Shown here: piece after piece, positions 1 to 64,000 of the stretch | Layout of the letters: each line of letters opens with the position of its first letter | Numbering within the stretch: the first letter of the stretch is position 1 | Assembly: GCF_002979865.1 (NCBI RefSeq) | Contig: NZ_PCPZ01000002.1 | Coordinates: 496,001 to 560,000 of the forward strand | Reading direction: 5' to 3' | Source of the DNA: Arthrobacter sp. MYb214 | Lineage (GTDB): Bacteria; Actinomycetota; Actinomycetes; Actinomycetales; Micrococcaceae | Length of the DNA stretch: 64,000 nucleotides | The notes under the pieces: generated by a model | What the model was told of the DNA's origin: nothing | The model's input: the letters and a program-made list of their open reading frames with translations, nothing else | Database searches by the model: none | Program-made: the position numbers and the translations under genes

Positions 1-223
1 CGAGGATCCAGCGAAGTTCATCGCCGCGGCCCTGTCTCCATCGAAGGTCGTCTCGGTAGAGATCCTGGACGAAGCCGAACGCCGTGCTCGCGTGGTTGTT
101 CCCGACTCCCAGCTCTCGCTGGCAATCGGCAAGGAAGGCCAGAACGCTCGCCTTGCTGCCAAGTTGACCGGCTGGCGCATTGACATCCTGGCTGCCTCGG
201 GCGGCAAGGAACCGCAGCTCTAA
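1..223 (+). CDS. nusA: Transcription termination/antitermination factor NusA, C-terminal end (partial)
   Basis: The open frame enters the window at base 2 and runs 73 codons to a TAA at 221-223; the 5' part lies outside. The residues match the last KH domain of NusA, an RNA-binding fold, including the segment [19 protein letters not shown] with its GKEGQN loop and the terminal [10 protein letters not shown] that is highly conserved in the family. NusA binds RNA polymerase and nascent RNA and affects pausing and termination. It is followed by ylxR, infB and rbfA, the standard gene order, which supports the call. Confidence 0.95.
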
Positions 224-364
224 GCAGCTGCGGGAAATAATTCCAGTTCAGCGTGTTGGAAGCCTAGCTGCGTGTGAGCCACAACTCATGCGTGCTATGG
301 CGTCCAAACGCGCTAGACTAGTAGATGGCTCGTAATAACTAGGGAAGGTGGCGACGGCGCTCGC

Positions 365-685
365 ATGAAGCTGCATCAGCAACGCACGTGCATTGGCTGT
401 CGAACCGTAACCAGTAAAAATGAGCTGCTCCGTTGGGTCCTGAAAGACGGTACACCGCTGCATGCGGTGAGTTTGGATCAACAGGGTTCCGCTTCCGGGC
501 GGGGCACTTGGACCCACGGCACCGAAAAGTGTGTGCAGCAAGCGGTGCAGCGCCGGGCGTTCGCGCGGGCCTTCAGGTCTGCGGTAGACGATTCGCAGGT
601 GCTGCAGGAATTCACTGCATACGAAGATCAGCTGGCAAGCAACCAGCTATCTGGCAAACATGATGAAAGCGGGTCAGAAATCTGA
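365..685 (+). CDS. ylxR: YlxR/RnpM family RNA-binding protein (DUF448)
   Basis: This 106-residue protein starts at ATG 365 and carries the DUF448 signature CIGCRTVTSKNELLRWV near residues 9-25, followed by a GRGTW motif near residue 46. The family is almost always found between nusA and infB, as here. Firmicute homologues bind RNA and modulate RNase P activity (the RnpM role); the function in actinobacteria is less settled. A ribosome binding site is weak (AAGG about 20 bases upstream), so the start is the least certain part. The C-terminal tail past about residue 90 is polar and probably disordered. Confidence 0.85.
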   Translation: MKLHQQRTCIGCRTVTSKNELLRWVLKDGTPLHAVSLDQQGSASGRGTWTHGTEKCVQQAVQRRAFARAFRSAVDDSQVLQEFTAYEDQLASNQLSGKHDESGSEI

Positions 686-861
686 TGGCAACCCGATGAG
701 TCGGCAATGCTGAGCGCACAACGATGAACAATCAGTTCTGCGTGATCCACCGTGCGACGGAAGAATTTCACGAATTACACAGCTGATCTGCCAGACCGCT
801 GATCTAAAGATTTATCTTTTGATACCGGGGTTTGAGCAGATCACATCGACACAGGAGAGAT

Positions 862-3828
862 GTGGCTAAACCCCGCGTTCACGAGCTCGCTAAAGAGCTC
901 GGAATCACTTCAAAAGAAGCACTAACCAAGTTGCAGGACATGGGCGAATTCGTTCGCTCGGCATCCTCGACCGTTGAACCGCCAGTAGCGCGCAAGCTGC
1001 GCGACGCATTCCCAGGTTCCAACGGTGCCGCTAAGCCAGCAGCTGCTGCCAAGCCAGCCGCCGCCAAGCCAGCGACCCCTGGAGCACCGAAGTCGGCTTC
1101 CAAGCCGGCTGCTACCCCAGGTGCCTCGGCCCCGAAGCCAGGCGTTAAGCCAGCTGCGGCAGCTCCGGCTCCTGCAGCCCCAGCCGCACCTGCGGCGCCT
1201 GCAGCTCCGGTCGCGAAGGCAACCCCTGGCGCTCCATTGCCAGGTGCAGCCCCGGCACCGAAGCCAGGTGCCAAGCCAGCTCCGAAGCCAGGCGCTCCAC
1301 GCCCAGGCAACAGCCCGTTCTCTTCCCAGCAGGGTATGCGCGGCGCTGAGTCCGGCGAACGCCGTGGTGGCGGCAACCGCGAAGGCGGTCGTGCCCCACG
1401 TCCAGGCGCACCTCGTCCGGGCGGTCCACGCCCAGGCAACAACCCGTTCTCCTCGCAGCAGGGTATGCGCGGCGAAGGCGGCCAGGGCGGTCCTCGCCCA
1501 CCACGCGACGGCCAGCGCGGTCCACGCCCAGCAGGTGCCGGCGGTCCACGTCCGGCTCGTGACGGCCAGGGCGGTCCACGTCCGGCACGTGACGGCCAGC
1601 GCGGTCCACGTCCAGCAGGTGCCGGCGGTCCACGCCCAGCAGGCCAGGGCGCTCCACGCCCAGCCGGCGCAGGTGGCCCACGCCCAGCAGGTGCCGGCGG
1701 TCCACGCCCAGGTGCTGGCGCAGGTACCACTGCAACCCCGCGCATGATGCCTAACCGCACCGATCGTCCAGCGCCAGCAGGCGGCGGACGTCCAGGTGCA
1801 GGTGCCGGCGGCCGCGGTCGCCCAGGTGGCGGCAGCGGTGGCGGCAGCGGTACCGGTGGCGGCTTCCGCCCAGGTGCACCACGCGGTCGCGGTGGCGTTG
1901 GCGGTGCTTTCGGCAAGGGAGGTGCCGGTCGCGGCAAGCAGCGCAAGTCCAAGCGCGCAAAGCGCCAGGAATTGGAGCAGATGAGTGCTCCGTCATTGGG
2001 CGGCGTGAATGTTCCACGCGGCAACGGCGACACCGAGATCCGTCTGCGCCGCGGCGCGTCGATCACCGACTTCGCTGACAAGATTGGCGCGAACCCAGCA
2101 GCACTGGTGACCGTACTGTTCCACCTCGGTGAAATGGCTACCGCCACCCAGTCGCTGGATGAGGCAACCTTCGAGGTGCTCGGCGAAGAGCTGGGCTACA
2201 AGGTGCTTGTCGTCTCCCCTGAGGACGAAGACAAGGAACTGCTCGAAGGCTTCGGCCTGGACCTGGATGCCGAACTTGAGGCTGAAGGCGAAGACGTGCT
2301 TGAAGAGCGCGCCCCAGTCATCACCATCATGGGCCACGTCGACCACGGTAAGACCCGACTGCTGGATGCTATCCGCAAGTCGAACGTTATCGAGGGCGAG
2401 CATGGCGGCATCACCCAGCACATCGGTGCGTACCAGATCAACCACATCCATGAGGGCCGCGATCGCGCAATGACCTTCATCGATACCCCGGGCCACGAGG
2501 CGTTCACCGCCATGCGTGCCCGTGGTGCCGAGGTCACTGACGTGGCCGTGCTGGTTGTCGCCGCGGATGACGGCGTCATGCCGCAGACCGTGGAAGCACT
2601 GAACCACGCACAGGCTGCCCGCGTGCCGATCATCGTCGCTGTGAACAAGATCGATAAGGAAGGCGCCAACCCTGACAAGGTCATGGGCCAGCTGACCGAA
2701 TACGGTTTGGTTCCAGAAGAATACGGTGGCGACACCATGTTCGTGAAGGTTTCGGCACTGCAGAAGCAGGGCATCGACGAGCTGCTGGACGCTGTCCTGC
2801 TGACCTCGGACGTGCTTGAGCTCAAGGCCAACCCGGACAAGTCCGCTCGTGGCGTGGCCATTGAAGCGAACCTGGATAAGGGCCGCGGTTCGGTTGTTAC
2901 CGTCCTGGTCCAGTCCGGTACCCTCTGCGTTGGCGACACCATGGTGGTGGGCACCGCCCACGGCCGCGTGCGTGCAATGTTCAACGAGAACGGCGAAAAC
3001 CTCGACGTGGCACTGCCATCGCGTCCGGTACAGGTCCTGGGCATGTCCTCGGTCCCGCGTGCTGGCGACGGCTTCCTGATCACCGAAGACGAGCGCACCG
3101 CCCGCCAGATCGCTGACAAGCGCGAAACCGCAGAGCGCAACGCAATGCTGGCCAAGCGCCGCAAGCGCATCACCTTGGAAGACTTCGACAAGGCTGTTGC
3201 CGATGGCAAGATCGATACCCTGAACCTGATCCTCAAGGGTGACGCTTCCGGTGCTGTTGAAGCACTGGAAGACTCGCTGATGAAGATCGAGGTCGGCGAC
3301 GATGTGCAGCTGCGCGTGATCCACCGCGGTGTCGGTGCGATCACCCAGAACGACGTCAACTTGGCAACCGTGGACAACGCCATCATCATTGGCTTCAACG
3401 TCCGCCCAGCCGAGCGCGTGGCAGAACTGGCCGACAAGGAGGGCGTCGACATGCGCTTCTACTCGGTCATCTACTCCGCTATCGACGACATCGAGAATGC
3501 GCTCAAGGGCATGCTCAAGCCGGAGTTCGAAGAAGTGGCCCTCGGCACCGCCGAGATCCGCATGGTCTTCCGCTCCTCGAAGTTCGGCAACATTGCCGGT
3601 TCGATCATCCGCTCGGGCACCATCAAGCGCAACACCAAGGCTCGCCTGGTACGCGACGGCAACGTCGTGGGCGACAACCTGAACATCGATTCGCTGCGCC
3701 GCGAAAAGGACGATGTCACCGAGGTCCGCGAGGGCTTCGAATGCGGTATCGGTCTGGGGTCGTTCAACGACATCAAGGAAGGCGACATCATCGAGACCTT
3801 CGAGATGCGCGAAAAGCCACGCGACTAA
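862..3828 (+). CDS. infB: Translation initiation factor IF-2
   Basis: IF-2 is the GTPase that places initiator tRNA on the 30S subunit. The chosen start is GTG 862, preceded by AGGAG at 853-857 and giving the canonical actinobacterial N-terminus [20 protein letters not shown]; an in-frame TTG at 832 only adds ten unrelated residues. Of 988 residues, 1-50 form the IF2N domain, about 55-370 are a low-complexity Pro/Ala/Gly/Arg arm, about 390-450 a second IF2N-like domain, and the G domain follows with GHVDHGKT (491-498), [12 protein letters not shown] and SAL motifs, then domains II-IV. The long arm makes it larger than the roughly 890-residue E. coli protein. Codon use is strongly biased toward C-ending codons, as expected for high expression. 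Confidence 0.98.
1021..1950 (+). repeat. Tandem low-complexity repeat tract inside infB
   Basis: This stretch encodes the disordered arm of IF-2. It begins with Ala/Pro/Lys repeats, contains two copies of a [10 protein letters not shown] module (around 1315-1350 and 1444-1473), then many degenerate copies of GPRPAGAG and GPRPARDGQ, and ends in Gly-rich and basic KRAKRQ sequence. At the DNA level the units are 15-30 bp GC-rich near-repeats (ggtccacgcccagcaggtgccgg type), so the tract is expected to be length-variable between strains by replication slippage. Confidence 0.9.
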
Positions 3829-3864
3829 TTGCCGACAAGCAATTAGCAGTGTGACTCACTGATT

Positions 3865-3910
3865 CGTGGGCGTTTGACCGATAAGCTTTGGTCAAGCGCC
3901 CACGAGTTTT
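3865..3910 (+). terminator. Stem-loop between infB and rbfA
   Basis: The arms 3865-3879 and 3890-3904 pair over 15 bp with one G-U wobble, around a 10-base loop, and are followed by AGTTTT. It lies 36 bases after the infB stop and 25 bases before rbfA. It looks like an intrinsic terminator or attenuator that would reduce rbfA expression relative to infB. Confidence 0.7.
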
Positions 3911-3929
3911 GAACCATTAGGAGAAAACC

Positions 3930-4364
3930 ATGGCTGATTCAGCCCGCGCCGCACGCCTGGCTAAGCGCGTACAGGTCCTCATGGCCCAGTCGCTGCGCAA
4001 CGTCATCAAGGACGAGCGCATTGACAACGTCACCGTGACCGACGCTCGCGTCACCAACGACCTGCAGCACGCGACGGTGTACTACACCGTCTTTGGCGAT
4101 GACGAGATGAAGAAGGACATCGCCACCATGCTGGAAAAGCGTGGTGGTGCCCTGCGCAAGGAATTGGGCCGCAATCTGACCATCCGCCTGACCCCGACGC
4201 TGGCATTCGTCGCCGACGAAATCCCCGAGGGTGCCTCGCACCTGGAGGAATTGCTGGCCAAGGCCCGCGAGAAGGACGCCGAGGTTGCAGCTCTGCGCGA
4301 AGGCAAGGACTTCGCCGGAGACCAGGACCCGTACAAGAAGGACGAGGACGCCGAAGAAGCCTAA
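3930..4364 (+). CDS. rbfA: Ribosome-binding factor A
   Basis: RbfA binds the 30S subunit during late maturation of 16S rRNA. The 144-residue product starts at ATG 3930 with AGGAG at 3919-3923. The family signature RAARLAKRVQVLMAQSL at the N-terminus, the central VTVTDARVTNDLQHATVYYTV strand region (a KH-like fold) and LRKELGRNLTIRLTPTLAFVAD are all present. After the core fold (about residue 110) an acidic/basic tail rich in Asp, Glu and Lys is typical of actinobacterial RbfA. The gene is third in the nusA-ylxR-infB-rbfA block. Confidence 0.96.
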   Translation: MADSARAARLAKRVQVLMAQSLRNVIKDERIDNVTVTDARVTNDLQHATVYYTVFGDDEMKKDIATMLEKRGGALRKELGRNLTIRLTPTLAFVADEIPEGASHLEELLAKAREKDAEVAALREGKDFAGDQDPYKKDEDAEEA

Positions 4365-4392
4365 GGGCTTCTGGGCTTCATCCTGACTGGAC

Positions 4393-4435
4393 CAACGCCC
4401 CGGCCAGCACGCATTGCGTGCTGGCCGGGGCGTTG
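4393..4435 (+). terminator. Perfect 20-bp hairpin terminating the infB-rbfA operon
   Basis: Arms 4393-4412 and 4416-4435 are perfect inverted repeats of 20 bp with a 3-base loop, beginning 28 bases after the rbfA stop. There is no long T run, which is usual for terminators in high-GC actinobacteria. Confidence 0.85.
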
Positions 4436-4552
4436 TGCGTTGGCCTCGATTACCCTCACAGCGAAGCGCGAATCCCTGCCGAAGGCTGGTCGCCGGGAAG
4501 ATGGTGGGATAGCGTGATCAGAAACCGCCGGATCCGACCAAAGGTGCAGCAC

Positions 4553-4999
4553 ATGCCAGAATTCACCACAACATTGAGCGCAACCGGCGGGAACAACGTG
4601 GGTATCGTGGTTCCCGATGGCATCGTGCTCGGATTCGGCCGCGGCAAGCGCGTGCCGGTCATCGTGTGCATTGACGGGGACTACACGTACCGGAACAGCA
4701 TTTCCTCCATGCACGGGCAGTTCCTCATTTCCTTCAGCTCCGAGACCCGTGCTGCCACGGGCAAGGGTGCGGGCGATGAAATCAGCGTGAAACTCGAGCT
4801 GGACGAGGAACCGCGCACCGTCGAAATCCCCGAACCGCTGGCCGTGCTGCTCTCCGCCGAGCCAGAGCTGCTGGACGCCTGGAACAAGCTGTCCTACAGC
4901 AAGCAGCGCGGCCACGTGGACCCCATCGTGGCTGCCCGCGGCGAGGACACCAGGACGCGCCGGGTCGAGAAGGCCATCAAGACGCTGCGCAGCCACTAG
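4553..4999 (+). CDS. YdeI/OmpD-associated family protein (DUF1905 domain)
   Basis: The reading frame is open from 4418, but that upstream part overlaps the operon terminator, so the start is taken at ATG 4553 (MPEFTTTLSATGG), giving 148 residues. Residues 1-85 resemble DUF1905 (a small beta fold containing RVPVIVCIDG and GDEISVKLELD), and residues 95-148 resemble the OmdA/YdeI C-terminal helix pair (SYSKQRGHVDPIVAA followed by DTRTRRVEKAI). The biochemical role of the family is unknown. It stands alone, convergent with the molybdoenzyme gene downstream. Confidence 0.75.
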   Translation: MPEFTTTLSATGGNNVGIVVPDGIVLGFGRGKRVPVIVCIDGDYTYRNSISSMHGQFLISFSSETRAATGKGAGDEISVKLELDEEPRTVEIPEPLAVLLSAEPELLDAWNKLSYSKQRGHVDPIVAARGEDTRTRRVEKAIKTLRSH

Positions 5000-5113
5000 C
5001 CTGCCGGGGCCATGCCCGCTGAGCCAGGAGCTAAGCCAAAGGCGGCGCCCAACAGGCCAGCCAGCCCCGGTCGCAGTCGGCAGCAGTGTGAACAACCCAC
5101 TGGTGCCCCGGAG

Positions 5114-6673
5114 CTACTGCACGGTGAATTGCAGGCGCTGCCAGCCGCTGGCGCCATTGGGCACCGGGTTGGCTTTCTCGCTGGTCTGCAGCTTGCCCTG
5201 TGCATCATAGGCGCGGACGGTTGCCGAGTGCGTTCCGGGTGCTGCGTCCTTCCATACGAAGCGCCACTGCCGCCAGGTATCCAACGAGGCTTCGGTCGCC
5301 AGTTGGGCATCTGCCCACGGTCCGTCATCGATCTGCACCTGCACACGCGAAATGCCCCGGGTCTGCGCCCATGCAGTTCCGCCCAAGACGACTTCTCCGG
5401 CAGGCACCTGGGCGAACGGGCGAGGGGTATCGATGCGGGAAGACATCTTGATTGGACCGCGTTCGGACCAGCCGCGAGTAGTCCAGTAGGCCGCCTTGTC
5501 CTGGAACCGCGTCACTTCCAAATCGACCACCCATTTGGTGGCCGACACGTAGCCGTAGAGACCTGGCACCACCATGCGCACCGGGAAACCATGCTCGAAA
5601 GGCAGCGGCTCGCCGTTCATGCCGATGGCCAGCAAAGCCATCCGGTCGTCGGTGAGCGCTTGGAGCGGGGTGGAGGCGCTGAAACCGTCATGCGAAGTCG
5701 AAAGCACCATATCCGCGCCGGCCTGCGGAACCGCGCGCTCCAGCAGCTTACGCAGCGGGTAGCCCAGCCATTTCGCGTTGCCTACCAGATCGCCGCCGAC
5801 GGGATTGGACACACAAGTGAGCGTCAGATAGGTTTCCACGAGTTCTTCGCCCAGCAGTTCGTCGAAGTTCACGGTGAATTCCTTCTCCACCATGCCGTGC
5901 ACGCGCAGCGACCACTGGTTCGGGTCGATCTGCGGCACCGAAAGCGCGGTATCGATGCGGTAGAAATCCTGGTTGGGAGTCACGAAGCGGGGCATGTCCG
6001 CTACTTCTACCTGCACCCCTTCGGGCAGGGGTTCCGCCTTGGTCCGGGCCGCAGGCAGGCGCAAGGCCTTGCGTGCGGCGGCGGCCATATTCCGCGATGC
6101 CGACAGCGAGGTGGAAACACCGGTGGAGACGGCCGCGGCGGCCAGGGACAGGGCTGCGCCTATCAAGAACTTCCTGCGGCTTGGACCCGTCGCGGTGGCG
6201 CCCTCGTCCTGCCTAGGGGCCGCGGCCGCAGCCAGCCGGGTCAGCCACTGCAGAAGCCCTATACCGGCGATCGCGCCCAGTACCGTCGGGATGATATCCA
6301 GCAGGCTGGTGGAAGCACGAGCGGCCACGGCACTGGAGAGCAGCACGGCCAAGCCGATGATGGCCGTACAGGCCAGCGCAAAACTTCGCTTGGCGATCAG
6401 GCCGATCATCGCCGCCAGGACTGCGGCGGCTGCACCGATGGAAATGAATAACGCCAACTTGTCATTGGTCCCGAAGGTCGCGATGGCGAAGTCCTTGAGC
6501 CATGGGGGAGTCAGGTCGATGATGGCTGAACCCAGCGCGAAAAACGGCGAGGATGCATTGTTGAAAAATGCCGAGGCGAATTGGGCCACGGCAAACATGA
6601 TTGCGGCCGAGCAAATTCCAGCCACCGCGTGGAATACGAGTTTACTGCTGCTGCGCTTCTGCCAAATGCCCAC
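5114..6673 (-). CDS. Membrane-anchored sulfite-oxidase-like molybdopterin oxidoreductase
   Basis: The best start is GTG 6673, six bases after a GAGGTGA ribosome binding site; a GTG two codons upstream would overlap that site. The 519-residue protein begins with about four hydrophobic helices (near 12-35, 71-92, 97-118, 127-146). A twin-arginine-like SRRKFLIG precedes a further hydrophobic stretch at about 165-185. From about 220 it carries a SUOX-type molybdopterin domain with the LTLTCVSNPVGG motif, whose Cys (about 287) should ligate molybdenum, then a C-terminal dimerisation domain (GTAWAQTRGISRVQVQIDDG). Family members oxidise sulfite or reduce protein methionine sulfoxide; the substrate here is unknown. 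It sits downstream of a SigK-type promoter motif and next to rskA, a context also seen in other actinobacteria. Confidence 0.87.
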   Translation of the reverse strand: MGIWQKRSSSKLVFHAVAGICSAAIMFAVAQFASAFFNNASSPFFALGSAIIDLTPPWLKDFAIATFGTNDKLALFISIGAAAAVLAAMIGLIAKRSFALACTAIIGLAVLLSSAVAARASTSLLDIIPTVLGAIAGIGLLQWLTRLAAAAAPRQDEGATATGPSRRKFLIGAALSLAAAAVSTGVSTSLSASRNMAAAARKALRLPAARTKAEPLPEGVQVEVADMPRFVTPNQDFYRIDTALSVPQIDPNQWSLRVHGMVEKEFTVNFDELLGEELVETYLTLTCVSNPVGGDLVGNAKWLGYPLRKLLERAVPQAGADMVLSTSHDGFSASTPLQALTDDRMALLAIGMNGEPLPFEHGFPVRMVVPGLYGYVSATKWVVDLEVTRFQDKAAYWTTRGWSERGPIKMSSRIDTPRPFAQVPAGEVVLGGTAWAQTRGISRVQVQIDDGPWADAQLATEASLDTWRQWRFVWKDAAPGTHSATVRAYDAQGKLQTSEKANPVPNGASGWQRLQFTVQ

Positions 6674-6702
6674 TGCCACTCACCTCATGCGTTGCGGTCC
6701 AT

Positions 6703-6728
6703 GTTCCCCTGCAGAATGCAGGGGGAAC
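6703..6728 (-). other. Hairpin in the 5' leader of the molybdoenzyme gene
   Basis: Inverted repeat GTTCCCC(C)TGCA / TGCAGGGGAAC with a 3-base loop and one bulged C, located between the SigK-type promoter motif (6744-6770) and the gene start (6673). It could terminate read-through from rskA or act inside the leader of the molybdoenzyme mRNA. Confidence 0.55.
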
Positions 6729-6743
6729 AACTTCTCACAGTGT

Positions 6744-6770
6744 TTTCGGAACGGGCAGCATTGCGGATTG
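6744..6770 (-). promoter_or_regulatory. Candidate SigK-dependent promoter for the molybdoenzyme gene
   Basis: Read on the minus strand the sequence is CAATCC, 16 bases, CGAAA. The mycobacterial SigK promoter consensus is CCATCC, 16-17 bases, CGAAT. The same CAATCC/16/CGAAT arrangement occurs upstream of the fasciclin gene in this module, so the two copies support each other. The -10 element lies about 70 bases before the gene start. Confidence 0.6.
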
Positions 6771-6797
6771 GAACAGGCTACAAGAACTTCCGCACGC

Positions 6798-7640
6798 TCA
6801 CAGCGATTGGACCATGATGGGGTCTGTTGTCGGAGCCGGGGAGCCGGTGGCCGGCTCGACCGTGATCCCGAAGTGGGTGATGCCCTTCATTGGATCCGAA
6901 ACCATGATCATGCCGTTGGCATCGCCGCCGGTGAGCATTCCCGCAGGAACCGCCCCTTCTGCCGAGATCAGCCACAGCTCGTAGCCCTTGTCGCTGGACA
7001 AGGCTGGCATGCCCGAGGTGGACACCGCCATCAGGCCTTCGTCGGCAGAATAGGACAGCGTGATTCGCGCGCCGTCGTCCAGTGTCTGCGTTTTCGACTT
7101 GGCATCTGGGGCAGCCAGGATGCGGCTGAGCTCTTCTTGATGCGAGGCCATGGCGGCCATCTGGCTTTCCAGCTCGCGCTGCTGGGAATTCTGGTTGATG
7201 GCCAAGCCGCCCAGAGCCACCGCTGCGAGCAGCAGGACGCCGGCGGCCAAGGCGAAGAAGCGCTGCGGGCCGCGTTCTGCGCCAGCTTGCGGGGCCTGGT
7301 GCGTTGCAGCGGTTTCGGTTTCCCGTTCAGCAGGAGCAGCTGGTTCAGCAGGAGCTATTGGGTCCTGTGCCTGGGCGCCGTCGTGATCGAGGGCCGTCTC
7401 CTGCACAGGTGCCAATTGCTCGGTAGTGCGGATAGCGGCCATGATGTTGTTCTTCAGCCGGGCCGGAGGATTGACCGGTTGCGCTGACAAGCCGAGCAGT
7501 CCAGCAGTTTCCTGCAGGGCATCCAGTTCCCGGCGTGCCTGGGCAGAGTCGGGACCCCCATGCTGGAGGGCTTCGCGTTCCTTGTCTTCCAGAGCATCCA
7601 GGGCGAAGCTGTCGGTCAGCTCGTTCTCGTGCTTGTCCAT
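6798..7640 (-). CDS. rskA: Anti-sigma factor of the RskA family
   Basis: RskA-type proteins hold SigK inactive at the membrane until regulated proteolysis releases it. The start is ATG 7640, which overlaps the sigK stop codon (TAATG), so the two are translationally coupled; the 280-residue product then begins MDKHENELTDSFALDALED, a typical RskA N-terminal sigma-binding helix region. A linker rich in Ala, Pro and Glu (about 80-120) leads to one membrane helix at about 128-148, and an extracytoplasmic domain follows, including GYELWLISAEGAVPAG. No HxxxCxxC zinc motif is visible, as in M. tuberculosis RskA. The topology (sigma-binding domain inside, sensor domain outside) fits the family. Confidence 0.9.
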   Translation of the reverse strand: MDKHENELTDSFALDALEDKEREALQHGGPDSAQARRELDALQETAGLLGLSAQPVNPPARLKNNIMAAIRTTEQLAPVQETALDHDGAQAQDPIAPAEPAAPAERETETAATHQAPQAGAERGPQRFFALAAGVLLLAAVALGGLAINQNSQQRELESQMAAMASHQEELSRILAAPDAKSKTQTLDDGARITLSYSADEGLMAVSTSGMPALSSDKGYELWLISAEGAVPAGMLTGGDANGMIMVSDPMKGITHFGITVEPATGSPAPTTDPIMVQSL

Positions 7641-8242
7641 TACGCCGCTCCCATCAGTTCTCGAAGTTTGCCCATTCCATCGCGTATTCGCGTTTTCGCG
7701 GTTCCCACCGGTATTTTCAGCAGCTCTGCGACTTCCGTGTGGGTGTATCCGCCGAAGTAGGCCAGGTGTATCGCCTCGCGTTGCGGGGCGGTGAGCCGCT
7801 GCAGGGCTTGGGCTACGCGCATGGTCTCGTCGTGCAAGATGGCATTCTCTTCCACGTCGTCGTAGCTGTCCTGGAATTCCTTGATTCCAACGCGCAAATC
7901 CCGGTCCTGGCTCGCTTGGCTTGCTCGCACCCGGTCGACGGCCCGGCGGTGGGCAATAGTCAGCAGCCATGATGCTGCCGTGCCACGCGCCGGAGCAAAG
8001 CGCCTTGCCTGTTGCCACGCTTCGACAAACACTTCCTGGGTGACTTCTTCGCTCTGTGCATTATCGCGAAGCACCCGCAGCACGAGTCCGAAGACCCGTG
8101 AAGCCATGGCATCATAGAGCGATTCGAAGGCAGATTCATCTCCCAGCGCGACCTGTTGCAGCAGGACGTCTGGCGTTTTCACGGAATCGTCTTCCATGGC
8201 ATCGAGTCTATTGGAACTCATGAATCCTAGGGTCTCATGCAT
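7640..8242 (-). CDS. sigK: ECF RNA polymerase sigma factor, SigK type
   Basis: The 200-residue protein has a sigma region 2 (VFGLVLRVLRDNAQSEEVTQEVFVEAW, about 50-80), the TAASWLLTIAHRRAVDRVR segment, and region 4 with the helix-turn-helix HTEVAELLKIPVGTAKTRIRDGM near the end. It directs polymerase to a small regulon and is inhibited by the coupled rskA product. Alternative in-frame ATG codons at 8221 and 8197 are possible starts. In M. tuberculosis SigK controls the fasciclin antigens MPT70 and MPT83; here a fasciclin lipoprotein gene lies directly upstream on the same strand, behind a matching promoter motif. Confidence 0.92.
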   Translation of the reverse strand: MHETLGFMSSNRLDAMEDDSVKTPDVLLQQVALGDESAFESLYDAMASRVFGLVLRVLRDNAQSEEVTQEVFVEAWQQARRFAPARGTAASWLLTIAHRRAVDRVRASQASQDRDLRVGIKEFQDSYDDVEENAILHDETMRVAQALQRLTAPQREAIHLAYFGGYTHTEVAELLKIPVGTAKTRIRDGMGKLRELMGAA

Positions 8243-8325
8243 CTGTGGCTAAGCGGCTATCTGCTGTGGCGTGGCGTTTTGCGAAAAGATCCGTCCAAGG
8301 GAACCAGGTTCCCGTTGCACCGGCG

Positions 8326-8361
8326 AAGGTGATGCCTGGAAGGTATTCCATGCACCACCTT
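8326..8361 (-). terminator. Hairpin between the fasciclin gene and sigK
   Basis: Arms AAGGTGRTGC and GCATCACCTT (8326-8335 and 8352-8361) form a 10-bp stem with one wobble. It lies 32 bases after the fasciclin stop. It may act as a partial terminator that makes the abundant lipoprotein mRNA outnumber the sigma factor message; a second short palindrome (GGGAACC/GGTTCCC, 8300-8313) follows. Confidence 0.5.
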
Positions 8362-8392
8362 CATGCCAGCGGCTTTGATGATTCTGGCGATA

Positions 8393-9055
8393 CTACTTCT
8401 TTGCCGGTGGCATCAGGACGGTGTCCACCAGGTACACGGTTGCGTTGGCGGTCTGCACGCCGCCGCAGATGACCGAAGCCCCGTTGACTTCCAGATCGTC
8501 GCCGCTACCGGTGACTTCCACCTCTTCGCCCTGGACCGTTGCGTGGGTTCCGGGAAGATCATCTGGTGCAATCTGGCCGGAAACGACGTGGTAGGTCAGG
8601 ATGCTGGTCAGGGTGTCGGCATCCTTGGCAACTGCGGACAGGTCATCCTTCGGGATTGCCGCGAAGGCGTCGTCAACCGGTGCGAAGACGGTGAATTCGC
8701 CGCCATTGAGGGTATCGACGAGATCGACATCAGGATTCAGCTCACCGGAGACTGCAGAAGTCAGGGTGGTCAGCAGCGGGTTGTTCGAGGCAGCGACGGC
8801 CACTGGATCCTGGGCCATTCCGGCTACCGAGCCATCACCGGTCGGGACTGCTTCGGCGTAGGCCGCGCAACCCTTGCCCACAAGATTGCTTGCTGGATCC
8901 ATTGCCGATTCGCTGGCCATGGGCGAGCTGCTTTCCGAGGCGGACGCCGTGGGCGATTCCATGGTTTCCGAACCGGTCGAGCAGGCGCTCAGTCCCATGG
9001 CGGCGACTGCGATGAGCCCGAATGCTCCAGCGACTTTGCTGTATGTGCGCTTCAT
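8393..9055 (-). CDS. Fasciclin (FAS1) domain lipoprotein, MPT70/MPT83-like
   Basis: The 220-residue product has a lipoprotein signal ([20 protein letters not shown], lipobox LSAC with the acylated Cys at about 25), a Ser/Glu/Met-rich linker (25-55) and one FAS1 domain. The FAS1 marks are [17 protein letters not shown] (H1 box), ILTYHVVSG (H2-like) and the closing [14 protein letters not shown]. The protein is expected to be anchored outside the membrane. FAS1 proteins mediate adhesion or protein contacts. It is the first gene of the SigK module and is preceded by a SigK-type promoter motif, matching the arrangement known for MPT70/MPT83 in mycobacteria. Confidence 0.93.
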
Positions 9056-9130
9056 GATTTTCTCCTTGCTTCGCCGCGACTGATGTCGTCGGTCCTTTTC
9101 CTGTCCGTGCGGATCAGGTTGTCAATGAGC

Positions 9131-9157
9131 ATTCGGGGCAGGTTGCCCGACGGATTG
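9131..9157 (-). promoter_or_regulatory. Candidate SigK-dependent promoter for the fasciclin-sigK-rskA module
   Basis: On the minus strand the sequence reads CAATCC, 16 bases, CGAAT, with an extra C before each element (CCAATCC and CCGAAT). This closely matches the mycobacterial SigK consensus CCATCC/16-17/CGAAT. The -10 element is about 75 bases upstream of the fasciclin start, leaving room for a short leader. Confidence 0.7.
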
Positions 9158-9334
9158 GATTCTCTTGGAAATTTTTTTTCGTCTTGCTGGCAGGCCGTGA
9201 AGCTGCCGGATCCGCGGGCTGGCGGGCCCTGTCCCGGAGCATTGCCGGCTCATGGAAATAGGCTGCAAGTGGGATCTGCCACGCTTGGAACCAGCGACAG
9301 CCTTATTCTCCGCACAAGCCATATACTGGAAGGC

Positions 9335-10258
9335 GTGAGTAAAGCCGGGCAGAACACGCAAGAGCAGGCCTCAGGCCTCGTATTAGTCGACAAAGAGCAG
9401 GGAATGACCTCCCATGATGTGGTCGGTCGCATCCGCAGACTTGCAGGGACTCGGAAAGTCGGCCACGCCGGCACCCTGGACCCCATGGCCACCGGCGTGC
9501 TGGTTATCGGCGTGAACAAGGCAACCCGGCTGCTGACCTACATCGTCGGCCACGACAAGACCTACACCGCCACCATCCGGCTGGGGCAGAACACCGTCAC
9601 GGACGATGCCGAAGGCGAAATCATTTCCGAGCGCATCGCCGCGGCGGTCAGCGACGAAGACATCGAGCGCGAGATCGCCCAGCTGCGCGGAGACATCGAG
9701 CAGATCCCGAGCTCGGTCTCGGCCATCAAGGTCGATGGCAAGCGTTCCTACGCTCGCGTGCGCGCTGGCGAACAGGTAGAACTCAAGGCCCGCCCGGTCA
9801 CCATTTCGCGGTTCGAGATCCATGAGGTGCGCCGCGAAAACGGCGGCAAGATCCTCGACGTCGACGTCACGGTATCGTGCTCTTCTGGAACCTACATCCG
9901 GGCGTTGGCCCGCGACCTGGGCGAAGCATTGAACGTTGGCGGGCACCTGACGGCGCTGCGCCGTACCGAGGTGGGCCCATACAAGATCGAGCTCACCCGC
10001 ACCCTGGAGCAGCTGGCCGGGGAATTCGAGATTCTCCCAATCGAAAAGGCTGCTGCCGCGCTGTTCCCGAACCGCACGGTCAGCGTCGACGAAGCCGTGG
10101 AATTGTCTTTCGGCCGCACCATCCCCGCCTCGCATCTGGGCATGGACATTGCCGAAGGCCAGACCGTTGCGGCTTTCGCTCCCAATGGCGTGCTGGTCGC
10201 ACTGCTGGAAGACAAGGGCGACAAGGCGCGTACGGCCTTGGTCTTCACCGCTAAGTAA
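9335..10258 (+). CDS. truB: tRNA pseudouridine(55) synthase
   Basis: TruB converts U55 in the T-loop of tRNAs to pseudouridine. The frame is open far upstream, but that part is the antisense of the fasciclin gene; the protein proper begins at GTG 9335 (307 residues), with GGAAGG very close to the start codon. The conserved core GLVLVDKEQGMTSHDVV and GHAGTLDPMATGVLV (catalytic Asp within the LD pair) are intact, followed by RLLTYIVGHDKTYTATI and the SCSSGTYIRALARDLG motif. The C-terminal 70 residues form the extra actinobacterial TruB domain. It continues the conserved rbfA-truB-ribF-rpsO order after the SigK insertion. Confidence 0.95.
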   Translation: MSKAGQNTQEQASGLVLVDKEQGMTSHDVVGRIRRLAGTRKVGHAGTLDPMATGVLVIGVNKATRLLTYIVGHDKTYTATIRLGQNTVTDDAEGEIISERIAAAVSDEDIEREIAQLRGDIEQIPSSVSAIKVDGKRSYARVRAGEQVELKARPVTISRFEIHEVRRENGGKILDVDVTVSCSSGTYIRALARDLGEALNVGGHLTALRRTEVGPYKIELTRTLEQLAGEFEILPIEKAAAALFPNRTVSVDEAVELSFGRTIPASHLGMDIAEGQTVAAFAPNGVLVALLEDKGDKARTALVFTAK

Positions 10259-10275
10259 TCCCGAAAGGAACTGGC

Positions 10276-10638
10276 TTGATTGCCGTCAATGGATTCTTCA
10301 TCGCCGGAGCGGTGGTCTGCGCACTGGCATTGCTGGTGGCAGTTATCGCAACCGCTATCCGCAAGCACCCGGATGACTGGGCGCTGATCGGTGCGGTGGC
10401 CACCGAGCTTTTCCTGATTGCCTACGGCATCGCGGCCGCGATCCGCCAGGTCGGGGGAAATGCGGTGCAAGGCGACCCGGTGGAATTCTGGGGCTACTTC
10501 ATCACAGCGCTGATCATGCCGCCGGTGGCCTTCTTCTGGGCGATCAGCGAGAAGAGCCGTTGGTCCAACGCCGTGCTGGCCGCGTCGGCCGCCGTCACCT
10601 TCGTAATGGTGTTCCGCATGGAACAGATCTGGCAGTAG
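10276..10638 (+). CDS. Small four-helix membrane protein, function unknown
   Basis: Starts at TTG 10276, seven bases after a good GAAAGGA site; no ATG/GTG alternative fits as well. The 120-residue product is almost entirely four hydrophobic segments (about 3-25, 33-53, 70-90, 97-113), joined by short charged loops such as IRKHPDDW. It sits 17 bases after truB and 10 bases before another membrane protein gene, so all three are probably co-transcribed. Proteins of this type are common between truB and ribF in Arthrobacter-like genomes; no activity is assigned. Confidence 0.75.
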   Translation: MIAVNGFFIAGAVVCALALLVAVIATAIRKHPDDWALIGAVATELFLIAYGIAAAIRQVGGNAVQGDPVEFWGYFITALIMPPVAFFWAISEKSRWSNAVLAASAAVTFVMVFRMEQIWQ

Positions 10639-10648
10639 GAGTACTCAC

Positions 10649-11116
10649 ATGGGTGAAAAGCCGCGAAATTCGCGAATCATGCAGGCCGCTCAGGCGCGCA
10701 GCACCAATAAGGCCCCCAAGCCAAGCCGGTCCACCGGACTGGGCCGGGTGATCATTGCCGTGTACGGCATCCTCGCCCTGGCGGCGAGCGTGCGCGCGGT
10801 GTACCAGATCATGAGCAAATTCGACGAAGCGCCGATCGCCTACAGCCTGTCGCTGTTTTCTGGCCTGGTCTATATCCTTGCCACATTCTCGCTGTCTTCA
10901 GCCAAGCGTGGTGCCTGGCTGGTTTCGCTCTGGGCGGTAGCCGTTGAATTGGCAGGCGTGATCGTGGTCGGCATCTTGTCGCTGACCCACCCCGAAGACT
11001 TCGCCCATCCGTCGGTGTGGAGCGGTTTCGGCGAAGGATACGGCTACGTTCCACTGGTGCTGCCGATTGTCGGCTTGTGGTGGCTGTACCGTAACCGTAA
11101 TGAGCGTCACGCCTAA
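10649..11116 (+). CDS. Membrane protein, function unknown
   Basis: ATG 10649 is preceded by TAGGAG, in which the stop codon of the upstream gene forms part of the ribosome binding site, so the two genes are coupled. The 155-residue product has a basic N-terminal segment (MGEKPRNSRIMQAAQARS) followed by four predicted membrane helices (about 33-52, 65-85, 90-110, 130-147). It resembles the integral membrane proteins often annotated beside ribF in Micrococcales. No catalytic motif was seen. Confidence 0.75.
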   Translation: MGEKPRNSRIMQAAQARSTNKAPKPSRSTGLGRVIIAVYGILALAASVRAVYQIMSKFDEAPIAYSLSLFSGLVYILATFSLSSAKRGAWLVSLWAVAVELAGVIVVGILSLTHPEDFAHPSVWSGFGEGYGYVPLVLPIVGLWWLYRNRNERHA

Positions 11117-11180
11117 AGACGTGCAAGAATTACCACGGTGGGTTTTCCATCCACCGCAGCAGAATTTCTGAAGGAGCAAA

Positions 11181-12134
11181 GTGCACTATTGGAAGGGCTT
11201 GGATGCCGTCCCCGCGGATATGGCTCCCACTGTCGTGACCATTGGCAACTTTGATGGTGTCCACCTGGGCCATTGCGAGGTGCTGGATGCAGCTGTCGCG
11301 CAGGCCAAAGCACGCTCGGCTCAATCGGTAGCGATCACTTTCGACCCGCACCCGGCGCTGGTGCACCGTCCCGATGATGCTCCTGAATTGATCATGGGTC
11401 TGGCTGACCGCGTGGACACCTTGGCCAGCGTTGGCCTGGATGCCACGCTGATGATCCACTACACCCTGGAATTCGCGGACCAGAGCGCTGAAGAGTTCGT
11501 TCGCTCCATCATCGTAGAGAAGCTGAATGCCGTGGCCGTTGTGGTCGGGCATGATGTGCGTTTTGGCCGCGGCAATTCCGGGGACTTCAGCTACATGCAG
11601 GAACTGGGCACCAAATACGGTTTTGAAGTCATAGGTGTCGAAGACGTAGGGGACAAGCGCCGCTTGTCCTCGACCTGGGTCCGTGAAGAACTAGCCGCCG
11701 GCAATGTCGAAGCTGCCGCCGCGATCCTCGGCCGGCCGCATCGCATGCGCGGAGAAGTAGTCCATGGCCATGCCCGTGGACGCGAGCTGGGATTTCCCAC
11801 CGCGAATCTGGACACCGAAGCCACCGGCATCATCCCCGCCGATGGGGTCTATGCCGGCTGGGTGATCGACGAGGCCGAGGTGCGTTGGCCAGCAGCAATT
11901 TCCGTCGGGTCGAACCCCACCTTCGATGGCGTCTCCCGAGTGGTTGAAGCCCACGTGATTGACCGCCCCGAAGAAGGCGTGGAAGATTTCGATCTGTACG
12001 GACAGCAGATTGTCGTTGAGTTCATTTCCCACCTGCGTCCGATGGTTGCCTACCGCGGCATCGAAGCCCTCATTGAGCAGATGACCGAGGACGTTGACCA
12101 GGCCCGTGCGGTGCTGGCTATAGAACGCCACTAG
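11181..12134 (+). CDS. ribF: Bifunctional riboflavin kinase / FAD synthetase
   Basis: The 317-residue enzyme phosphorylates riboflavin to FMN and adenylates FMN to FAD in the cytoplasm. GTG 11181 follows AAGGAG at 11171-11176. The N-terminal nucleotidyltransferase domain shows TIGNFDGVHLGH (about 15-26), FDPHPALV and STWVREELAAGNVE. The C-terminal kinase domain begins about residue 185 with GHARGRELGFPTANL, PADGVYAGWV and NPTFDG. Length and domain order are standard. A small hairpin (11136-11156) lies in the 64-base gap before it. Confidence 0.96.
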   Translation: MHYWKGLDAVPADMAPTVVTIGNFDGVHLGHCEVLDAAVAQAKARSAQSVAITFDPHPALVHRPDDAPELIMGLADRVDTLASVGLDATLMIHYTLEFADQSAEEFVRSIIVEKLNAVAVVVGHDVRFGRGNSGDFSYMQELGTKYGFEVIGVEDVGDKRRLSSTWVREELAAGNVEAAAAILGRPHRMRGEVVHGHARGRELGFPTANLDTEATGIIPADGVYAGWVIDEAEVRWPAAISVGSNPTFDGVSRVVEAHVIDRPEEGVEDFDLYGQQIVVEFISHLRPMVAYRGIEALIEQMTEDVDQARAVLAIERH

Positions 12135-12139
12135 GAATC

Positions 12140-12925
12140 ATGGCTGAGATACCATCATTGCCGCAGCGGGCCTTCGTCGTGGGCGCCCAGCGCCGCGATG
12201 AATTAGCTTCCGCTTTCCAAGCCGATGCCGAAAGCTACGACAAGATCCGTCCTTCCTATCCGCAGGAAGCCTTGGAATTCACGCTGCAGCACCGACCGGT
12301 GAGTGCCATTGACATCGGCTGCGGTTCGGGGATCTTCACCGAACAGCTCATCCGTGCAGGCCTGGAAGTCAGGGCCGTAGACCCATCGGCAGAAATGCTC
12401 TCGGTCCTGTCCAAGCGGCTGCCGGCGATCGAGGTAACCTGCGCCGCAGGTGAAGCGACCGGCTTGGAGGCTGATAGCGCTGGCCTGGTGACCTATGCCC
12501 AGGCATGGCACTGGGTGGACCACCCTCAAGCCAGTGCCGAAGCGGCCCGATTGCTCCATGATGGCGGTTGGCTCACCCTGCTGTGGAATCAGCTGGATGT
12601 CGCCATTCCCTGGGTTCACCGCTTGGCACGCATCATGCATGCCGGCGATGTGCACCGGCCGGAGCTGGAGCCGCCGTTGGGACCCCAGTTCCAGAAGCCG
12701 GAGCATGGCATCTGGCATTGGTCCATGGAACTGGATTTCCACGAGATCGTCGAGCTGACCAAATCCCGCAGCTACTACCGCAAGTCTTCAGAAACTACCC
12801 GCGCCAAGGTGGAAGCGAACTTGGCCTGGTATTGGCAGGAGCATCTGGGGCACGAGCAGGACGCAAAGGTGCAGGTGCCCTATCTCACCCATGCCTGGAG
12901 GTCCCGCCGGCGCACCCGTCGGTGA
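12140..12925 (+). CDS. Class I SAM-dependent methyltransferase
   Basis: The 261-residue protein starts at ATG 12140, five bases after ribF. Motif I of the Rossmann-type fold is AIDIGCGSGIFTEQL (about 55-69), the acidic end of strand 2 is VRAVDPSAEML, and YAQAWHWVDHPQA corresponds to the post-II/III region. It belongs to the group of small-molecule methyltransferases related to trans-aconitate methyltransferase (the AQAWHW segment is typical). The substrate cannot be read from the sequence. Confidence 0.85.
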   Translation: MAEIPSLPQRAFVVGAQRRDELASAFQADAESYDKIRPSYPQEALEFTLQHRPVSAIDIGCGSGIFTEQLIRAGLEVRAVDPSAEMLSVLSKRLPAIEVTCAAGEATGLEADSAGLVTYAQAWHWVDHPQASAEAARLLHDGGWLTLLWNQLDVAIPWVHRLARIMHAGDVHRPELEPPLGPQFQKPEHGIWHWSMELDFHEIVELTKSRSYYRKSSETTRAKVEANLAWYWQEHLGHEQDAKVQVPYLTHAWRSRRRTRR

Positions 12926-13032
12926 TATGATTGACGATGGTTCTCGCTGCAGTCCGCGGTTGCGAGTTTCCGCCGTGAGCGTCTCGACGTTCGCACCGAC
13001 TTATGAACGCGGTCCAACTCTAGGAGTTTGTT
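12926..13032 (+). promoter_or_regulatory. Candidate promoter and structured leader of rpsO
   Basis: A TATGAT hexamer lies at 12926-12931, just after the methyltransferase stop, without a clear -35 element. The leader contains a CTCGC/GCGAG hairpin (about 12943-12967) and a second weaker stem before TAGGAG and the ATG. Ribosomal protein S15 autoregulates its mRNA through leader structures in several phyla, including Actinobacteria. This assignment rests on position and folding potential only. Confidence 0.4.
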
Positions 13033-13302
13033 ATGGCATTGGATGCCACTATCAAGAACGAAATCATCAAGGCTTACGCTACCCACGAGGGTGACACCGG
13101 TTCGCCTGAGGTTCAGATTGCCGTCATGTCCCGCCGTATTTCGGACCTGACCGAGCACCTGAAGATGCACAAGCATGATCACCACACCCGCCGTGGCCTG
13201 ATGGCTCTGGTTGGTCGTCGTCGTCGTATGCTCGGCTACCTGAAGAACACCGACATCGAGCGTTACCGTTCGCTGATCGAGCGTCTGGGCCTGCGCAAGT
13301 AG
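13033..13302 (+). CDS. rpsO: 30S ribosomal protein S15
   Basis: The 89-residue protein matches S15 along its whole length, with the signature [17 protein letters not shown] (about 21-37), the helical [15 protein letters not shown] and the closing [14 protein letters not shown]...[14 protein letters not shown]15 binds 16S rRNA helices 20-22 early in 30S assembly. A strong TAGGAG precedes the ATG. In many bacteria pnp follows immediately; here pnp is 36.8 kb further on. Confidence 0.98.
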
Positions 13303-13325
13303 TCCTCTGCTTCAGAGCAAGAAAT

Positions 13326-13358
13326 TCCCCGTCTCCGCTTCAGGAGTCGGGGATTTTT
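13326..13358 (+). terminator. Intrinsic terminator of rpsO
   Basis: TCCCCGTCTCC (13326-13336) pairs with GGAGTCGGGGA (13343-13353) with one internal mismatch and is followed by a run of T. It ends the truB-ribF-rpsO transcription unit. Confidence 0.85.
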
Positions 13359-13766
13359 CTTTGCCTCCGGACCTTGGCAACGCCGCTCATGTGTTCGCGA
13401 TTTGCCGGCACGAATCAAGATCAGTAATCGACAGAGGCAAGAATCGGATGAATTCCTGCTCTCCCAGGCTCATCCCGCAGGCAAGCACATGACGGAACAG
13501 GCGTCGGAGAGGCCTTGGACGCTCCCGCTAACGTTTCCCCGGATTAAATTCCGCCCCGAATATCTCGGTATCTGACCTTCCTGTGGAGCCACATACCGTT
13601 GGGCTAAGGCTAATGAGCCATCCGCGACATCTTCCGAAACCTGAAGGTCACTTTGACCTCAGGTTTCTTCTCGTTTCTCCAGTTTTCCATGCCCTTTCCG
13701 AGGCGCCGCCCAAGTGGTTGCATGGCTACCAAGCACGGAAAAAGCGCGAAATAGAGGGGAACAGGG
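13359..13766 (+). promoter_or_regulatory. Leader region of the sulfonate-transport operon with possible attenuator
   Basis: There is no convincing gene in these 408 bases. Near the middle, AAACCTGAAGGTCA (13637-13650) pairs with TGACCTCAGGTTT (13654-13666) with one bulged base, and a T-rich tail (CTTCTCGTTT) follows: an intrinsic terminator placed 100 bases before the next gene. An upstream segment TGACCTTC (13573-13580) is an exact complement of GAAGGTCA (13643-13650) in the terminator's left arm and could form an antiterminator. A GGCT/AGCC stem lies between them. No known SAM or other riboswitch consensus was recognised. Confidence 0.5.
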
Positions 13767-14804
13767 ATGAATAATTTCAAACGGTTGAACTTTCGAAGCA
13801 TGGGCACGGCGGCGGGGCTGACGGCAGCAGCGTTCTTTTTAGCCTCATGCACTGCGTCAGCTCACGGCACGGATCTTGAGAACCCTGACGGCACAATAAC
13901 CGTCCGCTACGAAGGAAGCGCCAATACCGTGATCCTTCCGGAGCTGGCTGAAGACCTGGGCTACCTTGACGGTGTGTCCTTGGAATGGGTTGGCAACAAC
14001 TCCAGCGGGCCCTCGGCGATCCAGAACACAGCCACCGGCGCCACCGAGATCGGCAGCGCGTTCTCCGGAGCAGTGGTGAAGCTGCAGGAAGCTGGATCGC
14101 CTGTCACCGCGGTGGTCTCATCCTATGGTTCCAATGCAGACTACTTTGTCGGGTTCTACACGAGCGAAGACAGCGGCATCAAAGAACCGAGGGACCTCAT
14201 TGGCAAGACAATTGCAGTCAATACTTTGGGCGCTCATTCCGAAGCGGTCGTTAGCAGCTATCTGAAATCCGAAGGCCTGACGCCGCAAGAGATCGAGCAG
14301 GTGCAGCTGGTCGTATTGCCACCTACCGACACCGCACAAGCCGTTCGCACCCATCAGGTCGACGTTGGCGCTCTTTCCGGGGCTTCCCAAGTGCATGCGG
14401 TGAAGCTAGGCGGCTTGCGAGAAGTTTTCAGGGACACGCAAGTCTTCAGCAACTTTGATGCCGGAGAGTACGTCCTTCGGGATGATTTCATCGCTCAATA
14501 CCCTGAAGCAGCGCATTCCCTGGCCACTGGCATTGCCAAAGCAGCGGACTGGGCTTCGACGCATCCGCGCGAAGAGGTCATCAAGAGATTCACCGCAATC
14601 GTTGAATCCAGGGATCGCGGAGACGACGTTGAAGCCCTGCAGTACTTCAACGGCTATGGCTTGGGCGAACACGCAGCCATCGAAGATGAGGACTTCAGCA
14701 GATGGGCGCAATGGCTCAACGACGCGGGGATTCTCGAAGGAGAAATCACCCCCAGCGAGTACTACACCAACGAATTCAACGACCTCGCAAACGAAGGGCA
14801 GTAA
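13767..14804 (+). CDS. Sulfonate/nitrate-type ABC transporter substrate-binding lipoprotein (SsuA-like)
   Basis: The 345-residue protein starts at ATG 13767 after AGGGG. It has a lipoprotein signal with lipobox LASC (acylated Cys at about 29) and a NMT1/SsuA-type periplasmic-binding fold: ITVRYEGSANTVILPELAEDLGY, AVVSSYGSNADYFVGF, DLIGKTIAVNTLGAHSEAVV and a middle LVVLPPTDTAQAV stretch. Such proteins bind sulfonates, taurine, nitrate or pyrimidine precursors outside the membrane. The operon partner is a DszA/NtaA-type monooxygenase, which points to an organosulfur or amine-type ligand. It is the first of four genes read in one direction. Confidence 0.88.
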   Translation: MNNFKRLNFRSMGTAAGLTAAAFFLASCTASAHGTDLENPDGTITVRYEGSANTVILPELAEDLGYLDGVSLEWVGNNSSGPSAIQNTATGATEIGSAFSGAVVKLQEAGSPVTAVVSSYGSNADYFVGFYTSEDSGIKEPRDLIGKTIAVNTLGAHSEAVVSSYLKSEGLTPQEIEQVQLVVLPPTDTAQAVRTHQVDVGALSGASQVHAVKLGGLREVFRDTQVFSNFDAGEYVLRDDFIAQYPEAAHSLATGIAKAADWASTHPREEVIKRFTAIVESRDRGDDVEALQYFNGYGLGEHAAIEDEDFSRWAQWLNDAGILEGEITPSEYYTNEFNDLANEGQ

Positions 14805-14810
14805 TCGCGC

Positions 14811-15659
14811 ATGTCTACCATTGAGATCAAGAACTTGGGCAAGAAATTCCTCCGCTCCGGATCAAGTGAAGATACTGCCGTCACGGCCATTGAATCACTG
14901 GATCTCCGGATCCAGGACGGAGAATTCTTCACCCTTGTCGGCCCCAGCGGATGCGGCAAATCCACTCTTCTGGATATCTTGGCCGGGTTGGCCGCGCCAA
15001 CTTCGGGCGAAGTTCTCGTTGATGGCGAGCCGGTCTCCGGTCCCAGCCTGGAACGTTCAGTAGTCTTCCAGCAATACGCGCTCTTCCCATGGCTCACGGC
15101 AGTGGCCAATGTCGAGGTGGGGCTGGAGAGCCAGGCCCGTCGCGGTCGGGGACTGGACAAATCGGGAAGGCGGATCCGCGCTAACGAATATCTGCGACTC
15201 GTTGGCCTGCAGGGTGTGGAAGACAAGTACCCCCACGAACTATCCGGCGGCATGCGTCAACGCGTGGCCATAGCCCGTGCCTTGGCCCATGAACCCAAGG
15301 TGCTGCTGATGGATGAGCCGTTCGCCGCCCTGGATGCCCAAACACGCGAACAACTCCAGGACTTGCTGCTAGATATCTGGAGTCGCACCCGAACCACGAT
15401 TGTCTTCATTACGCACGGCATAGAAGAAGCCGTGTACCTGGGGCAGCGGGTAGCGGTGATGTCCTCCAAACCCGGACGAATCAAGGAGATCATCAACATT
15501 GAACTCGACGGGCGCCACAGTGTTGATGACATCCGCTCGGCTCCCCAATTCAGCGATTACCGCCATCGCATCTGGACGCTGCTTCACGAGTCCGCTCCCA
15601 GTGCCGGCAAATCGCCGGTGAGCCACAAGTCGCTCGTTTCTCCAGGAGTACCAGCATGA
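14811..15659 (+). CDS. ABC transporter ATP-binding protein (SsuB/TauB-like)
   Basis: The 282-residue ATPase has Walker A GPSGCGKST (44-52), Q-loop VVFQQYALFPW, signature LSGGMRQRVAIARAL, Walker B VLLMDEPFAALD and the switch His in VFITHGIEEAVYLG. The QQYALFPWLT sequence is characteristic of nitrate/sulfonate/taurine importers. It begins six bases after the binding-protein gene and overlaps the permease start by four bases (ATGA), so the three are an operon. Confidence 0.92.
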   Translation: MSTIEIKNLGKKFLRSGSSEDTAVTAIESLDLRIQDGEFFTLVGPSGCGKSTLLDILAGLAAPTSGEVLVDGEPVSGPSLERSVVFQQYALFPWLTAVANVEVGLESQARRGRGLDKSGRRIRANEYLRLVGLQGVEDKYPHELSGGMRQRVAIARALAHEPKVLLMDEPFAALDAQTREQLQDLLLDIWSRTRTTIVFITHGIEEAVYLGQRVAVMSSKPGRIKEIINIELDGRHSVDDIRSAPQFSDYRHRIWTLLHESAPSAGKSPVSHKSLVSPGVPA

Positions 15660-16498
15660 GCACCTTAGCCGTACCGGACCAGCGCCTGCAGGGCTCCACC
15701 GGGGAGTCAAACCGGCCTTCTCCTTTCCTGCGTTTGGCCGGAAGACTGCGGTCAACGCTGTACCGTTCGGGTGCGATCATCGGTTTTCTCCTGGTGTGGG
15801 AGCTTGTCCCGCAATTCGTCCTGGAACCATCATCCCGGGTCTTTCTTCCTCCCTTGCATGAAGTCCTGCAGGCACTGGGGAAGATGATTGCCTCAGGGGA
15901 TCTGGGCACGCACATCCTGGCAAGCCTAGGCCGGGCGGCCGTAGGATTCACGCTCGCTGTCCTCATCGGCGTGCCAGTCGGATTGGTCGTCGCGTGGTTC
16001 TCGAAAGTCGGCGATTTCCTCAACCCGTTGCTGGAGGTATTCCGAAATACCGCGGCCTTGGCGTTGCTTCCGGTCTTCACGCTCCTTCTCGGTATTGGCG
16101 AAGTATCCAAGGTATCGATTGTCGTCTACGCGGCGTTCTTCCCGGTGCTTCTCAACACCATCCTTGGAGCACGCAGCGTAGATCCCTTGCTGATCAGGGC
16201 GGCAAAAACCTTGGGGCTCACCAGCTACGAGATCTTCGCGAAAGTTGTCTTGCCCTCGTCCGTACCCATCATCTTCACCGGCGTCCGGATGGCAGGAACG
16301 TCATCCGTGCTGGTGCTCATCGCCGCCGAAATGATCGGCGCCAAGGCTGGACTGGGCTTCCTGATCACCAATTCGCAAGCCAGTTTCCTGATCCCGAAAA
16401 TGTACGCAGCCATACTCACTGTCGCCATCCTAGGCTTCACGGTCAACGCAGCACTTGTAGCGCTGGAGCGCCACTTCTCGCGCTGGGCTCGCGCCTAG
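15656..16498 (+). CDS. ABC transporter permease (SsuC/TauC-like)
   Basis: The 280-residue membrane protein shows about six transmembrane helices and the EAA-type loop AAKTLGLTSYEIFAKVVLPS that docks on the ATPase. It starts at the ATGA overlap with the ATPase gene. It belongs to the BPD_transp_1 family of NitT/TauT importers. Together with the two genes upstream it forms a complete importer. Confidence 0.92.
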   Translation: MSTLAVPDQRLQGSTGESNRPSPFLRLAGRLRSTLYRSGAIIGFLLVWELVPQFVLEPSSRVFLPPLHEVLQALGKMIASGDLGTHILASLGRAAVGFTLAVLIGVPVGLVVAWFSKVGDFLNPLLEVFRNTAALALLPVFTLLLGIGEVSKVSIVVYAAFFPVLLNTILGARSVDPLLIRAAKTLGLTSYEIFAKVVLPSSVPIIFTGVRMAGTSSVLVLIAAEMIGAKAGLGFLITNSQASFLIPKMYAAILTVAILGFTVNAALVALERHFSRWARA

Positions 16499-16527
16499 AC
16501 AATCTTCCTACCGAAGGGACTACAACC

Positions 16528-17856
16528 ATGACACGAACTTTGACTCTCAACGCGTTCTTGATGACTACCGGGCATCATGAATCCTCATGGCGCCTGCCGC
16601 TCAGCGACCCCCTCGCCGGAACGGACATCGGCCACTACATCCGTTTGGCGCAGCTGGCCGAGAAAGCGAAGCTCGACGCGATCTTCTTCGCAGACGGCCC
16701 AGTGCTTCAAGGGCCGGTCGCCCAACGACCTGCAGGAATCCTCGACCCTGTGACAGTGCTTTCTGCCATCGCCCCGTTGACCCGGCACATTGGGCTGATA
16801 GCGACCGCATCAACCAGCTACAACGACCCCTATAATCTTGCCCGCCGCTTTGCAAGCCTGGATGTGATCAGCAATGGGCGTGCGGGCTGGAACGTCGTCA
16901 CCACAGCAGGCGATGCAGCGGCGAGGAATTTCTCCCAATCCGCCCAATTGGACAGCTCGCAACGATACCGTCGCGCCGAGGAATTCCTGGAGGTGGTCAA
17001 GAAGCTCTGGGACTCCTGGGAGCCGGATGCAGTCGTCGCTGACAAGGGAAGCGGGATCTGGGCGGATCCGGGCAAGATACACTCCGCGGCCCACATCGGG
17101 GAGCACTTCCAGGTTGCTGGAGCGCTCAATGTCCCGCGGTCGCCCCAGGGGCATCCGGTGATCGTCCAGGCGGGAGCTTCGGCCGCCGGCAAGGAATTCG
17201 CCGGGCGATGGGCCGAAGCCATTTTCACCGCTCACCAATCATTTGAGTCTGCCAGGGACTTCTACCAGGAAATCAAAGACAAGGCAGCAGGCAACGGCCG
17301 AGCAGCGCATTCGGTCAAAGTCCTTCCAGGAATTGTTCCCATCCTTGGTTCCACGGAAGCCGAAGCCAATGAATTGGCGGATTCCCTGGATGAGCTCATT
17401 CTGCCGGAATACGCCAGGAATACGCTGGCCCAGCAGTTGCATGTGGAGCCGGCACTCCTTGACCTGGACCGAGAACTTCCCGCCGGGCTGGAGAATACCG
17501 TGGCCAAGGAGAAATCCACCTCCCGAAGGGATCTCATCTTGGATCTGGGTTACCGAAGGAAGCTCACGGTTCGCCAGATCATCCGGGAGCTAGGTCCTGG
17601 CCGGGGACACCAGACGTTCTCGGGTACGCCGGAGCAGCTGGCGGACCGGATCGAGTACTGGTTCAAAGCCGGAGCGGCCGATGGATTTAATATCATGGCT
17701 CCGGTCTTGCCGGCAGGTCTCGAAGTATTCACGGAGCAGGTAGTCCCGATTTTGCAGCAGCGCAAGCTTTTCCGTACCGAATACGAGCAGAGTACGCTTC
17801 GCGGAAACTACGGGTTGCCAGTACCGGCAAATAATCGCCTGGGCTTGGCATTCTAG
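16528..17856 (+). CDS. NtaA/SnaA/DszA-family FMN-dependent monooxygenase
   Basis: The frame is open from 15994 but the protein starts at ATG 16528, after CGAAGGG, giving 442 residues. The start LNAFLMTTGHHESSWRLP, the FFADGP segment, LARRFASLDVISNGRAGWNVVTT and the RRAEEFLEVVKKLWDSWE stretch are typical of the bacterial luciferase-fold branch that includes nitrilotriacetate monooxygenase and dibenzothiophene-sulfone monooxygenase. These enzymes use reduced FMN from a separate reductase, which is not encoded nearby. The position as last gene of an SsuABC-like operon suggests it cleaves the imported compound, releasing sulfite or an amine. The exact substrate is unknown. Confidence 0.9.
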   Translation: MTRTLTLNAFLMTTGHHESSWRLPLSDPLAGTDIGHYIRLAQLAEKAKLDAIFFADGPVLQGPVAQRPAGILDPVTVLSAIAPLTRHIGLIATASTSYNDPYNLARRFASLDVISNGRAGWNVVTTAGDAAARNFSQSAQLDSSQRYRRAEEFLEVVKKLWDSWEPDAVVADKGSGIWADPGKIHSAAHIGEHFQVAGALNVPRSPQGHPVIVQAGASAAGKEFAGRWAEAIFTAHQSFESARDFYQEIKDKAAGNGRAAHSVKVLPGIVPILGSTEAEANELADSLDELILPEYARNTLAQQLHVEPALLDLDRELPAGLENTVAKEKSTSRRDLILDLGYRRKLTVRQIIRELGPGRGHQTFSGTPEQLADRIEYWFKAGAADGFNIMAPVLPAGLEVFTEQVVPILQQRKLFRTEYEQSTLRGNYGLPVPANNRLGLAF

Positions 17857-17873
17857 AGCCTGAAAGTCGTGTA

Positions 17874-17907
17874 CCGAAGGGCGAGAGCCATTGCTCTCGC
17901 CCTTCGG
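17874..17907 (+). terminator. Terminator of the sulfonate-type operon
   Basis: A perfect 15-bp inverted repeat (17874-17888 and 17893-17907) with a 4-base loop starts 18 bases after the monooxygenase stop. Confidence 0.88.
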
Positions 17908-18088
17908 TTGCCGGTGGGATCAGGCCCCGGCGGATACCGGTTGCTGGTTCAGCTGCGTCCTCCAGGAATGCCCTGGGTGATCAGCATGGAGAAACCGCAA
18001 GGAAAGTACTGGCGATGGGAGCCGCACGAAGTTGATTCGACAAGGCTCCCACCACGGGCAGCAGCTGGTGAAGTGCAAATCGAAGTAG

Positions 18089-18441
18089 CGCGATTACTAC
18101 CCGGCAACGCGCAAGAGCAATAAGAGCTTCATCAGCGCCAAGGGCCTGGCCAAAACCAAGGCTGTCACCCGTGGCAAGAAAGGCAACGGCGTTTGGGCGC
18201 TTTCCAGGAACAAAGCAAAATCCCTAGCTGCAGCTACTAAGGACGGCAAGGCGCCAGTTGGACCCGAAATCAGTGGAGGAGGCAAGAAGGGTACATGTGG
18301 CACTTCCACCCCAACAAGCGGACCCCTGACATTCATCTCTTCTACGGAAGCTCGACCTGGGAAAGAACTTGCACGAAGCATTGGTGCCGCCAGCTACTGT
18401 TGGCGGCACCAGTAGTGCTTGAATTGGGGAACTATGACTGA
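18089..18441 (+). pseudogene. Frameshifted fragment resembling a secreted toxin C-terminus
   Basis: From the codon after TAG (18086-18088) the frame reads DYYPATRKSNKSF, then WALSRNKAKSLAAATKDGKAPVGPE and GGGKKG. At about 18290 one base appears missing: the other frame continues with YMWHFHPNKRTPDIHLFYG. The combination of a Lys-rich linker, a 'GPEI..GKKG' turn and a WH.HP..R.P..H.FYG ending resembles C-terminal domains of polymorphic secreted toxins; I make this comparison from memory, not from a search. No start, signal or delivery domain remains upstream. The shifted frame would end at 18441, overlapping the next gene's ATG by 8 bases, as in toxin-immunity pairs. The 17908-18088 stretch before it shows no gene. 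Confidence 0.4.
18383..18410 (+). other. 10-bp hairpin before the putative immunity gene
   Basis: GGTGCCGCCA (18383-18392) and TGGCGGCACC (18401-18410) are perfect inverted repeats with an 8-base loop, 24 bases before the next start codon. It may be a terminator remnant or a leader structure. Confidence 0.5.
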
Positions 18442-18991
18442 CTACCAAGAACTCTTGCAGGCTGCTCGTGCACACTACGGGGTTGGCGCTGCTCCACGCG
18501 TGTCGGAAGCTGCAGCACTTCTCACCTCGTTGGGTGGCAAGACCTTCGACTACTCCAGGTTCGCCGGCAACCTCATCGATGAATATGTAGACTCGGCACG
18601 TGTAGTTGCAGCCTACGATATTTCCGACCCAGAGCTCCTTGCTTCCCGGTCCTTGCCGGTTGAACCCGAAATGATGGAATGGCCTCCCGAAGAAGATGAA
18701 GACAGCTACGACGTTGTGTTCACTAAGGATGAAGAGCTGTGGAACGTCATTCAGAACGAGCTCGGTGGGATGAGGCGAGCAATTGTCTTGCTTGAGCATG
18801 CTGAAGGGGATGCAGGCGCTGTAGGCAACTTCCGTGTAGCTGGATTCGCACAGTGGCTAAGGGAGACGCTCTGGGCTGCTACCGGTGTCGTTCCGCGAGA
18901 TCCAGGCTGGCCGGATGAGAGCGCCACTCTGTATGAGAAGGCTTTTGCGATGCAGGGACGGCCAGGTTGCGAACCAGACCCAATCGATTGA
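18434..18991 (+). CDS. Hypothetical acidic protein, possible immunity protein
   Basis: ATG 18434 follows GGGGA and gives 185 residues without a signal peptide or membrane segment. The protein is strongly acidic (for example PPEEDEDSYDVVFTKDEELW at about 77-96). No family was recognised. The reasons for suspecting an immunity function are its acidic cytosolic character and its position directly after a toxin-like fragment whose shifted frame overlaps its start. Base composition of the whole 17.9-19.1 kb stretch looks less GC-rich than its neighbours, hinting at transfer. A bidirectional terminator follows. Confidence 0.6.
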   Translation: MTDYQELLQAARAHYGVGAAPRVSEAAALLTSLGGKTFDYSRFAGNLIDEYVDSARVVAAYDISDPELLASRSLPVEPEMMEWPPEEDEDSYDVVFTKDEELWNVIQNELGGMRRAIVLLEHAEGDAGAVGNFRVAGFAQWLRETLWAATGVVPRDPGWPDESATLYEKAFAMQGRPGCEPDPID

Positions 18992-19116
18992 CGAGTATTG
19001 TCGGGTCAATCCGAGACGCTTTCCAAGCTGCTTGCATCACCAGCCACGCTTTCGGCAAGGGGTGCATGGCGTTGCATGGAGTACGGAATGCGTTATATAA
19101 AGTCCAGTAGAAGTCG

Positions 19117-19160
19117 AAAACGCTTGGATCCGCGAAGCTACACGGATCCAAGCGTTTTTT
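19117..19160. terminator. Bidirectional intrinsic terminator
   Basis: AAAACGCTTGGATCCG (19117-19132) pairs perfectly with CGGATCCAAGCGTTTT (19143-19158), with A and T runs at the two ends. It serves both the plus-strand gene ending at 18991 and the minus-strand gene ending at 19191. Confidence 0.92.
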
Positions 19161-19190
19161 ATGAGATTTCGGGCTGGGTTACGACTTAGC

Positions 19191-19922
19191 TCATTGTGCC
19201 TCGGCCTCGGTCTCGGCGGCTGCGGCTTCAGCGGCCTTCTCCTGGTGGATCACTTCGGCCAAGAGCTTTTCCATTTCCTTGGCGACACCTGCGGCGGAAG
19301 CTGGGTTCTGTCCGGTGACCAGGCGTTCGGAGACTTGTACATTCTCTTCGAAGTTATCGGCGGCGATATGCGTGGCGCCTTGCTCGGTGAGCTTGTCGGC
19401 CAGGAAGAACGGAATGATCTTGTCCTTGCCTACGGCCACTTCTTCATCGTTGGTGAATGCTGCAACGGTTTTGCCACTTAAGAGTTTCAAGCCATGATGC
19501 AGCTCGACATCGAGCAGACCGGCCGGGCCGTGGCAGACTGCACCGACAACGCCGCCCTTGTTGTAGATAGCGCCGACCAGCTTTTGCAGGCCCTCATTAT
19601 TGGGGAAGTCCCACATGGTGCCGTGGCCTCCCACGAGGTACACGGCGTCGTACTGTTCGGGGTCGACGACTTCAACCCTTGCGGTGTTGTACAAGCCGGC
19701 ACGGGTCGTTTCGTCCTGGGTGAACTGGACCTGGACCGGGTCGTCCTGGTCCACTGTGTCGCGCGGGGGCTGTCCGCCTTTAATGGAAGCGAAGTCGACG
19801 AAGTGCCCGGAATCCCGGAACACCTTCCATGGATGTGCGGCCTCGGCGACGTTGTATCCGGTAGGTTCCTTGTCATTACCGATTTCGGAAACGCTGGTCA
19901 GGACCATGAGGATTTTCTTCAA
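19191..19922 (-). CDS. DJ-1/PfpI family protein (type 1 glutamine amidotransferase-like)
   Basis: The start is taken at TTG 19922, preceded by a perfect AAAGGAG six bases away; an ATG at 19940 would place that ribosome binding site inside the gene. The 243-residue product has the DJ-1/PfpI fold: LVGGHGTMWDFPNN, then the nucleophile elbow VGAVCHGPAGLLDV and a following KLLSGKTVAAFTNDEE. Members include Hsp31-type glyoxalase III chaperones and YhbO-like stress proteins. The Cys/His pair is present, so an active enzyme is likely. The last 30 residues are an Ala/Glu-rich helix tail. Confidence 0.85.
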   Translation of the reverse strand: MKKILMVLTSVSEIGNDKEPTGYNVAEAAHPWKVFRDSGHFVDFASIKGGQPPRDTVDQDDPVQVQFTQDETTRAGLYNTARVEVVDPEQYDAVYLVGGHGTMWDFPNNEGLQKLVGAIYNKGGVVGAVCHGPAGLLDVELHHGLKLLSGKTVAAFTNDEEVAVGKDKIIPFFLADKLTEQGATHIAADNFEENVQVSERLVTGQNPASAAGVAKEMEKLLAEVIHQEKAAEAAAAETEAEAQ

Positions 19923-20226
19923 GGTGTGCTCCTTTCGCATTCGTCCTTCCACCCTTGTACAACAGGCAGGCTGTCGCAAGGGCGATGCGCAAGTTGCCAG
20001 TTTGCTTTCCGGAATCGTGCTCCGGAGGGAGAACAAGTGGGACGTGGCTCCTGTTTCTAGCCCCGGAGCGAGTTTGGCGTGCGTTGCCAACTAAGCATGC
20101 GCTTAAAGCCAACGCCCTTGGGGCGGACTTTGCGAGAATGAATGCACCGGCCGGGATATGCCGTGCATCACTTCTTGAACCTTGGAGAGCCATCCCGGAT
20201 TGGTATCTTTCGAAAGGATTGCACTC

Positions 20227-21897
20227 GTGAACACCGCCCCTAGCCTTCTCTTGGTCAACGGCACCATCCATACGCTGGATCCGCATGAACGCATAGTCAA
20301 TGCGATGGCCGTCCGCGCAGGAAAGATTGTCGCGCTCGGAGAGGATGCGCTGGCGCTGCGTGGGCCGGAAATGGAAATTATCGATCTGGACGGGGCCACG
20401 ATCATGCCCGGGCTGATGGACGTGCACAATCATCACATGCTTGCCGGGCAGATGGACCTGTTCGAGCTCAACGTTCCGCCAACTCTCAACCTGGACGAGT
20501 TCCTGGAGGCAGTCGCGGTCTGGTCGGATAAGCTGGCTGCGGACCAGTGGGTCATCGGTGGCAGCTGGGGTTCGGGCCTGTTGAGCGAGATCAATACGCC
20601 CCAGGCACTGGCGCGGCTGGATCAGGCCACCGGCGGCCGGCCGGCCTTGCTCAAGGATGATGCTAAGCACAACCGATGGGTGAACAGCCATGCCTTGGAG
20701 CTTGCGGGCATCACCGGCGCGACCCCTCACCCCGAAGGCGGGGAAATCATGCGGGATGCCGAAGGCCGAGCCACCGGCGTGCTGCTGGAAGCCGGCGGGG
20801 TCATTGTCGAACAGGTCCGCGAATCAATGAGCCCCACGCCGACTTGGCAGTTGGCCGAAGCGGCATCGCGGGGCATGGAAATACTGCATTCTTACGGCAT
20901 CACCGGTTTCCAGGATGCTGCCGCCTCCTTGCAACTCATGCAGGCCTTGAAAGAACTCGATGAATCCGGGAATCTGCACGCCTGGGTGGTTTCCAGCATG
21001 CAGGCCAATGACTTCATTTTCGGGACCCATCCGCTGGGCGAGGGGATCATTGCCGAGCGCGAGCAAACCAGGTCAACTCATCACCGCCCGGATTTCATCA
21101 AGATCTTCCTTGATGGCGTTCCGCCGGCAGGGACCGGAGCCTTCATCGAACCGTATCTGGAGGGTGCGGGATTCCCTGAATGCCATTGCGGCAACACCAC
21201 AATGCCTCCAGAAGAACTCGCGGGCTGGCTGATGAGCACGGCGCGGCGGGGCATTTCCGCGAAGATCCACTGCACCGGCGATGCTTCGGTGCGCCTGGTC
21301 CTGGACACAGTCCAGAAGGTGCGCGAGGCAGGTCTGGGCGAGCCGAAATACCATATCGCCCACGGCCAGTTCATTCACCCGGATGACCTGCCGCGCTTTG
21401 CAGAACTGGGAGTCACCGCCGATATCTCGCCGTCATTGTGGTTCCCCGGGGTGATTACCGAAGCCATGAAACTCGTCCTTCCCGCCGACCGGGCATCCAA
21501 GATGCACCCGAACAAGACCTTGCTGGCCACCGGGGCGCTAGTTGCCGGCGGCTCGGACTGGCCGGTGAGCGTTTCCCCGAACGCCTGGGAGGGAATCTAC
21601 GGTCTGGTCACCCGCAAGGATCCTACCGGAGCTTTCCCCGGAACGCTCTGGGAGGAAGAAGCCGTGACCTTGGCGGATGCCTTGCGTATCTACACGATCA
21701 ATTGCGCCAAAGCGATGGGACTGGATGACCTGACCGGGTCGCTGGAAATCGGTAAGTCCGCTGACTTCATCATGCTCTCGGCAGACCCGTTTGAGGTGCA
21801 ACTCGAAGAGCTGCCGCAGATCACTGCACAGCAGACCTGGTTCAGCGGGCAAAAGGTCTACGACCGACTCGGATCCTCGAGCGTGCCGGTGCGCTAA
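20227..21897 (+). CDS. Amidohydrolase family protein (YtcJ/family 3 type)
   Basis: GTG 20227 after AAAGGA gives 556 residues; the upstream in-frame extension to 20182 has no ribosome binding site. The N-terminal strand LLLVNGTIHTLDPHERIVNAMAVRAGKI, the metal-binding DVHNHH and the VAGGSDWPVSVSPN stretch near the end are typical of the YtcJ-like metal-dependent hydrolases. These act on amide, formyl or similar bonds; the substrate is not predictable. The MFS gene starting 95 bases downstream in the same direction may import the substrate or export a product. Confidence 0.87.
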   Translation: MNTAPSLLLVNGTIHTLDPHERIVNAMAVRAGKIVALGEDALALRGPEMEIIDLDGATIMPGLMDVHNHHMLAGQMDLFELNVPPTLNLDEFLEAVAVWSDKLAADQWVIGGSWGSGLLSEINTPQALARLDQATGGRPALLKDDAKHNRWVNSHALELAGITGATPHPEGGEIMRDAEGRATGVLLEAGGVIVEQVRESMSPTPTWQLAEAASRGMEILHSYGITGFQDAAASLQLMQALKELDESGNLHAWVVSSMQANDFIFGTHPLGEGIIAEREQTRSTHHRPDFIKIFLDGVPPAGTGAFIEPYLEGAGFPECHCGNTTMPPEELAGWLMSTARRGISAKIHCTGDASVRLVLDTVQKVREAGLGEPKYHIAHGQFIHPDDLPRFAELGVTADISPSLWFPGVITEAMKLVLPADRASKMHPNKTLLATGALVAGGSDWPVSVSPNAWEGIYGLVTRKDPTGAFPGTLWEEEAVTLADALRIYTINCAKAMGLDDLTGSLEIGKSADFIMLSADPFEVQLEELPQITAQQTWFSGQKVYDRLGSSSVPVR

Positions 21898-21992
21898 TCG
21901 CCTGCCCAGCACGTTGTTCTCAGCCGGCCAGGGTATCGGCCGGAGCATCATTATTTACCCGCGGCAACTCGCCGCTGTCTCGAAGGAAAGCC

Positions 21993-23213
21993 ATGGACTC
22001 GATACTGGCTGGCGCGCGCACAAAAACAGGCGGCGACCGCGGAATCTACATCTACATCGGTGCCTACAGCGCGGTGCTGTACATGGTGCTGCTGACCGCA
22101 CCGGTGATCGCCTCCAAGCTGGTGGCGCAATTCGGCCTGACGGCCACCCAAGTAGGCGGGCTGCTGTCCATGGAGCTCGGGGCCTTCAGCTTGGCGACTA
22201 TCCCCGCCTATCTGTGGCTCAAGCGCGTCAACCTCGTGACGGCAACTCGTGTCTTCACGCTGGTTGCCGTGGCCGGAAATGTGGTCTCGGGCTTTGCGGA
22301 CAACTACGCGCTCTTGGCGGTGTGCCGCATTGTGACGTCCCTGGCTGCTGGCTCGATCACCGTGGTGATCCTGAGCTTGAGCGGCAGGAGCGCGAACCCA
22401 GGACGGGCCTATGGGTTATTCGTTGCGGCCCAGCTGGTCATGGGCGCCGTGATTCTGGCGCTCTTCCCGGTGCTCTTCGCGGATTCCGCGGTGTCTGCGA
22501 TCTACTGGACCATGGCTGGGCTAGCCCTGTGCTGCATGGCGGTTGCGCACCGCATCGATGGCAACGTGCTGTTGGGAAGCGCCGCTGACCCGGCTGCCGA
22601 TAGTGCCAACTACGGGCACCGGCCGGCCCCGAGATCCAAGGCGTTTCTGGCCCTGGCGGCGGTAATGCTTTTCTACGTAGCGTTGAGCGGGGTGTGGTCG
22701 TTCATGGGGCAATTCGCGGCGTCCGCGCAGATCAATTTGGGTACGACGAGCCTGATTCTCGCTGTTGCGACAGTCCCGGGAATTGCTTCCTCCTTGCTGG
22801 CCACATTCCTGGGCGACCATCCGCGCCGCCCGCTGTTCCTCATTCTCGGTTATCTGGCGATGCTGCTGTCCATCGGCTTGCTGTTCGGGTTGAGCGGAGC
22901 CGTGCAGTTCGCGGCCGCGGCGATCATCTTCAAATTCTCCTGGACCTTCATCCTGCCCTACTTGCTGGCCACGGTCTCCGACCTGGACTCCAGCGGCCAC
23001 CTGATGAATTCCACGAACTTGATGATCGGCACCGGGTTCGCGCTTGGACCAGTTCTGGGCGGCATGCTCATCGAGGCTGCCAGCGGCTTTGGCGTGCTTC
23101 TCGTCGCCTGCAGTGTCGGAGTGCTGCTGTCCATGACCTGCGTGGTTCTCGTCCAGGGCCGCAATCAGCACGGCTTGCCCCAGCGCGTCGCTCCAATGGG
23201 AATTCCTGAATAG
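21993..23213 (+). CDS. MFS transporter
   Basis: The 406-residue protein starts at ATG 21993 after GAAGGAAA and has the twelve-helix pattern of the major facilitator superfamily, with a short loop after residue 190 (ASDP/ADSANYGHRP) marking the middle. The first helix pair is followed by ATQVGGLLSMELGAFSLATIPAYLWLKRVN, a degenerate motif A. It most likely works with the amidohydrolase upstream. Specificity is unknown. Confidence 0.85.
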   Translation: MDSILAGARTKTGGDRGIYIYIGAYSAVLYMVLLTAPVIASKLVAQFGLTATQVGGLLSMELGAFSLATIPAYLWLKRVNLVTATRVFTLVAVAGNVVSGFADNYALLAVCRIVTSLAAGSITVVILSLSGRSANPGRAYGLFVAAQLVMGAVILALFPVLFADSAVSAIYWTMAGLALCCMAVAHRIDGNVLLGSAADPAADSANYGHRPAPRSKAFLALAAVMLFYVALSGVWSFMGQFAASAQINLGTTSLILAVATVPGIASSLLATFLGDHPRRPLFLILGYLAMLLSIGLLFGLSGAVQFAAAAIIFKFSWTFILPYLLATVSDLDSSGHLMNSTNLMIGTGFALGPVLGGMLIEAASGFGVLLVACSVGVLLSMTCVVLVQGRNQHGLPQRVAPMGIPE

Positions 23214-23340
23214 CAGTGCACGGTCCACCACCGGCACATGCCAACCAGTGGAAAACAACGACTTTCCAGGACCTGCGCCGCTGGTAAAGGTGCCGAGGCA
23301 TCTTCAGGGACCACAACGATTCGCCCAGAGCGCCATGAAG

Positions 23341-23389
23341 CCCCAGCCGGTGTCCTCGATCCTGTAAGGTTCACGGACACCCGCTGGGG
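23341..23389. terminator. Bidirectional terminator between the MFS gene and phnE
   Basis: CCCCAGCCGGTGTCC (23341-23355) pairs with GGACACCCGCTGGGG (23375-23389) over 15 bp with one mismatch and a 19-base loop. It separates convergent transcription units. Confidence 0.75.
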
Positions 23390-23419
23390 CCCAGGCGCGC
23401 TTTTCCGATTGGCGAGGCG

Positions 23420-24295
23420 CTAGACTGCCAGCTTGCGGCGGATGAATCCGGACGCTTGGTCAACGACGATGATCAGAATCAGCACGATGATGATGTGCGT
23501 AAGCATCGTATCGAACTGGAACGACTTGATCGCCTGGTTGATGAGCAAGCCGATGCCGCCAGCACCGACCAGGCCCAGGACCAGTGACGATCGGACGTTG
23601 ACGTCGAAGCGGTACAAGAGCAAGCCAACGAACTGCGGGATCACCAGCGGCAGTGCGCCATGGGTAAGCTGCTGAACCCGTGATGCGCCGGTGGTGGACA
23701 GCGCTTCCTGCGGGCCCTGATCGGTTTCTTCCAGGGACTCGGCCCAGAGCTTTCCCATCACTCCCGTGTTGTGGCAGATCAGCGCCAGCACACCTGCGAA
23801 GGGACCCAAGCCCACGGCGGTGACGAAGATGAGCGCAAAGACGATATCCGGTACCGCGCGGAAGAAGGACAAGATGCTGCGTGCTGCTTGGTAGGCCAGC
23901 GGATGCGGCGTCGTGGTGCGGCATGCGAGCACAGCGAGCACCAAGGCCGTAGGAATGGAGAAGGTCGTGCCCAGCAAGCCGATCCACAAGGTGACCAGCG
24001 TTGCCTCCAAGCCAGGAAGTATGACCTTGTCCCAGCTCAGATCCGGCGGGAATGCGTCGCTGATGAATCGTGCCATCCCGCGCCAGCCATCCACGAGCAA
24101 CGCCGGATCAAAATCAGTTCCCGCGATGGCCAGAAGGTGAAGGACGGCAATCACTGCAACTGCGGTAATCCAAAGGGTACGCCGGGCCGCCTTGTGCGGG
24201 TCTCTGGGCAGTGCTGGCGCGGTCTTTCCAGCGATCATTTGCGAAGTGCTTTCCACTGCCTGTTCCTTGATGCGAGTCCGGGTATGGAGGCTCAT
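23420..24295 (-). CDS. phnE: Phosphonate ABC transporter permease
   Basis: The 291-residue membrane protein has about six helices and the PhnE landmarks SILSFFRAVPDIVFALIFV, GPFAGVLALICHNTGVMGKL and a QALPLVIPQFVGLLLYRFDVNVR-like stretch (here HGALPLVIPQ). The EAA-type loop EETDQGPQEALSTTGASR contacts the ATPase. Its start overlaps the phnC stop by four bases (ATGA). It is the last gene of the minus-strand FAD oxidase-phnD-phnC-phnE operon. Confidence 0.93.
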   Translation of the reverse strand: MSLHTRTRIKEQAVESTSQMIAGKTAPALPRDPHKAARRTLWITAVAVIAVLHLLAIAGTDFDPALLVDGWRGMARFISDAFPPDLSWDKVILPGLEATLVTLWIGLLGTTFSIPTALVLAVLACRTTTPHPLAYQAARSILSFFRAVPDIVFALIFVTAVGLGPFAGVLALICHNTGVMGKLWAESLEETDQGPQEALSTTGASRVQQLTHGALPLVIPQFVGLLLYRFDVNVRSSLVLGLVGAGGIGLLINQAIKSFQFDTMLTHIIIVLILIIVVDQASGFIRRKLAV

Positions 24296-25068
24296 GCTGC
24301 AATCCTCTCGGGAGAGTAGAGAACGTCCAGGAAGTCGTCGCCGAGATTCTGGACCGGACCGTTGAAGGCGATACGTCCATGCAGCAACCCGATCGCCCGG
24401 TCTGCGTAGCGTTGTGCAAGCTCTGGCTGGTGCAGAACCGTGGCGACTGCAAGGTTTTCGTCGTGCGCCAAGGTAGCGAGCAATTCCATGATGTTCTCGG
24501 CCGCATGCGGGTCCAGAGCAGAAACCGGCTCATCGGCAAGCAGCACCGACGCGCGCTGGCACAGGGCCCTGGCGACGGCTACGCGCTGCTGCTGTCCGCC
24601 AGAAAGGCGCCCGACCTTGTCCAGGGCGCGGTCGGCCATGCCAACCCGGTCCAGGCAGGCCATTGCTTCTTCCCGCAGTTCGCGCGAGAAGAAAGCGGGG
24701 GAGAATGAGGCCAAGCCGGTGACACGGGCCAGGGCGCCTGCGCAGACATTGTACAGTGCTGTGCGGCGGGGCACCAGATGGATCTTCTGGAACACCATGG
24801 CTGCCCGGGATCGCGCACGGGCTAGATCACGGCCATGGAGATCGGCCAGGTGGATGCCATCCAATTCGATGCTTCCCGAATCCGGCGTGGCCAATCCCGC
24901 GACGCACTTGAGGGTGGTGGATTTTCCGGAGCCGTTGGCACCCAGAAAGACCACGAGCTCGCCGCGGTTGACGGTGAAATCGACGTCATCAAGCACGCGG
25001 CGCTGGTTGAAGGACTTGGCCAGGGACTTCACCGAGAGGGCCGGACGGGCCAATTGCGTGGTGTCCAT
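24292..25068 (-). CDS. phnC: Phosphonate ABC transporter ATP-binding protein
   Basis: The 258-residue ATPase carries Walker A GANGSGKST, Q-loop VFQKIHLVPRRTALYNV (the LVPR.TALYNV form is characteristic of PhnC), signature LSGGQQQRVAVARAL and Walker B VLLADEPVSALD. It starts two bases after the phnD stop. With PhnD and PhnE it forms the importer. Confidence 0.94.
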   Translation of the reverse strand: MDTTQLARPALSVKSLAKSFNQRRVLDDVDFTVNRGELVVFLGANGSGKSTTLKCVAGLATPDSGSIELDGIHLADLHGRDLARARSRAAMVFQKIHLVPRRTALYNVCAGALARVTGLASFSPAFFSRELREEAMACLDRVGMADRALDKVGRLSGGQQQRVAVARALCQRASVLLADEPVSALDPHAAENIMELLATLAHDENLAVATVLHQPELAQRYADRAIGLLHGRIAFNGPVQNLGDDFLDVLYSPERIAA

Positions 25069-25070
25069 GG

Positions 25071-25991
25071 TTAGATATCGTCCTCGGTGAGGCCCATTTC
25101 GGAAGCCAGGTCGAACAGCGGGCCGTAGGTTTCCTTGGTGACTTCCAGCAATGGGCCCGGAGGGGTCACATCCAGGAAAGCTCCTACCTGGGCGATATCT
25201 TCCTCCGGCAGGTTCAGCAGCGCGTGCTTAACGGCTTTCTTCAGTTCCGGGTCGGCATCGGCGCTGATGGTGATCGGGTCGTTCGGGATGGGTTCCGAGG
25301 TCCAGATCTGGCGGTAGTCTTCCGGGTTGAAGGTACCTTCTTCTTCGGCAACCGCCTGGGTCTGCGAGTTGAGCTGGGCGGCGTCGACAGTTCCGTTGGC
25401 CAAGGCCAGCAGTGATTCAGGATGCCCTCCTGCGTAGTTCAAGTTGACTTCGGACTCGGCAATGCCGGCAGTCTTCAGCGCGTAGCGCGGCAGGACATCT
25501 CCGGAGGTTGAGCCCACGCCGCCAAGTGCGAAGTCCTTTCCGCGCAGGTCTTCGAGGGTCTTGATTTCTGAATCCTTCGCAACCCAGATGCCACCGGTGT
25601 AGGTGCTGAGCTCGCCTTGAGCGGTCCCGAAGGACACGAGCGGTTCAGCGCCGGCCTGCTGGCTGGCGAACACGTATCCCACGGGACCGAACTGGCCAAG
25701 ATCCAGTTTTCCATTGCGCATTGCCAGTACCTCTGCGGCGTAGTCCTCGACAACTTGGACCTCGACTTCGCATCCGAGCTCGCGCTCCAATGCGTCGGCG
25801 AGCACGCCGTACGCCGGTTCGAGCTTGGCTGGTGCTTCGTAGGGCTCGATGCCGAAATTGATGGGCCCATCGGCGCAGAACGCGGGGGCAGCGGAGTCGG
25901 CCTGCTCATCCGCCTGGGCGGACCCGCAAGCGGTGAGGGCCAGCAGGCCCAGCGAGACGGCAGAGAATTTAAATGCCTGAGAGATCTTCAT
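25071..25991 (-). CDS. phnD: Phosphate/phosphite/phosphonate ABC transporter substrate-binding lipoprotein
   Basis: ATG 25991 with GGAG six bases upstream gives 306 residues; the TTG four codons earlier would contain its own ribosome binding site. The signal peptide ends in the lipobox LTAC (Cys about 22). The PhnD family pattern is clear: INFGIEPYEAPAKLEPAYGVLADALERELG, LAMRNGKLDLGQFGPVGYV, DLRGKDFALGGVGSTSG and YAGGHPESLLALANGTVDAAQ. It captures phosphonates outside the membrane. The neighbouring catabolic genes suggest an aminoalkylphosphonate ligand. Confidence 0.93.
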   Translation of the reverse strand: MKISQAFKFSAVSLGLLALTACGSAQADEQADSAAPAFCADGPINFGIEPYEAPAKLEPAYGVLADALERELGCEVEVQVVEDYAAEVLAMRNGKLDLGQFGPVGYVFASQQAGAEPLVSFGTAQGELSTYTGGIWVAKDSEIKTLEDLRGKDFALGGVGSTSGDVLPRYALKTAGIAESEVNLNYAGGHPESLLALANGTVDAAQLNSQTQAVAEEEGTFNPEDYRQIWTSEPIPNDPITISADADPELKKAVKHALLNLPEEDIAQVGAFLDVTPPGPLLEVTKETYGPLFDLASEMGLTEDDI

Positions 25992-26020
25992 GGTTTGCTC
26001 CAATGCGTGGTGTAGCTAGG

Positions 26021-27232
26021 CTAGGCGGTGATCGATGAAGCCATGGCCGGCTTGGCGAGGTTTTTGATGTTCTTGTCGGCCAGGCCGAAGGACAGGGTCA
26101 TTCCGACTCCGGCGGTCACGGAGACGACGGTAATGGCGTCGGCGGCATTGCGGATGAGCAAGGGCCCGGTAGCGCTGGAGGCATAGATTCCTTGCCAGCG
26201 TTCAATGACTTTCAGCTCGGTGCCACTCATGTAGCCCCCGATGGCCGAGAGCAATGTTTGCGAGGTCGCTTCCTTGAGGAAGGGAGCTTGGGTTGCGGCG
26301 TAGCTGTGCGAATCTCCCATGAGCAGGGTGCCGTCGGGCCTTTGGGTGAACATGACATTCGCCTGGATATCCAGCAGCTCCGGGTGCTCGGCGAGAACTT
26401 CAGCCTGCAGGGCCTTGGCTGCTGGCACTTCGGTGAAGGCCTCGTAGCGAAGCATGGAGGTGGCGGTGAGGACGGCCGGCTTCAATTCCAGGTCTTCGGA
26501 AGCTTCTGCGCGGAGCATCTGCAGCGCGCACCGGGTGATCTGGTGCTCCTGCGCGATCTGCGGGAAGAGGTAGTCCACGTCGTGGCCGACGCAAACGAAA
26601 ACCTGGTCGGCTTCGAAGGCGCCGCGATTAGTTTGCACGCTGGCCCGGCGATGCCGGCCGGCACCGAATCCCAAGGCGCTGGTGCTGAAGTGGACGCTGC
26701 CAGCAACATGGGCGTTGACCCACTGGGCCAGCTTGGCCACCGTGGTGCGCGGGTCGACGCGCAGGTCATCACGCAGGAACGCGCCGCCGAGGAATCCTTC
26801 GGTGCTTTCGCGTCCGAGCTGTTCTGCGATGTCCTGCGCGTTGAGCATCTCGACCTGCCCGGTTTCGCGGCGTGCGGACAGTTCGCGCAGGACCTGCAAT
26901 TCCGTTTCTGTCGAGGCCACCACGACAGCTCCCGATTCACCGGCCCAGAAGCCAGCGCGTTCAGCGTAGTCAAGCCACAAGGGACGTCCTGACTGCGCCA
27001 GGTCGTAGAGTTCGCCGGACTGCGCGGTGATGCAGCAGTGGCCGAAGTTGCGGACCGATGCGCCGATGGCCTCATGGTCACGTTCAATGACGATTACCGA
27101 GAGGCCGGCGTCCAGGGCTCGAGCGGCATGGGCCAGGCCGACAATGCCGGCGCCGATCACCAGCACATCTGCGTGGTTGGCGACTGGCCGGGGCTGTGGG
27201 AAATTTTTTTCGTTGCTCACGACAGTGATCAT
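26021..27232 (-). CDS. FAD-dependent oxidoreductase of the phosphonate-associated (HpnW, TIGR03364-like) type
   Basis: The 403-residue protein shows the DAO fold: dinucleotide-binding VLVIGAGIVGLAHAARALDAG (about 23-43) with the acidic VIVIERD end, SVRNFGHCCITAQSGE, and a C-terminal flavin-contact region ITVVSVTAGVGMTLS. The TIGRFAM family proposed for such proteins is associated with phosphonatase-like hydrolases and phosphonate transporters and is suggested to deaminate an aminophosphonate such as 1-hydroxy-2-aminoethylphosphonate. Here both partners are present. Start: ATG 27232 lacks a strong ribosome binding site; GTG 27220 is an alternative. It heads the operon with phnD, 29 bases downstream. 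Confidence 0.87.
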   Translation of the reverse strand: MITVVSNEKNFPQPRPVANHADVLVIGAGIVGLAHAARALDAGLSVIVIERDHEAIGASVRNFGHCCITAQSGELYDLAQSGRPLWLDYAERAGFWAGESGAVVVASTETELQVLRELSARRETGQVEMLNAQDIAEQLGRESTEGFLGGAFLRDDLRVDPRTTVAKLAQWVNAHVAGSVHFSTSALGFGAGRHRRASVQTNRGAFEADQVFVCVGHDVDYLFPQIAQEHQITRCALQMLRAEASEDLELKPAVLTATSMLRYEAFTEVPAAKALQAEVLAEHPELLDIQANVMFTQRPDGTLLMGDSHSYAATQAPFLKEATSQTLLSAIGGYMSGTELKVIERWQGIYASSATGPLLIRNAADAITVVSVTAGVGMTLSFGLADKNIKNLAKPAMASSITA

Positions 27233-27268
27233 CCATGCCCGGCATGAGCGGATTCAACCCGAAATGGC

Positions 27269-27284
27269 ACTTGTTTGAACAAGT
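27269..27284. promoter_or_regulatory. Operator site 1 for the GntR regulator
   Basis: ACTTGTT-TG-AACAAGT is a perfect 16-bp palindrome located 37 bases upstream of the FAD oxidase gene. Its core ACTTGTwTGAwCAAG recurs once, exactly 100 bp away, at the start of the gntR gene. Confidence 0.7.
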
Positions 27285-27313
27285 TTGCCTAGAGTTCAGA
27301 ATGGGGTCCGTCT

Positions 27314-27335
27314 ATTCACTTTCAGTTCACTGGAA
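27314..27335 (+). promoter_or_regulatory. Candidate PhoP box (11-bp direct repeat)
   Basis: ATTCACTTTCA (27314-27324) is followed directly by GTTCACTGGAA (27325-27335). Streptomyces PhoP boxes are 11-bp direct repeats with a GTTCACC core, so spacing and core agree. Two further GTGAA/TTCAC half-sites (27342-27346 and 27355-27359) follow. Position between the two divergent phosphonate operons makes phosphate control plausible. Confidence 0.4.
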
Positions 27336-27368
27336 TGTCTTGTGAATCGCTGATTTCACAATAAAACC

Positions 27369-27384
27369 ACTTGTATGATCAAGA
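27369..27384. promoter_or_regulatory. Operator site 2 for the GntR regulator
   Basis: ACTTG-TATGAT-CAAGA is a near-palindromic second copy of site 1, ending four bases before the gntR start codon, well placed for autorepression. Confidence 0.65.
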
Positions 27385-27388
27385 GGTG

Positions 27389-28147
27389 ATGGAGAACAAG
27401 AAGCAACCCAAGTACCAAGCCCTCACCACCTGGTTGCGGCAGGAAATAGCGGCTGGCACATGGCACGAAGGAGATGTCCTGCCCAGCGAGGCAGAACTCT
27501 GTGCCCGCGCCAATGCCTCGCGTGGCACGGTCCGGCATGCGCTCGCCCAGTTGCGTTCGGAGGGCCTCATTGCGGGGGGACAAGGCAAGCCGCCAATCGT
27601 GGCGCAACAGGTGCAATCCCAATCGTTTACCACCTTCATGTCCTTTACTGATTGGGCGCGCTCCATCGGATTGGAGGCTGGACAGGAAACGCGGGAATTG
27701 GCGCAGCGCCCGGCCGATGCCCTCGTGGCCGAGCAGCTCGAACTCGAAGAAGGTGCCAAGGTGGTGCAGATCCTGCGCCTGCGCTTGCTCGATGGGAGCC
27801 CGGCGATGCTGGAGCGGACTAGCTTTACCCAAGAAGTCGGTCGGCTGCTCTTCGAATTCGATGCGGATGACGGTTCGATTTTCGAGTACCTGCGGGAGCA
27901 AGGCGTAGACCTCTACCGAGGCAAGCACACCATCGACGCGGTGGCGGCCGATGAACTGGACGCGCAGCTGCTGGGTGTCCGGCTCGGCGCCCCGCTCCTG
28001 CGCGAACGGCGCGTGACTTCCGCCAAATCGGGGCAGAAACTTGAGTACTCCGATGATCGGTATTTGCCGGATCTGGCCAACTTCACCATTGAAAACACCA
28101 GCGAGCATCGCGCCTCATTGAGCCGTGTGCGAAGCATTGCTGTCTGA
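27389..28147 (+). CDS. GntR-family (HutC subfamily) transcriptional regulator of the phosphonate locus
   Basis: The start is ATG 27389; the TTG at 27371 lies inside operator site 2. The 252-residue protein has an N-terminal winged helix (about 8-70) with LPSEAELCARANASRGTVRHALAQLRSEG, followed by a UTRA effector domain (about 90-245; EEGAKVVQILRLRLLDGSPAMLERT). HutC-type regulators usually repress and are released by a pathway metabolite. It is divergent from the FAD oxidase-phnDCE operon and 13 bases upstream of the phosphonatase-like gene, and two matching palindromes flank the divergent promoters. Confidence 0.9.
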   Translation: MENKKQPKYQALTTWLRQEIAAGTWHEGDVLPSEAELCARANASRGTVRHALAQLRSEGLIAGGQGKPPIVAQQVQSQSFTTFMSFTDWARSIGLEAGQETRELAQRPADALVAEQLELEEGAKVVQILRLRLLDGSPAMLERTSFTQEVGRLLFEFDADDGSIFEYLREQGVDLYRGKHTIDAVAADELDAQLLGVRLGAPLLRERRVTSAKSGQKLEYSDDRYLPDLANFTIENTSEHRASLSRVRSIAV

Positions 28148-28160
28148 ACAGGAAAACACG

Positions 28161-28868
28161 ATGAAACGAGAAGACATGTTTGAACTCATTGCCTGCGATA
28201 TGGCTGGAACGACCATTGACGAACATGCCGATGTGTACCGGGCTCTGGAGAATGCGGTGTGCGAATTCGGTGTTGAGGTCAAGGAGGAGGATCTGCAGCA
28301 TTGGATGGGCGCCGAGAAGAAGGAAGCGATCAAAGCGCTGATTGAACTTGGCGGAGCTGTTGCCAGCGACGAGCAGGTGCAAGTGCAGTTTGGCCGTTTC
28401 CGGGATCTGCTGCTGGGATATTACCGGGAGAATCCGCCCGTCGCATTGCCAGGTGTCGTGCAAGCGCTGGAACGCTTGTCTGCCAGCGGCAAGAAGATCG
28501 CATTGACAACGGGGTTCTCGCGCGATGTTGCCGATATCATCCTCGATGGCTTGGAGTGGAAGGTCGGTCCTGGCGAACTTCTCGACGCAGTGGTTGCCGG
28601 CGATGAAGCAGCAGCGGGACGCCCTGCGCCGTACATGATTCATCGAGCGATGGAGCTGACGGGGATTCGCGATGTAGCCAAGGTTGTTGCCGCAGGCGAC
28701 ACCGCCAACGACCTGCTGGCCGCGCATCACGCGGGAGTGCATGGGATCGGTGTGCTGACCGGGAAGCTGGGCCGCGAAGAGCTGGACCGGTTCCCGCATG
28801 CCGCCATCCTCGAATCCGTGGCGGAGCTGCCGGATTATCTCGAGGCGATCGAGCCCGCGGCCGTGTAG
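28161..28868 (+). CDS. Phosphonatase-like HAD hydrolase (TIGR03351-like)
   Basis: ATG 28161 after CAGGAAA gives 235 residues. The HAD motif I is ACDMAGTT (Asp13 as nucleophile), with Ala-Gly-Thr where ordinary HADs have Asp-x-Thr, as in phosphonoacetaldehyde hydrolase PhnX. The cap-domain motif HWMGAEKKEAI supplies a Lys at 53/54, equivalent to the Schiff-base Lys of PhnX. Arg154 (GRPAPYMI) replaces the usual HAD Lys and AAGDTANDLLA supplies the final acidic motif. The predicted reaction is C-P bond cleavage of a 2-oxoethylphosphonate. The family is normally found with FAD amine oxidases and PhnCDE, as here. Confidence 0.9.
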   Translation: MKREDMFELIACDMAGTTIDEHADVYRALENAVCEFGVEVKEEDLQHWMGAEKKEAIKALIELGGAVASDEQVQVQFGRFRDLLLGYYRENPPVALPGVVQALERLSASGKKIALTTGFSRDVADIILDGLEWKVGPGELLDAVVAGDEAAAGRPAPYMIHRAMELTGIRDVAKVVAAGDTANDLLAAHHAGVHGIGVLTGKLGREELDRFPHAAILESVAELPDYLEAIEPAAV

Positions 28869-28977
28869 TTCGACCCGAGTAATTTTGCAATGCGGAAGAT
28901 ATGTTTCGTTTCGGATTGGGATGCGGGATATGCTGAGCTCTAGTTGGAACATCCCATTGAGATGAAAGAGAGTCGTC

Positions 28978-30075
28978 ATGAGCAAGACTGTTCTTCAGCG
29001 CCACCTGTTCGGACCGGGTCCATGCAACCCGTATCCCGAGGCAACGGCAGCGCTCGGCCTTCCGCTGCTGGGCCATCTGGATCCGGAGTTCATTGCACGC
29101 ATGGATCGCGTTGCTGATGGTTTGCGTACTCTCTGGGGAACCGGAAACTCCCGTACCTTGCCTTTGAGCGCCACGGGCTCAGCTGGCATGGAAGCCGCTT
29201 TCGTCAACACCATCAACCCAGGCGACGTAGCGGTCATCGCGATCAACGGCTTATTCGGCGAGCGCATGTGCGAAGTTGCTGCGCGCGCTGGCGCTGAAGT
29301 AGTCCGCGTCGAGCATGAATACGGCACGCCGATCGATGCCGAACGCGTTGCCGCGGCGCACCCGAACCCAACCGTCATTGCCGGCGTGCATGCTGAAACC
29401 AGTACCGGAGTTGTTTCCGATATAGCCGCGCTGGGCGCAATCAAGGGCGATGCACTGCTGATCACCGATGCAGTGACCTCCATTGGCGGCATGCCGGTGC
29501 TGGCTGATGAATGGGGGATTGACGTTGGCTATGCCGGCACGCAGAAATGCCTCGGCGTGGCTCCGGGATTGGCACCATTTACCATTTCAGACCGTGCTTT
29601 CGAGCGCCGCGTCCAGAAGCCCCAATCCTGGTATCTGGATCTAGGCTTGCTCGGCGGCTACGCCACAGGTTCCACCGGGGGCCAACGCACCTACCACCAC
29701 ACCGCACCGGTCTCGATGGTCGCATCGCTGGAAGCCGGCATCGACCGCATCCTGGCTGAGGGCCTGGACGCGGTCACCGCCCGCCATCAGGAAGCGGGAG
29801 GCTTGCTGCAAGATGGCTTGCAGGAAATGGGCCTGGAGCTATTCGCCCAGGAGGGGTACCGCCTGCCGCAGCTGACGACGGTCTACGTTCCTGAAGGCGT
29901 TGATTCGGCGAAGGTCCGTGGATACCTGCTCGACCGCTTCAATATTGAAATCGGCGGCGGTGTCGGCAAGTACGCGAGCACCGTTTGGCGCATCGGCATG
30001 ATGGGCCCCAACGCTAATCCGGGATCGGTGGCGCTGCTGCTGGCTGCGCTGAAGGAAGCGATCGGCAAGGCCTAG
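28978..30075 (+). CDS. Class V PLP-dependent aminotransferase (alanine/serine-glyoxylate type)
   Basis: The 365-residue protein begins at ATG 28978 after GAAAGAGA. HLFGPGPCNPYPEA, LLGHLDPEF, LPLSATGSAGMEAAFVN and the PLP-binding Lys190 in GYAGTQKCLGVAP place it with alanine-glyoxylate/serine-glyoxylate aminotransferases rather than the 2-aminoethylphosphonate transaminase PhnW. A TGGGATG/CATCCCA inverted repeat lies in the 109-base gap upstream and may be a second regulatory site. Its location as third gene after gntR and the phosphonatase-like gene suggests it processes an amine or glyoxylate-type product of the pathway; the substrate is unproven. Confidence 0.85.
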   Translation: MSKTVLQRHLFGPGPCNPYPEATAALGLPLLGHLDPEFIARMDRVADGLRTLWGTGNSRTLPLSATGSAGMEAAFVNTINPGDVAVIAINGLFGERMCEVAARAGAEVVRVEHEYGTPIDAERVAAAHPNPTVIAGVHAETSTGVVSDIAALGAIKGDALLITDAVTSIGGMPVLADEWGIDVGYAGTQKCLGVAPGLAPFTISDRAFERRVQKPQSWYLDLGLLGGYATGSTGGQRTYHHTAPVSMVASLEAGIDRILAEGLDAVTARHQEAGGLLQDGLQEMGLELFAQEGYRLPQLTTVYVPEGVDSAKVRGYLLDRFNIEIGGGVGKYASTVWRIGMMGPNANPGSVALLLAALKEAIGKA

Positions 30076-30109
30076 GCGCGCAAGGGCCGTGGTCCTCTGA
30101 ATGCAAAGC

Positions 30110-30150
30110 GAGGCGGGACTAACCAGGGGATTCTGGTTGGTTCCGCCTCT
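30110..30150. terminator. Bidirectional terminator after the phosphonate locus
   Basis: GAGGCGGGACTAACCAG pairs with CTGGTTGGTTCCGCCTC over 17 bp with two wobble pairs and a short loop. It separates the aminotransferase gene from the convergent LD-carboxypeptidase gene. Confidence 0.85.
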
Positions 30151-30166
30151 TGCTGTTGCCCATGGG

Positions 30167-31183
30167 CTAGCTCAGCTGGTCCTGTGAATGCGCAAAATGC
30201 AGCTGCACTGAATCAGCACTGGTCGAAATCATGGCGTAGCCGCCAATCGGCAACGTGAACATCGGGGAGGTATGGCCGAAATCGAGGTTGGCCACAACCG
30301 GGATGCCCTGCAGGATCGGGTGCTTTGCGATAACTTGCTCCAGCAGGCTACGGGTGATTCCGGACTGCTGCTGGAAGCGCCCGATGGCCAGCCCGGTAAT
30401 GCCAGCCGCGCTGGGGGACTGCAGGAACGAGGCGAGCTTCCGGGCGATTTCGTGGATGTCTTCTGAGGAGTCATCCTCGATGAAGAGCATTGCCCCGTCC
30501 AAAGATGGCATGAAATCGCCGCCCAGCAATAAATGCAGCGTGCCCAGATTCCCGCCAATTACCTTGCCCGTGGCCACCCCCTGGTTCAGGATCCATGGTC
30601 CGCTGGATGCTTGGACGGACCTGTTGTCTTGATCCATGAACCACAGATCGTCGGTGAATTCGCTGGCGTGCTCGATGGTCCACGAGTGCTCGTGGGTTGC
30701 GGTCCGGAACCACTGGCCGGTCGGTTCAAAATGATCGCGCATGCCGAAAGAGGACCAATGCGCACCGACATAAGTTACCAGGCCGGTCTTGGCGTGCACG
30801 GCGTTAGCCAGGGCGGTGAAATCCGAATAGCCGCAAAAGACCTTGGGATTGGCGGCAATGAGATCCCAGTCGAGGTAGGGGAGCAGCTCGTTTGAATTGA
30901 AGCCGCCAATGACCGAGATGATTCCGGCGACAGATGGATCGGCAAATGCGGCGTGCAGATCGGCCACGCGCGACGGGATCGGCGAGCTGTCGAAGTCATC
31001 GTTCTCGTCTACGTGATCGCCGAATTCCTGCTTGAGCCCCATGGCCTCGAAGCGTTCAGTGATCCACTTCGTATTGTCGTATTCCATCACGAAGGCGCGG
31101 GAGCACGATGGCGCAATGGCCCTGATGGTGTCTCCGGATTGCAATCGGGCTGGGACAATCGTCGGCTTCTCATGGCTTGTCAT
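30167..31183 (-). CDS. LD-carboxypeptidase / MccF-like peptidase (family S66)
   Basis: The 338-residue protein matches S66 serine peptidases of the MccF subgroup. It opens with a PARLQSGDTIRAIAPSCSRAF strand, has the nucleophile Ser in FCGYSDFTALANAV, the oxyanion-type SVIGGFNSNELL turn, and NLDFGHTSPMFTLPIGG near the end, where the His of the Ser-Glu-His triad sits. Members either trim L,D-tetrapeptides in the murein recycling pathway or, like MccF, cleave the amide bond of microcin C-type peptide nucleotides and give immunity. Nothing nearby encodes such an antibiotic, so recycling or self-protection cannot be separated. Confidence 0.85.
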   Translation of the reverse strand: MTSHEKPTIVPARLQSGDTIRAIAPSCSRAFVMEYDNTKWITERFEAMGLKQEFGDHVDENDDFDSSPIPSRVADLHAAFADPSVAGIISVIGGFNSNELLPYLDWDLIAANPKVFCGYSDFTALANAVHAKTGLVTYVGAHWSSFGMRDHFEPTGQWFRTATHEHSWTIEHASEFTDDLWFMDQDNRSVQASSGPWILNQGVATGKVIGGNLGTLHLLLGGDFMPSLDGAMLFIEDDSSEDIHEIARKLASFLQSPSAAGITGLAIGRFQQQSGITRSLLEQVIAKHPILQGIPVVANLDFGHTSPMFTLPIGGYAMISTSADSVQLHFAHSQDQLS

Positions 31184-31362
31184 GCAATCAGTCTAGGGTC
31201 TGGCTTGGCAGGGGATAATAACCCGCACGCAGTCGCAGGCGACTAGTTGGCGAAATTTTCGCAACAAATGAAGATATTCCGCTCCAGCTACTGGGAGAAT
31301 ACTGCGAAATTCGATAACGTGGGCGGGACAGCGCAATTTCTCTAAAGAAAGAAGCAAATAAG

Positions 31363-31761
31363 GTGAAGTCCCTCTTCGACTTGGAATTCAAACAATTCAT
31401 CACGCCATCGATCATCAAGATCGTTTACATCCTGATCATGGTCCTGTTGGCGATCGGCTACCTCGGAATCGTGATTTCCGGGTTCATGGCTGATGCAATG
31501 CTCGGCTTCCTCATGCTCCTGATCGTGGGTCCTTTGGTGTCCCTAGTCTATTTGGTACTGGTCCGTGCAGGACTCGAATCCTTGCTGGCACAGATCCGCA
31601 CGGCAGAGAACACCACTGAACTCGTTCGTCTGGCCGGTGGCATCCCGCCGGCAGAAGGCGGCTACCGCCCGCACCCGGGTAATCCTCCTGCTCCCCAGCA
31701 GCCGCAGGATCCAACCGCCAATGGCGGCGGCACTCCGCCAGCCAACCCTTACCAGAAGTAA
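31363..31761 (+). CDS. DUF4282 domain-containing membrane protein
   Basis: GTG 31363 gives 132 residues. The first part SLFDLEFKQFITPSIIKIVYILIMVL and two membrane helices (about 15-40 and 45-68), then RAGLESLLAQIRTAENT, are typical of DUF4282. The C-terminal 40 residues are Pro/Gly-rich and disordered. The function is unknown. It stands alone between two terminators. Confidence 0.8.
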   Translation: MKSLFDLEFKQFITPSIIKIVYILIMVLLAIGYLGIVISGFMADAMLGFLMLLIVGPLVSLVYLVLVRAGLESLLAQIRTAENTTELVRLAGGIPPAEGGYRPHPGNPPAPQQPQDPTANGGGTPPANPYQK

Positions 31762-31764
31762 GTC

Positions 31765-31809
31765 CAACGGCCAATGGCCCGCACCCGTGGTGCGGGCCAT
31801 CGGCCGTTG
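31765..31809. terminator. Long hairpin terminator
   Basis: CAACGGCC-A-ATGGCCCGCACC pairs with GGTGCGGGCCAT-C-GGCCGTTG over about 20 bp with one mismatch and a 3-base loop. It ends the DUF4282 gene and the convergent universal stress gene. Confidence 0.88.
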
Positions 31810-31830
31810 TTGAGCGAACAGCGTGCAGAA

Positions 31831-32232
31831 CTACCAGTCGCTGGACGCTTTGAGCGACAGCACCGGGCAGGAGGCCTGGAGCAGAATCCTTTGCGCGTTG
31901 CTCCCCATGAGGAACTTGCCCATTGCCGTCCGCTTGCGCAGGCCGATCACGATCAGCTCGGCTCGTTGGGCCTGGGCTATATGCAGGATCTGGTCTGCCG
32001 CATCGGCACCCTGGGTGTGGCGCTCAATCCAGAAATCGATGCCGGCATCAGAAAGGCGGGCTTCCAGCTCGTGGTACTGCTTCGCGTCAATGAGCCTGTC
32101 GTCAACGAGCTGATCGCCCTTCGAAGAGTTCACTACGATCAATCGCACCTCGCTGCGCCTGGCTTCGAGAATGGCTCGTTCCAAGGCGGCTTCGCCTTCT
32201 GGCGAGGGAATATAGCCCACTACGATCGTCAT
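31831..32232 (-). CDS. Universal stress protein family
   Basis: The 133-residue protein has a single UspA domain: [20 protein letters not shown] at the start and a nucleotide-binding type end, [34 protein letters not shown] (G-x2-G-x9-G-S like pattern with insertions). Its ATG overlaps the tctA stop by four bases (ATGA). Such a fusion of a small Usp gene to tricarboxylate transporter operons is known in several actinobacteria and suggests a role in controlling the transporter. Confidence 0.85.
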
Positions 32233-33836
32233 GATTCATTCCTTTCAGCAGCCTTGCTGTTCTCATTTCCGTGGCCAGGCTTCGCCTGTTCCGGCTCGGG
32301 GCCGCCAGCTGCATCGTCGCCCAGCAGGGCCTCGGCGGCGGCAGACGCTGTCCCGCGTTTGCGCCGAATAACGGAGATCAGCACTGGCAGCAGGAGCAGG
32401 ACGGCGATGAGCACGTAGATGCCCACGGCCAGCGGCTCGCTCCAGAGACCTGAGACTTCACCAGCAGAAAGCTGGAAGGTCTTGCGCAGCTGTTCTTCGG
32501 CCATGGGGCCGATGATGACACCAAGGATCAGCGGAAGCACTGGCAGGCCGAAGCGGCGCAAGGCAAAGCCCAGCAAACCGATCAGCAGCAGCAGCCAGAG
32601 ATCAGCTACCTGCATGTTCACCGAGAAGGCGCCCAGCGTTGCGAAGAACAAGATGCCTGCGTACAGGTAGGGGCGCGGGATCTTCAGCAGCTTCGCCCAC
32701 AGCGGCGCTAACGGCAGGTTGATCAGCAGCAGCAACGTGTTGCCAATGAACAAGCTGGCAATCAGGGCCCACACCAGGTCTGGTTCATTCTCGAAGAGCA
32801 GCGGACCGGGCTGGATGCCCTTCATGGTCAAGAACGCCAGCATCACCGCAGCGGTGGCATTGGTGGGCAAGCCCAAGGCGAGCATTGGAGTCAGGGTGCC
32901 AGCGGCAGAGGCATTGTTCGCGGCCTCCGGGCCGGCAACGCCCTCAATGGCGCCGTGGCCGAACTCCTCAGGATGCTTGGACAGCTTCTTTTCGGTGACG
33001 TAGGACAGGAAGGTCGGAACTTCGGCACCGCCGGCAGGCAGCGCGCCGAAGGGGAACCCAAAGGCGGTACCGCGAAGCCAGGGCTTCCACGAACGCTTCC
33101 AATCTTCCTTGCCCATCCACGGGGCACCCACCGGAATGGTGCGGGCCGGGCTGGTGCGCAAGTGCGCGGCAATCCACAGCGCCTCGCCAATGGCGAAGAT
33201 CGCCACGGCGACCACCACGATGTCCATGCCGTCCACCAGGGGCGCGAAGCCGAAAGTCAGTCGCTGCTGCCCGGAGACCGGGTCCATGCCGACCAAGCCA
33301 ATGGCCAAGCCCAAGCCCAGGGAAGCGAACCCGCGAATCTTGGAAGAGCCCAAGACTGCGGTGACAGTTACCAAAGCGAGGACCATGATGGCGAAGTAGC
33401 TCGGTGCGCCAAGGCTCACCGCGAACTTCACGACGATCGGGGCGACGGTCACCAGCAGCGCGGTACCGATGGTTCCTGCAACGAAGGATCCAATGGCCGC
33501 GGTGGCCAAGGCCTGTGCCGCACGGCCGGCCTTGGCCATCTTGTGGCCTTCGATGGCTGTGATGACTGTTGCCGATTCCCCCGGGGTGTTGAGCAGGATC
33601 GAGGTGGTTGACCCGCCGTACATCCCGCCGTAGTAGATGCCGGCGAACATGATCAGTGCGCTGGAAGTTTCCATGCCGAAGGTCAATGGCAGCAGCAGTG
33701 CCACAGCCATGGCCGGGCCGATGCCCGGGAGCACTCCTACAGCGGTTCCCAGGATGACACCGGCGAAAGCGAAGAGCAGGTTAATCGGGGTCAGCGCCGC
33801 GGCGAAGCCGCCCATCAATAAATCCAGAGTTTCCAA
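32229..33836 (-). CDS. tctA: Tripartite tricarboxylate transporter, large membrane subunit
   Basis: The 535-residue protein starts with TTG 33836 immediately after the tctB stop codon (TAATTG), with GGGGG eight bases upstream. It matches Tct[23 protein letters not shown], the [24 protein letters not shown] signature near residue 68, and about eleven helices, including [21 protein letters not shown]. The subunit forms the ion-coupled channel of the citrate/tricarboxylate importer. Confidence 0.94.
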
Positions 33837-34340
33837 TTAGAGCACCCCCGAGAGGATTCCGGCCGGAAGCTTGATGCCCAGGCCCAGATAGAAGCCGTAG
33901 AACGAACCAAGCGCCAAGGCAAGCGAAATAACCAAGGTCAATACCCAGCGCCGCGCACCCAGGCAGGTAGCCGCGCCGAAGAACATGATGGTTCCCGAGA
34001 TGACCCAGCCAGCCCAATTCACGATCAGCAGGTTCAGCACGAAGATGCCGATCAGCGGGAGCAGGACCTTCCAATCCGAAGGCTGGCTCAGGTCCACGTC
34101 TTCGCCTTCTTCGCCCGCAGCAAGGTTGCCACGCATGACGGTGATGGCCAAGGCAATGGACGAAAGAATGAGAATGCCCGAGACGACGTAAGGCAGGGCC
34201 TTGGGACCTACAACGTCTGCCTGGGAGTACGTCACATGAAGCTGCGACGCGTCAACAAACACGATGATTCCGACGATAAGAAGAAACGCGGCGAACAGGA
34301 GTTCGACGCGTTTCTTCTTTGCGGTGGCTACTTCGCTCAC
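33837..34340 (-). CDS. tctB: Tripartite tricarboxylate transporter, small membrane subunit
   Basis: The start is GTG 34340, which overlaps the tctC stop in a GTGA; the longer open frame to 34463 runs antisense-like into tctC. The 167-residue protein has four membrane helices (about 12-32, 45-65, 95-115, 122-165) and the typical acidic loop between helices 2 and 3 (GEEGEDVDLSQPSDW). TctB proteins are weakly conserved; the assignment comes mainly from position and topology. Confidence 0.88.
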   Translation of the reverse strand: MSEVATAKKKRVELLFAAFLLIVGIIVFVDASQLHVTYSQADVVGPKALPYVVSGILILSSIALAITVMRGNLAAGEEGEDVDLSQPSDWKVLLPLIGIFVLNLLIVNWAGWVISGTIMFFGAATCLGARRWVLTLVISLALALGSFYGFYLGLGIKLPAGILSGVL

Positions 34341-35350
34341 GCCAGGCCCAGGGTCTTCAGGACGCTGGCAACGCGCTCGTCCTGGTCGGTGAGGAAGGCG
34401 GAGAATTCGTCGCCGGTCATGAAGGCGTCGCTCCAGCCGTTGGTCGCCAGAGCTTCCTTCCACTCGGCCGAATCATGCATTTCGGTGACCAGGTTGACCC
34501 ACTTGGCCTTGTCCTCTTCGGAAATCTCAGGTGGAGCCACCAGACCGCGCCAGTTGGAGAACACCAGATCAATATCCGATTCCTTCAGGGTCGGGGCATC
34601 TACGCCTTCCAGGCGCTCTTCGCCGCTGGTGGCCAGTACGCGAACAGAGCCCTCTTCGATCTGCTGCATGTACTCGCCGGCACCGGAGGCAGCGAAGGCC
34701 AGCTTGTTGCCCAGGATGGCCGGCAGCAAGTCGCCGCCGCCATCGTACGATACGAAGTTCACGTCCTTGGGATCAATGCCCACGGCTTCGGCCAGCTGCA
34801 TTGGCAGCAGATGGTCCGGGCCGCCAGGGGAGGAGCCGCCGCCGACCGAGAGCTTGCTTGGGTCGTCCTTCCAGGCCTTGACCAAGTCGTCAATGCTCTT
34901 GTACGGAGAATCCTTGGAAACCATGATCGCTCCGGGCTCTTCGATGAGCTTGGCAATCGGGGTGGTATCGGTCAGCTTGGAGTCGGTTTCGTTGGTGTAG
35001 CTTGCACCCACCACGCCCAGGCCCATGAGCATGGCCAGATCGCCATTGCCCTTCTCATTGACAATGCGGGCCAAGCCGACGGTGCCGCCGGCACCGGCAA
35101 GGTTGAAGACTTCCGGGTTGCTGGCCAGCGATGCGTCATCCATGACCTTGGCGGCAACACGGGCAGTGGTGTCGTAGCCGCCGCCTGGGGTGTTTGGCAC
35201 CATGATGCGGAGGTTCGCGATGGGGCCCTTGGACTCTGCGGCGTCAGTGCTGGAAGACTCTGATGTCACGCCGCAGCCAGTGGCGGTCAGGGCCAGTGCA
35301 GCGGCAGCTGCCAGCGCGCTCAGCGCACGGAACGACTTGAACGGTTTCAT
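34337..35350 (-). CDS. tctC: Tripartite tricarboxylate transporter, substrate-binding lipoprotein
   Basis: The 337-residue protein begins at ATG 35350 with a lipoprotein signal (lipobox near ATGC, Cys about 26). The TctC/Bug fold shows in LRIMVPNTPGGGYDTTARVAAKVM, GAGGTVGLARIVNEKGNG and KLSVGGGSSPGGPDHLLPMQLAEAVG. It binds a carboxylate outside the membrane. It is the first gene of tctC-tctB-tctA-usp, divergent from a DcuS/CitA-like two-component system. Confidence 0.92.
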   Translation of the reverse strand: MKPFKSFRALSALAAAAALALTATGCGVTSESSSTDAAESKGPIANLRIMVPNTPGGGYDTTARVAAKVMDDASLASNPEVFNLAGAGGTVGLARIVNEKGNGDLAMLMGLGVVGASYTNETDSKLTDTTPIAKLIEEPGAIMVSKDSPYKSIDDLVKAWKDDPSKLSVGGGSSPGGPDHLLPMQLAEAVGIDPKDVNFVSYDGGGDLLPAILGNKLAFAASGAGEYMQQIEEGSVRVLATSGEERLEGVDAPTLKESDIDLVFSNWRGLVAPPEISEEDKAKWVNLVTEMHDSAEWKEALATNGWSDAFMTGDEFSAFLTDQDERVASVLKTLGLA

Positions 35351-35579
35351 GGGGATTCAGCCTCTTTGCTTTCATCGGGGTTGCGAGTGATACCAACTTA
35401 CGTGCCATCGTGAGCCGGGTCACTCTTGCGTACTCAAAGAAAATACTGTTCATTGTGTAACCGGAAATTGTGATCTGAACCATTCGAATCTTCGGTAAGG
35501 TAGCACAGTGCCCGGATGCAGGTGCCAGCAAGGACCTGCCGGGTGCAACGTGGATTTCTGGAATATTGGGGGCGAGGCA
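35351..35579. promoter_or_regulatory. Divergent promoter region between tctC and the sensor kinase gene
   Basis: This 229-base gap holds the promoters of both units. It contains an imperfect palindrome GTGAGCCGGGTCAC (35410-35423) and an AT-rich stretch with two TTGTG segments (about 35454-35474). CitB/DcuR-type regulators bind AT-rich sites in such regions. No consensus promoter was clear. Confidence 0.4.
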
Positions 35580-37190
35580 ATGGGTGCCGTGCGTTTCTGG
35601 CTCGCTAATCTGTACACGCGCCGCAAGCTGACCCTTGCAGGGCAGTACCTGATACTGCAATTGCTCATTATCGCGGTGGTGCTGGCAGGGGTCATCACGG
35701 TATCGCTGACTCAGGCCACCAATAACTTCGAAAAAATCGAGGGGCGCCGCAGCCTCTCGGCCGCCGAATCGCTGGCTGCAAACCCCCTGCTGCGCGTGCT
35801 CCTGCCCGAGGCGGAGCCGGAAATGGGTTCGGCGTTGCCTGCCATGGGCGAATCGGTGCGCAGCACCTCGGGTCTCCAATTCGTGACCATTGCCGATCCC
35901 CGGGGAACGGTCGTCACCTCCAGCTATCCGGATGAAGTCGGAACCTCGATACTGCACCCTGAATCCGCCGTCACCGAAGGCCGCGGATGGACCGGGGAAA
36001 TCTGGCGCAATGGCAACCATGTATTGATTGCGCAGGTTCCGGTGCTGGATGACGAGGGGAAGATGGTCGGCATCGTCAGCGCCGGCCAAAGCTATCCCAG
36101 CACCGGTGAGATGATCCAGGAGATCGCCCCCAACGCCTTGTTCACCCTGGTCATTTCCCTGCTGCTGGGGACCGCCGGCTCAGTCTTGCTGGCCCGCCGG
36201 GTCAAGCACCAGACCCGCGGGCTTGAACCCCGGGAAATTGCAGAGCTTTTCGAGCATCGCGAAGCCCTGCTGCACGGAGTCAAAGAGGGAATCATCTCGG
36301 TGTCGCCGGATAGCCGGGTGATGCTGGCCAATGATGTCGCCATCGAGCTGCTCCAGCTTCCCAGCCACTGCGTGGGCAGGACCCTGGACGAATTGGATGT
36401 TGTTCCGCAGGTGCGCCATGCACTGACCACCAGCCAAGAGCTGCCCGACCGGCAATTCCTTGTCGGCGAGCGGGTATTGGTCTTCAACCGGATGCCGGTC
36501 AAGACCGCCAGGCGGGATTTGGGATCGGTCACCACCTTCCGAGACAAGACCGAACTGACCCTGCTGGAACAAGAACTTGGAGACAGCAAGGCCACCGCCG
36601 ACATGCTCAGGGCGCAGACCCATGAATTCGCCAACCAGCTGCACGCAATTTCCGGGTTGATCCAGCTCGGGGAATACGACGAGGTCGTGGGCTTCATCGA
36701 TGGCGTGAGCTTCAGCCGGAGCAAGATCTTCGAGGACGTCTCCGCATGCATCGCCGAACCCACGATTGCCGCGTTGCTGATTGCCAAGTCCAGCGTGGCC
36801 GCCGAGCGAGGGGTGCACCTGAAGATGGCGCCTAGCTCAACCTTGGGCAGGTGCGAGGACCAGCTGGCGCGGGATCTGACCACCGTGATCGGCAATCTCG
36901 TCGATAACGCGATGGACGCGGCCGCTGCGGCTGCCAATCCGGAAATCCAGGTCGGGATCGAGGAAACCAGCGAGCTGGTGCGAATCACCGTGAGGGACAA
37001 TGGAGAAGGCATCGCGGAAGATGCCATGGACGAGATCTTCACCCAAGGTTTCTCCACCAAGGACAGCGCGGTTTCCGGCGGCAGGGGCTTCGGCCTTGCC
37101 ATCAGCCGCCTGGTTTGCCGCCGCCGCGGTGGAGAGCTGGCCGCGGCCAATGCACAAGGTGCCCGGTTTACCGCCACGCTCAGGAAGTAG
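35580..37190 (+). CDS. Sensor histidine kinase, CitA/DcuS type
   Basis: ATG 35580 (MGAVRFWLANLYTRR) gives 536 residues; the frame is open upstream to 35508 without support. A first helix (about 20-42), an extracytoplasmic PDC/PAS sensor domain (45-175) and a second helix (180-200) are followed by a cytoplasmic PAS region. The H-box is RAQTHEFANQLHAISGLIQLG with His348, and the HATPase domain shows NLVDNAMDAA, DNGEGI and GRGFGLAISR. The domain order and the THEFANQLH form match citrate/C4-dicarboxylate sensors. It senses a carboxylate, probably the tct substrate. Confidence 0.92.
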   Translation: MGAVRFWLANLYTRRKLTLAGQYLILQLLIIAVVLAGVITVSLTQATNNFEKIEGRRSLSAAESLAANPLLRVLLPEAEPEMGSALPAMGESVRSTSGLQFVTIADPRGTVVTSSYPDEVGTSILHPESAVTEGRGWTGEIWRNGNHVLIAQVPVLDDEGKMVGIVSAGQSYPSTGEMIQEIAPNALFTLVISLLLGTAGSVLLARRVKHQTRGLEPREIAELFEHREALLHGVKEGIISVSPDSRVMLANDVAIELLQLPSHCVGRTLDELDVVPQVRHALTTSQELPDRQFLVGERVLVFNRMPVKTARRDLGSVTTFRDKTELTLLEQELGDSKATADMLRAQTHEFANQLHAISGLIQLGEYDEVVGFIDGVSFSRSKIFEDVSACIAEPTIAALLIAKSSVAAERGVHLKMAPSSTLGRCEDQLARDLTTVIGNLVDNAMDAAAAAANPEIQVGIEETSELVRITVRDNGEGIAEDAMDEIFTQGFSTKDSAVSGGRGFGLAISRLVCRRRGGELAAANAQGARFTATLRK

Positions 37191-37200
37191 GAAGCAAGAA

Positions 37201-37875
37201 GTGATCAAAGTACTGGTGATCGACGATGATTTCATGGTCGCCAAGGTGCACGCTGGATTCGTCAACAGCGAACCGGGGTTCACCGTGGTCGGCGTGGCGC
37301 ACTCCGCCGGTGACGCGATCAAGGCCGCCGGCGCGCTCTCGCCGGATCTCATCTTGCTCGATATCCATTTGCCGGACATGAACGGCCTGGACCTCTTGCA
37401 GCGCCTGCGCGAAGTCCAGCCGGAGCTCGATGTCCTGGTGATCAGCGCGGCGCGGGAAATGGATACCGTGCGCCGCGCGCTTCGTGGCGGCATCGTCCAC
37501 TATCTGATGAAGCCCTTCTCGCGGGATGACCTGCGCGAACGGCTGGAGCACTACGCGAAGGCCTACCAGCCGCTGGGCGAAGCAGCGGACCAGGAATTGC
37601 AGCAGGCCGATGTGAACATGCTCTTCGGGCTCGGCGGACAAAAGCGCCGGCCTCTTCCCAAAGGCTGCAGCGCCGAAACCATGGAACTGGTTGAGAGCAT
37701 CGTCAAGGAAGCTGCCGAACCCATATCGGCCACCGAAACCGCGCAGAAGCTGGGCACGTCCCGGGTGAGCGCTCGCCGGTATCTGGAATACCTGGCAGAG
37801 GAAAACCTGGCTCAGGTGAACCTGCGCTACGGGGGAGTCGGCAGGCCCGAACGCCGCTACTCATGGAGGGGGTAG
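37201..37875 (+). CDS. Response regulator, CitB/DcuR type
   Basis: GTG 37201 with AGGAAG upstream starts a 224-residue protein, ten bases after the kinase gene. The receiver domain has VLVIDDDFMVAKVH, the phospho-acceptor Asp54 in LILLDIHLPDMNG, and LMKPFSRDDLRERL. The C-terminal helix-turn-helix (about 155-200; SATETAQKLGTSRVSARRYLEYL) is the winged type of CitB regulators. It most likely activates tctCBA divergently. Confidence 0.92.
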   Translation: MIKVLVIDDDFMVAKVHAGFVNSEPGFTVVGVAHSAGDAIKAAGALSPDLILLDIHLPDMNGLDLLQRLREVQPELDVLVISAAREMDTVRRALRGGIVHYLMKPFSRDDLRERLEHYAKAYQPLGEAADQELQQADVNMLFGLGGQKRRPLPKGCSAETMELVESIVKEAAEPISATETAQKLGTSRVSARRYLEYLAEENLAQVNLRYGGVGRPERRYSWRG

Positions 37876-37924
37876 TGGCAGCGGATCGTCCAGCCGCCCC
37901 CGGACGCAGAAAGCCGGGGCAGGC

Positions 37925-38785
37925 CTAGACGAAAGCTGCCGAACCCCGTTGGCGATGCTCGCTGGCCGCGTACGTGCCGAGGATCTTGATTTCCCAGGTG
38001 AAGAATTCCAGTTCTTCCAACGCCAAGCGCACAGGAAGGTCTTCGGGGTGGCCCTCGATGTCGACCATGAAGGTGGTAGCGGCGAAGGACGAACCGACCA
38101 TGTAGCTTTCCATGCGGGTGAGATTCACGCCGTTCGTGGCAAATCCGCCTAATGCCTTGTATAGCGCGCTAGGCACGTTGCGCGCCTGGAACACCAAAGT
38201 GGTAATCACCGAGTCGGGGAGCTGGGAACGGTGCGGCAGTTCGTGCCTGCGGGCGAGCACTACGAAGCGGGTCGTGTTCGTCTGGTCGTCCTCGACACCG
38301 GAAGCCAGCACCTCCAAGCCGTAGAGTTCGGCCGCCATGGGCGGAGCGAGCGAGAGCTTGGCAGGATCGTTCCATTCGCGCACTTCGCGGGCCGAACCTG
38401 CAGTATCACCGGCAATCACCGGGGTCAGGCCGTGCTGGCGTATGACCTTGCGGCACTGGCCCAGCGCATGGATGTGGCTGTGCACCTCGGCCGCATCCGC
38501 GATGGTGCTGCCAGGCAGTCCGAGAAGGTCGAAGCGGATCCGCAGGTAGTGCTCGCCGACAATGTGCAGTTCCGACTCGGGGAGCAGGACATGGATATCG
38601 GCAACGCGACCGGCAATGGAGTTCTCTATCGGAATCATCGCCAGCTCCGCTTCACCGTTTTCCACCATGGCGAACGCGTCCTCGAAGCTGGCACAAGGCA
38701 CGGCTTCCATGTCCGGGAAACGTTGCATGCAGGCCATATTCGAGTTGGAGCCGGCTTCGCCCTGGTATGAAATCTTCTTGCTCAT
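37925..38785 (-). CDS. pheA: Prephenate dehydratase
   Basis: The start is ATG 38785 (MSKKISYQGEAGSNSNM), giving 286 residues. It turns prephenate to phenylpyruvate in phenylalanine synthesis. The PDT domain has VENGEAELAMIPIENSIAGRV and the catalytic TTRFVVLAR; the ACT domain (about 200-275) shows GVNLTRMESYMVG instead of the ESRP of many homologues. This ESY form occurs in a subset of monofunctional enzymes and may alter phenylalanine inhibition. No strong ribosome binding site is seen. It follows the convergent response regulator gene by 49 bases. Confidence 0.92.
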   Translation of the reverse strand: MSKKISYQGEAGSNSNMACMQRFPDMEAVPCASFEDAFAMVENGEAELAMIPIENSIAGRVADIHVLLPESELHIVGEHYLRIRFDLLGLPGSTIADAAEVHSHIHALGQCRKVIRQHGLTPVIAGDTAGSAREVREWNDPAKLSLAPPMAAELYGLEVLASGVEDDQTNTTRFVVLARRHELPHRSQLPDSVITTLVFQARNVPSALYKALGGFATNGVNLTRMESYMVGSSFAATTFMVDIEGHPEDLPVRLALEELEFFTWEIKILGTYAASEHRQRGSAAFV

Positions 38786-38910
38786 TGAATCAAGATATCC
38801 CAGCGCAATGGCTGGGCAGGAATCCACGAAAGCAGATGACGCCAAGACGCACGGACTGCTGCCAAGGCAACTGCGCGCGCTCCAAAAACGGCGGCTGCCT
38901 TCCCGGCCAA

Positions 38911-39918
38911 CTAGTTCTGGTAGTGATCCGCCAGCTTCTCCAGGCCCTCGTCAATGCCTACCGCAGGTTTCCAGTCCAGGACTTCATGGGTTTCGCGCTG
39001 GTCGAACCAATGCGCGGTAGACAGCTGCTCGGCCAGGAAACGGGTCATCGGCGGCTCATCATGAACCAAGTTGCGCGAACCGGCTGCCAACCACAACTTC
39101 TCGATCACCGAACCGGCCGCACGGGCCAGCCAGCCCGGAACGTTGAGCTTCGGAGCCGGGGCGCCGCCAGCCTTGCAGATGCCGGCGATCAGCTCGCCCA
39201 CCGGCCGAGGTTCGCCATTGGTGACCACCAGGGCTCGCCCGTGGGCGTGGTCCATGCGTTCCAGGCCGCGGACAATCGCCGCAGCGGCATTGTCGATATA
39301 GGTGGTGTCGATCAGTGCTGCGCCCTGGTCCAGCAGGGGCAGCCGTCCGGCCTTGGCCCGCTGGATGACGCGTTCCACCAGCTGGGTATCGCCGGGCCCC
39401 CACACAACGTGCGGGCGGATGGCGGTGACGCGAAGTGCTGGCGAATCGGCGCCCAGGGCATTGAGCTCGGCCGCTGCCTTGGAGCGTGCATAGAATCCAT
39501 GCGCCTTGGCCGGATCGGCCTCACCCGCACCGGCGCCCGCCAGCGAATCGCCGAAGTGCGCCACGGAAGGGGAAGAGACGAACACGAAATCCCTGATTCC
39601 TGCGCGCTTGGACGCTTCGAGCAGATTGCTGGTTCCCGCGATATTGGTGGCGGCGAAGTCTTCCCATGCACCGGTGAAGGAGACCTTGGCTGCCAGGTGG
39701 ATGACCGCGTCCATGGACTCCACGGCCGCGGCGACAGCCTGCGGATCCGTGAGCGAGCCGCGGACTTCATCAGTGGCTGATGCCGAGCTGCCGCGCTGGA
39801 AGGTGCGCACATGGTGACCCTTGTCGCGCAATAGCTGGGCTACAGCGCCACCCAGCATGCCGCTGGCTCCGGTGACCAGAACGCGACGGGCAGCGTCTTC
39901 ATTTTTCGATGGGCTCAC
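38911..39918 (-). CDS. oleD: OleD: NAD(P)-dependent 2-alkyl-3-ketoalkanoic acid reductase
   Basis: The 335-residue short-chain (3-beta-HSD-like) reductase begins at GTG 39918, overlapping the oleBC stop by four bases (GTGA). The nucleotide-binding VLVTGASGMLGGAVAQLL and the catalytic FYARSKAAAEL (Y-x3-K) are present, with the HVVWGPGDTQLVERV segment typical of OleD. The enzyme reduces the beta-keto acid made by OleA to a beta-hydroxy acid. Adjacent oleBC and oleA make the assignment secure in context. Confidence 0.9.
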   Translation of the reverse strand: MSPSKNEDAARRVLVTGASGMLGGAVAQLLRDKGHHVRTFQRGSSASATDEVRGSLTDPQAVAAAVESMDAVIHLAAKVSFTGAWEDFAATNIAGTSNLLEASKRAGIRDFVFVSSPSVAHFGDSLAGAGAGEADPAKAHGFYARSKAAAELNALGADSPALRVTAIRPHVVWGPGDTQLVERVIQRAKAGRLPLLDQGAALIDTTYIDNAAAAIVRGLERMDHAHGRALVVTNGEPRPVGELIAGICKAGGAPAPKLNVPGWLARAAGSVIEKLWLAAGSRNLVHDEPPMTRFLAEQLSTAHWFDQRETHEVLDWKPAVGIDEGLEKLADHYQN

Positions 39919-42503
39919 GGATTGCGGATCCTTCCACCTGCGAGGGTCGCGGCAGCCCAGTGGGCGAGCGCGGCCCGGTCAATCTTGGAGTTGTGCCGGA
40001 TATCGGTGGGCAGGCTTGGGACTACCAGGACCGCTGCCACCTCGGTGCCGGTGGCCGCGACCGCGGCGCGAACCTGGCGGGCCAGATCGCTGGCGGCCGG
40101 ACCGGATTTGCGGGCCGCGGGCACCGTTTCCATGACGACCACCGCGGCCTGGGTTCCGTCAGGTCCCACGCCGACCAGCGCGGCACGGCCAGCGCCAGCA
40201 ACCGACTCGACAGCATGTTCGGCGGCCACCGGGGTAATCGCGCCCTTGGCGGTGCGCAGTACGTGGCCAAGGCGTCCCTCGACCCACAGGCGTCCCTGCT
40301 CATCCAGATGCCCGACATCGCCGGTGCGATGCCAGCCGGGGATGGAGACGCTGAGCTGTTCGGTGATCCACAGCCGGTCGTAGCGGTCCTTGACGTGCGG
40401 GGCGCGGACCAGGATTTCGCCGGTGGCATTCGGGGTGTATTCCGGCTTGTCGCCGGCCACGCCCAGGGCGTCAATCGGTGCGATGGCGACAGTGGCTCCG
40501 GCGACTGCGGTGCCCACGCACACGCCATTGCCCGCTCCGGCAGCGCGGATGCCGGCCAAGTCGATATCGGTGACTGGCAAGGCCTCGGTCATGCCGTACG
40601 GGGTGTGGACCCGGGCATTGGGAACCAGATCCTGCACCTTGGCCAGCAGATGCTCGGGAATCGGGGCGCCGGCGGACAACATCAGCGAGACGCCTTCCAA
40701 GGTTTCCCGCTGAGCCTGGTTCAGCGCATCCTGGGTTTCCAGGACATTAGCCAGGGCGGCGGGGGAGGCGAAGACGGTGGTTGCATCCACCGCGAGGGCG
40801 GCGTCTGCCAACGCAGCGGCAGTCAAGGTCCGCGGTGCGGTGACGTCCATGTCCGGGGTGACCGAGGTGGCACCCAAAGCAGGGCCCAGCAGCGCGAACG
40901 GCGCGAAGCCTGCCACCAGCGCAGAGCCGGCCTTGAGGTTGTAGGTTTCGCGCAGGGTATCGCGCATGGCGGCCAGTTCGCGATGCGTGTACACCACTCC
41001 CTTGGCCGGACCGGTGGAGCCGGAGGTGAACAGGACCGCCGCATCGGCATCCGGATCGGATGGCTCGAAAACCCTGGACCCGGAAGCGGCCTGGCTGCCG
41101 GCTTCATAGAGCTCGGGCAGGGTATGGGCTACCCCCAGCAGCTTGCGCTTCGCAGCAGGCAGGTCTCCAGCGGCAATCCTGGTTCCCGGCCAGCCGAACA
41201 GCCGCGCACCGGTGAGCGCACGGTCGATGCCAATCAGGTAGCTCGGGCCAGCGCCCTTGATGGCTCGTCCCATGCCCTTGGTGCCAAGGCCGGCATCGGC
41301 CACCACAATGACCGCCCCCAGGCGCAGGCAGGCGTAGATCAGGGTGGTCAGTTCAATTCCCGGTGGAACCAGCAGGTTCACCCGGTCGCCGGCCTGCACT
41401 CCGATCTGGCGCAATCCTGCGGCCAGGGCATTCACGCGCTGGCCCAGTTCGGCCCAGGACAGCGATCGCGCAGGATTGATGTCCACCACCGCGGCCGATT
41501 GGTCCTCGGTGCGCGAATCGAGTTCGGCAAGCATCGGACGGTATTCGCCCAGGGATTGGGCACGCGAGGTGTTCTTGGAACTCTTCTCGCCGGCAAGCCA
41601 CTGGAAGATCGGGGTGGCAATATCGTTGTCTTCGCCCACCAAATGGCTGGAGCCTTCAAAGCGGTGTACCTGGGCGTGGGGCAGTCGCGACATCAAATCG
41701 CGCAGGTAGCGGTCGGAGAAGACCGGGTCCTTGGGTCCCCAGAGCATCAGGGCCGGGACCTTCAAGAAGCGCACTGCTTCCGAGATCTCGTCCAAGGCCG
41801 GACGGCTTGGGTGATCCTGGGAGAACGGGATATCGGCGACAAAGTTGGCTACGCCCTCGCGCTTTTCAGCGTTGGTGTACGGGGCCATGAAGGCCTTGCG
41901 GATATCCGGGGCCAAGGCCGGCTGCGCCAACGAGTGGGTTACCTGCAAGAAGGCAGGGGAAGTCTTGGTGCCCCAACCGTGCACCGCGGGATGGGACGCG
42001 AGTTTCAGCGCGGCGGGAAGCTCGAAGCCTGCAGGGTGGATTGCGGTGTTGGTCAACACCACGTTCTCCAGCTGGTCCGGGTGGGAAACGGCCCAGCCCA
42101 GGGAGATGATGCCGCCCCAGTCATGGCCCACGGTGGTAATTTTGCCGGTCAGCCCCAGTGCGCCAGTCAGATCGCCGAGATCGTTGACGCGGTCGGCCAG
42201 GCGGCGGAACTTGCCGCTGCGCTCGGAGAAGCCCATGTCCAGCTGGTCCACTGCCACCACTCGCCACGGCAGCCCGTGCTCGGACACATGGTTCAGCAGG
42301 CTGCGCCAGAGGTAGGACCAGGTGGGGTTGCCGTGCACGCAGAGCAAGGTGCCGGCCGGCTCAATTCCGCGTTGCTTCAGTTCTTCGTTGTTATCCAGGA
42401 CGTGCCACCGGTGCCTAGTGCCCGGGGAGTCCACCTGCGACGTGGACGGTACTTCCAGATACTTCGAATAAATGGCATCTACACCGGGGAAAAGCTCGGT
42501 CAC
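39915..42503 (-). CDS. oleBC: OleBC fusion: beta-lactone decarboxylase plus beta-lactone synthetase
   Basis: The start is GTG 42503, overlapping the oleA stop (GTGA); a longer open frame to 42752 runs antisense to oleA. The 862-residue fusion has an alpha/beta-hydrolase half (1-305; LLCVHGNPTWSYLW, nucleophile Asp128 in GHDWGG, His287 in GSSHLV) corresponding to OleB. An AMP-binding half (about 325-862; LFTSGSTGPAKGVVYTH at 491-507, PYGMTEALPV, WHRTGDVGHLD) corresponds to OleC. OleC closes the beta-hydroxy acid to a cis-beta-lactone and OleB decarboxylates it to the alkene. The fused form is known from Micrococcus luteus and other actinobacteria. Confidence 0.93.
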   Translation of the reverse strand: MTELFPGVDAIYSKYLEVPSTSQVDSPGTRHRWHVLDNNEELKQRGIEPAGTLLCVHGNPTWSYLWRSLLNHVSEHGLPWRVVAVDQLDMGFSERSGKFRRLADRVNDLGDLTGALGLTGKITTVGHDWGGIISLGWAVSHPDQLENVVLTNTAIHPAGFELPAALKLASHPAVHGWGTKTSPAFLQVTHSLAQPALAPDIRKAFMAPYTNAEKREGVANFVADIPFSQDHPSRPALDEISEAVRFLKVPALMLWGPKDPVFSDRYLRDLMSRLPHAQVHRFEGSSHLVGEDNDIATPIFQWLAGEKSSKNTSRAQSLGEYRPMLAELDSRTEDQSAAVVDINPARSLSWAELGQRVNALAAGLRQIGVQAGDRVNLLVPPGIELTTLIYACLRLGAVIVVADAGLGTKGMGRAIKGAGPSYLIGIDRALTGARLFGWPGTRIAAGDLPAAKRKLLGVAHTLPELYEAGSQAASGSRVFEPSDPDADAAVLFTSGSTGPAKGVVYTHRELAAMRDTLRETYNLKAGSALVAGFAPFALLGPALGATSVTPDMDVTAPRTLTAAALADAALAVDATTVFASPAALANVLETQDALNQAQRETLEGVSLMLSAGAPIPEHLLAKVQDLVPNARVHTPYGMTEALPVTDIDLAGIRAAGAGNGVCVGTAVAGATVAIAPIDALGVAGDKPEYTPNATGEILVRAPHVKDRYDRLWITEQLSVSIPGWHRTGDVGHLDEQGRLWVEGRLGHVLRTAKGAITPVAAEHAVESVAGAGRAALVGVGPDGTQAAVVVMETVPAARKSGPAASDLARQVRAAVAATGTEVAAVLVVPSLPTDIRHNSKIDRAALAHWAAATLAGGRIRNP

Positions 42504-43525
42504 CAGGCAATCTCCATCATCGCGGTGTTCAGGCCGGAACCGACGCCCATGCACAGCACCCGGTCGCCCTTCTTCAGCGAGTCGGCTTCTTGGGACAGGG
42601 TCATGGGCAGGGAAGCCGGTCCGACATTGCCCCACTTGGAGAAAGTGATTGGCACGCGGTCCTTGACCAGGCCGACGGCCTTGATAATGGCATTGGTGTA
42701 GGACTTGGAAACCTGATGGGTCACGTAGCGGTCCATGGACTTCCAATTCCAACCGGATTGATGGGCTTCATCCCAGGCATCCACGACCAGTTCGAGGCCG
42801 TTATCCAGCAAGCCCTTCGTGTCCGTGTACATGCCCGAGGGTCCGCCGACACACAGCTCGTGGTGCTCGGTGCCGGCACGCGATACGCCGCCGACGATGC
42901 GGTGCGCTTCCGGGTGCGCATCCGCTGGGCCAATGACCGCAGCGGCGGCGCCGGAACCCAAGGTCAGCGTGGCGAATTCACGCATGTAGTCATCGCGCGT
43001 GGAAGTTTCAGCGTTCAGCCGCTGGAAAGTGGTTTCCTGGGTTGGCTTGGCATCTTCGCCGGCAACAATCAGGGCGTACTTGATCTGGCCGGAGTCGATC
43101 ATGTTCGCTGCCAGGCTCATGCCGTTGACGAAGCCGAGGCAGGCGTTGGCCACGTCGAAATTCATGGCGGAGGATGGCAAGCCCAAGCCGTTGTGCACCT
43201 TGGAAGCCACCGACGGCTCCAAGTTGCGGCGGGTGACCGAAGTGTTGATCAGCAGGCCGATTTCGCTGGCATCGACACCGGCCTGGGCCAGCGCCTTCTT
43301 GCCGGCAAGAATTGCAGCGTCGTCGAATTCAACGCCATCGGACCACCAGCGGCGTTCCTTGACCCCGGAAACTCGTTCCAGAAGCTTCTTGGACAGGCGA
43401 AGGCGTTTCAGGCTAGGAGCAAGTCGCTCGTCGAATTCTGCAGAGCTCACCACCTCGGGTGCGAGGACGCTGTTCACTGATAAAAGCGCAACGTTGTGGT
43501 GCTTAAAGGTGGCATTGCCGTTCAA
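42500..43525 (-). CDS. oleA: OleA: acyl-CoA condensing thiolase-fold enzyme
   Basis: The 341-residue protein starts at TTG 43525 (CGAAGG upstream). It performs head-to-head Claisen condensation of two fatty acyl-CoAs. Catalytic residues line up: Glu103 (NLEPS), Cys129 (NACLGF), His270 (VTHQVSK) and Asn300 (WGNVGPAS); the 26-residue spacing of Glu to Cys equals that of Xanthomonas OleA Glu117/Cys143. These distinguish it from FabH, which lacks the Glu. It is the first gene of oleA-oleBC-oleD, all coupled by GTGA overlaps. Confidence 0.92.
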   Translation of the reverse strand: MNGNATFKHHNVALLSVNSVLAPEVVSSAEFDERLAPSLKRLRLSKKLLERVSGVKERRWWSDGVEFDDAAILAGKKALAQAGVDASEIGLLINTSVTRRNLEPSVASKVHNGLGLPSSAMNFDVANACLGFVNGMSLAANMIDSGQIKYALIVAGEDAKPTQETTFQRLNAETSTRDDYMREFATLTLGSGAAAAVIGPADAHPEAHRIVGGVSRAGTEHHELCVGGPSGMYTDTKGLLDNGLELVVDAWDEAHQSGWNWKSMDRYVTHQVSKSYTNAIIKAVGLVKDRVPITFSKWGNVGPASLPMTLSQEADSLKKGDRVLCMGVGSGLNTAMMEIAW

Positions 43526-43942
43526 AATGGTGCCTTCGTTTCTGCTGGACTATCTATGTGCTGCGTGCTGCATTGAAACGTCGTGGCCGATGGGTGTGCG
43601 CCATCGGTTGCGTATGTGTTCTCCCTAGGTTATTCCCTGCATGACGCCAAGACCTATTTGAGCGCATTTTTTCAGCCGAAAGCTGGAATCAGTGCCTATG
43701 CAGACTATATCGATCCTACAGACTAGTCCTATGAGAATCATGGCAAGTGGGGGCGATCGTTCTGTGGGCCTGCTTCCATCTGCGCAGCCACAGGAAGCGC
43801 GCAGAAGCGCTCATCTGCGCGAAGTCTGAAACTCCGGACAATAAAAGCGATCCCCGTCACATTGCTGGGCCAGAGTCGCGTTGTATGGATAGCGCATCAA
43901 ATCACGCTGATGCCCTCGCCCTCATCGACAAGGCGGTATCCA
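43526..43942. other. Intergenic region between oleA and the YjiH gene
   Basis: These 417 bases hold two divergent promoters and no firm gene. On the minus strand a TATAGT (43704-43709) is a possible oleA -10 element. It is embedded in a direct repeat: CAGACTA occurs at 43701-43707 and 43719-43725 (18 bp apart) and CCTATG at 43695 and 43728, flanking a GACTAGTC palindrome. A 25-codon frame (ATG 43885 to TGA 43962) overlaps the start of the next gene by 20 bases and could be a leader peptide. Confidence 0.4.
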
Positions 43943-45262
43943 ATGACAACTTCAAGCGTTGAAGCACAAAGCACTCTTCCGGTCGTTCTGCGATTCGTGA
44001 TCTATAGCCTTATCGGTATTTTGTTCTTCTTCCTCCCCATCACCATCAACGGCAAGAGCACCATCCCGTTGGATCACTTGGTGACGTGGATTCAAACTGC
44101 CGCGGCACCGGTCGTTCCGTACATGATCTTGCTGATGCTCGTCTGCGGGACAGTTATTCCCTTCGTCACCGGAGGATGGAAGGCATCCAAGGTACGTGGC
44201 ATATTCGCATTCCTGAACATCTTCGGGCTGGCTGTCGGCTGTTCGCTGCTCTTCAACTTTGCCCCGGCGTGGCTCAGCGATCCGGACATGGGTCCTTTTC
44301 TGCTGGACAAATTGGTCATTCCCGTTGGCTTGATCGTTCCAGTAGGTGCCATCTTCTTGGCCTTGCTAGTTGGCTACGGGCTGATGGAGTTCCTTGGTGT
44401 CTTCTGCCAACCGGTCATGCGTCCAATTTGGCGCACCCCGGGACGTTCGGCCGTGGATGCCGTGGCTTCCTTCGTGGGAAGCTACTCGCTGGGTCTGCTG
44501 ATCACCGACCGCATGTACCGTGGCGGCCGCTACACGGGTCGCGAAGCTGCCATCATCGCTACCGGTTTTTCCACGGTGTCAGCCAGCTTCATGGTTATTG
44601 TTGCCAAGGCGCTGGACCTGATGGACCACTGGAGCCTGTACTTCTGGCTGTCGCTGGTAGTCACCTTTGCGGTGACCGCCATTTCGGTGCGCATTCCGCC
44701 TTTGAGCCGGATTCCAGACACGACGTACCTGGGCATGGAACATGACAAGGAAAAACTGGTCACGGGCAATCGTGCACGCGTTGCCTGGAGCGAAGCCATG
44801 GGAGCCTCGCGGCGAGCGCCATCGCTGCTCAAGAATGTCGGCGCCAACGTATGGGATGGGCTGAAAATGGCCATGGCAATTTTGCCGTCCATTCTCTCTG
44901 TCGGATTGCTCGGACTGGTGGTTGCCCGCTTCACTCCAGTTTTCGACTGGCTAGGATACCTGTTTGTCCCATTTGCCTGGATCGTCGGGCTGGATGACCC
45001 GTTGCTGGCTGGCAAGGCTTCGGCTACCGGCATTGCTGAAATGTTCCTTCCAGCAACCCTCATTGCGGGACACGAATCCATCGAGCTGCGCATGGTGATC
45101 GCCATCGTTTGCGTCTCTGCAATCATCTTCTTTTCAGCATTGGTGCCATGCGTCCTGGCGACGCAGATTCCGCTGAACATCCCGCAGATGGTAGCTATCT
45201 GGTTCGTGCGCGTTGTCCTGACCATCCTCATCGCGACACCAATCGTGCGCATGCTGCTATAG
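43943..45262 (+). CDS. YjiH family membrane protein (nucleoside-recognition/Gate domain)
   Basis: The start is taken at ATG 43943 (AAGGCGG upstream), giving 439 residues with about eleven membrane helices. VVLRFVIYSLIGILFFFLPI at the beginning, MYRGGRYTGREAAIIATGFSTVSASFMVIVAKALDLMDHW in the middle and MFLPATLIAGHESIELRMVIA near the end are typical of YjiH proteins. The family is predicted to transport nucleosides or other small metabolites and is often linked to histidine or amino acid catabolism genes; none are next to it here. Confidence 0.87.
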   Translation: MTTSSVEAQSTLPVVLRFVIYSLIGILFFFLPITINGKSTIPLDHLVTWIQTAAAPVVPYMILLMLVCGTVIPFVTGGWKASKVRGIFAFLNIFGLAVGCSLLFNFAPAWLSDPDMGPFLLDKLVIPVGLIVPVGAIFLALLVGYGLMEFLGVFCQPVMRPIWRTPGRSAVDAVASFVGSYSLGLLITDRMYRGGRYTGREAAIIATGFSTVSASFMVIVAKALDLMDHWSLYFWLSLVVTFAVTAISVRIPPLSRIPDTTYLGMEHDKEKLVTGNRARVAWSEAMGASRRAPSLLKNVGANVWDGLKMAMAILPSILSVGLLGLVVARFTPVFDWLGYLFVPFAWIVGLDDPLLAGKASATGIAEMFLPATLIAGHESIELRMVIAIVCVSAIIFFSALVPCVLATQIPLNIPQMVAIWFVRVVLTILIATPIVRMLL

Positions 45263-45446
45263 GTCGGCTGCGCTGGCGCACGGCAGCTTGCGAAACCAAT
45301 GGGTTGAACCGAGTGATGCTTTCCGATTCGACGCGACCACGCCATGTCGCGGCACTGTTGCAGCTTTGCGATTCCTGAATGCCGTTGCAAGGCGGAGACG
45401 ATCCGTCGTTGAATGGTCGAACCGATACGACGGAAAGCAGGTTCCA

Positions 45447-45689
45447 ATGAATCACTTACACGAATCAGGTGCTCCGATGCAGGGTGATCCGAGTATTCCC
45501 GACCAGCCAGAACCGCCAGCGCAACCGCCGACACCAGATGCTCCGCCAAGCCCGGCGCAGCCGGACGTACCACCAAGCCCTTCGCATCCGGATGGGCCGA
45601 TCCCGCCCCCGGGCCCGCAGGATCCCACTGAGCCGGCGCCGGGGCACCCAACTGACCCCACGACTCCGCCACCGCCTGCATTCGCCTAG
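45447..45689 (+). CDS. Small proline-rich protein
   Basis: ATG 45447 gives an 80-residue product consisting almost entirely of Pro, Asp, Ser, Gln and Thr after a short MNHLHESGAPMQG start. Such small Pro-rich cytosolic proteins (GDPSIPDQPEPPAQPP type) are common in Arthrobacter-like genomes but have no assigned function. The longer frame from 45288 lacks support. A strong terminator follows. Low-complexity composition makes the call less certain. Confidence 0.55.
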   Translation: MNHLHESGAPMQGDPSIPDQPEPPAQPPTPDAPPSPAQPDVPPSPSHPDGPIPPPGPQDPTEPAPGHPTDPTTPPPPAFA

Positions 45690-45714
45690 GCGCAACGACC
45701 GAGGCTGGCGACAT

Positions 45715-45753
45715 CCAATGCCCTGCAGGAACCTGGTTCCTGCAGGGCATTGG
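45715..45753. terminator. 19-bp perfect inverted repeat terminator
   Basis: CCAATGCCCTGCAGGAACC (45715-45733) and its exact reverse complement (45735-45753) are separated by one base. It ends the proline-rich gene. Confidence 0.85.
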
Positions 45754-46077
45754 CCATAACTGCAAGAAGTTGGGTCAAACGCCTATCGAGATCAAGGAGA
45801 TCTGCCTCCGCTCGGCGATGCCCGTGAGCGCTTGCAGCAAGCCGGGACAGCGACGAAGCCAACCGGGTGAGCTATTTACCGAAGTCGGGATCGCAGGTAG
45901 AAGCGGAACGGTTATCGTGACCGCATCAATGTCCTCGTTCGCCGACGACGCAAGGACGCAAATCAACCGTGGGAACGCTATCGGGGCCGCTCAGGTAGCT
46001 CTACTGTCGCCGCGCATCGGTACAGTGGATCCAAGCAGTATTACTCTGCATTGGCGACCACCCTGTGAAAGGCGCAA
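45754..46077. other. Intergenic stretch without a supported gene
   Basis: An open frame (45770-46099) covers most of this stretch but lacks a ribosome binding site, overlaps the next gene's start, and its translation looks like random GC-rich coding. I see no repeat or RNA gene. The promoter of the ADP-ribosylglycohydrolase gene is probably within the last 100 bases. Confidence 0.5.
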
Positions 46078-47052
46078 ATGGCACATTCAGTACAGGTGAA
46101 AGATCGAATTCGTGGAGTCCTGACCGGGATGGCTGCCGGAGATGCCCTGGGCGCGGGCTACGAATTCAACGCACCGTTGCCCGAATCCGCCAAAATCTCG
46201 ATGATTGGTGGCGGGTTGGGCGATTTTGCGCCCGGGGAGTGGACCGACGACACCTCAATGGCCATAGTCATTGCCCAGGGCCTGCTGGATTCCAACGGCA
46301 AGCTTGATGGTGCCGCGAGCAACTACATGGTTCGGGAATGGGCCAAATGGGCGACGAACGCACCAGACGTCGGCAACCAGACGCGGGCAGTCCTTGCCCA
46401 CGCCCAGCATGTTGCGTCTGCTGACGGAAGAGCCGAGCCGACCGCTGATGATGCGCTAGCTGGTTCTGAACAGATTCACCGGAGAACTGGCCGCTCCGGC
46501 GGGAACGGCAGTCTCATGCGCACAGCGCCCGTGGCGCTGGCTTATCTGTCTGAACCGCCTGCTGCCGCATTCGAAGCTGCGGCAGCTATCAGCAAGCTGA
46601 CCCATTTTGATGATGAAGCCGCTGAGGCCTGCGGGCTTTGGACAGTAGCCATTCACCACGCTGTGCTCACCGGCGAACTAGATATTCGCAGTGGTCTTGC
46701 GATGCTTGAACCAGAACGCGCACAAGCATGGGAGCAGCGCATCCACCAGGCCGAAAACCATCGACCTCGGGACTTCACAAATAACGGTTGGGTCGTTGAA
46801 GCGTTCCAAGGTGCTTGGAGCGCGATCGCCACCGCCGAACCGGAAGACGGGAACGCTCGCTTGGTTCCGGTGCTGGAAGCGGCTGTTCGCGGAGGCGTGG
46901 ATACCGACACCGTGGCAGCCATCGCCGGATCGCTCATTGGCGCAGCTTCCGGGTTCTCGAGTGTTCCGGCGCAGTGGGTGGATATGGTCCACGGTTGGCC
47001 CGGAATGAGGATGCAACAGCTTGTCGATATTTCGAGTGAGCTCGCGGGCTAA
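46078..47052 (+). CDS. ADP-ribosylglycohydrolase family protein (DraG type)
   Basis: The 324-residue protein removes ADP-ribose from a protein or small-molecule target in this family. The two metal sites are visible: GMAAGDALGAGYEF (about 18-31), EWTDDTSMAIV near 55, and GGVDTDTVAAIAGSLIGA near 280, with RSGGNGSLMRTAPVAL in between. Length and motif order agree with DraG/ARH enzymes. No ADP-ribosyltransferase was seen nearby. The start ATG 46078 has GAAAGG upstream. Confidence 0.9.
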   Translation: MAHSVQVKDRIRGVLTGMAAGDALGAGYEFNAPLPESAKISMIGGGLGDFAPGEWTDDTSMAIVIAQGLLDSNGKLDGAASNYMVREWAKWATNAPDVGNQTRAVLAHAQHVASADGRAEPTADDALAGSEQIHRRTGRSGGNGSLMRTAPVALAYLSEPPAAAFEAAAAISKLTHFDDEAAEACGLWTVAIHHAVLTGELDIRSGLAMLEPERAQAWEQRIHQAENHRPRDFTNNGWVVEAFQGAWSAIATAEPEDGNARLVPVLEAAVRGGVDTDTVAAIAGSLIGAASGFSSVPAQWVDMVHGWPGMRMQQLVDISSELAG

Positions 47053-47074
47053 GTTCTCCTGCGGGATCTTGCTT

Positions 47075-47386
47075 CTAGTCCCGGGCTGGTCGTCGAGCTT
47101 CCAGCTTCTGTGGCAGCACGATGCTGACTTCGTGGCGCACCCCACGCGCACCGAGGCCAGTCAGATCAATCGCTAGAAACCAGGGTCCGGAATGGGGCAC
47201 CTTGATTCGGTATGGAGCACGGCGTGCCAGTCCACCGTATGCTTCGAATTCTTCACCGTCCTGGAATGCCGCGAAATTTTCCGGATCCATCAACCGCAGA
47301 TGAGCCGGTCCACTGAGAGTCACTACCAAGATGCTTCCCCGCTCAATGAAATCCCAATAATGTTCAGCAAAATTAGGCTCCGCCAA
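47075..47386 (-). CDS. DUF1883 domain-containing protein
   Basis: The 103-residue protein starts at TTG 47386. HYWDFIERGSILVVTLSGPAHLRLMDPENFAAFQDGEEFEAYGG and YRIKVPHSGPWFLAIDLTGL match DUF1883, a small beta-rich domain found alone or fused to TIR or peptidase domains. The function is unknown. It converges on the ADP-ribosylglycohydrolase gene. This region may include defence-related genes, but nothing more can be shown. Confidence 0.75.
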   Translation of the reverse strand: MAEPNFAEHYWDFIERGSILVVTLSGPAHLRLMDPENFAAFQDGEEFEAYGGLARRAPYRIKVPHSGPWFLAIDLTGLGARGVRHEVSIVLPQKLEARRPARD

Positions 47387-47859
47387 TGCCAGCCTCCTCG
47401 ATCCCAGGTGATCCGCCGAGCAACGGACCCAGACCCATTAACTCAAATTCAGGCCAGTGTCGCCAACGCACCCAAGGCAAGAGCACTGTACCGGTTCGGG
47501 CATTTGCAACGGCAAAGCTGCAGGAGTCTGGAGAACGGGGTCTTCTGGTCTTTGGGGTGCGTCGCGTTGCCACCTCAACCGATGCCAGATCCGCGATCGC
47601 AAGAGGGTTAGTGGCAATTACCATTCGAGCTGCCGGCAGGTGGCATGAGCCGATCGCTGCATTGGACGAGCCGGAAGCCATCGGCTATTGGGTCCCGGAT
47701 ACCGGGGCAAGGAAGCAATATGACGACTCGAACGATTCGATCTCAACCGGATTGACGTGCTAGGCGGCAATTAATCCGCTGCTCGCGATAGCGTACCTAA
47801 GTGGGATGAAGTAACGCACAACTTGGGTCATGGCGGCCCAGAGCAATGAGGCAAAGTTC
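47387..47859. other. Intergenic stretch with overlapping weak open frames
   Basis: A 125-codon plus-strand frame (47386-47763) and a 102-codon minus-strand frame (47373-47681) overlap each other; neither has a good ribosome binding site or a recognisable domain. One may be a small hypothetical gene. No hairpin or repeat stands out. Confidence 0.4.
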
Positions 47860-48462
47860 ATGGATTTACTGACGGGCATTGGCCTGGAACAACTGCGAAT
47901 GTGGATTTGGATTCTGGTGATTGGTTTTGCCGTGGCGGCGGGGCTATGGCGGCGGCACCAGCTAGTGGCGGTCGCCCTGGCCTCGGTGCTCTTATTCGCC
48001 GCTGCCAGCGCCGGTGCCGGGATCTATATCCTGAAGCGGCCAGGTGATCCGCGATGGACCATGGGCGAGCCTCCGGTGAATGCCCCTGATCTTTCCGGAA
48101 TACCAGTTGTGGGCAAGCAACTGGCTCCCGTGGAATCTGCATTGGAATCGATTGCCGGGGGAGTGAATTCCTTCTGGGAATTCAATCAGGCCCTGCCGGT
48201 GGCCCTCGACTTCTTTGAACGCAGCGGCTGGGCCCTGCTCGCGGCCATTCCGCTGATCATCGCCATGATGATCAAGACTTTCAGGGCTGCCAGCCGCCGC
48301 AGGCAGGAACTGAAGAACCTCAGTGGTGCCGTGGCGCAACTCCAATCCGAGCTTGCCGCGATCAAGGGGAATTTGTCTGAGCAGGGCACTGCGGCCGAGG
48401 CTCCAGAACAGGGCAGCCAACGGGAGAACGCAGGCACTCGTAGATCGCGCCGGGGCGAATGA
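47860..48462 (+). CDS. Membrane protein with C-terminal coiled coil, function unknown
   Basis: ATG 47860 is preceded by GAGG eight bases away; the upstream ATG 47830 lacks a site. The 200-residue protein has two hydrophobic segments near the N-terminus (about 14-32 and 36-58), a non-cytoplasmic loop with GEPPVNAPDLSGIPVVG, a third helix (about 127-146) and a heptad-like C-terminal tail (LKNLSGAVAQLQSELAAIKG). No family was recognised. Confidence 0.7.
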   Translation: MDLLTGIGLEQLRMWIWILVIGFAVAAGLWRRHQLVAVALASVLLFAAASAGAGIYILKRPGDPRWTMGEPPVNAPDLSGIPVVGKQLAPVESALESIAGGVNSFWEFNQALPVALDFFERSGWALLAAIPLIIAMMIKTFRAASRRRQELKNLSGAVAQLQSELAAIKGNLSEQGTAAEAPEQGSQRENAGTRRSRRGE

Positions 48463-48489
48463 ACGTTAATTAGCCAGACGCGAAACGGC

Positions 48490-48523
48490 GCCGGATCTGT
48501 CCTGCACTGCTGGACAAGACCGG
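48490..48523. terminator. Probable bidirectional terminator
   Basis: An imperfect inverted repeat with matching GCCGG and TGTCC/GGACA segments lies between the convergent membrane-protein and alcohol dehydrogenase genes. Confidence 0.45.
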
Positions 48524-48557
48524 CACCGTTCTCTGCGACCCGAGTGAGCTGGGGTAA

Positions 48558-49601
48558 CTAGGCCAACGTCGCGGTATCGATTACGAAGCGGTAGCGGACA
48601 TCGGATGCCAGCACGCGCTCGTAAGCCTCATTGATCTGCGTGGCACCGATGACCTCGATCTCTGCGCCAATGCCATGCTGGGCACAGAAATCCAGCATCT
48701 CCTGGGTTTCCTCGATGCCGCCGATCTGCGAACCTGCGAAGGAACGGCGTCCCCCGATCAGTGCGAAGGCATTGACAGGCAACGGTTCTGCCGGAGCACC
48801 AACGTTGACCATGGTGCCGTTCACGCGCAGCAGTCCGAGGTAGGCACTGACGTCGATGGAAGCGCTGACGGTGTTGATGATCAGGTCGAACTTCTTCTGC
48901 AGATCCTTGAAGGTGTTCTCATCGCTGGTGGCCCGGTAGTCGGTTGCGCCCAGCTTCAGTCCATCATCCTTCTTCTTCAGCGACTGCGACAGAACGGTGA
49001 CCTCAGCGCCCATGGCACTGGCGATCTTGACCGCCATGTGGCCCAGGCCGCCGAGTCCCACGACGGCAATCTTCTTGCCCGGCCCTGCACCCCAGTGCCT
49101 CAGCGGGGAGAAGGTGGTGATGCCGGCGCAAAGCAGGGGCGCGGCAACATCCAGATCGATGCCTTCAGGAATGTTCAGGGCGAAGTTCTCGGTAACCACG
49201 ACATGCGTGGCGTAGCCACCTTGGGTCATGCTGCCATCACGGTCAAGAGCACCGTAGGTACCAACACTCTGCTCGCAGAATTGCTGGTCTCCGGCAAGGC
49301 AGTTCTCGCATTCCATGCAGGAATTGACCATGCAGCCCACGCCAACGCGGTCGCCCACCTTGTGCTTGGTTACCTCTGACCCGACTTCGGCAATGATGCC
49401 GGCAATTTCGTGGCCCGGGACCAGCGGATAGTTCTGGTTTCCCCATTCTCCGCGCACCGTGTGGATGTCGGAGTGGCAGATGCCGGAGAACTTGATATCA
49501 ATCAAGACATCGTGCGGACCTACTGCACGACGTTCAATCTGCGTCGGAATGAGTCCATCAGTCGCAGAGTGCGCTGCGTATGCATTGACCATAGTTGCCA
49601 T
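48558..49601 (-). CDS. Zinc-dependent NAD(P)-alcohol dehydrogenase (MDR, AdhC/YahK-like)
   Basis: ATG 49601 after AAAGGA gives 347 residues. The catalytic zinc ligands are in [15 protein letters not shown] and [13 protein letters not shown]; the structural zinc site is [15 protein letters not shown]. The nucleotide-binding motif is [16 protein letters not shown]. This is the broad-specificity aldehyde reductase/cinnamyl-alcohol dehydrogenase subgroup, usually NADPH-linked. It is a single gene with its own promoter region, divergent from pnp by 558 bases. Confidence 0.92.
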
Positions 49602-50159
49602 CAGGTTTTTCCTTTGTCTTGCGGGTTGCGACTGGAAATGTTCTGGACTGCGGCGATTGCCGCGGTCCGTCAGGGCAAAGCCCATGGAGAACAACAATCG
49701 ACAGGCTATGAATAATCCCGGCTGGAGAAAATTTCCTTCCGCAGGTTTCCCTGCCTAAATGAGGATCAACGCGCACCGTGCTGGTTGCGCCCGGGGATCG
49801 CCAGGGCAGCAGCGCCGCATGATCTTCGCTGGTTGCCCAGGCTGCAAGGCCGCTCTCAAACGATGAATGGCAGCGACGCAAGTGGCTGGCACGCGCCTAT
49901 CGCCCAAGAACTGCGTCTTTTGCCAATTCCCGGTAGGCTAGTACCTGGGTCTGCATGTTCTATGCGGGCCCCAAAAGAAAATAACTCCCAGGGCTGACTG
50001 ACCGTTGGTCCCGACCGCCAGTTTCGCGGTCCTCGGTAGTGACTTTCGCTAGGGCAAATATGCGCCCCAGCGCGGGTCTCGATCGAAGACCAGATCTGGG
50101 TAGGGCCACACGGTTCGCTCATCCACCACGTGGGAGCGATCGAAAGGAGCACCCCCTTA
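49602..50159. promoter_or_regulatory. Long intergenic region and leader upstream of pnp
   Basis: These 558 bases carry the divergent promoters of the alcohol dehydrogenase and pnp. A TAnnnT-type -10 element (TAGGCT, 49935-49940) lies about 220 bases before the pnp start, suggesting a long leader. Within the leader are short inverted segments (for example GACCG/CGGTC near 50016-50033). PNPase autoregulates through its leader in other bacteria. No gene is supported. Confidence 0.45.
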
Positions 50160-52391
50160 ATGGAGGGTCCAGAAATCCAATTCGCCGAAGCACAGATCGA
50201 CAACGGTCGCTACGGCACCCGCACCATTCGCTTCGAAACCGGCCGCATTGCCAAGCAGGCTGCAGGTTCGGCAATGGTCTACATCGATGACGAGACCGCA
50301 CTGCTCTCGGCAACTACCGCTGGCAAGCACCCACGCGAAGGCTTCGACTTCTTCCCACTGACCGTGGACGTTGAAGAGCGCATGTACGCAGCCGGCCGCA
50401 TCCCAGGCAGCTTCTTCCGCCGCGAAGGCCGCCCATCGACCGAAGCCATCCTGGCTTGCCGCCTGATGGACCGCCCACTGCGCCCAGCCTTCGTCAAGGG
50501 CCTGCGCAACGAGGTCCAGGTTGTCGTCACCGTGCTGTCCATCGAGCCAGATGAGCTGTACGACGTCGTAGCGATCAACGCTTCGTCGATGTCCACCCAG
50601 CTTTCGGGTCTGCCATTCTCCGGCCCAATCGGCGGCGTTCGCGTTGCACTGGTTGATGACGGAAACGGCGCACAGTGGGTTGCCTTCCCACGCCACTCCG
50701 AGCTGAAGAACGCTGTCTTCAACATGGTTGTTGCCGGCCGTATCGCTGGCGACGACGTTGCCATCATGATGGTGGAAGCTGAAGCTACCGACAACGCTTG
50801 GGAACTGATCAAGGAACGCGGCGTCCAGGCTCCAACCGAAGAGGTTGTCGCTGAGGGCCTTGAGGCTGCGAAGCCATTCATCAAGGTCCTGTGCGAGGCC
50901 CAGGCCGACCTGGCTGCTCGCGCTGCCAAGGAAACCGTTGAATTCCCGGTCTTCCGCGATTACGAAGAAGATGCCTTCGCCGCTGTCGAGGCTGCTGCTT
51001 CGATCCGCTTGACGGAGATCTACACCATCGCTGACAAGCAGGAGCGCGACAACGCTGCCAGCGCATACAAGGAAGAGATCGTTGCATCGCTGGCTGGCGA
51101 AGGCAACGCTTTCGCAGGCCGCGAGGGTGAAATCTCCAAGGCATTCGGCGCTGTTACCAAGCACATCGTGCGCCAGCGCATCCTGACCGACCAGATCCGC
51201 ATCGACGGCCGCGGCCTTGCTGACATCCGCCAGCTCTCCGCCGAGGTCGAGGTTCTGCCTCGCGTTCACGGTTCGGCAATCTTCGAGCGTGGCGAAACCC
51301 AGATCATGGGCGTCACCACCTTGAACATGCTGAAGATGGAACAGCAGATCGACTCGCTGTCGCCGGTGAAGACCAAGCGCTACATGCACAACTACAACTT
51401 CCCTCCATACTCGACCGGTGAAACCGGCCGTGTTGGTTCGCCTAAGCGCCGCGAAATCGGCCATGGCGCACTGGCTGAGCGCGCACTGGTTCCAGTGCTG
51501 CCTAGCCGCGAGGAATTCCCATACGCAATCCGCCAGGTCTCCGAGGCATTGGGCTCCAACGGCTCGACCTCCATGGGCTCGGTTTGCGCATCGACCCTGT
51601 CGCTGCTGAACGCTGGCGTGCCACTGAAGGCTGCCGTTGCAGGCATCGCCATGGGCCTGGTTTCGGACACCGTAGACGGCGAAACCCGTTACGCTGCCCT
51701 GACCGATATCCTCGGTGCCGAAGATGCCATGGGCGACATGGACTTCAAGGTTGCAGGTACCTCCGAGTTCGTTACCGCGATCCAGCTGGACACCAAGCTG
51801 GATGGTATTCCGGCATCGGTTCTGGCCGCCGCGCTGACCCAGGCTCGCGAAGCACGCCTGCACATCCTGAACGTTCTGAACCAGGCTATCGACGCTCCGG
51901 ATGAACTGAACGTCAACGCTCCACGAATCATCTCCGTGAAGATTCCAGTGGACAAGATCGGCGAGGTCATCGGCCCTAAGGGCAAGATGATCAACCAGAT
52001 CCAGGAAGACACCGGCGCTGACATCTCGATCGAAGATGACGGCACCGTGCTGATCGGCGCAACCAACGGCGAGTCCGCTGAAGCCGCCCGCTCGGCCATC
52101 AACGCTATTGCCAACCCTCAGGTTCCTGAGGTCGGCGAGCGTTACCTGGGTACCGTCGTGAAGCTGACCACCTTCGGTGCGTTCGTTTCGCTGACCCCGG
52201 GCAAGGACGGCCTGCTGCACATCTCCGAGCTGCGCAAGATCAACGATGGCAAGCGTGTCGAGGACGTCGAAGACGTCGTCGGCGTTGGCCAGAAGCTGCA
52301 GGTGGAGATCACCAAGATTGATGACCGTGGCAAGCTGTCGCTGGCTCCAGTCGTCGAGGAAGAAGCTGAAGAAGCAGTTGCTGCTGAGTAG
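50160..52391 (+). CDS. pnp: Polyribonucleotide nucleotidyltransferase (PNPase)
   Basis: The start is ATG 50160, about ten bases after AAAGGAG; the frame extends to 50130 without support. The 743-residue enzyme degrades RNA 3' to 5' by phosphorolysis. The two RNase PH domains flank an alpha-helical linker; the second carries [30 protein letters not shown]. Then follow a KH domain ([19 protein letters not shown]) and an S1 domain ([29 protein letters not shown]) with a Glu-rich tail. Codon bias is strong, indicating high expression. It is separated from rpsO by 36.8 kb. Confidence 0.98.
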
Positions 52392-52408
52392 TCTTTAGAT
52401 TCTTGCTG

Positions 52409-52442
52409 AAAACCCCGATTCGCTTGGCGAATCGGGGTTTTT
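52409..52442 (+). terminator. Intrinsic terminator of pnp
   Basis: AAAACCCCGATTCGC and GCGAATCGGGGTTTT form a perfect 15-bp stem with a TTG loop and a T run. Confidence 0.95.
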
Positions 52443-53011
52443 GCTTATTCTTGCCCGGGAGCAGGTTCCTGCCAAAGTCTTTGGCGGTCCTGGCTGGAGG
52501 CAAGACCTGATGACGCAGCCAATTGAACTCTCATAGATCTTCTCCAAGTTCCAAAGCGGGTGCCGCTTGGCGGAGAGAACCTATCGCGGGGGCTCGCGCT
52601 TCCAATTCAAGAAGCATCTGCAGTGCCTCGCGAGAAATTGTGCGCAAGGCATTTCCACTGCGCCGCGCTGCCCTTTCGGACGACCTCAGTGGAGTTTCTC
52701 AGGCGCTAGCTGCCAGCCTGATACCCAGTACCTTGCGGGCCGCAGCTAGCGCCGGACAACACGTGCTGTACCCCATTGCCGCTTTCCAGCCACGTTGGCT
52801 TTGGGCGGAGGCAAGCACTGACCTTAACCAGATAAAACCATCTGGGTCAGATGGACTGCGGAGAGTTGAACCAGCGGTCCTAGTGTCCAGAGTGTACTCG
52901 TTCCGGTTCGCTCAGGCGCAGAGCCGCAGGCGGGAAGGCGCTGATACCCCTGATTCGATCGCTGGCCACCTAGGATAGGAACGAGGAATAGAAAAAGTAG
53001 CCGTAGCGCAA
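52443..53011. other. Intergenic region without a recognisable gene
   Basis: This stretch of 569 bases contains a 151-codon plus-strand frame (52523-52978) with unusual Ser/Arg composition and broken minus-strand frames (for example ending at 52532 with RTISREALQMLLELEA). This may be a decayed gene; no family could be named. The promoter of the PaaX-type regulator must lie near its 3' end. No tRNA or repeat was found. Confidence 0.4.
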
Positions 53012-53893
53012 ATGAAGGACGTTGAACCAGTGGATATCGGGGGAACGAAACTGCAGCATCAGAATCTGCTGGTGACGCTGTACGGCCTGTATGGCGAATC
53101 GGCCAGTGGCTCTTTCCCTGTTTCTATCATCGTCGAGATGTTCGATGCCTTGGGTATCAGGTCGCAAGCAATCCGCTCCACCATTTCACGGTTGAAAAGC
53201 CGCGGCGTGCTAATTAACGAACGCGCAGGGAACGAATCCCAGTACCAGCTCTCCGCCGAGGTTATGGACAGCTTCCGGAAGGACGACCAACGGATCTTTG
53301 CTCCTTCGCGTTCAACCTCCGGGGACTCCTTGGTGCTGGCTATTTTTTCCGTACCCGAGAGCGAGCGGAATCGCCGGTACGAACTGCGCACCGAGCTGGC
53401 TAGCTTAGGGTTCGGGATGGTCTCCGGAGGAGTGGCCGTGGGGCCGCATCTGGCATTCGAGCAGGCTAAGGTCCGCTTGGATGCGCGAGGATTGTCCAAG
53501 TACGTCGAGTTCTTCAAGGCTGACTACATGTCCCCTGCCGATATCCGGGACAAGGTTGCCCAATGGTGGGATCTTGAAGCACTGGACCATCAGTACACCG
53601 ACTTCCTCCAGTTGTATGTCGGACGCTTAGGAACGTGGCAGCAACGGCTAGCTGATCCCGTCGAGTCAGCCGAGCAGCGCTCGGAACTGGAGCGGGCGGC
53701 TTTCGCCTTCTATATTCCGATGCTTACGCGCTGGCGGCGTTTCCCTTATCGGGATCCGAATTTGCCCTTCGAATACCTGCCTGATGGGTGGAAAGCTCCG
53801 CAGGCCAAGAAGACCTTCCTGGCGTTGCACGCGCTGTTGTCCCCGCATGCGGAGCTATACGCGAGTCGGCTACTCGGCTCGCGCGTCGACTAG
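53012..53893 (+). CDS. PaaX-family transcriptional regulator
   Basis: The 293-residue protein has the PaaX layout. An N-terminal winged helix (about 18-85) carries LLVTLYGLYGESASG and RSQAIRSTISRLKSRGVL. The central PaaX domain has VLAIFSVPESERNRRYELRTELASLGFGMVSGGVAVGP. The C-terminal domain has YTDFLQLY and YIPMLTRWRRFPYRDPNLPFEYLP. PaaX represses phenylacetate catabolism by sensing phenylacetyl-CoA, and relatives control other aromatic-acid pathways. No paa catabolic genes are adjacent, so the target is probably the nearby island. Its 3' end overlaps the convergent hydrolase gene by 24 bases. Confidence 0.9.
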   Translation: MKDVEPVDIGGTKLQHQNLLVTLYGLYGESASGSFPVSIIVEMFDALGIRSQAIRSTISRLKSRGVLINERAGNESQYQLSAEVMDSFRKDDQRIFAPSRSTSGDSLVLAIFSVPESERNRRYELRTELASLGFGMVSGGVAVGPHLAFEQAKVRLDARGLSKYVEFFKADYMSPADIRDKVAQWWDLEALDHQYTDFLQLYVGRLGTWQQRLADPVESAEQRSELERAAFAFYIPMLTRWRRFPYRDPNLPFEYLPDGWKAPQAKKTFLALHALLSPHAELYASRLLGSRVD

Positions 53894-54631
53894 TACCTGC
53901 CGCATCCAGGTCTGCACGGCCTGCCAATGATGCTGCTGCGGGTCGATGATTTCAAAGTGGTCCAGCGACCGGTGGATCATTTGTTCCGGCAGAACGTGTC
54001 CGGCCAGGGAATCCAGGTATTCCCGCGTGTGCTCCAGCGGTACCCGGTCGTCGTTGAACCCGTGGACCAAGAGCGTTGGCACCGAAGGCGGTGGGGCCTG
54101 GATTGGCGAAGCATCGTGGTAGATTGCCGGAATCCCGGCCGGAGAATCGCCGAAATATTCCATTGCTGCACCATCGCCGAGGGATTCTGCATGCACCTTG
54201 GAAGCATCGGTGACTGGAGCGAGGCCTACCACGGCATCGGCGAAATTGGAGTTCAGCAGCGCCAATTGACCGCCGACCGAATGTCCGATAAGAATAGCTG
54301 CCTCGGATTGGCCCTGGTATCGCAACGTGCTGCGCACGAGCTGGATTGCCGCGGCCACATCGAAAGATGGGGTGGGCCACGGGTGGTCCGGACCGCGCCG
54401 GTATTCCACGTTGGCCACGCTCCAGCCAGAGCGCAGCAAATCGTCAGCCATCGGTTGCATCACGCTGGCGGTGATCCGCTGGCGCCAGTAGCCGCCGTGG
54501 ACCAGGACCGCAGTGCCCAGGGAAGGCTGTTTGAACGGGTGCGCCAGGATGAAATGCTGGTCGGGATGATCCCCGTACTTGAGCAACTCGGACTCTCGCG
54601 TATTTTGCGGCACTGCGCTTTTTCCTTCCAT
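53870..54631 (-). CDS. Alpha/beta hydrolase, arylformamidase-like
   Basis: ATG 54631 gives 253 residues; the longer frame to 54787 runs into the cupin gene region. AVLVHGGYWRQRITASVMQ supplies the oxyanion HGGYWR motif, ILIGHSVGGQLALL the nucleophile Ser, and LLVHGFNDDRVPLEHT and HFEIID the Asp and His. The HGGYWR and GHSxGG combination is characteristic of kynurenine formamidase-type (BNA7-like) esterases. The likely role is hydrolysis of an N-formyl or aryl ester substrate. Its 3' end overlaps paaX-like by 24 bases. Confidence 0.8.
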   Translation of the reverse strand: MEGKSAVPQNTRESELLKYGDHPDQHFILAHPFKQPSLGTAVLVHGGYWRQRITASVMQPMADDLLRSGWSVANVEYRRGPDHPWPTPSFDVAAAIQLVRSTLRYQGQSEAAILIGHSVGGQLALLNSNFADAVVGLAPVTDASKVHAESLGDGAAMEYFGDSPAGIPAIYHDASPIQAPPPSVPTLLVHGFNDDRVPLEHTREYLDSLAGHVLPEQMIHRSLDHFEIIDPQQHHWQAVQTWMRQVLVDARAE

Positions 54632-54686
54632 CCTGCGGCGGCCGGCAGGAGTATCCCTGCCGGCCACGTAGTAATTTCTGCCAATG

Positions 54687-55175
54687 CTAGTCTGCGCCGG
54701 GTACGGATCCCGGTGGCAGGAAGTCCACGTCACGCAGTGCTGAGAGGCGGACAACTTCCTCCGGGTCAGACAAGTTGTGAAGCTCATCGAAGAGCGTGGA
54801 CAGTTGTCCCGAAGGGCTTACCCAAAAGAGCGATTTGCCCGGTGCGCCATCCTTGACGTAGTAGGCGTGAGGAAGTCCCATGGGCATGCGGACGGTATCG
54901 CCAGGCCCGGCCTTGAACCATTCGCCGTCCAGGTACAGGGTGTAAGTGCCTTCCATTATGTAAATGTGCTCATCTTGCTTAGGGTGCACGTGCGGAGGCA
55001 CACCGGTTCCAGTGGGATCAAGGGAAAGCCATGCAAAGCTGCTGGAACTCTCGACCTTGGAGAGATAGGTGTGGCCGAGGACATTCCACGTCTTGTTGCC
55101 CATTGATTCACTGGCCAAAGTTATGCCCTTGGGCAGATCGCCCAGAATGATTTCTTGGCCTTGCTGCTGTTCCAT
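54687..55175 (-). CDS. Cupin domain protein
   Basis: The 162-residue protein starts at ATG 55175 with AAGGAG upstream. Metal-binding cupin motif 1 is PPHVHPKQDEHIYIMEGTYTLY (two His, Glu-type ligand set) and motif 2 contains GLPHAYYV. Such single cupins include dioxygenases acting on quercetin-like or aromatic compounds and regulatory binding proteins. It lies 55 bases upstream of the arylformamidase-like gene in the same direction, so the two are probably an operon. Confidence 0.82.
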   Translation of the reverse strand: MEQQQGQEIILGDLPKGITLASESMGNKTWNVLGHTYLSKVESSSSFAWLSLDPTGTGVPPHVHPKQDEHIYIMEGTYTLYLDGEWFKAGPGDTVRMPMGLPHAYYVKDGAPGKSLFWVSPSGQLSTLFDELHNLSDPEEVVRLSALRDVDFLPPGSVPGAD

Positions 55176-55378
55176 GATGACTCCTTAACGGGTAGATGGC
55201 TGGTGCGTCCAGCATGGCATGAATCACATTAGATATGCAATAGGTCTTGCGATCGCAAAATTCGGTGTATAGGATTTCTATCACTTCGGCCTATGCTGCC
55301 GGACTCTTCACTACCCTCGCAATTCACGCATCGCGGTCCAAGGGACCCGTTGCTGCACTCTACGAGTAAGGCACCAAT

Positions 55379-56437
55379 GTGAATACCACTCAGGTAAAAG
55401 GAATGAGCGTCTACACGCTTGGCACCGGAGGCGGCCCGATCGTTTCCAGTTCCCGTGCTGGCACCAGCACGGCGATCAGGGTCGATGGGGCAACCTACGT
55501 GATTGACTGCGGCATGGGAAGCATCCGCAATTACCGGTCGCATGCCGAATGGGGCGAATTGCGCGCGGTGCTGCTGACCCATCACCACTCGGACCACATC
55601 TACGATCTCGGCGCCTATCTGGTGACCGGGTGGCAGGTCCCGGGGGAGTCTTTCGCCCGGCCTATCCAAGTTTTCGGCCCTGGACGTCCCAATCGCATCC
55701 CCGCCCTTGGCCCGGAGCACGAGCAGCAGATCGCTTCGCGCGTCGCCGAGCGGGAAATGACCAGCACCGAAGAAATCGTCGATGCGCTGCTGGACAAGGT
55801 CTTCTCCTCCGACGTGTTGATCCGCATGGCCGATGAAGGCCGCGACGAACCCCACGAATGGATCCAGTCGCAGAACATCCAGATCCCCGAGGCATCCGGG
55901 GCCTGCGCAGTTGAAAACCGCCACCCGGAAATGGAGCCCTTTGAGATCTACCGAGATGAGCTGGTGGCGATCTCCGCGATTCTGGTCGACCACCGCTTGT
56001 GCTTCCCGGCATTCGCCTTCCGGATCGACTCGCGCTACGGTTCCGTCGTGGTCTCCGGAGACACCGCCTACTCCGAGAACTGCATCAGGCTCGCCCGCGG
56101 AGCTGACTTGCTGCTGCATGAGGTCATCGATCTGCCTGGCATCCTGGCGACATTCCCGGACGGCCCGACGCGCGATGGCATCGAAGTGCATTTGCGTGAA
56201 TCGCACACGCCGTACAGCGAGGTGGGCAAGGTCGCCGCGAAAGCCGAAGTCGGCGCGCTGGTGCTGCATCACATCGTTCCCAACACCCCCGGTGCCGCTG
56301 ATCTGGAAGCTATGCTGGAGACCGCACGCGGTGATTTCGCGGGGAATGTATCCATCGCCGAGGACAATGACGTCTTCAGCATCGGCCCGGCGGCGCTGGA
56401 ACTCTCCGCGGCCGATTCCAAGGGGAGCTTGGTATGA
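55379..56437 (+). CDS. Metallo-beta-lactamase-fold hydrolase
   Basis: GTG 55379 with GTAAGG upstream gives 352 residues. The zinc motif THHHSDHIYDLG, an early GTGGGP/TYVIDCGMG sheet, GSVVVSGDTAYSENC and the late LVLHHIVPNTPG are typical of the RNase Z/arylsulfatase-like branch. It may hydrolyse a lactone, phosphodiester or sulfate ester. It overlaps the downstream MFS gene in an ATGA, so import and hydrolysis are coupled. Confidence 0.88.
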   Translation: MNTTQVKGMSVYTLGTGGGPIVSSSRAGTSTAIRVDGATYVIDCGMGSIRNYRSHAEWGELRAVLLTHHHSDHIYDLGAYLVTGWQVPGESFARPIQVFGPGRPNRIPALGPEHEQQIASRVAEREMTSTEEIVDALLDKVFSSDVLIRMADEGRDEPHEWIQSQNIQIPEASGACAVENRHPEMEPFEIYRDELVAISAILVDHRLCFPAFAFRIDSRYGSVVVSGDTAYSENCIRLARGADLLLHEVIDLPGILATFPDGPTRDGIEVHLRESHTPYSEVGKVAAKAEVGALVLHHIVPNTPGAADLEAMLETARGDFAGNVSIAEDNDVFSIGPAALELSAADSKGSLV

Positions 56438-57909
56438 GTACGACACAGAATCTCGCGGACCACACCTTGCGTGCGGCCATCGCCAACGGCAAAATGAACC
56501 GGCGCGCCTGGATGGTGACCGGCATGCTGGTACTCTTCCAGATCGTGAACTTCGCCGACAAAGCTGTCCTGGGGCTCGTGGCTGATCCCGCCATGCGCGA
56601 ACTCGGGTTGACTGCCGGTCAGTTCGGCTTCATCGGCAGCGCCTTCTTCTTCCTCTTCGCCATTGTCGGCGTTATTGTCGGCTTCCTGGCCGGAAAGGTA
56701 TCCACCCGCTGGATCTTGCTGACCATGGGCATTGCCTGGGCAGTCCTGCAGTTCCCGATGCTCTTCGGCGGAGGCGCGGCAATCCTGCTGGTCACACGCA
56801 TCCTGCTGGGTGGAGCCGAGGGGCCGGCGACCCCCATTTCGCTGCAGCATGCCCACGGCTGGTTCAATGCGAAGGAACGTGGGCTGCCCAGCAGCGTCAT
56901 CGCTGCCGGTTCAACCCTGGGGCCGATCCTCGCGGCTCCTGCCCTTGCATGGATCATCGCCAACCCGGCCCTGGGCTGGCGCTGGGCCTTCGGTTTCCTG
57001 GGGATCTTCGGGCTGCTCTGGAGCGTAGCGTGGCTGCTTCTGGGCCGCGACGGCCCGTACAGCCATTCCACGGCGGGCAAGGCACAGGCGAAAGCCGGTG
57101 CCATCTCGTTGGCGGAGGACCAGCAGCAGGCTGGGCAGAAACCGGAACCGGTCGCCGAATTCGACCTGCAGGGCAAGGGGAGCATTGCGGATTCCTCCGA
57201 TCTGCTGAAAATCGTGCCGATTCGACGAGTCCTGGGCTCGTGGATGTTCGTGGCAGCGGTGCTCGCAGGTGCCGGCTGCTTCTGGGCGCAGGGTTTCTTG
57301 ACCACGTGGTCCCCGAAATATCTGGGATCCGTCGTTGCCCTGACACCGGAAATGATCGGTTTGGTCTCCACCTTCCCCTGGGTGATCGGCGCTATCGCGC
57401 TGCTGGTTTTGGGCTTCGGCTCCCGCTACTTGATGAAGCGCGGCGTGACGGTTCGCTGGGCCATGGGCGCCCTGTTCGGCGCAACGTTGCTGATTTCCGG
57501 GGTCTGCTTCTCGATCCTGCCCTTCCTCTCCGGCTACGCCGCCGTGGCGATGCTGACTCTCGGTGCCGGTACGGCAATGATCTATCCCTTGGCTCCCACG
57601 GCAATCGCCTTCAGCGTCTGCTCCAGGCAGCGCGCGGCCCTCATGGCCACGCTCACTGGACTGGCTTCGGTGGGCGGCGTGGTCGCTCCCGCAATGGTCG
57701 GTGGCCTGATGGACAGCGCGGGCTATATTCCCAGCCCTAAGGGCGTGGCTGACTCGGCGGAGATGGCCGAGTTGCTGGCTCAGGGCATGAATGCCTCATT
57801 CGGGATGATCGGAATCTACCTGGTTGTTGTTGGCATCTTCTGCGTCTTGATGCTCAATCCGGACCGGACAGCGCGCAAGCTGCAGACCAGCTTCACGTTC
57901 ACCGGCTAG
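56434..57909 (+). CDS. MFS transporter (anion:cation symporter-like)
   Basis: The 491-residue carrier has twelve helices with a charged central loop of about 50 residues (GKAQAKAGAISLAEDQQQAG and after). The sequence FADKAVLGLVADPAMRELGLTAGQFGFIGSAFFFLFAI, LLGGAEGPATPISLQHAHGWF and a later ATLTGLASVGGVVAPAMVGGLMDSAG are typical of the ACS family, which moves organic acids and aromatic acids. ATGA overlap with the upstream hydrolase gene. Confidence 0.88.
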   Translation: MSTTQNLADHTLRAAIANGKMNRRAWMVTGMLVLFQIVNFADKAVLGLVADPAMRELGLTAGQFGFIGSAFFFLFAIVGVIVGFLAGKVSTRWILLTMGIAWAVLQFPMLFGGGAAILLVTRILLGGAEGPATPISLQHAHGWFNAKERGLPSSVIAAGSTLGPILAAPALAWIIANPALGWRWAFGFLGIFGLLWSVAWLLLGRDGPYSHSTAGKAQAKAGAISLAEDQQQAGQKPEPVAEFDLQGKGSIADSSDLLKIVPIRRVLGSWMFVAAVLAGAGCFWAQGFLTTWSPKYLGSVVALTPEMIGLVSTFPWVIGAIALLVLGFGSRYLMKRGVTVRWAMGALFGATLLISGVCFSILPFLSGYAAVAMLTLGAGTAMIYPLAPTAIAFSVCSRQRAALMATLTGLASVGGVVAPAMVGGLMDSAGYIPSPKGVADSAEMAELLAQGMNASFGMIGIYLVVVGIFCVLMLNPDRTARKLQTSFTFTG

Positions 57910-57938
57910 CCAAGATCGCCCCGGATCGAGCTGCAGGA

Positions 57939-57970
57939 TCCCATCGGCCAAGTCGCAACGGCCGATGGGA
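57939..57970 (+). terminator. Terminator of the hydrolase-MFS operon
   Basis: TCCCATCGGCC pairs perfectly with GGCCGATGGGA (57939-57949, 57960-57970), 29 bases after the MFS stop. Confidence 0.8.
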
Positions 57971-57996
57971 TTCTGCTGCACATGGCGATCCGCGGC

Positions 57997-58176
57997 CTAG
58001 CTCCTATGGATGCCGGTGGGAGTGATGGCGCAGGAAGCATGGCCGCACTCAGGGCAGGCATTCATGGAATGCGCTGCAATGCCTGCATGGCTGTTTCGCC
58101 TTTTGGAAAATCCCTTTGCATTCCACCCGGCCATCGTTTCCCCGGTGCCAGCGCACTTGCATTTCGCAAGTGCCAT
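57997..58176 (-). CDS. Small Cys-rich protein candidate (possible zinc ribbon)
   Basis: A 59-codon frame begins at ATG 58176 and encodes a CKC pair near residue 6 and a CPECGHASC stretch near residue 43, with KGFSKRRNSHAGI between. Two Cys pairs at this spacing could bind zinc. No ribosome binding site is evident and it lies downstream of another gene's terminator, so expression is uncertain. Confidence 0.35.
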   Translation of the reverse strand: MALAKCKCAGTGETMAGWNAKGFSKRRNSHAGIAAHSMNACPECGHASCAITPTGIHRS

Positions 58177-58227
58177 CTTGCCGGCAAGCAGACTCTTGGC
58201 AGGCCCGGGGGTGCTGGAAAAGGATAA

Positions 58228-58264
58228 AACCGTGGCACACCGCTGTGCGCGGTGTGCCACGGTT
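58228..58264 (-). terminator. Intrinsic terminator of the AAHS-type transporter gene
   Basis: AACCGTGGCACACCGC and GCGGTGTGCCACGGTT form a perfect 16-bp stem with a 5-base loop. Read on the minus strand the right flank is TTATCCTTTT, a T-rich tail. Confidence 0.93.
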
Positions 58265-58300
58265 CGGGACGTTCGTGCTGGAAGGTGCGCAGAGCCAGGG

Positions 58301-59644
58301 CTAATCGGACGCGAAGGCCTGTTTGGCCTCGGCAGATCGGGCGGCATCTGGTTTGATGCGTGGTGGAATCATCGCCACGGAAATGGCGGCGACTACGCCG
58401 ACGATGGCGAAGAATACGAAATTGAACTCGAAGCTGATGCCCGAAGCCGCGATCCAGCCGCCGATGATGGGGCCGGAGATGGCGCCGATGCGGGCGAAGG
58501 ACAATGCCCAGCCCGTGGCCGTGCCGCGCTGCGCGGCCGGGTAGTAATCGGCAATGTATCCGGTGAGAACCAGCGACGTGGAAATCGAGCCGATGCCGGC
58601 GAAGGCCACGAAGAACAGATTGACCAGCATAGTATTGGGGAACATCAGCAGGAGGATGCCTCCCGCACCGAGCAGGTAGAAAATCACCAGAATGGTCTTC
58701 TGCCCGTACTTGTCGGCGAGGAAGCCCAGGGCCAGTCCGCCGGCGGCTGAGGCGAGGGAGAAGACCAGCAGGAATGTTAGCGAGGAACCGAGGTTGTACC
58801 CTGCGCTGCGCATGATCTGCGGCAGCCAGGTATTCAAGCCGTAGACCAGGACCATGCCGCAGAATAGCGAGATCCAGAAGAAGATGGTTGATCGCAAGTA
58901 CGTTGCGGAGAACATGGAAGCCATGACCTGGCGCCAGGGGGCCTTGCCGGTGCGAACCGGTGGCGCCACGGGCTCGTAATCGGGGATGCTGTGCCGGGCG
59001 GCCAGTGCTTTGGCTTCGCTGATCCGCCCCTTGGATACCAGATATTCAAGGGATTCGGGAAGCATCCAGGCAACTAAGGGAAGTAGAACTACAGGTAATG
59101 CGCCCACCGCGATAACCCCGCGCCAACCTATCGCGGGCAGAAGCGACATGGCGACCAAGGCAGCGGCGACGATTCCCAGGGAATAGCCTGAGTACATGAT
59201 GCCGTAGTTAAGTGAGCGTTTCTTGGGTGGCGAATACTCGATGGTCAGCGCGGCGGCCACCGGGATGATGCCGCCCATACCCAGTCCGCCGATCAGCCTG
59301 AAGAGGCCGAATATCTCGGGAGTAGGAGCTAGCGCGGCACCGGCTTGGGTGATTGTGAAGACTAGCATGGCCAGCAGGAGCATGCGCTTACGGCCGATGA
59401 TGTCGCTGAGCGTGCCGATGAACAGTGCGCCGAAGAGCATGCCCACCAACGCGTAGGCTCCGAGGCCGCCGAGCTCCATGGGACTCAGCGACCATTCCTT
59501 GTATTCGGCCAATGCCGGGAGCACTGCACCGAGCACGCCGACGTCGTAGCCTTCGGCCAGGATGGCCAGCCAGCAGGCGAAGAGCACCATTGAGGTGGTT
59601 CGTTTGGGGATTTTCCAATCCGCGGCTGCGGGGGATTTTGGCAT
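58301..59644 (-). CDS. MFS transporter, aromatic-acid:H+ symporter (AAHS) type
   Basis: The 447-residue carrier starts at ATG 59644 after AAGGAG. It resembles PcaK/BenK-type symporters: VLFACWLAILAEGYDVGVLGAVLPAL near residue 20 contains the conserved Asp of helix 1, and ALFIGTLSDIIGRKRMLL is MFS motif A. The 12-helix pattern is complete. These carriers import benzoate, 4-hydroxybenzoate, protocatechuate or similar aromatic acids. It is divergent from the thioesterase-like gene, which strengthens an aromatic-acid role for this island. Confidence 0.9.
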   Translation of the reverse strand: MPKSPAAADWKIPKRTTSMVLFACWLAILAEGYDVGVLGAVLPALAEYKEWSLSPMELGGLGAYALVGMLFGALFIGTLSDIIGRKRMLLLAMLVFTITQAGAALAPTPEIFGLFRLIGGLGMGGIIPVAAALTIEYSPPKKRSLNYGIMYSGYSLGIVAAALVAMSLLPAIGWRGVIAVGALPVVLLPLVAWMLPESLEYLVSKGRISEAKALAARHSIPDYEPVAPPVRTGKAPWRQVMASMFSATYLRSTIFFWISLFCGMVLVYGLNTWLPQIMRSAGYNLGSSLTFLLVFSLASAAGGLALGFLADKYGQKTILVIFYLLGAGGILLLMFPNTMLVNLFFVAFAGIGSISTSLVLTGYIADYYPAAQRGTATGWALSFARIGAISGPIIGGWIAASGISFEFNFVFFAIVGVVAAISVAMIPPRIKPDAARSAEAKQAFASD

Positions 59645-59757
59645 TTGTTCAATCTCCTTGTGTGGGTAGGGCGGAGTTCTTGGAACACCAATAGGATTAT
59701 CACGTTAAAGTGACGTGCGTTACAATAGCTATACACTTTTTATTTAGGGGGATCTTG

Positions 59758-60237
59758 ATGCCTGCATTCGCGGGAATGGACGAATCCGGGCAGTTGTTGC
59801 AGCAGCTCGCCGCAGACTTCATCGCGTCGGGAATCGCAGGAACGGCGTTGGAGCGAACCATTGAATGGGTTGATACCGATGCTGCGGGGCATCATCATAA
59901 TTCAGCCATCTTGCGCTTCGTCGAGGCGGCCGAAGCCAAACTGTTTCGCGAGGCTGGCGCGGAGTCCTACTTCTCCATCTCGCCACGAGTCCGCCATGAG
60001 GTCGACTATCGGGCCAAGCTGTATTTCGGCCAAGCGGTGACCACCGCGATTCGCGTGGAGAAGGTCGGGGCCAGTTCGATGTCGTTCGGATTCAAGGTCT
60101 GGGGGCATGCGCACCAAGGGCGCGGGTTCGCGCTGGCCGCTGAAGGCCGTTTCGTGACAGTGTGCGTTCCAGTTGGCGGTGAGTCATCTGCCCCCTGGCC
60201 CCGTGAAATCCTCGCTGGCATTGATGCTGGTTCCTGA
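59758..60237 (+). CDS. Acyl-CoA thioesterase, hotdog fold (4-hydroxybenzoyl-CoA type)
   Basis: ATG 59758 after GGGGG gives 159 residues. ERTIEWVDTDAAGHHHNSAILRFVEAAEAKLF contains the Asp-x-Asp-x-x-Gly-His motif of 4HBT-family thioesterases, where the first Asp is catalytic; RVRHEVDYRAKLYFG follows. It likely removes CoA from an aryl- or acyl-CoA. It is divergent from the AAHS transporter, sharing a 113-base promoter region. Confidence 0.85.
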   Translation: MPAFAGMDESGQLLQQLAADFIASGIAGTALERTIEWVDTDAAGHHHNSAILRFVEAAEAKLFREAGAESYFSISPRVRHEVDYRAKLYFGQAVTTAIRVEKVGASSMSFGFKVWGHAHQGRGFALAAEGRFVTVCVPVGGESSAPWPREILAGIDAGS

Positions 60238-60446
60238 GCGCGGCACCGCGCTCCGTGCGAGCTGGTGGATATATGCGCGAGCCAGATTTGCGGAACTAGG
60301 TCTTCGCCCCTGGTTCTCCTTCGGGTGGCCTGTTGGCTAGCAGAGGTGGTGCTGGTAGATTGAAGCTAATTCCGCGAATGTGACGATCGTCAGGATCTCT
60401 CTATCGTCGGAATGTGTCCTGGACCGTCTCTGCCCAAGGAGAAACA

Positions 60447-61262
60447 ATGCCTGCTGCCGAAGAAACTTGCACGAGCGCGATATTGTCCGCTCTGGCCTCC
60501 GGGACTGTCCAAGTCCATGACCTGACTGCCCCGCTGTCGGACAGGACTCCAACCTTAGTACTGCCCGATCCGTTCTCGAACCTCATTGATTTCAGTCTCG
60601 AAGAGGTCTCGGCCTACAACGAGCCCGGACCATACTGGAAGCACCACAATATCCATACTGGTGAGCACATCGGAACGCATATAGATGCGCCGATCCACTG
60701 GATTTCGGGACGAGGGGGCAAGGACGTGTCGCAGATTGATCCGCAACGCCTGGTAGGTCCGGCCGTCGTGTTGGACTTCAGATCCTTAGCAGCAGATGAT
60801 CCGGATGTTCTCATCGATGTGCACCATTTGGAAACGTGGCAATCGGAATATGGGCGGTTTCCTTCCAACGCGTGGCTGCTTTTCCGCACCGGATGGGAGC
60901 AATACGGTGATGACAAGACAGCTTTCCTGAATGTCGATGCCACCGGATCGCATACTCCCGGGTTTACTGCGGAGTGCGCCAGATACATCGCCGAGAAGCT
61001 GGACATTTCCGGCATCGGCGTGGAAACGGTGGGGATCGATTCCGGCAATGCTGGAGCACTGGAGCCGCCATTCCCCATGCATTACTTCCTGCTCGGTGCA
61101 GACAAATACGGGATCACCTCGCTGAAGAACTTGGACAAGCTGCCCGTGTTCGGAGCGATGCTAGTGGTTGCCCCTCTGCCCATAGTTGGCGGTACCGGCG
61201 CACCGACCCGGGTGCTGGCATTAGCGCCCCAAAACACCAAGAAAATGGAGGCACAATCGTGA
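60447..61262 (+). CDS. Cyclase-family hydrolase (isatin hydrolase/kynurenine formamidase fold)
   Basis: The start is ATG 60447 with AAGGAG six bases upstream; an in-frame GTG at 60414 would place that site inside the gene. The 271-residue protein has the metal motif HTGEHIGTHIDAPIHW (H-x-G-T-H-x-D-x-P-x-H), with LLFRTGWEQYG, and GIDSGNAGALEP. Known members hydrolyse isatin, N-formylkynurenine or related cyclic amides. Its stop overlaps the start of a ThDP enzyme (GTGA), so the two steps are probably consecutive. Confidence 0.88.
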   Translation: MPAAEETCTSAILSALASGTVQVHDLTAPLSDRTPTLVLPDPFSNLIDFSLEEVSAYNEPGPYWKHHNIHTGEHIGTHIDAPIHWISGRGGKDVSQIDPQRLVGPAVVLDFRSLAADDPDVLIDVHHLETWQSEYGRFPSNAWLLFRTGWEQYGDDKTAFLNVDATGSHTPGFTAECARYIAEKLDISGIGVETVGIDSGNAGALEPPFPMHYFLLGADKYGITSLKNLDKLPVFGAMLVVAPLPIVGGTGAPTRVLALAPQNTKKMEAQS

Positions 61263-62911
61263 ACGTTGCTGAACTGGTCGGCAAGACGCTGGCAAACTTG
61301 GGCGTAGGGCACGCTTTCGGCGTGGTGGGAAGCGGGAACTTTGATGTCACGAATGCACTGATTGCCAACGGGGTGCCATATACCGCAGCGCGGCATGAGG
61401 GCGGCGCAGCAACGATGGCCGATGCCTACTCACGGACCAGCGGCCAGATCGGCGTGGTCTCGGTGCACCAGGGGTGCGGCCTGACCAACGCGGCCACCGG
61501 CATTGGAGAAGCCGCCAAGTCACGCACCCCGATGATCGTGCTGGCCGCCGAAGCCGCCCCGAGCGCCGTGTATTCGAACTTCGCCATGGACCAGGGCTCC
61601 TTCTCAACCTCCGTCTACGCCGTCTCCGAACGAATCCACAGCGCCCGCACGGCAGTGGCCGATACAGTTCGCGCCTACCGCAGAGCAGTGAACGACCGGC
61701 GGACGGTTGTACTGAACCTGCCATTGAACATCCAAGGGCTCGAAGCTCCGGAATCCCCGGTGGCAGCCGAGGTGGTTCCGGCGGAGCCGGTCCGCCCCTC
61801 GCGTGCCGCGGTGCGAGCGCTGGCGGTACTGATCGAAAATGCCCGGCGCCCGGTGTTCGTCGCAGGGCGCGGCGGACGCGGGGCCAAGGCCGAAATCCTG
61901 GCGCTGGCCCGGCACAGCGGGGCGCTGGTGGCGACCTCGGCGGTGGCCAAGGGCCTGTTCAACGACGAGGAATTCAGTCTCGGGATCTCCGGCGGGTTCT
62001 CGTCGCCGCTGGCCGCCGAGTTGATTGCTGGAGCAGATCTGATTGTGGGCTTTGGCTGCGCGCTGAACATGTGGACCATGCGCCACGGACGGCTCATTTC
62101 CGAGGGCACCAAGGTAGTGCAGGTGGACCTGGAAGAGTCCGCCCTGGGGGCGAACCGGCGCATCGACTTGGGCGTGATCGGCGACTCGGCGCAAAGCGCA
62201 CGCGATGCGCTGGAATATCTTGAAACGCAGAAGATGCCGGCGCGCGAAGGCTACCGCACCTCCGCGGTGAGCCAGCAGATCGCCGAGGGGGCCAACTGGA
62301 GCCAGGTAGCCTACCGGGACCTGTCCACAGACGACCGCATCGATCCGCGAACTCTGACCAAGTCGCTGGATGAGCTGCTGCCGGCCGAGCGCATCGTCAG
62401 CGTGGACTCGGGCAACTTCATGGGATACCCGAGCCAGTTTCTCGCCGTTCCAGACGAGCACGGTTTCTGCTTTACCCAGGCGTTCCAGGCGATCGGCCTG
62501 GGGCTCTACACGGCCATCGGAGCGGCTTTGGCGCAGCCCGGGCGCTTGCCGGTGCTCGGCACCGGAGACGGCGGATTCCACATGGCCATCGCCGAACTGG
62601 ATACCGCGGTTCGGCTGAAGCTGCCAATGGTGTGCATCGTCTACAACGATGCCGCCTACGGGGCGGAGGTACATCATTTCGGCGATACGGGTACGGCACC
62701 GAATATGGACTCGGTGACCTTCCCTGACACCGATTTCGCAGCCATCGGCCGCGGTTTCGGAGCCGATGGCATCACGGTGCGCAAGCTGGAGGATCTTGAC
62801 GCGGTAGCCAGCTGGCTCGGCTCGGATCCCACGGGGCCGCTGGTCATCGACGCGAAAATCGCTTCGGACGGCGGTGCGTGGTGGCTAGCGGAGGCATTCA
62901 AGGGGCACTAG
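61259..62911 (+). CDS. Thiamine diphosphate-dependent enzyme (benzoylformate decarboxylase/acetolactate synthase-like)
   Basis: GTG 61259 overlaps the cyclase stop. The 550-residue protein has the three ThDP-fold domains: an N-terminal part with the conserved Glu in ARHEGGAATMADAYSRTSG, a middle domain (about 185-330), and the cofactor motif GTGDGGFHM..VYNDAAYG. This superfamily includes decarboxylases of aryl-2-oxo acids and carboligases. After isatin hydrolysis the product isatinate is an aryl-2-oxo acid, so decarboxylation to 2-aminobenzaldehyde is a plausible but unproven reaction. Its stop codon shares a CTAG with the convergent permease gene. Confidence 0.88.
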   Translation: MNVAELVGKTLANLGVGHAFGVVGSGNFDVTNALIANGVPYTAARHEGGAATMADAYSRTSGQIGVVSVHQGCGLTNAATGIGEAAKSRTPMIVLAAEAAPSAVYSNFAMDQGSFSTSVYAVSERIHSARTAVADTVRAYRRAVNDRRTVVLNLPLNIQGLEAPESPVAAEVVPAEPVRPSRAAVRALAVLIENARRPVFVAGRGGRGAKAEILALARHSGALVATSAVAKGLFNDEEFSLGISGGFSSPLAAELIAGADLIVGFGCALNMWTMRHGRLISEGTKVVQVDLEESALGANRRIDLGVIGDSAQSARDALEYLETQKMPAREGYRTSAVSQQIAEGANWSQVAYRDLSTDDRIDPRTLTKSLDELLPAERIVSVDSGNFMGYPSQFLAVPDEHGFCFTQAFQAIGLGLYTAIGAALAQPGRLPVLGTGDGGFHMAIAELDTAVRLKLPMVCIVYNDAAYGAEVHHFGDTGTAPNMDSVTFPDTDFAAIGRGFGADGITVRKLEDLDAVASWLGSDPTGPLVIDAKIASDGGAWWLAEAFKGH

Positions 62912-64000
62912 CCCAGCCCTGGAACCGCGATTGCTGGTGGGTGGCCCCGGTGCGGCGCATGGTGCGCTGCGCCGGGGCTCGCTTGCACCTTCAAGGCGTC
63001 GCTGATCTTTTCAGGCTCGCGCGGCTGGCTTGAGCCGCCAGTCTTCTCATTCCCGGTGCCTGGACCTGCCTGTGCCAGCTTCATGCGCTTGCGCATCAGG
63101 AAGTACGGGGCAGAGACGGTCAAGGCGAAGGGAATGCCGAACAGCAACGTCATGGAGAATTGCTCGGTGAACAAGGTCGTGACCAGCAACGCGGCCATCA
63201 GCTGCGCCCCGGCCGCGGATCCAGCGGGATAGTACGGCAGGCGGTATTTAAGCGGTGCTGCACTGCGCCGATGGGAACGGCGGAAGAACAAGTGCGTGAT
63301 GAAGATCAGCATCCAGGCCATCATTGCGCCGAACATCGACAGTGCCATCATTATTGTGAAACCGGATTCTGGATTCGATGCGTAGATGATGGCGGCCACG
63401 GCGATTCCGCCAGCAGAGAGCAGCAGGGCGTTGACCGGCGCGCCGTTCTTCTTCAATTTACCCAAGCTGCTCGGAGCCTGCCCGGCGCGGGATAGAGAGA
63501 ACATCATTCGCGTGGAGATGTACAGCTGCGAGTTCATGGCGGAGAGTGCGGCGATGATGACCACGAAATTGAGAATGGAATCGGCAAACGGGATGCCGAT
63601 CACCTGCATCACCGTGACGAACGGGCTGTCGCCTTCGAGGATCTCGCTGACGGGTGCGATGGCAAGGATCAGCGACAGGGTCAGGATGCAGAAGAGGAAG
63701 AGCCTGAACCAGGTCACCTTGAAGGCCTTCTTCACTGCGACTTCGGGATCTCTTGCCTCACCGGCTGCGACGGCGATCATTTCGATGCTCAGGTAGGAGA
63801 AGATCGCCACGACAACGGCAAACCAGACACCTTGGGCCCCGCCCATGAAGAATCCGGATTCCGCGGTGTAGTTCTGGAAACCGAAATCGTTGCCCCGCTG
63901 GCCGAAGACCAGATAGGCGGCAAGCAGGATGAACGCGGCAATAGCGAATACCTTGGTGGCGGAGAACCAGTATTCCAGTGTTCCGAAGGCCTTGACATTG
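62908..64000 (-). CDS. APC-family amino acid permease (partial, runs off the window)
   Basis: The frame is open from 62908 to the end of the window, so the N-terminal part is missing. The visible 363 or so residues contain about nine helices, with YLSIEMIAVAAGEARDPEVAVKKAF (the conserved loop after helix 6 of the amino acid transporters), NSQLYISTRMMFSLSRAGQAP and MFGAMMAWMLIFITHLFFRR. This is the AAT/GABA permease branch (proline, aromatic amino acids, GABA). The C-terminal 60 residues are polar and low-complexity. It could bring in an aromatic amino acid or amine for the adjacent island. Confidence 0.9.
   Translation of the reverse strand, partial: NVKAFGTLEYWFSATKVFAIAAFILLAAYLVFGQRGNDFGFQNYTAESGFFMGGAQGVWFAVVVAIFSYLSIEMIAVAAGEARDPEVAVKKAFKVTWFRLFLFCILTLSLILAIAPVSEILEGDSPFVTVMQVIGIPFADSILNFVVIIAALSAMNSQLYISTRMMFSLSRAGQAPSSLGKLKKNGAPVNALLLSAGGIAVAAIIYASNPESGFTIMMALSMFGAMMAWMLIFITHLFFRRSHRRSAAPLKYRLPYYPAGSAAGAQLMAALLVTTLFTEQFSMTLLFGIPFALTVSAPYFLMRKRMKLAQAGPGTGNEKTGGSSQPREPEKISDALKVQASPGAAHHAPHRGHPPAIAVPGLG

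Follow-up and report, generated by a model that had tools for sequence, protein, structure and literature searches.

Auxin-degradation loci of the iad type (Variovorax paradoxus, Bradyrhizobium; PMC9613470, PMC12633357) lead to anthranilate and combine a ThDP-type oxidoreductase with an amide hydrolase annotated as kynurenine formamidase, which acts on a C8 oxindole-type intermediate (C8H7NO2). The iad loci carry both subunits of indolepyruvate:ferredoxin oxidoreductase (IadA/IadB; PMC9613470), and a legend in that paper assigns these subunits to iac loci too. When an iad region with a hydrolase so annotated (IadI) is overexpressed, C8H7NO3 and C7H7NO accumulate (PMC12633357); by formula, the two compounds fit isatinate and 2-aminobenzaldehyde. 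In the same study, the iadC-K2 region was sufficient by itself to restore anthranilate in Variovorax, and IadI acts after C8H7NO2. The latter formula is not that of isatin.

Isatin hydrolases A and B are known from Labrenzia aggregata and Ralstonia solanacearum (PMC6117287). A 2018 review of indole degradation counts among the open questions whether isatin is a true intermediate, and calls for functional work on isatin hydrolase and the anthranilate genes (PMC6221969). Anthranilate itself is degraded in Arthrobacter sp. Rue61a and Azoarcus evansii by a CoA pathway that is fed by quinaldine and involves an aryl-CoA ligase, a 2-aminobenzoyl-CoA monooxygenase/reductase and PaaX-related regulators (PMC3534580). 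Here we describe a locus of Arthrobacter sp. MYb214, a Glutamicibacter-like host, with relatives of these systems, located in the last part of the window (the whole stretch of 64,000 nucleotides that was analysed) and just beyond it.

Organisation of the locus

The island consists of two modules and a CoA operon that lies beyond the end of the window. All nine genes noted in the initial annotation are open frames at their coordinates (ORF check with Pfam and NCBIfam), and at 61259-61262 a GTGA joins two of them as it had described, the GTG start of the ThDP gene overlapping the TGA stop of the cyclase gene. These genes score as coding in a codon model, the lowest being the cupin (20) and the thioesterase (18); the model was trained on the ThDP and cyclase families, so that the score is circular for the ThDP and cyclase genes. 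The right edge that had been proposed (62911) was too short, the gene set running on past the window. The arrangement is not a product of chance: other genomes keep the cyclase-ThDP pair as a unit, and likewise the PaaX-hydrolase-cupin-MBL-MFS set. An amino-acid permease gene (62908..63999, minus strand; AA_permease) separates the pair from the CoA operon; it runs off the window and reaches contig position 560368 as a longer frame in the downstream stretch.

We think it likely that the right half (about 58301-62911) and the downstream operon constitute a single path leading from isatin or isatinate into central metabolism, and that the left half (53012-57909) feeds the same operon. The observations behind this reading are homologies, residues, gene pairing and co-occurrence.

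A predicted isatin hydrolase

The first gene of the pair (60447..61262, plus strand; ATG start at 60447 with AAGGAG in front, as read from the DNA) encodes a cyclase-family metal hydrolase (PF04199, 131 bits), which we predict to be an isatin hydrolase. Isatin hydrolases A and B are its best solved matches: the four nearest solved proteins (5nnb, 5nna, 5nmp and 4j0n) have E-values of 1e-62 to 1e-70 and share with it fold family and length. The Mn ligands His69, His73 and Asp75 of LaIHA are present as H85, H89 and D91, which show 97% conservation or more across 74 aligned sequences (the window among them; drawn from 79 loci, some being dropped for stops or unclear letters). The proton-shuttle residues His79, Asp193 and His207 are kept as H95, D209 and H223; the paper that names the ligands writes His207 as His203 in another passage (PMC6117287). 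Unlike LaIHA, the protein has Thr235, conserved in its family, in place of the ligand Gln219. As the active isoform LaIHB has Ala224 at this place (PMC6117287), the Gln219 ligand does not define the whole isatin hydrolase family. A further difference from the described isatin hydrolases is that the gene is paired here with a ThDP enzyme of the decarboxylase class.

The nearest solved proteins and the retention of most catalytic residues thus favour the isatin hydrolase-like reading of the initial annotation. It had also offered formylkynurenine as a substrate of the cyclase, and this part of its interpretation is not supported: the model of the cyclase-type kynurenine formamidase KynB (TIGR03035) gives 29.8 bits against a cut-off of 223, and we rejected this assignment. 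Also supported is the idea that the ThDP enzyme uses the cyclase product, to which the pairing of the genes and their links to 2-aminobenzoyl-CoA genes point at the sequence level.

The ThDP-dependent enzyme and its outcome

The second gene of the pair (61259..62911, plus strand; three TPP domains) encodes a ThDP-dependent enzyme of the decarboxylase/lyase class, a predicted isatinate (2-aminophenylglyoxylate) decarboxylase. Like benzoylformate decarboxylase of P. putida (1bfd), it has the three-domain ThDP fold, and its S25, E47 and H70, invariant among 37 sequences (window included), align with S26, E47 and H70 of that enzyme. Unlike it, the protein has an invariant Trp272 for the proton-relay His281, and the two are only 24% identical (HHalign); the NCBIfam model of benzoylformate decarboxylase (PRK07092) gives 146 bits, far below its cut-off of 493. 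The top Foldseek matches of the structure model (pLDDT 88) are HKA synthase, 2-hydroxyacyl-CoA lyase/synthase, acetolactate synthase and pyruvate oxidase. Given Trp272 and this preference for synthases and 2-hydroxyacyl-CoA lyases, carboligation or another outcome is possible.

The pathway could then be the same with no aldehyde set free, the acyl-ThDP being transferred or oxidised (to anthranilate or to a ligated product). The modelled fold, with synthases, 2-hydroxyacyl-CoA lyases and oxidases as its nearest neighbours, would agree with this, as would the loss of His281; scans of the ten island genes and of six genes downstream revealed no aldehyde dehydrogenase, and six of 11 analogous loci have a ThDP enzyme of the oxidoreductase type. 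However, Ser25, Glu47 and His70 match benzoylformate decarboxylase, aldehyde dehydrogenases occur near nine of 84 relatives, and C7H7NO, the formula of the aldehyde, has been reported in the iad pathway (PMC12633357). We regard this variant as unlikely and retain simple decarboxylation as the most probable outcome.

The 84 loci of ThDP relatives comprise 80 of 114 matches and four plasmid records, a fifth record (Nonomuraea, without annotation) and weaker plasmid matches being left out. A cyclase gene is near the ThDP gene in 79 of them, and on the same strand within 300 bp in 76. Twelve loci have a StyA-like (styrene/indole monooxygenase) block next to the pair, and nine of these also carry the CoA operon. 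The pair and the CoA genes are together on one of two Deinococcus plasmids, i.e., in another phylum; the other plasmid is without that link. Many actinobacteria and one Deinococcus thus group an isatin hydrolase homologue, a ThDP enzyme and 2-aminobenzoyl-CoA genes, and some strains add a StyA-like monooxygenase block, which opens the question of the isatin intermediate to a few enzyme assays. Within the fetched flank, 47 of the 84 loci have neither CoA operon nor StyA-like block nor thiolase set (anthranilate-, indole- and thiolase-type neighbours), so the family may have other substrates. Since the cyclase fold serves several substrates, the pair might act on another cyclic 2-oxo amide or lactone, its link to anthranilate being due to regional clustering of catabolic genes. 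We consider this improbable: the cyclase residues match those of isatin hydrolases, the link with CoA genes is seen in two phyla, and the StyA-like block adjoins the pair.

Oxidoreductase-type ThDP enzymes are expected to yield a CoA thioester. Genes of the indolepyruvate:ferredoxin oxidoreductase type are absent from the 84 loci, and IadA/IadB-type subunits had no match in the window or the downstream stretch. In the MYb214 genome, searches run with no positive control found neither this oxidoreductase (Tsukamurella alpha subunit as query) nor a StyA1 relative. Among 11 plasmid records picked from 57 found, all with a cyclase homologue and without this ThDP gene, six have an oxidoreductase-type ThDP enzyme near the cyclase and five lack its genes. 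The parallel with the oxidoreductase is weakened by these five records, by the naming of subunits for iac loci, by the sufficiency of iadC-K2 and by C8H7NO2 not being isatin. The locus also differs from iad loci in the class of its ThDP enzyme, in its regulators (PaaX versus MarR) and in that scans of island and downstream genes showed neither a Rieske nor a thiolase gene. If our reading is true, it provides candidate chemistry for the unassigned last steps of the iad auxin pathway, and one step is served by two unrelated ThDP enzymes. At the level of titles and abstract openings, in a literature coverage that takes in few subscription journals, we found no report tying a ThDP decarboxylase to isatin or isatinate.

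A probable CoA-dependent lower pathway

The genes of the lower pathway start 0.6 kb beyond the window (contig C12:560577-568440). Their operon encodes a 2-aminobenzoyl-CoA monooxygenase/reductase-like enzyme, an aryl-CoA ligase, a thioesterase, a cupin, an FAH-type hydrolase, RidA and a second PaaX, a set that resembles the anthranilate CoA pathway of Arthrobacter (PMC3534580). The initial annotation had seen no ring-cleavage dioxygenase apart from the cupin of the left half. This need not be a gap, because a ring-dearomatising CoA-dependent monooxygenase/reductase is encoded just outside the window, where the lower pathway had been missed; we thus discarded the idea of a pathway gap, the next genes offering another route. 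The monooxygenase/reductase is a two-part flavoprotein with 1215 bits to NF006101 (cut-off 1078), a family named salicylyl-CoA 5-hydroxylase/oxidoreductase, and its 2-aminobenzoyl-CoA substrate is predicted.

Among 197 genomes of the same family, the ThDP gene is present in 35 of the 39 with the monooxygenase/reductase (Fisher p 6e-18; this test and the one below ignore the kinship of genomes), and in 25 of these 35 the two genes lie within 20 kb. Two of the 39 (G038, G028) score under the cut-off of the family. The ThDP orthologues (E <=2.5e-200, plus a split gene in G105) come from a 295-genome list up to handle G196, which we assumed to be the 197 genomes; weaker matches and two fragmentary orthologues (G088, G148) were left out.

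From these observations we infer the following route. The carrier of the right half (58301..59644, minus strand), an MFS transporter related to aromatic acid/H+ symporters (TIGR00895, 305 bits, below the cut-off of 419) with relatives near 16 of the 84 ThDP loci, may import the acid. The cyclase, through its Mn site, would open the isatin lactam to isatinate, a 2-oxo acid that the ThDP enzyme would most likely decarboxylate to 2-aminobenzaldehyde and CO2. Formation of anthranilate would fall to an aldehyde dehydrogenase encoded elsewhere; the CoA ligase would then form 2-aminobenzoyl-CoA, which the monooxygenase/reductase would dearomatise. Deamination would be the task of RidA, and opening of the ring possibly that of the FAH-type hydrolase. 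In contrast to the quinaldine-fed pathway of Rue61a and Azoarcus evansii, the operon would be fed here by the isatin pair and by the left module, which is presumably regulated on its own and probably supplies anthranilate made from a precursor of N-formyl or N-acyl type. The right half also encodes a 4HBT/hotdog thioesterase (59758..60237, plus strand; PF13279; ATG at 59758, as read from the DNA), a candidate aryl-CoA thioesterase whose relatives are near 14 of the 84 loci and, in two stretches (L161 and L162), adjoin the CoA operon without the pair.

A second conserved module

A second conserved module occupies the left half and encodes PaaX, the formamidase-like hydrolase, the cupin, the MBL protein and the MFS carrier. 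It is found only with the CoA monooxygenase/reductase gene (16/16; 197 genomes). We rejected a single operon of this module and the cyclase-ThDP pair: they are apart in five of 14 fetched stretches (L157-L160, L167), and the module has its own conserved promoter block. Its regulator, PaaX1 (53012..53893, plus strand), has three PaaX Pfam domains over cut-off and holds the same module position in 14/14 fetched genomes; with 130 bits to the TIGR02277 equivalog (cut-off 265), it belongs to the PaaX family and is not the PaaX of phenylacetate degradation.

The alpha/beta hydrolase (53870..54631, minus strand; BD-FAE domain; ATG at about 54631, as read from the DNA) is kynurenine-formamidase-like and a candidate N-formyl/N-acylanthranilate amidase. 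The proposal that it is arylformamidase-like is weakly borne out by HGGYWR, GHSVGG, Asp194 and His225, which do not vary among 10 aligned sequences that include the window, and by kynurenine formamidase (4e15/4e11) at Foldseek ranks 2-3, a ranking in which many esterases score alike and which comes from a poor model (pLDDT 68, three sequences). Plasmid searches with it gave distant matches only.

This resemblance raises the question of whether the whole island serves a kynurenine route, with the hydrolase or the cyclase as N-formylkynurenine formamidase and with anthranilate from kynureninase feeding the CoA operon. The MYb214 genome does encode tryptophan 2,3-dioxygenase and kynureninase, it has a single cyclase-family protein, and the left module co-occurs with tryptophan dioxygenase in 16/16 genomes (p 1.5e-4). 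Yet the kynurenine genes are at other sites (C12:91 kb, C18:56 kb), tryptophan dioxygenase is present in 117 of 197 genomes against 16 for the module, and the cyclase is far below the KynB cut-off; we hold this explanation to be improbable.

The cupin (54687..55175, minus strand) is a quercetinase-like candidate metal dioxygenase, its nearest solved protein being quercetin 2,3-dioxygenase (E 1e-13). It shares the 3-His-1-Glu set of B. subtilis YxaG (H62, H64, E69 and H103, the HxH...E...H metal set, invariant in 14/14 aligned sequences of 90% mean identity) but, with 162 aa and one cupin domain instead of two, lacks the quercetinase bicupin architecture and lies in a different operon. An extension of the preferred route, which we regard as doubtful, is that the ThDP enzyme founds an isatinate decarboxylase family replacing the oxidoreductase-type enzyme of isatin pathways in proteobacteria, and that the left module gives access to anthranilate in a second, unrelated way: the single-domain metal cupin would cleave indoxyl or a 3-hydroxy-4-quinolone to N-formyl- or N-acylanthranilate, to be opened by the hydrolase.

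The divergent cupin/MBL promoter contains a conserved palindromic block, TATGCAATAGGTNTTGCGATCGCAA (55231..55258), a candidate PaaX1 operator. Its core is present in 18/18 aligned cupin/MBL promoters (two from one genome), and in the window it is the sole high-scoring place besides its own overlapping reverse; a scan of the downstream stretch gave none over 8 bits. The conserved block of the FAH/RidA promoter reaches 10.9 bits upstream of the cyclase gene (60375), a value inside the range of eight shuffled maxima (6.0 to 14.9). For the left half of this block, the carrier/thioesterase promoter gives 11.1 bits (59711), slightly over its eight shuffled maxima (-0.5 to 10.5), a weak hint that the thioesterase promoter may share this control. 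The shuffles covered 20 kb, against 64 kb for the scan. These scans thus give no clear evidence of co-regulation.

The last two genes of the module overlap. The first encodes an MBL-fold hydrolase (55379..56437, plus strand; Lactamase_B) whose orthologues, at 69% identity or more, occur in 16 of the 197 genomes of the family, its own among them; the second encodes an ACS-like MFS transporter (56434..57909, plus strand; MFS_1 and module synteny) whose best NCBIfam subfamily is 2A0114 (150 bits, under the cut-off of 395). The best solved match of the MBL-fold hydrolase is an arylsulfatase (E 1e-20), which is only a lead towards a possible sulfatase.

The cyclase-ThDP pair of the island

The nine genes that the initial annotation assigned to a single island are borne out in existence and position by open frames, domain searches and coding score, as is the GTGA overlap of the cyclase and ThDP genes (61259-61262). 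The island itself (window at G000:C12:496001-560000 of the 3.7 Mb genome) is a real unit whose core had been read well, but that reading merged two modules and missed the lower pathway, which lies beyond the window. Start codons refined from the DNA are 60447 for the cyclase and 59758 for the thioesterase. Each part of the island is of a known kind; the variant is the pairing of isatin hydrolase and a ThDP enzyme of the decarboxylase class, a combination absent from the titles and abstract openings listed by our literature searches.

Isatin hydrolases make up the four closest solved matches of the cyclase (E 1e-62 to 1e-70), and no other PF04199 protein was found in the genome. According to PMC6117287, the Labrenzia aggregata isatin hydrolase A binds its metal through His69, His73 and Asp75, with Gln219 as a further ligand, and has a shuttle of His79, Asp193 and His207. 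The metal and shuttle residues align, in this order, with H85, H89, D91, H95, D209 and H223 of the cyclase (numbered with the GTG at 60414 as start). Among 74 aligned sequences, none of these six is less than 97% conserved. The Gln219 ligand position is occupied by Thr235.

The nearest named relatives of the ThDP gene are in Glutamicibacter soli and G. protophormiae (82%). We gathered 84 ThDP loci, i.e., 80 of 114 matches (record titles all actinobacterial) and four plasmid records (Rhodococcus, two Deinococcus, Agrobacterium). The cyclase is present at 79 of them, on the same strand and within 300 bp in 76. In one G. protophormiae locus (L035), the two are about 2.8 kb apart, with three genes in between. 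Arthrobacter sp. MYb229 (L032) has its genes arranged in the order seen here. In HHalign comparisons, S26, E47 and H70 of benzoylformate decarboxylase correspond to S25, E47 and H70 of the family, whereas its His281 is replaced by an invariant W272. The predicted model (pLDDT 88) is about equally similar to HKA synthase, 2-hydroxyacyl-CoA lyase, acetolactate synthase and pyruvate oxidase, and the fold thus cannot choose between decarboxylation and ligation.

A proposed lower pathway lies past the window end

In the window, an amino-acid permease gene begins at 62908; it extends to contig position 560368, and the genes of an operon follow from 560577, 0.6 kb beyond the window end. The first, on the minus strand, encodes a bifunctional monooxygenase/reductase (560577-562988), which exceeds the NF006101 cut-off with 1215 bits against 1078. 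On the same strand come a ligase (563037-564605) whose closest family, benzoate-CoA ligase, gives 340 bits, under its cut-off of 375, and then genes for a TesB-like thioesterase, a cupin and an FAH-family hydrolase. RidA follows on the plus strand, and then a second PaaX-family gene, PaaX2 (567613-568440). In a 23-locus alignment, the divergent FAH/RidA promoter contains a conserved block (contig C12:567009-567058), weakest in loci L057, L070 and L078; this block is a candidate PaaX2 operator.

PMC3534580 describes, in Arthrobacter sp. Rue61a, two assay-confirmed anthranilate-CoA ligases, 2-aminobenzoyl-CoA monooxygenase/reductase as the proposed next enzyme, and, in anthranilate-grown cells, a CoA ester (formula C7H8O4) that fits a deaminated product. 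The likeness to our operon is one of enzyme kinds. By this analogy, the ring would be attacked after CoA activation, such that a ring-cleavage dioxygenase, whose apparent lack had been remarked on, is not needed; RidA would then act in deamination and the FAH-family hydrolase in ring opening.

The neighbourhood of the pair varies between loci

With score limits set by us, the CoA operon (scored as monooxygenase/reductase, or ligase plus RidA) was found at 22 of the 84 ThDP loci. A StyA1/StyA2B-like block, whose StyA-like proteins score under the NCBIfam StyA cut-off, occurs at 12, nine of them also with the CoA operon. A thiolase set occurs at another 12, never together with either; 47 loci have none of the three within the fetched flank. 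Among 197 same-family genomes, the ThDP orthologue is present in 61, including 35 of the 39 that carry the monooxygenase/reductase (Fisher p 6e-18, kinship ignored), and the two genes are at most 20 kb apart in 25 of these 35. Deinococcus psychrotolerans has the cyclase, ThDP enzyme, RidA, AMP-ligase and monooxygenase/reductase all together; the pair of Deinococcus sp. KNUC1210 lacks the last three as neighbours.

The loci with thiolase and AMP-ligase (L043, L079, L083, L084, L086, L089, L091, L094, L095, L096, L098 and L114), some adding an ABC transporter, an aldehyde dehydrogenase or a 3-hydroxyanthranilate dioxygenase-like cupin, look like an actinobacterial auxin-type pathway. The conserved neighbours of the pairs in Asanoa (L062, L064, L065, L075) and Herbidospora (L102, L103, L108, L109, L111) match no anthranilate, StyA or thiolase set, and these pairs possibly act on other substrates.

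An oxidoreductase may replace the ThDP enzyme

Of 57 plasmid records that carry a cyclase homologue, we selected eleven in which no such ThDP enzyme adjoins it. Six (Tsukamurella, Shinella, Caballeronia, Sagittula, Alloyangia and Paracoccus) encode both the alpha and beta subunits of indolepyruvate:ferredoxin oxidoreductase, from less than 1 kb to about 10 kb away within the fetched stretches. These genes are absent from the fetched stretches of Labrenzia, Sulfitobacter, Ruegeria and two Azospirillum (one cut off by the end of its record), and the oxidoreductase occurs at none of the 84 ThDP loci. It may be a natural replacement for the ThDP enzyme beside the cyclase. In Paracoccus there is also a distant ThDP match, at 25% identity, as well as a gene in the stretch annotated xsc. 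A single Alloyangia stretch holds AraC, SDR, StyA, StyB, monooxygenase/reductase, RidA, FAH, cupin, cyclase and oxidoreductase.

In the figure legends of PMC9613470, these subunits are IadA and IadB of the iad auxin locus; the legends pair them with iac loci too, which according to that paper run to catechol and not via isatin. In section 5 of PMC12633357 (the iad preprint), C8H7NO3 and C7H7NO accumulate, IadI, annotated as a kynurenine formamidase, acts after C8H7NO2, and the final steps are left without a gene. C8H7NO2 does not fit the formula of isatin; from its formula, we read C7H7NO as 2-aminobenzaldehyde. The same section reports that the iadC-K2 region alone restored anthranilate, which speaks against the oxidoreductase being strictly required in iad.

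The left module

The order PaaX, hydrolase, cupin, MBL, MFS (53012-57909) is kept in 14 fetched genomes, including one (L154) whose hydrolase was missed by gene calling and found by tblastn. Orthologues, defined by an MBL of at least 69%, are present in 16 of the 197 genomes. The CoA gene occurs in each of the 16 (p 3e-13, kinship again ignored), and so do the ThDP gene and tryptophan dioxygenase; the module is at most 20 kb from the CoA gene in 11 and from the ThDP gene in nine. The cupin (mean identity 90%) is closest to quercetinase, and the hydrolase resembles kynurenine formamidase, but others too. A candidate scheme compatible with these enzymes would be an oxygenolytic cleavage that yields N-formyl- or N-acylanthranilate, with the amide hydrolysed afterwards. 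Two further MBL paralogues (G000:C14:305598-306602 and 309080-310093) have 37-39% identity to that of the island.

Tryptophan 2,3-dioxygenase (G000:C12:91046-91840) and kynureninase (G000:C18:55923-57119) are encoded outside the island, and kynurenine could be a further source of anthranilate. The kynureninase gene adjoins an amino-acid permease 57% like that at 62908. In three loci of one genus (L158, L159 and L167, from G022, G156 and G180), the left module and tryptophan dioxygenase are 6-7 kb apart.
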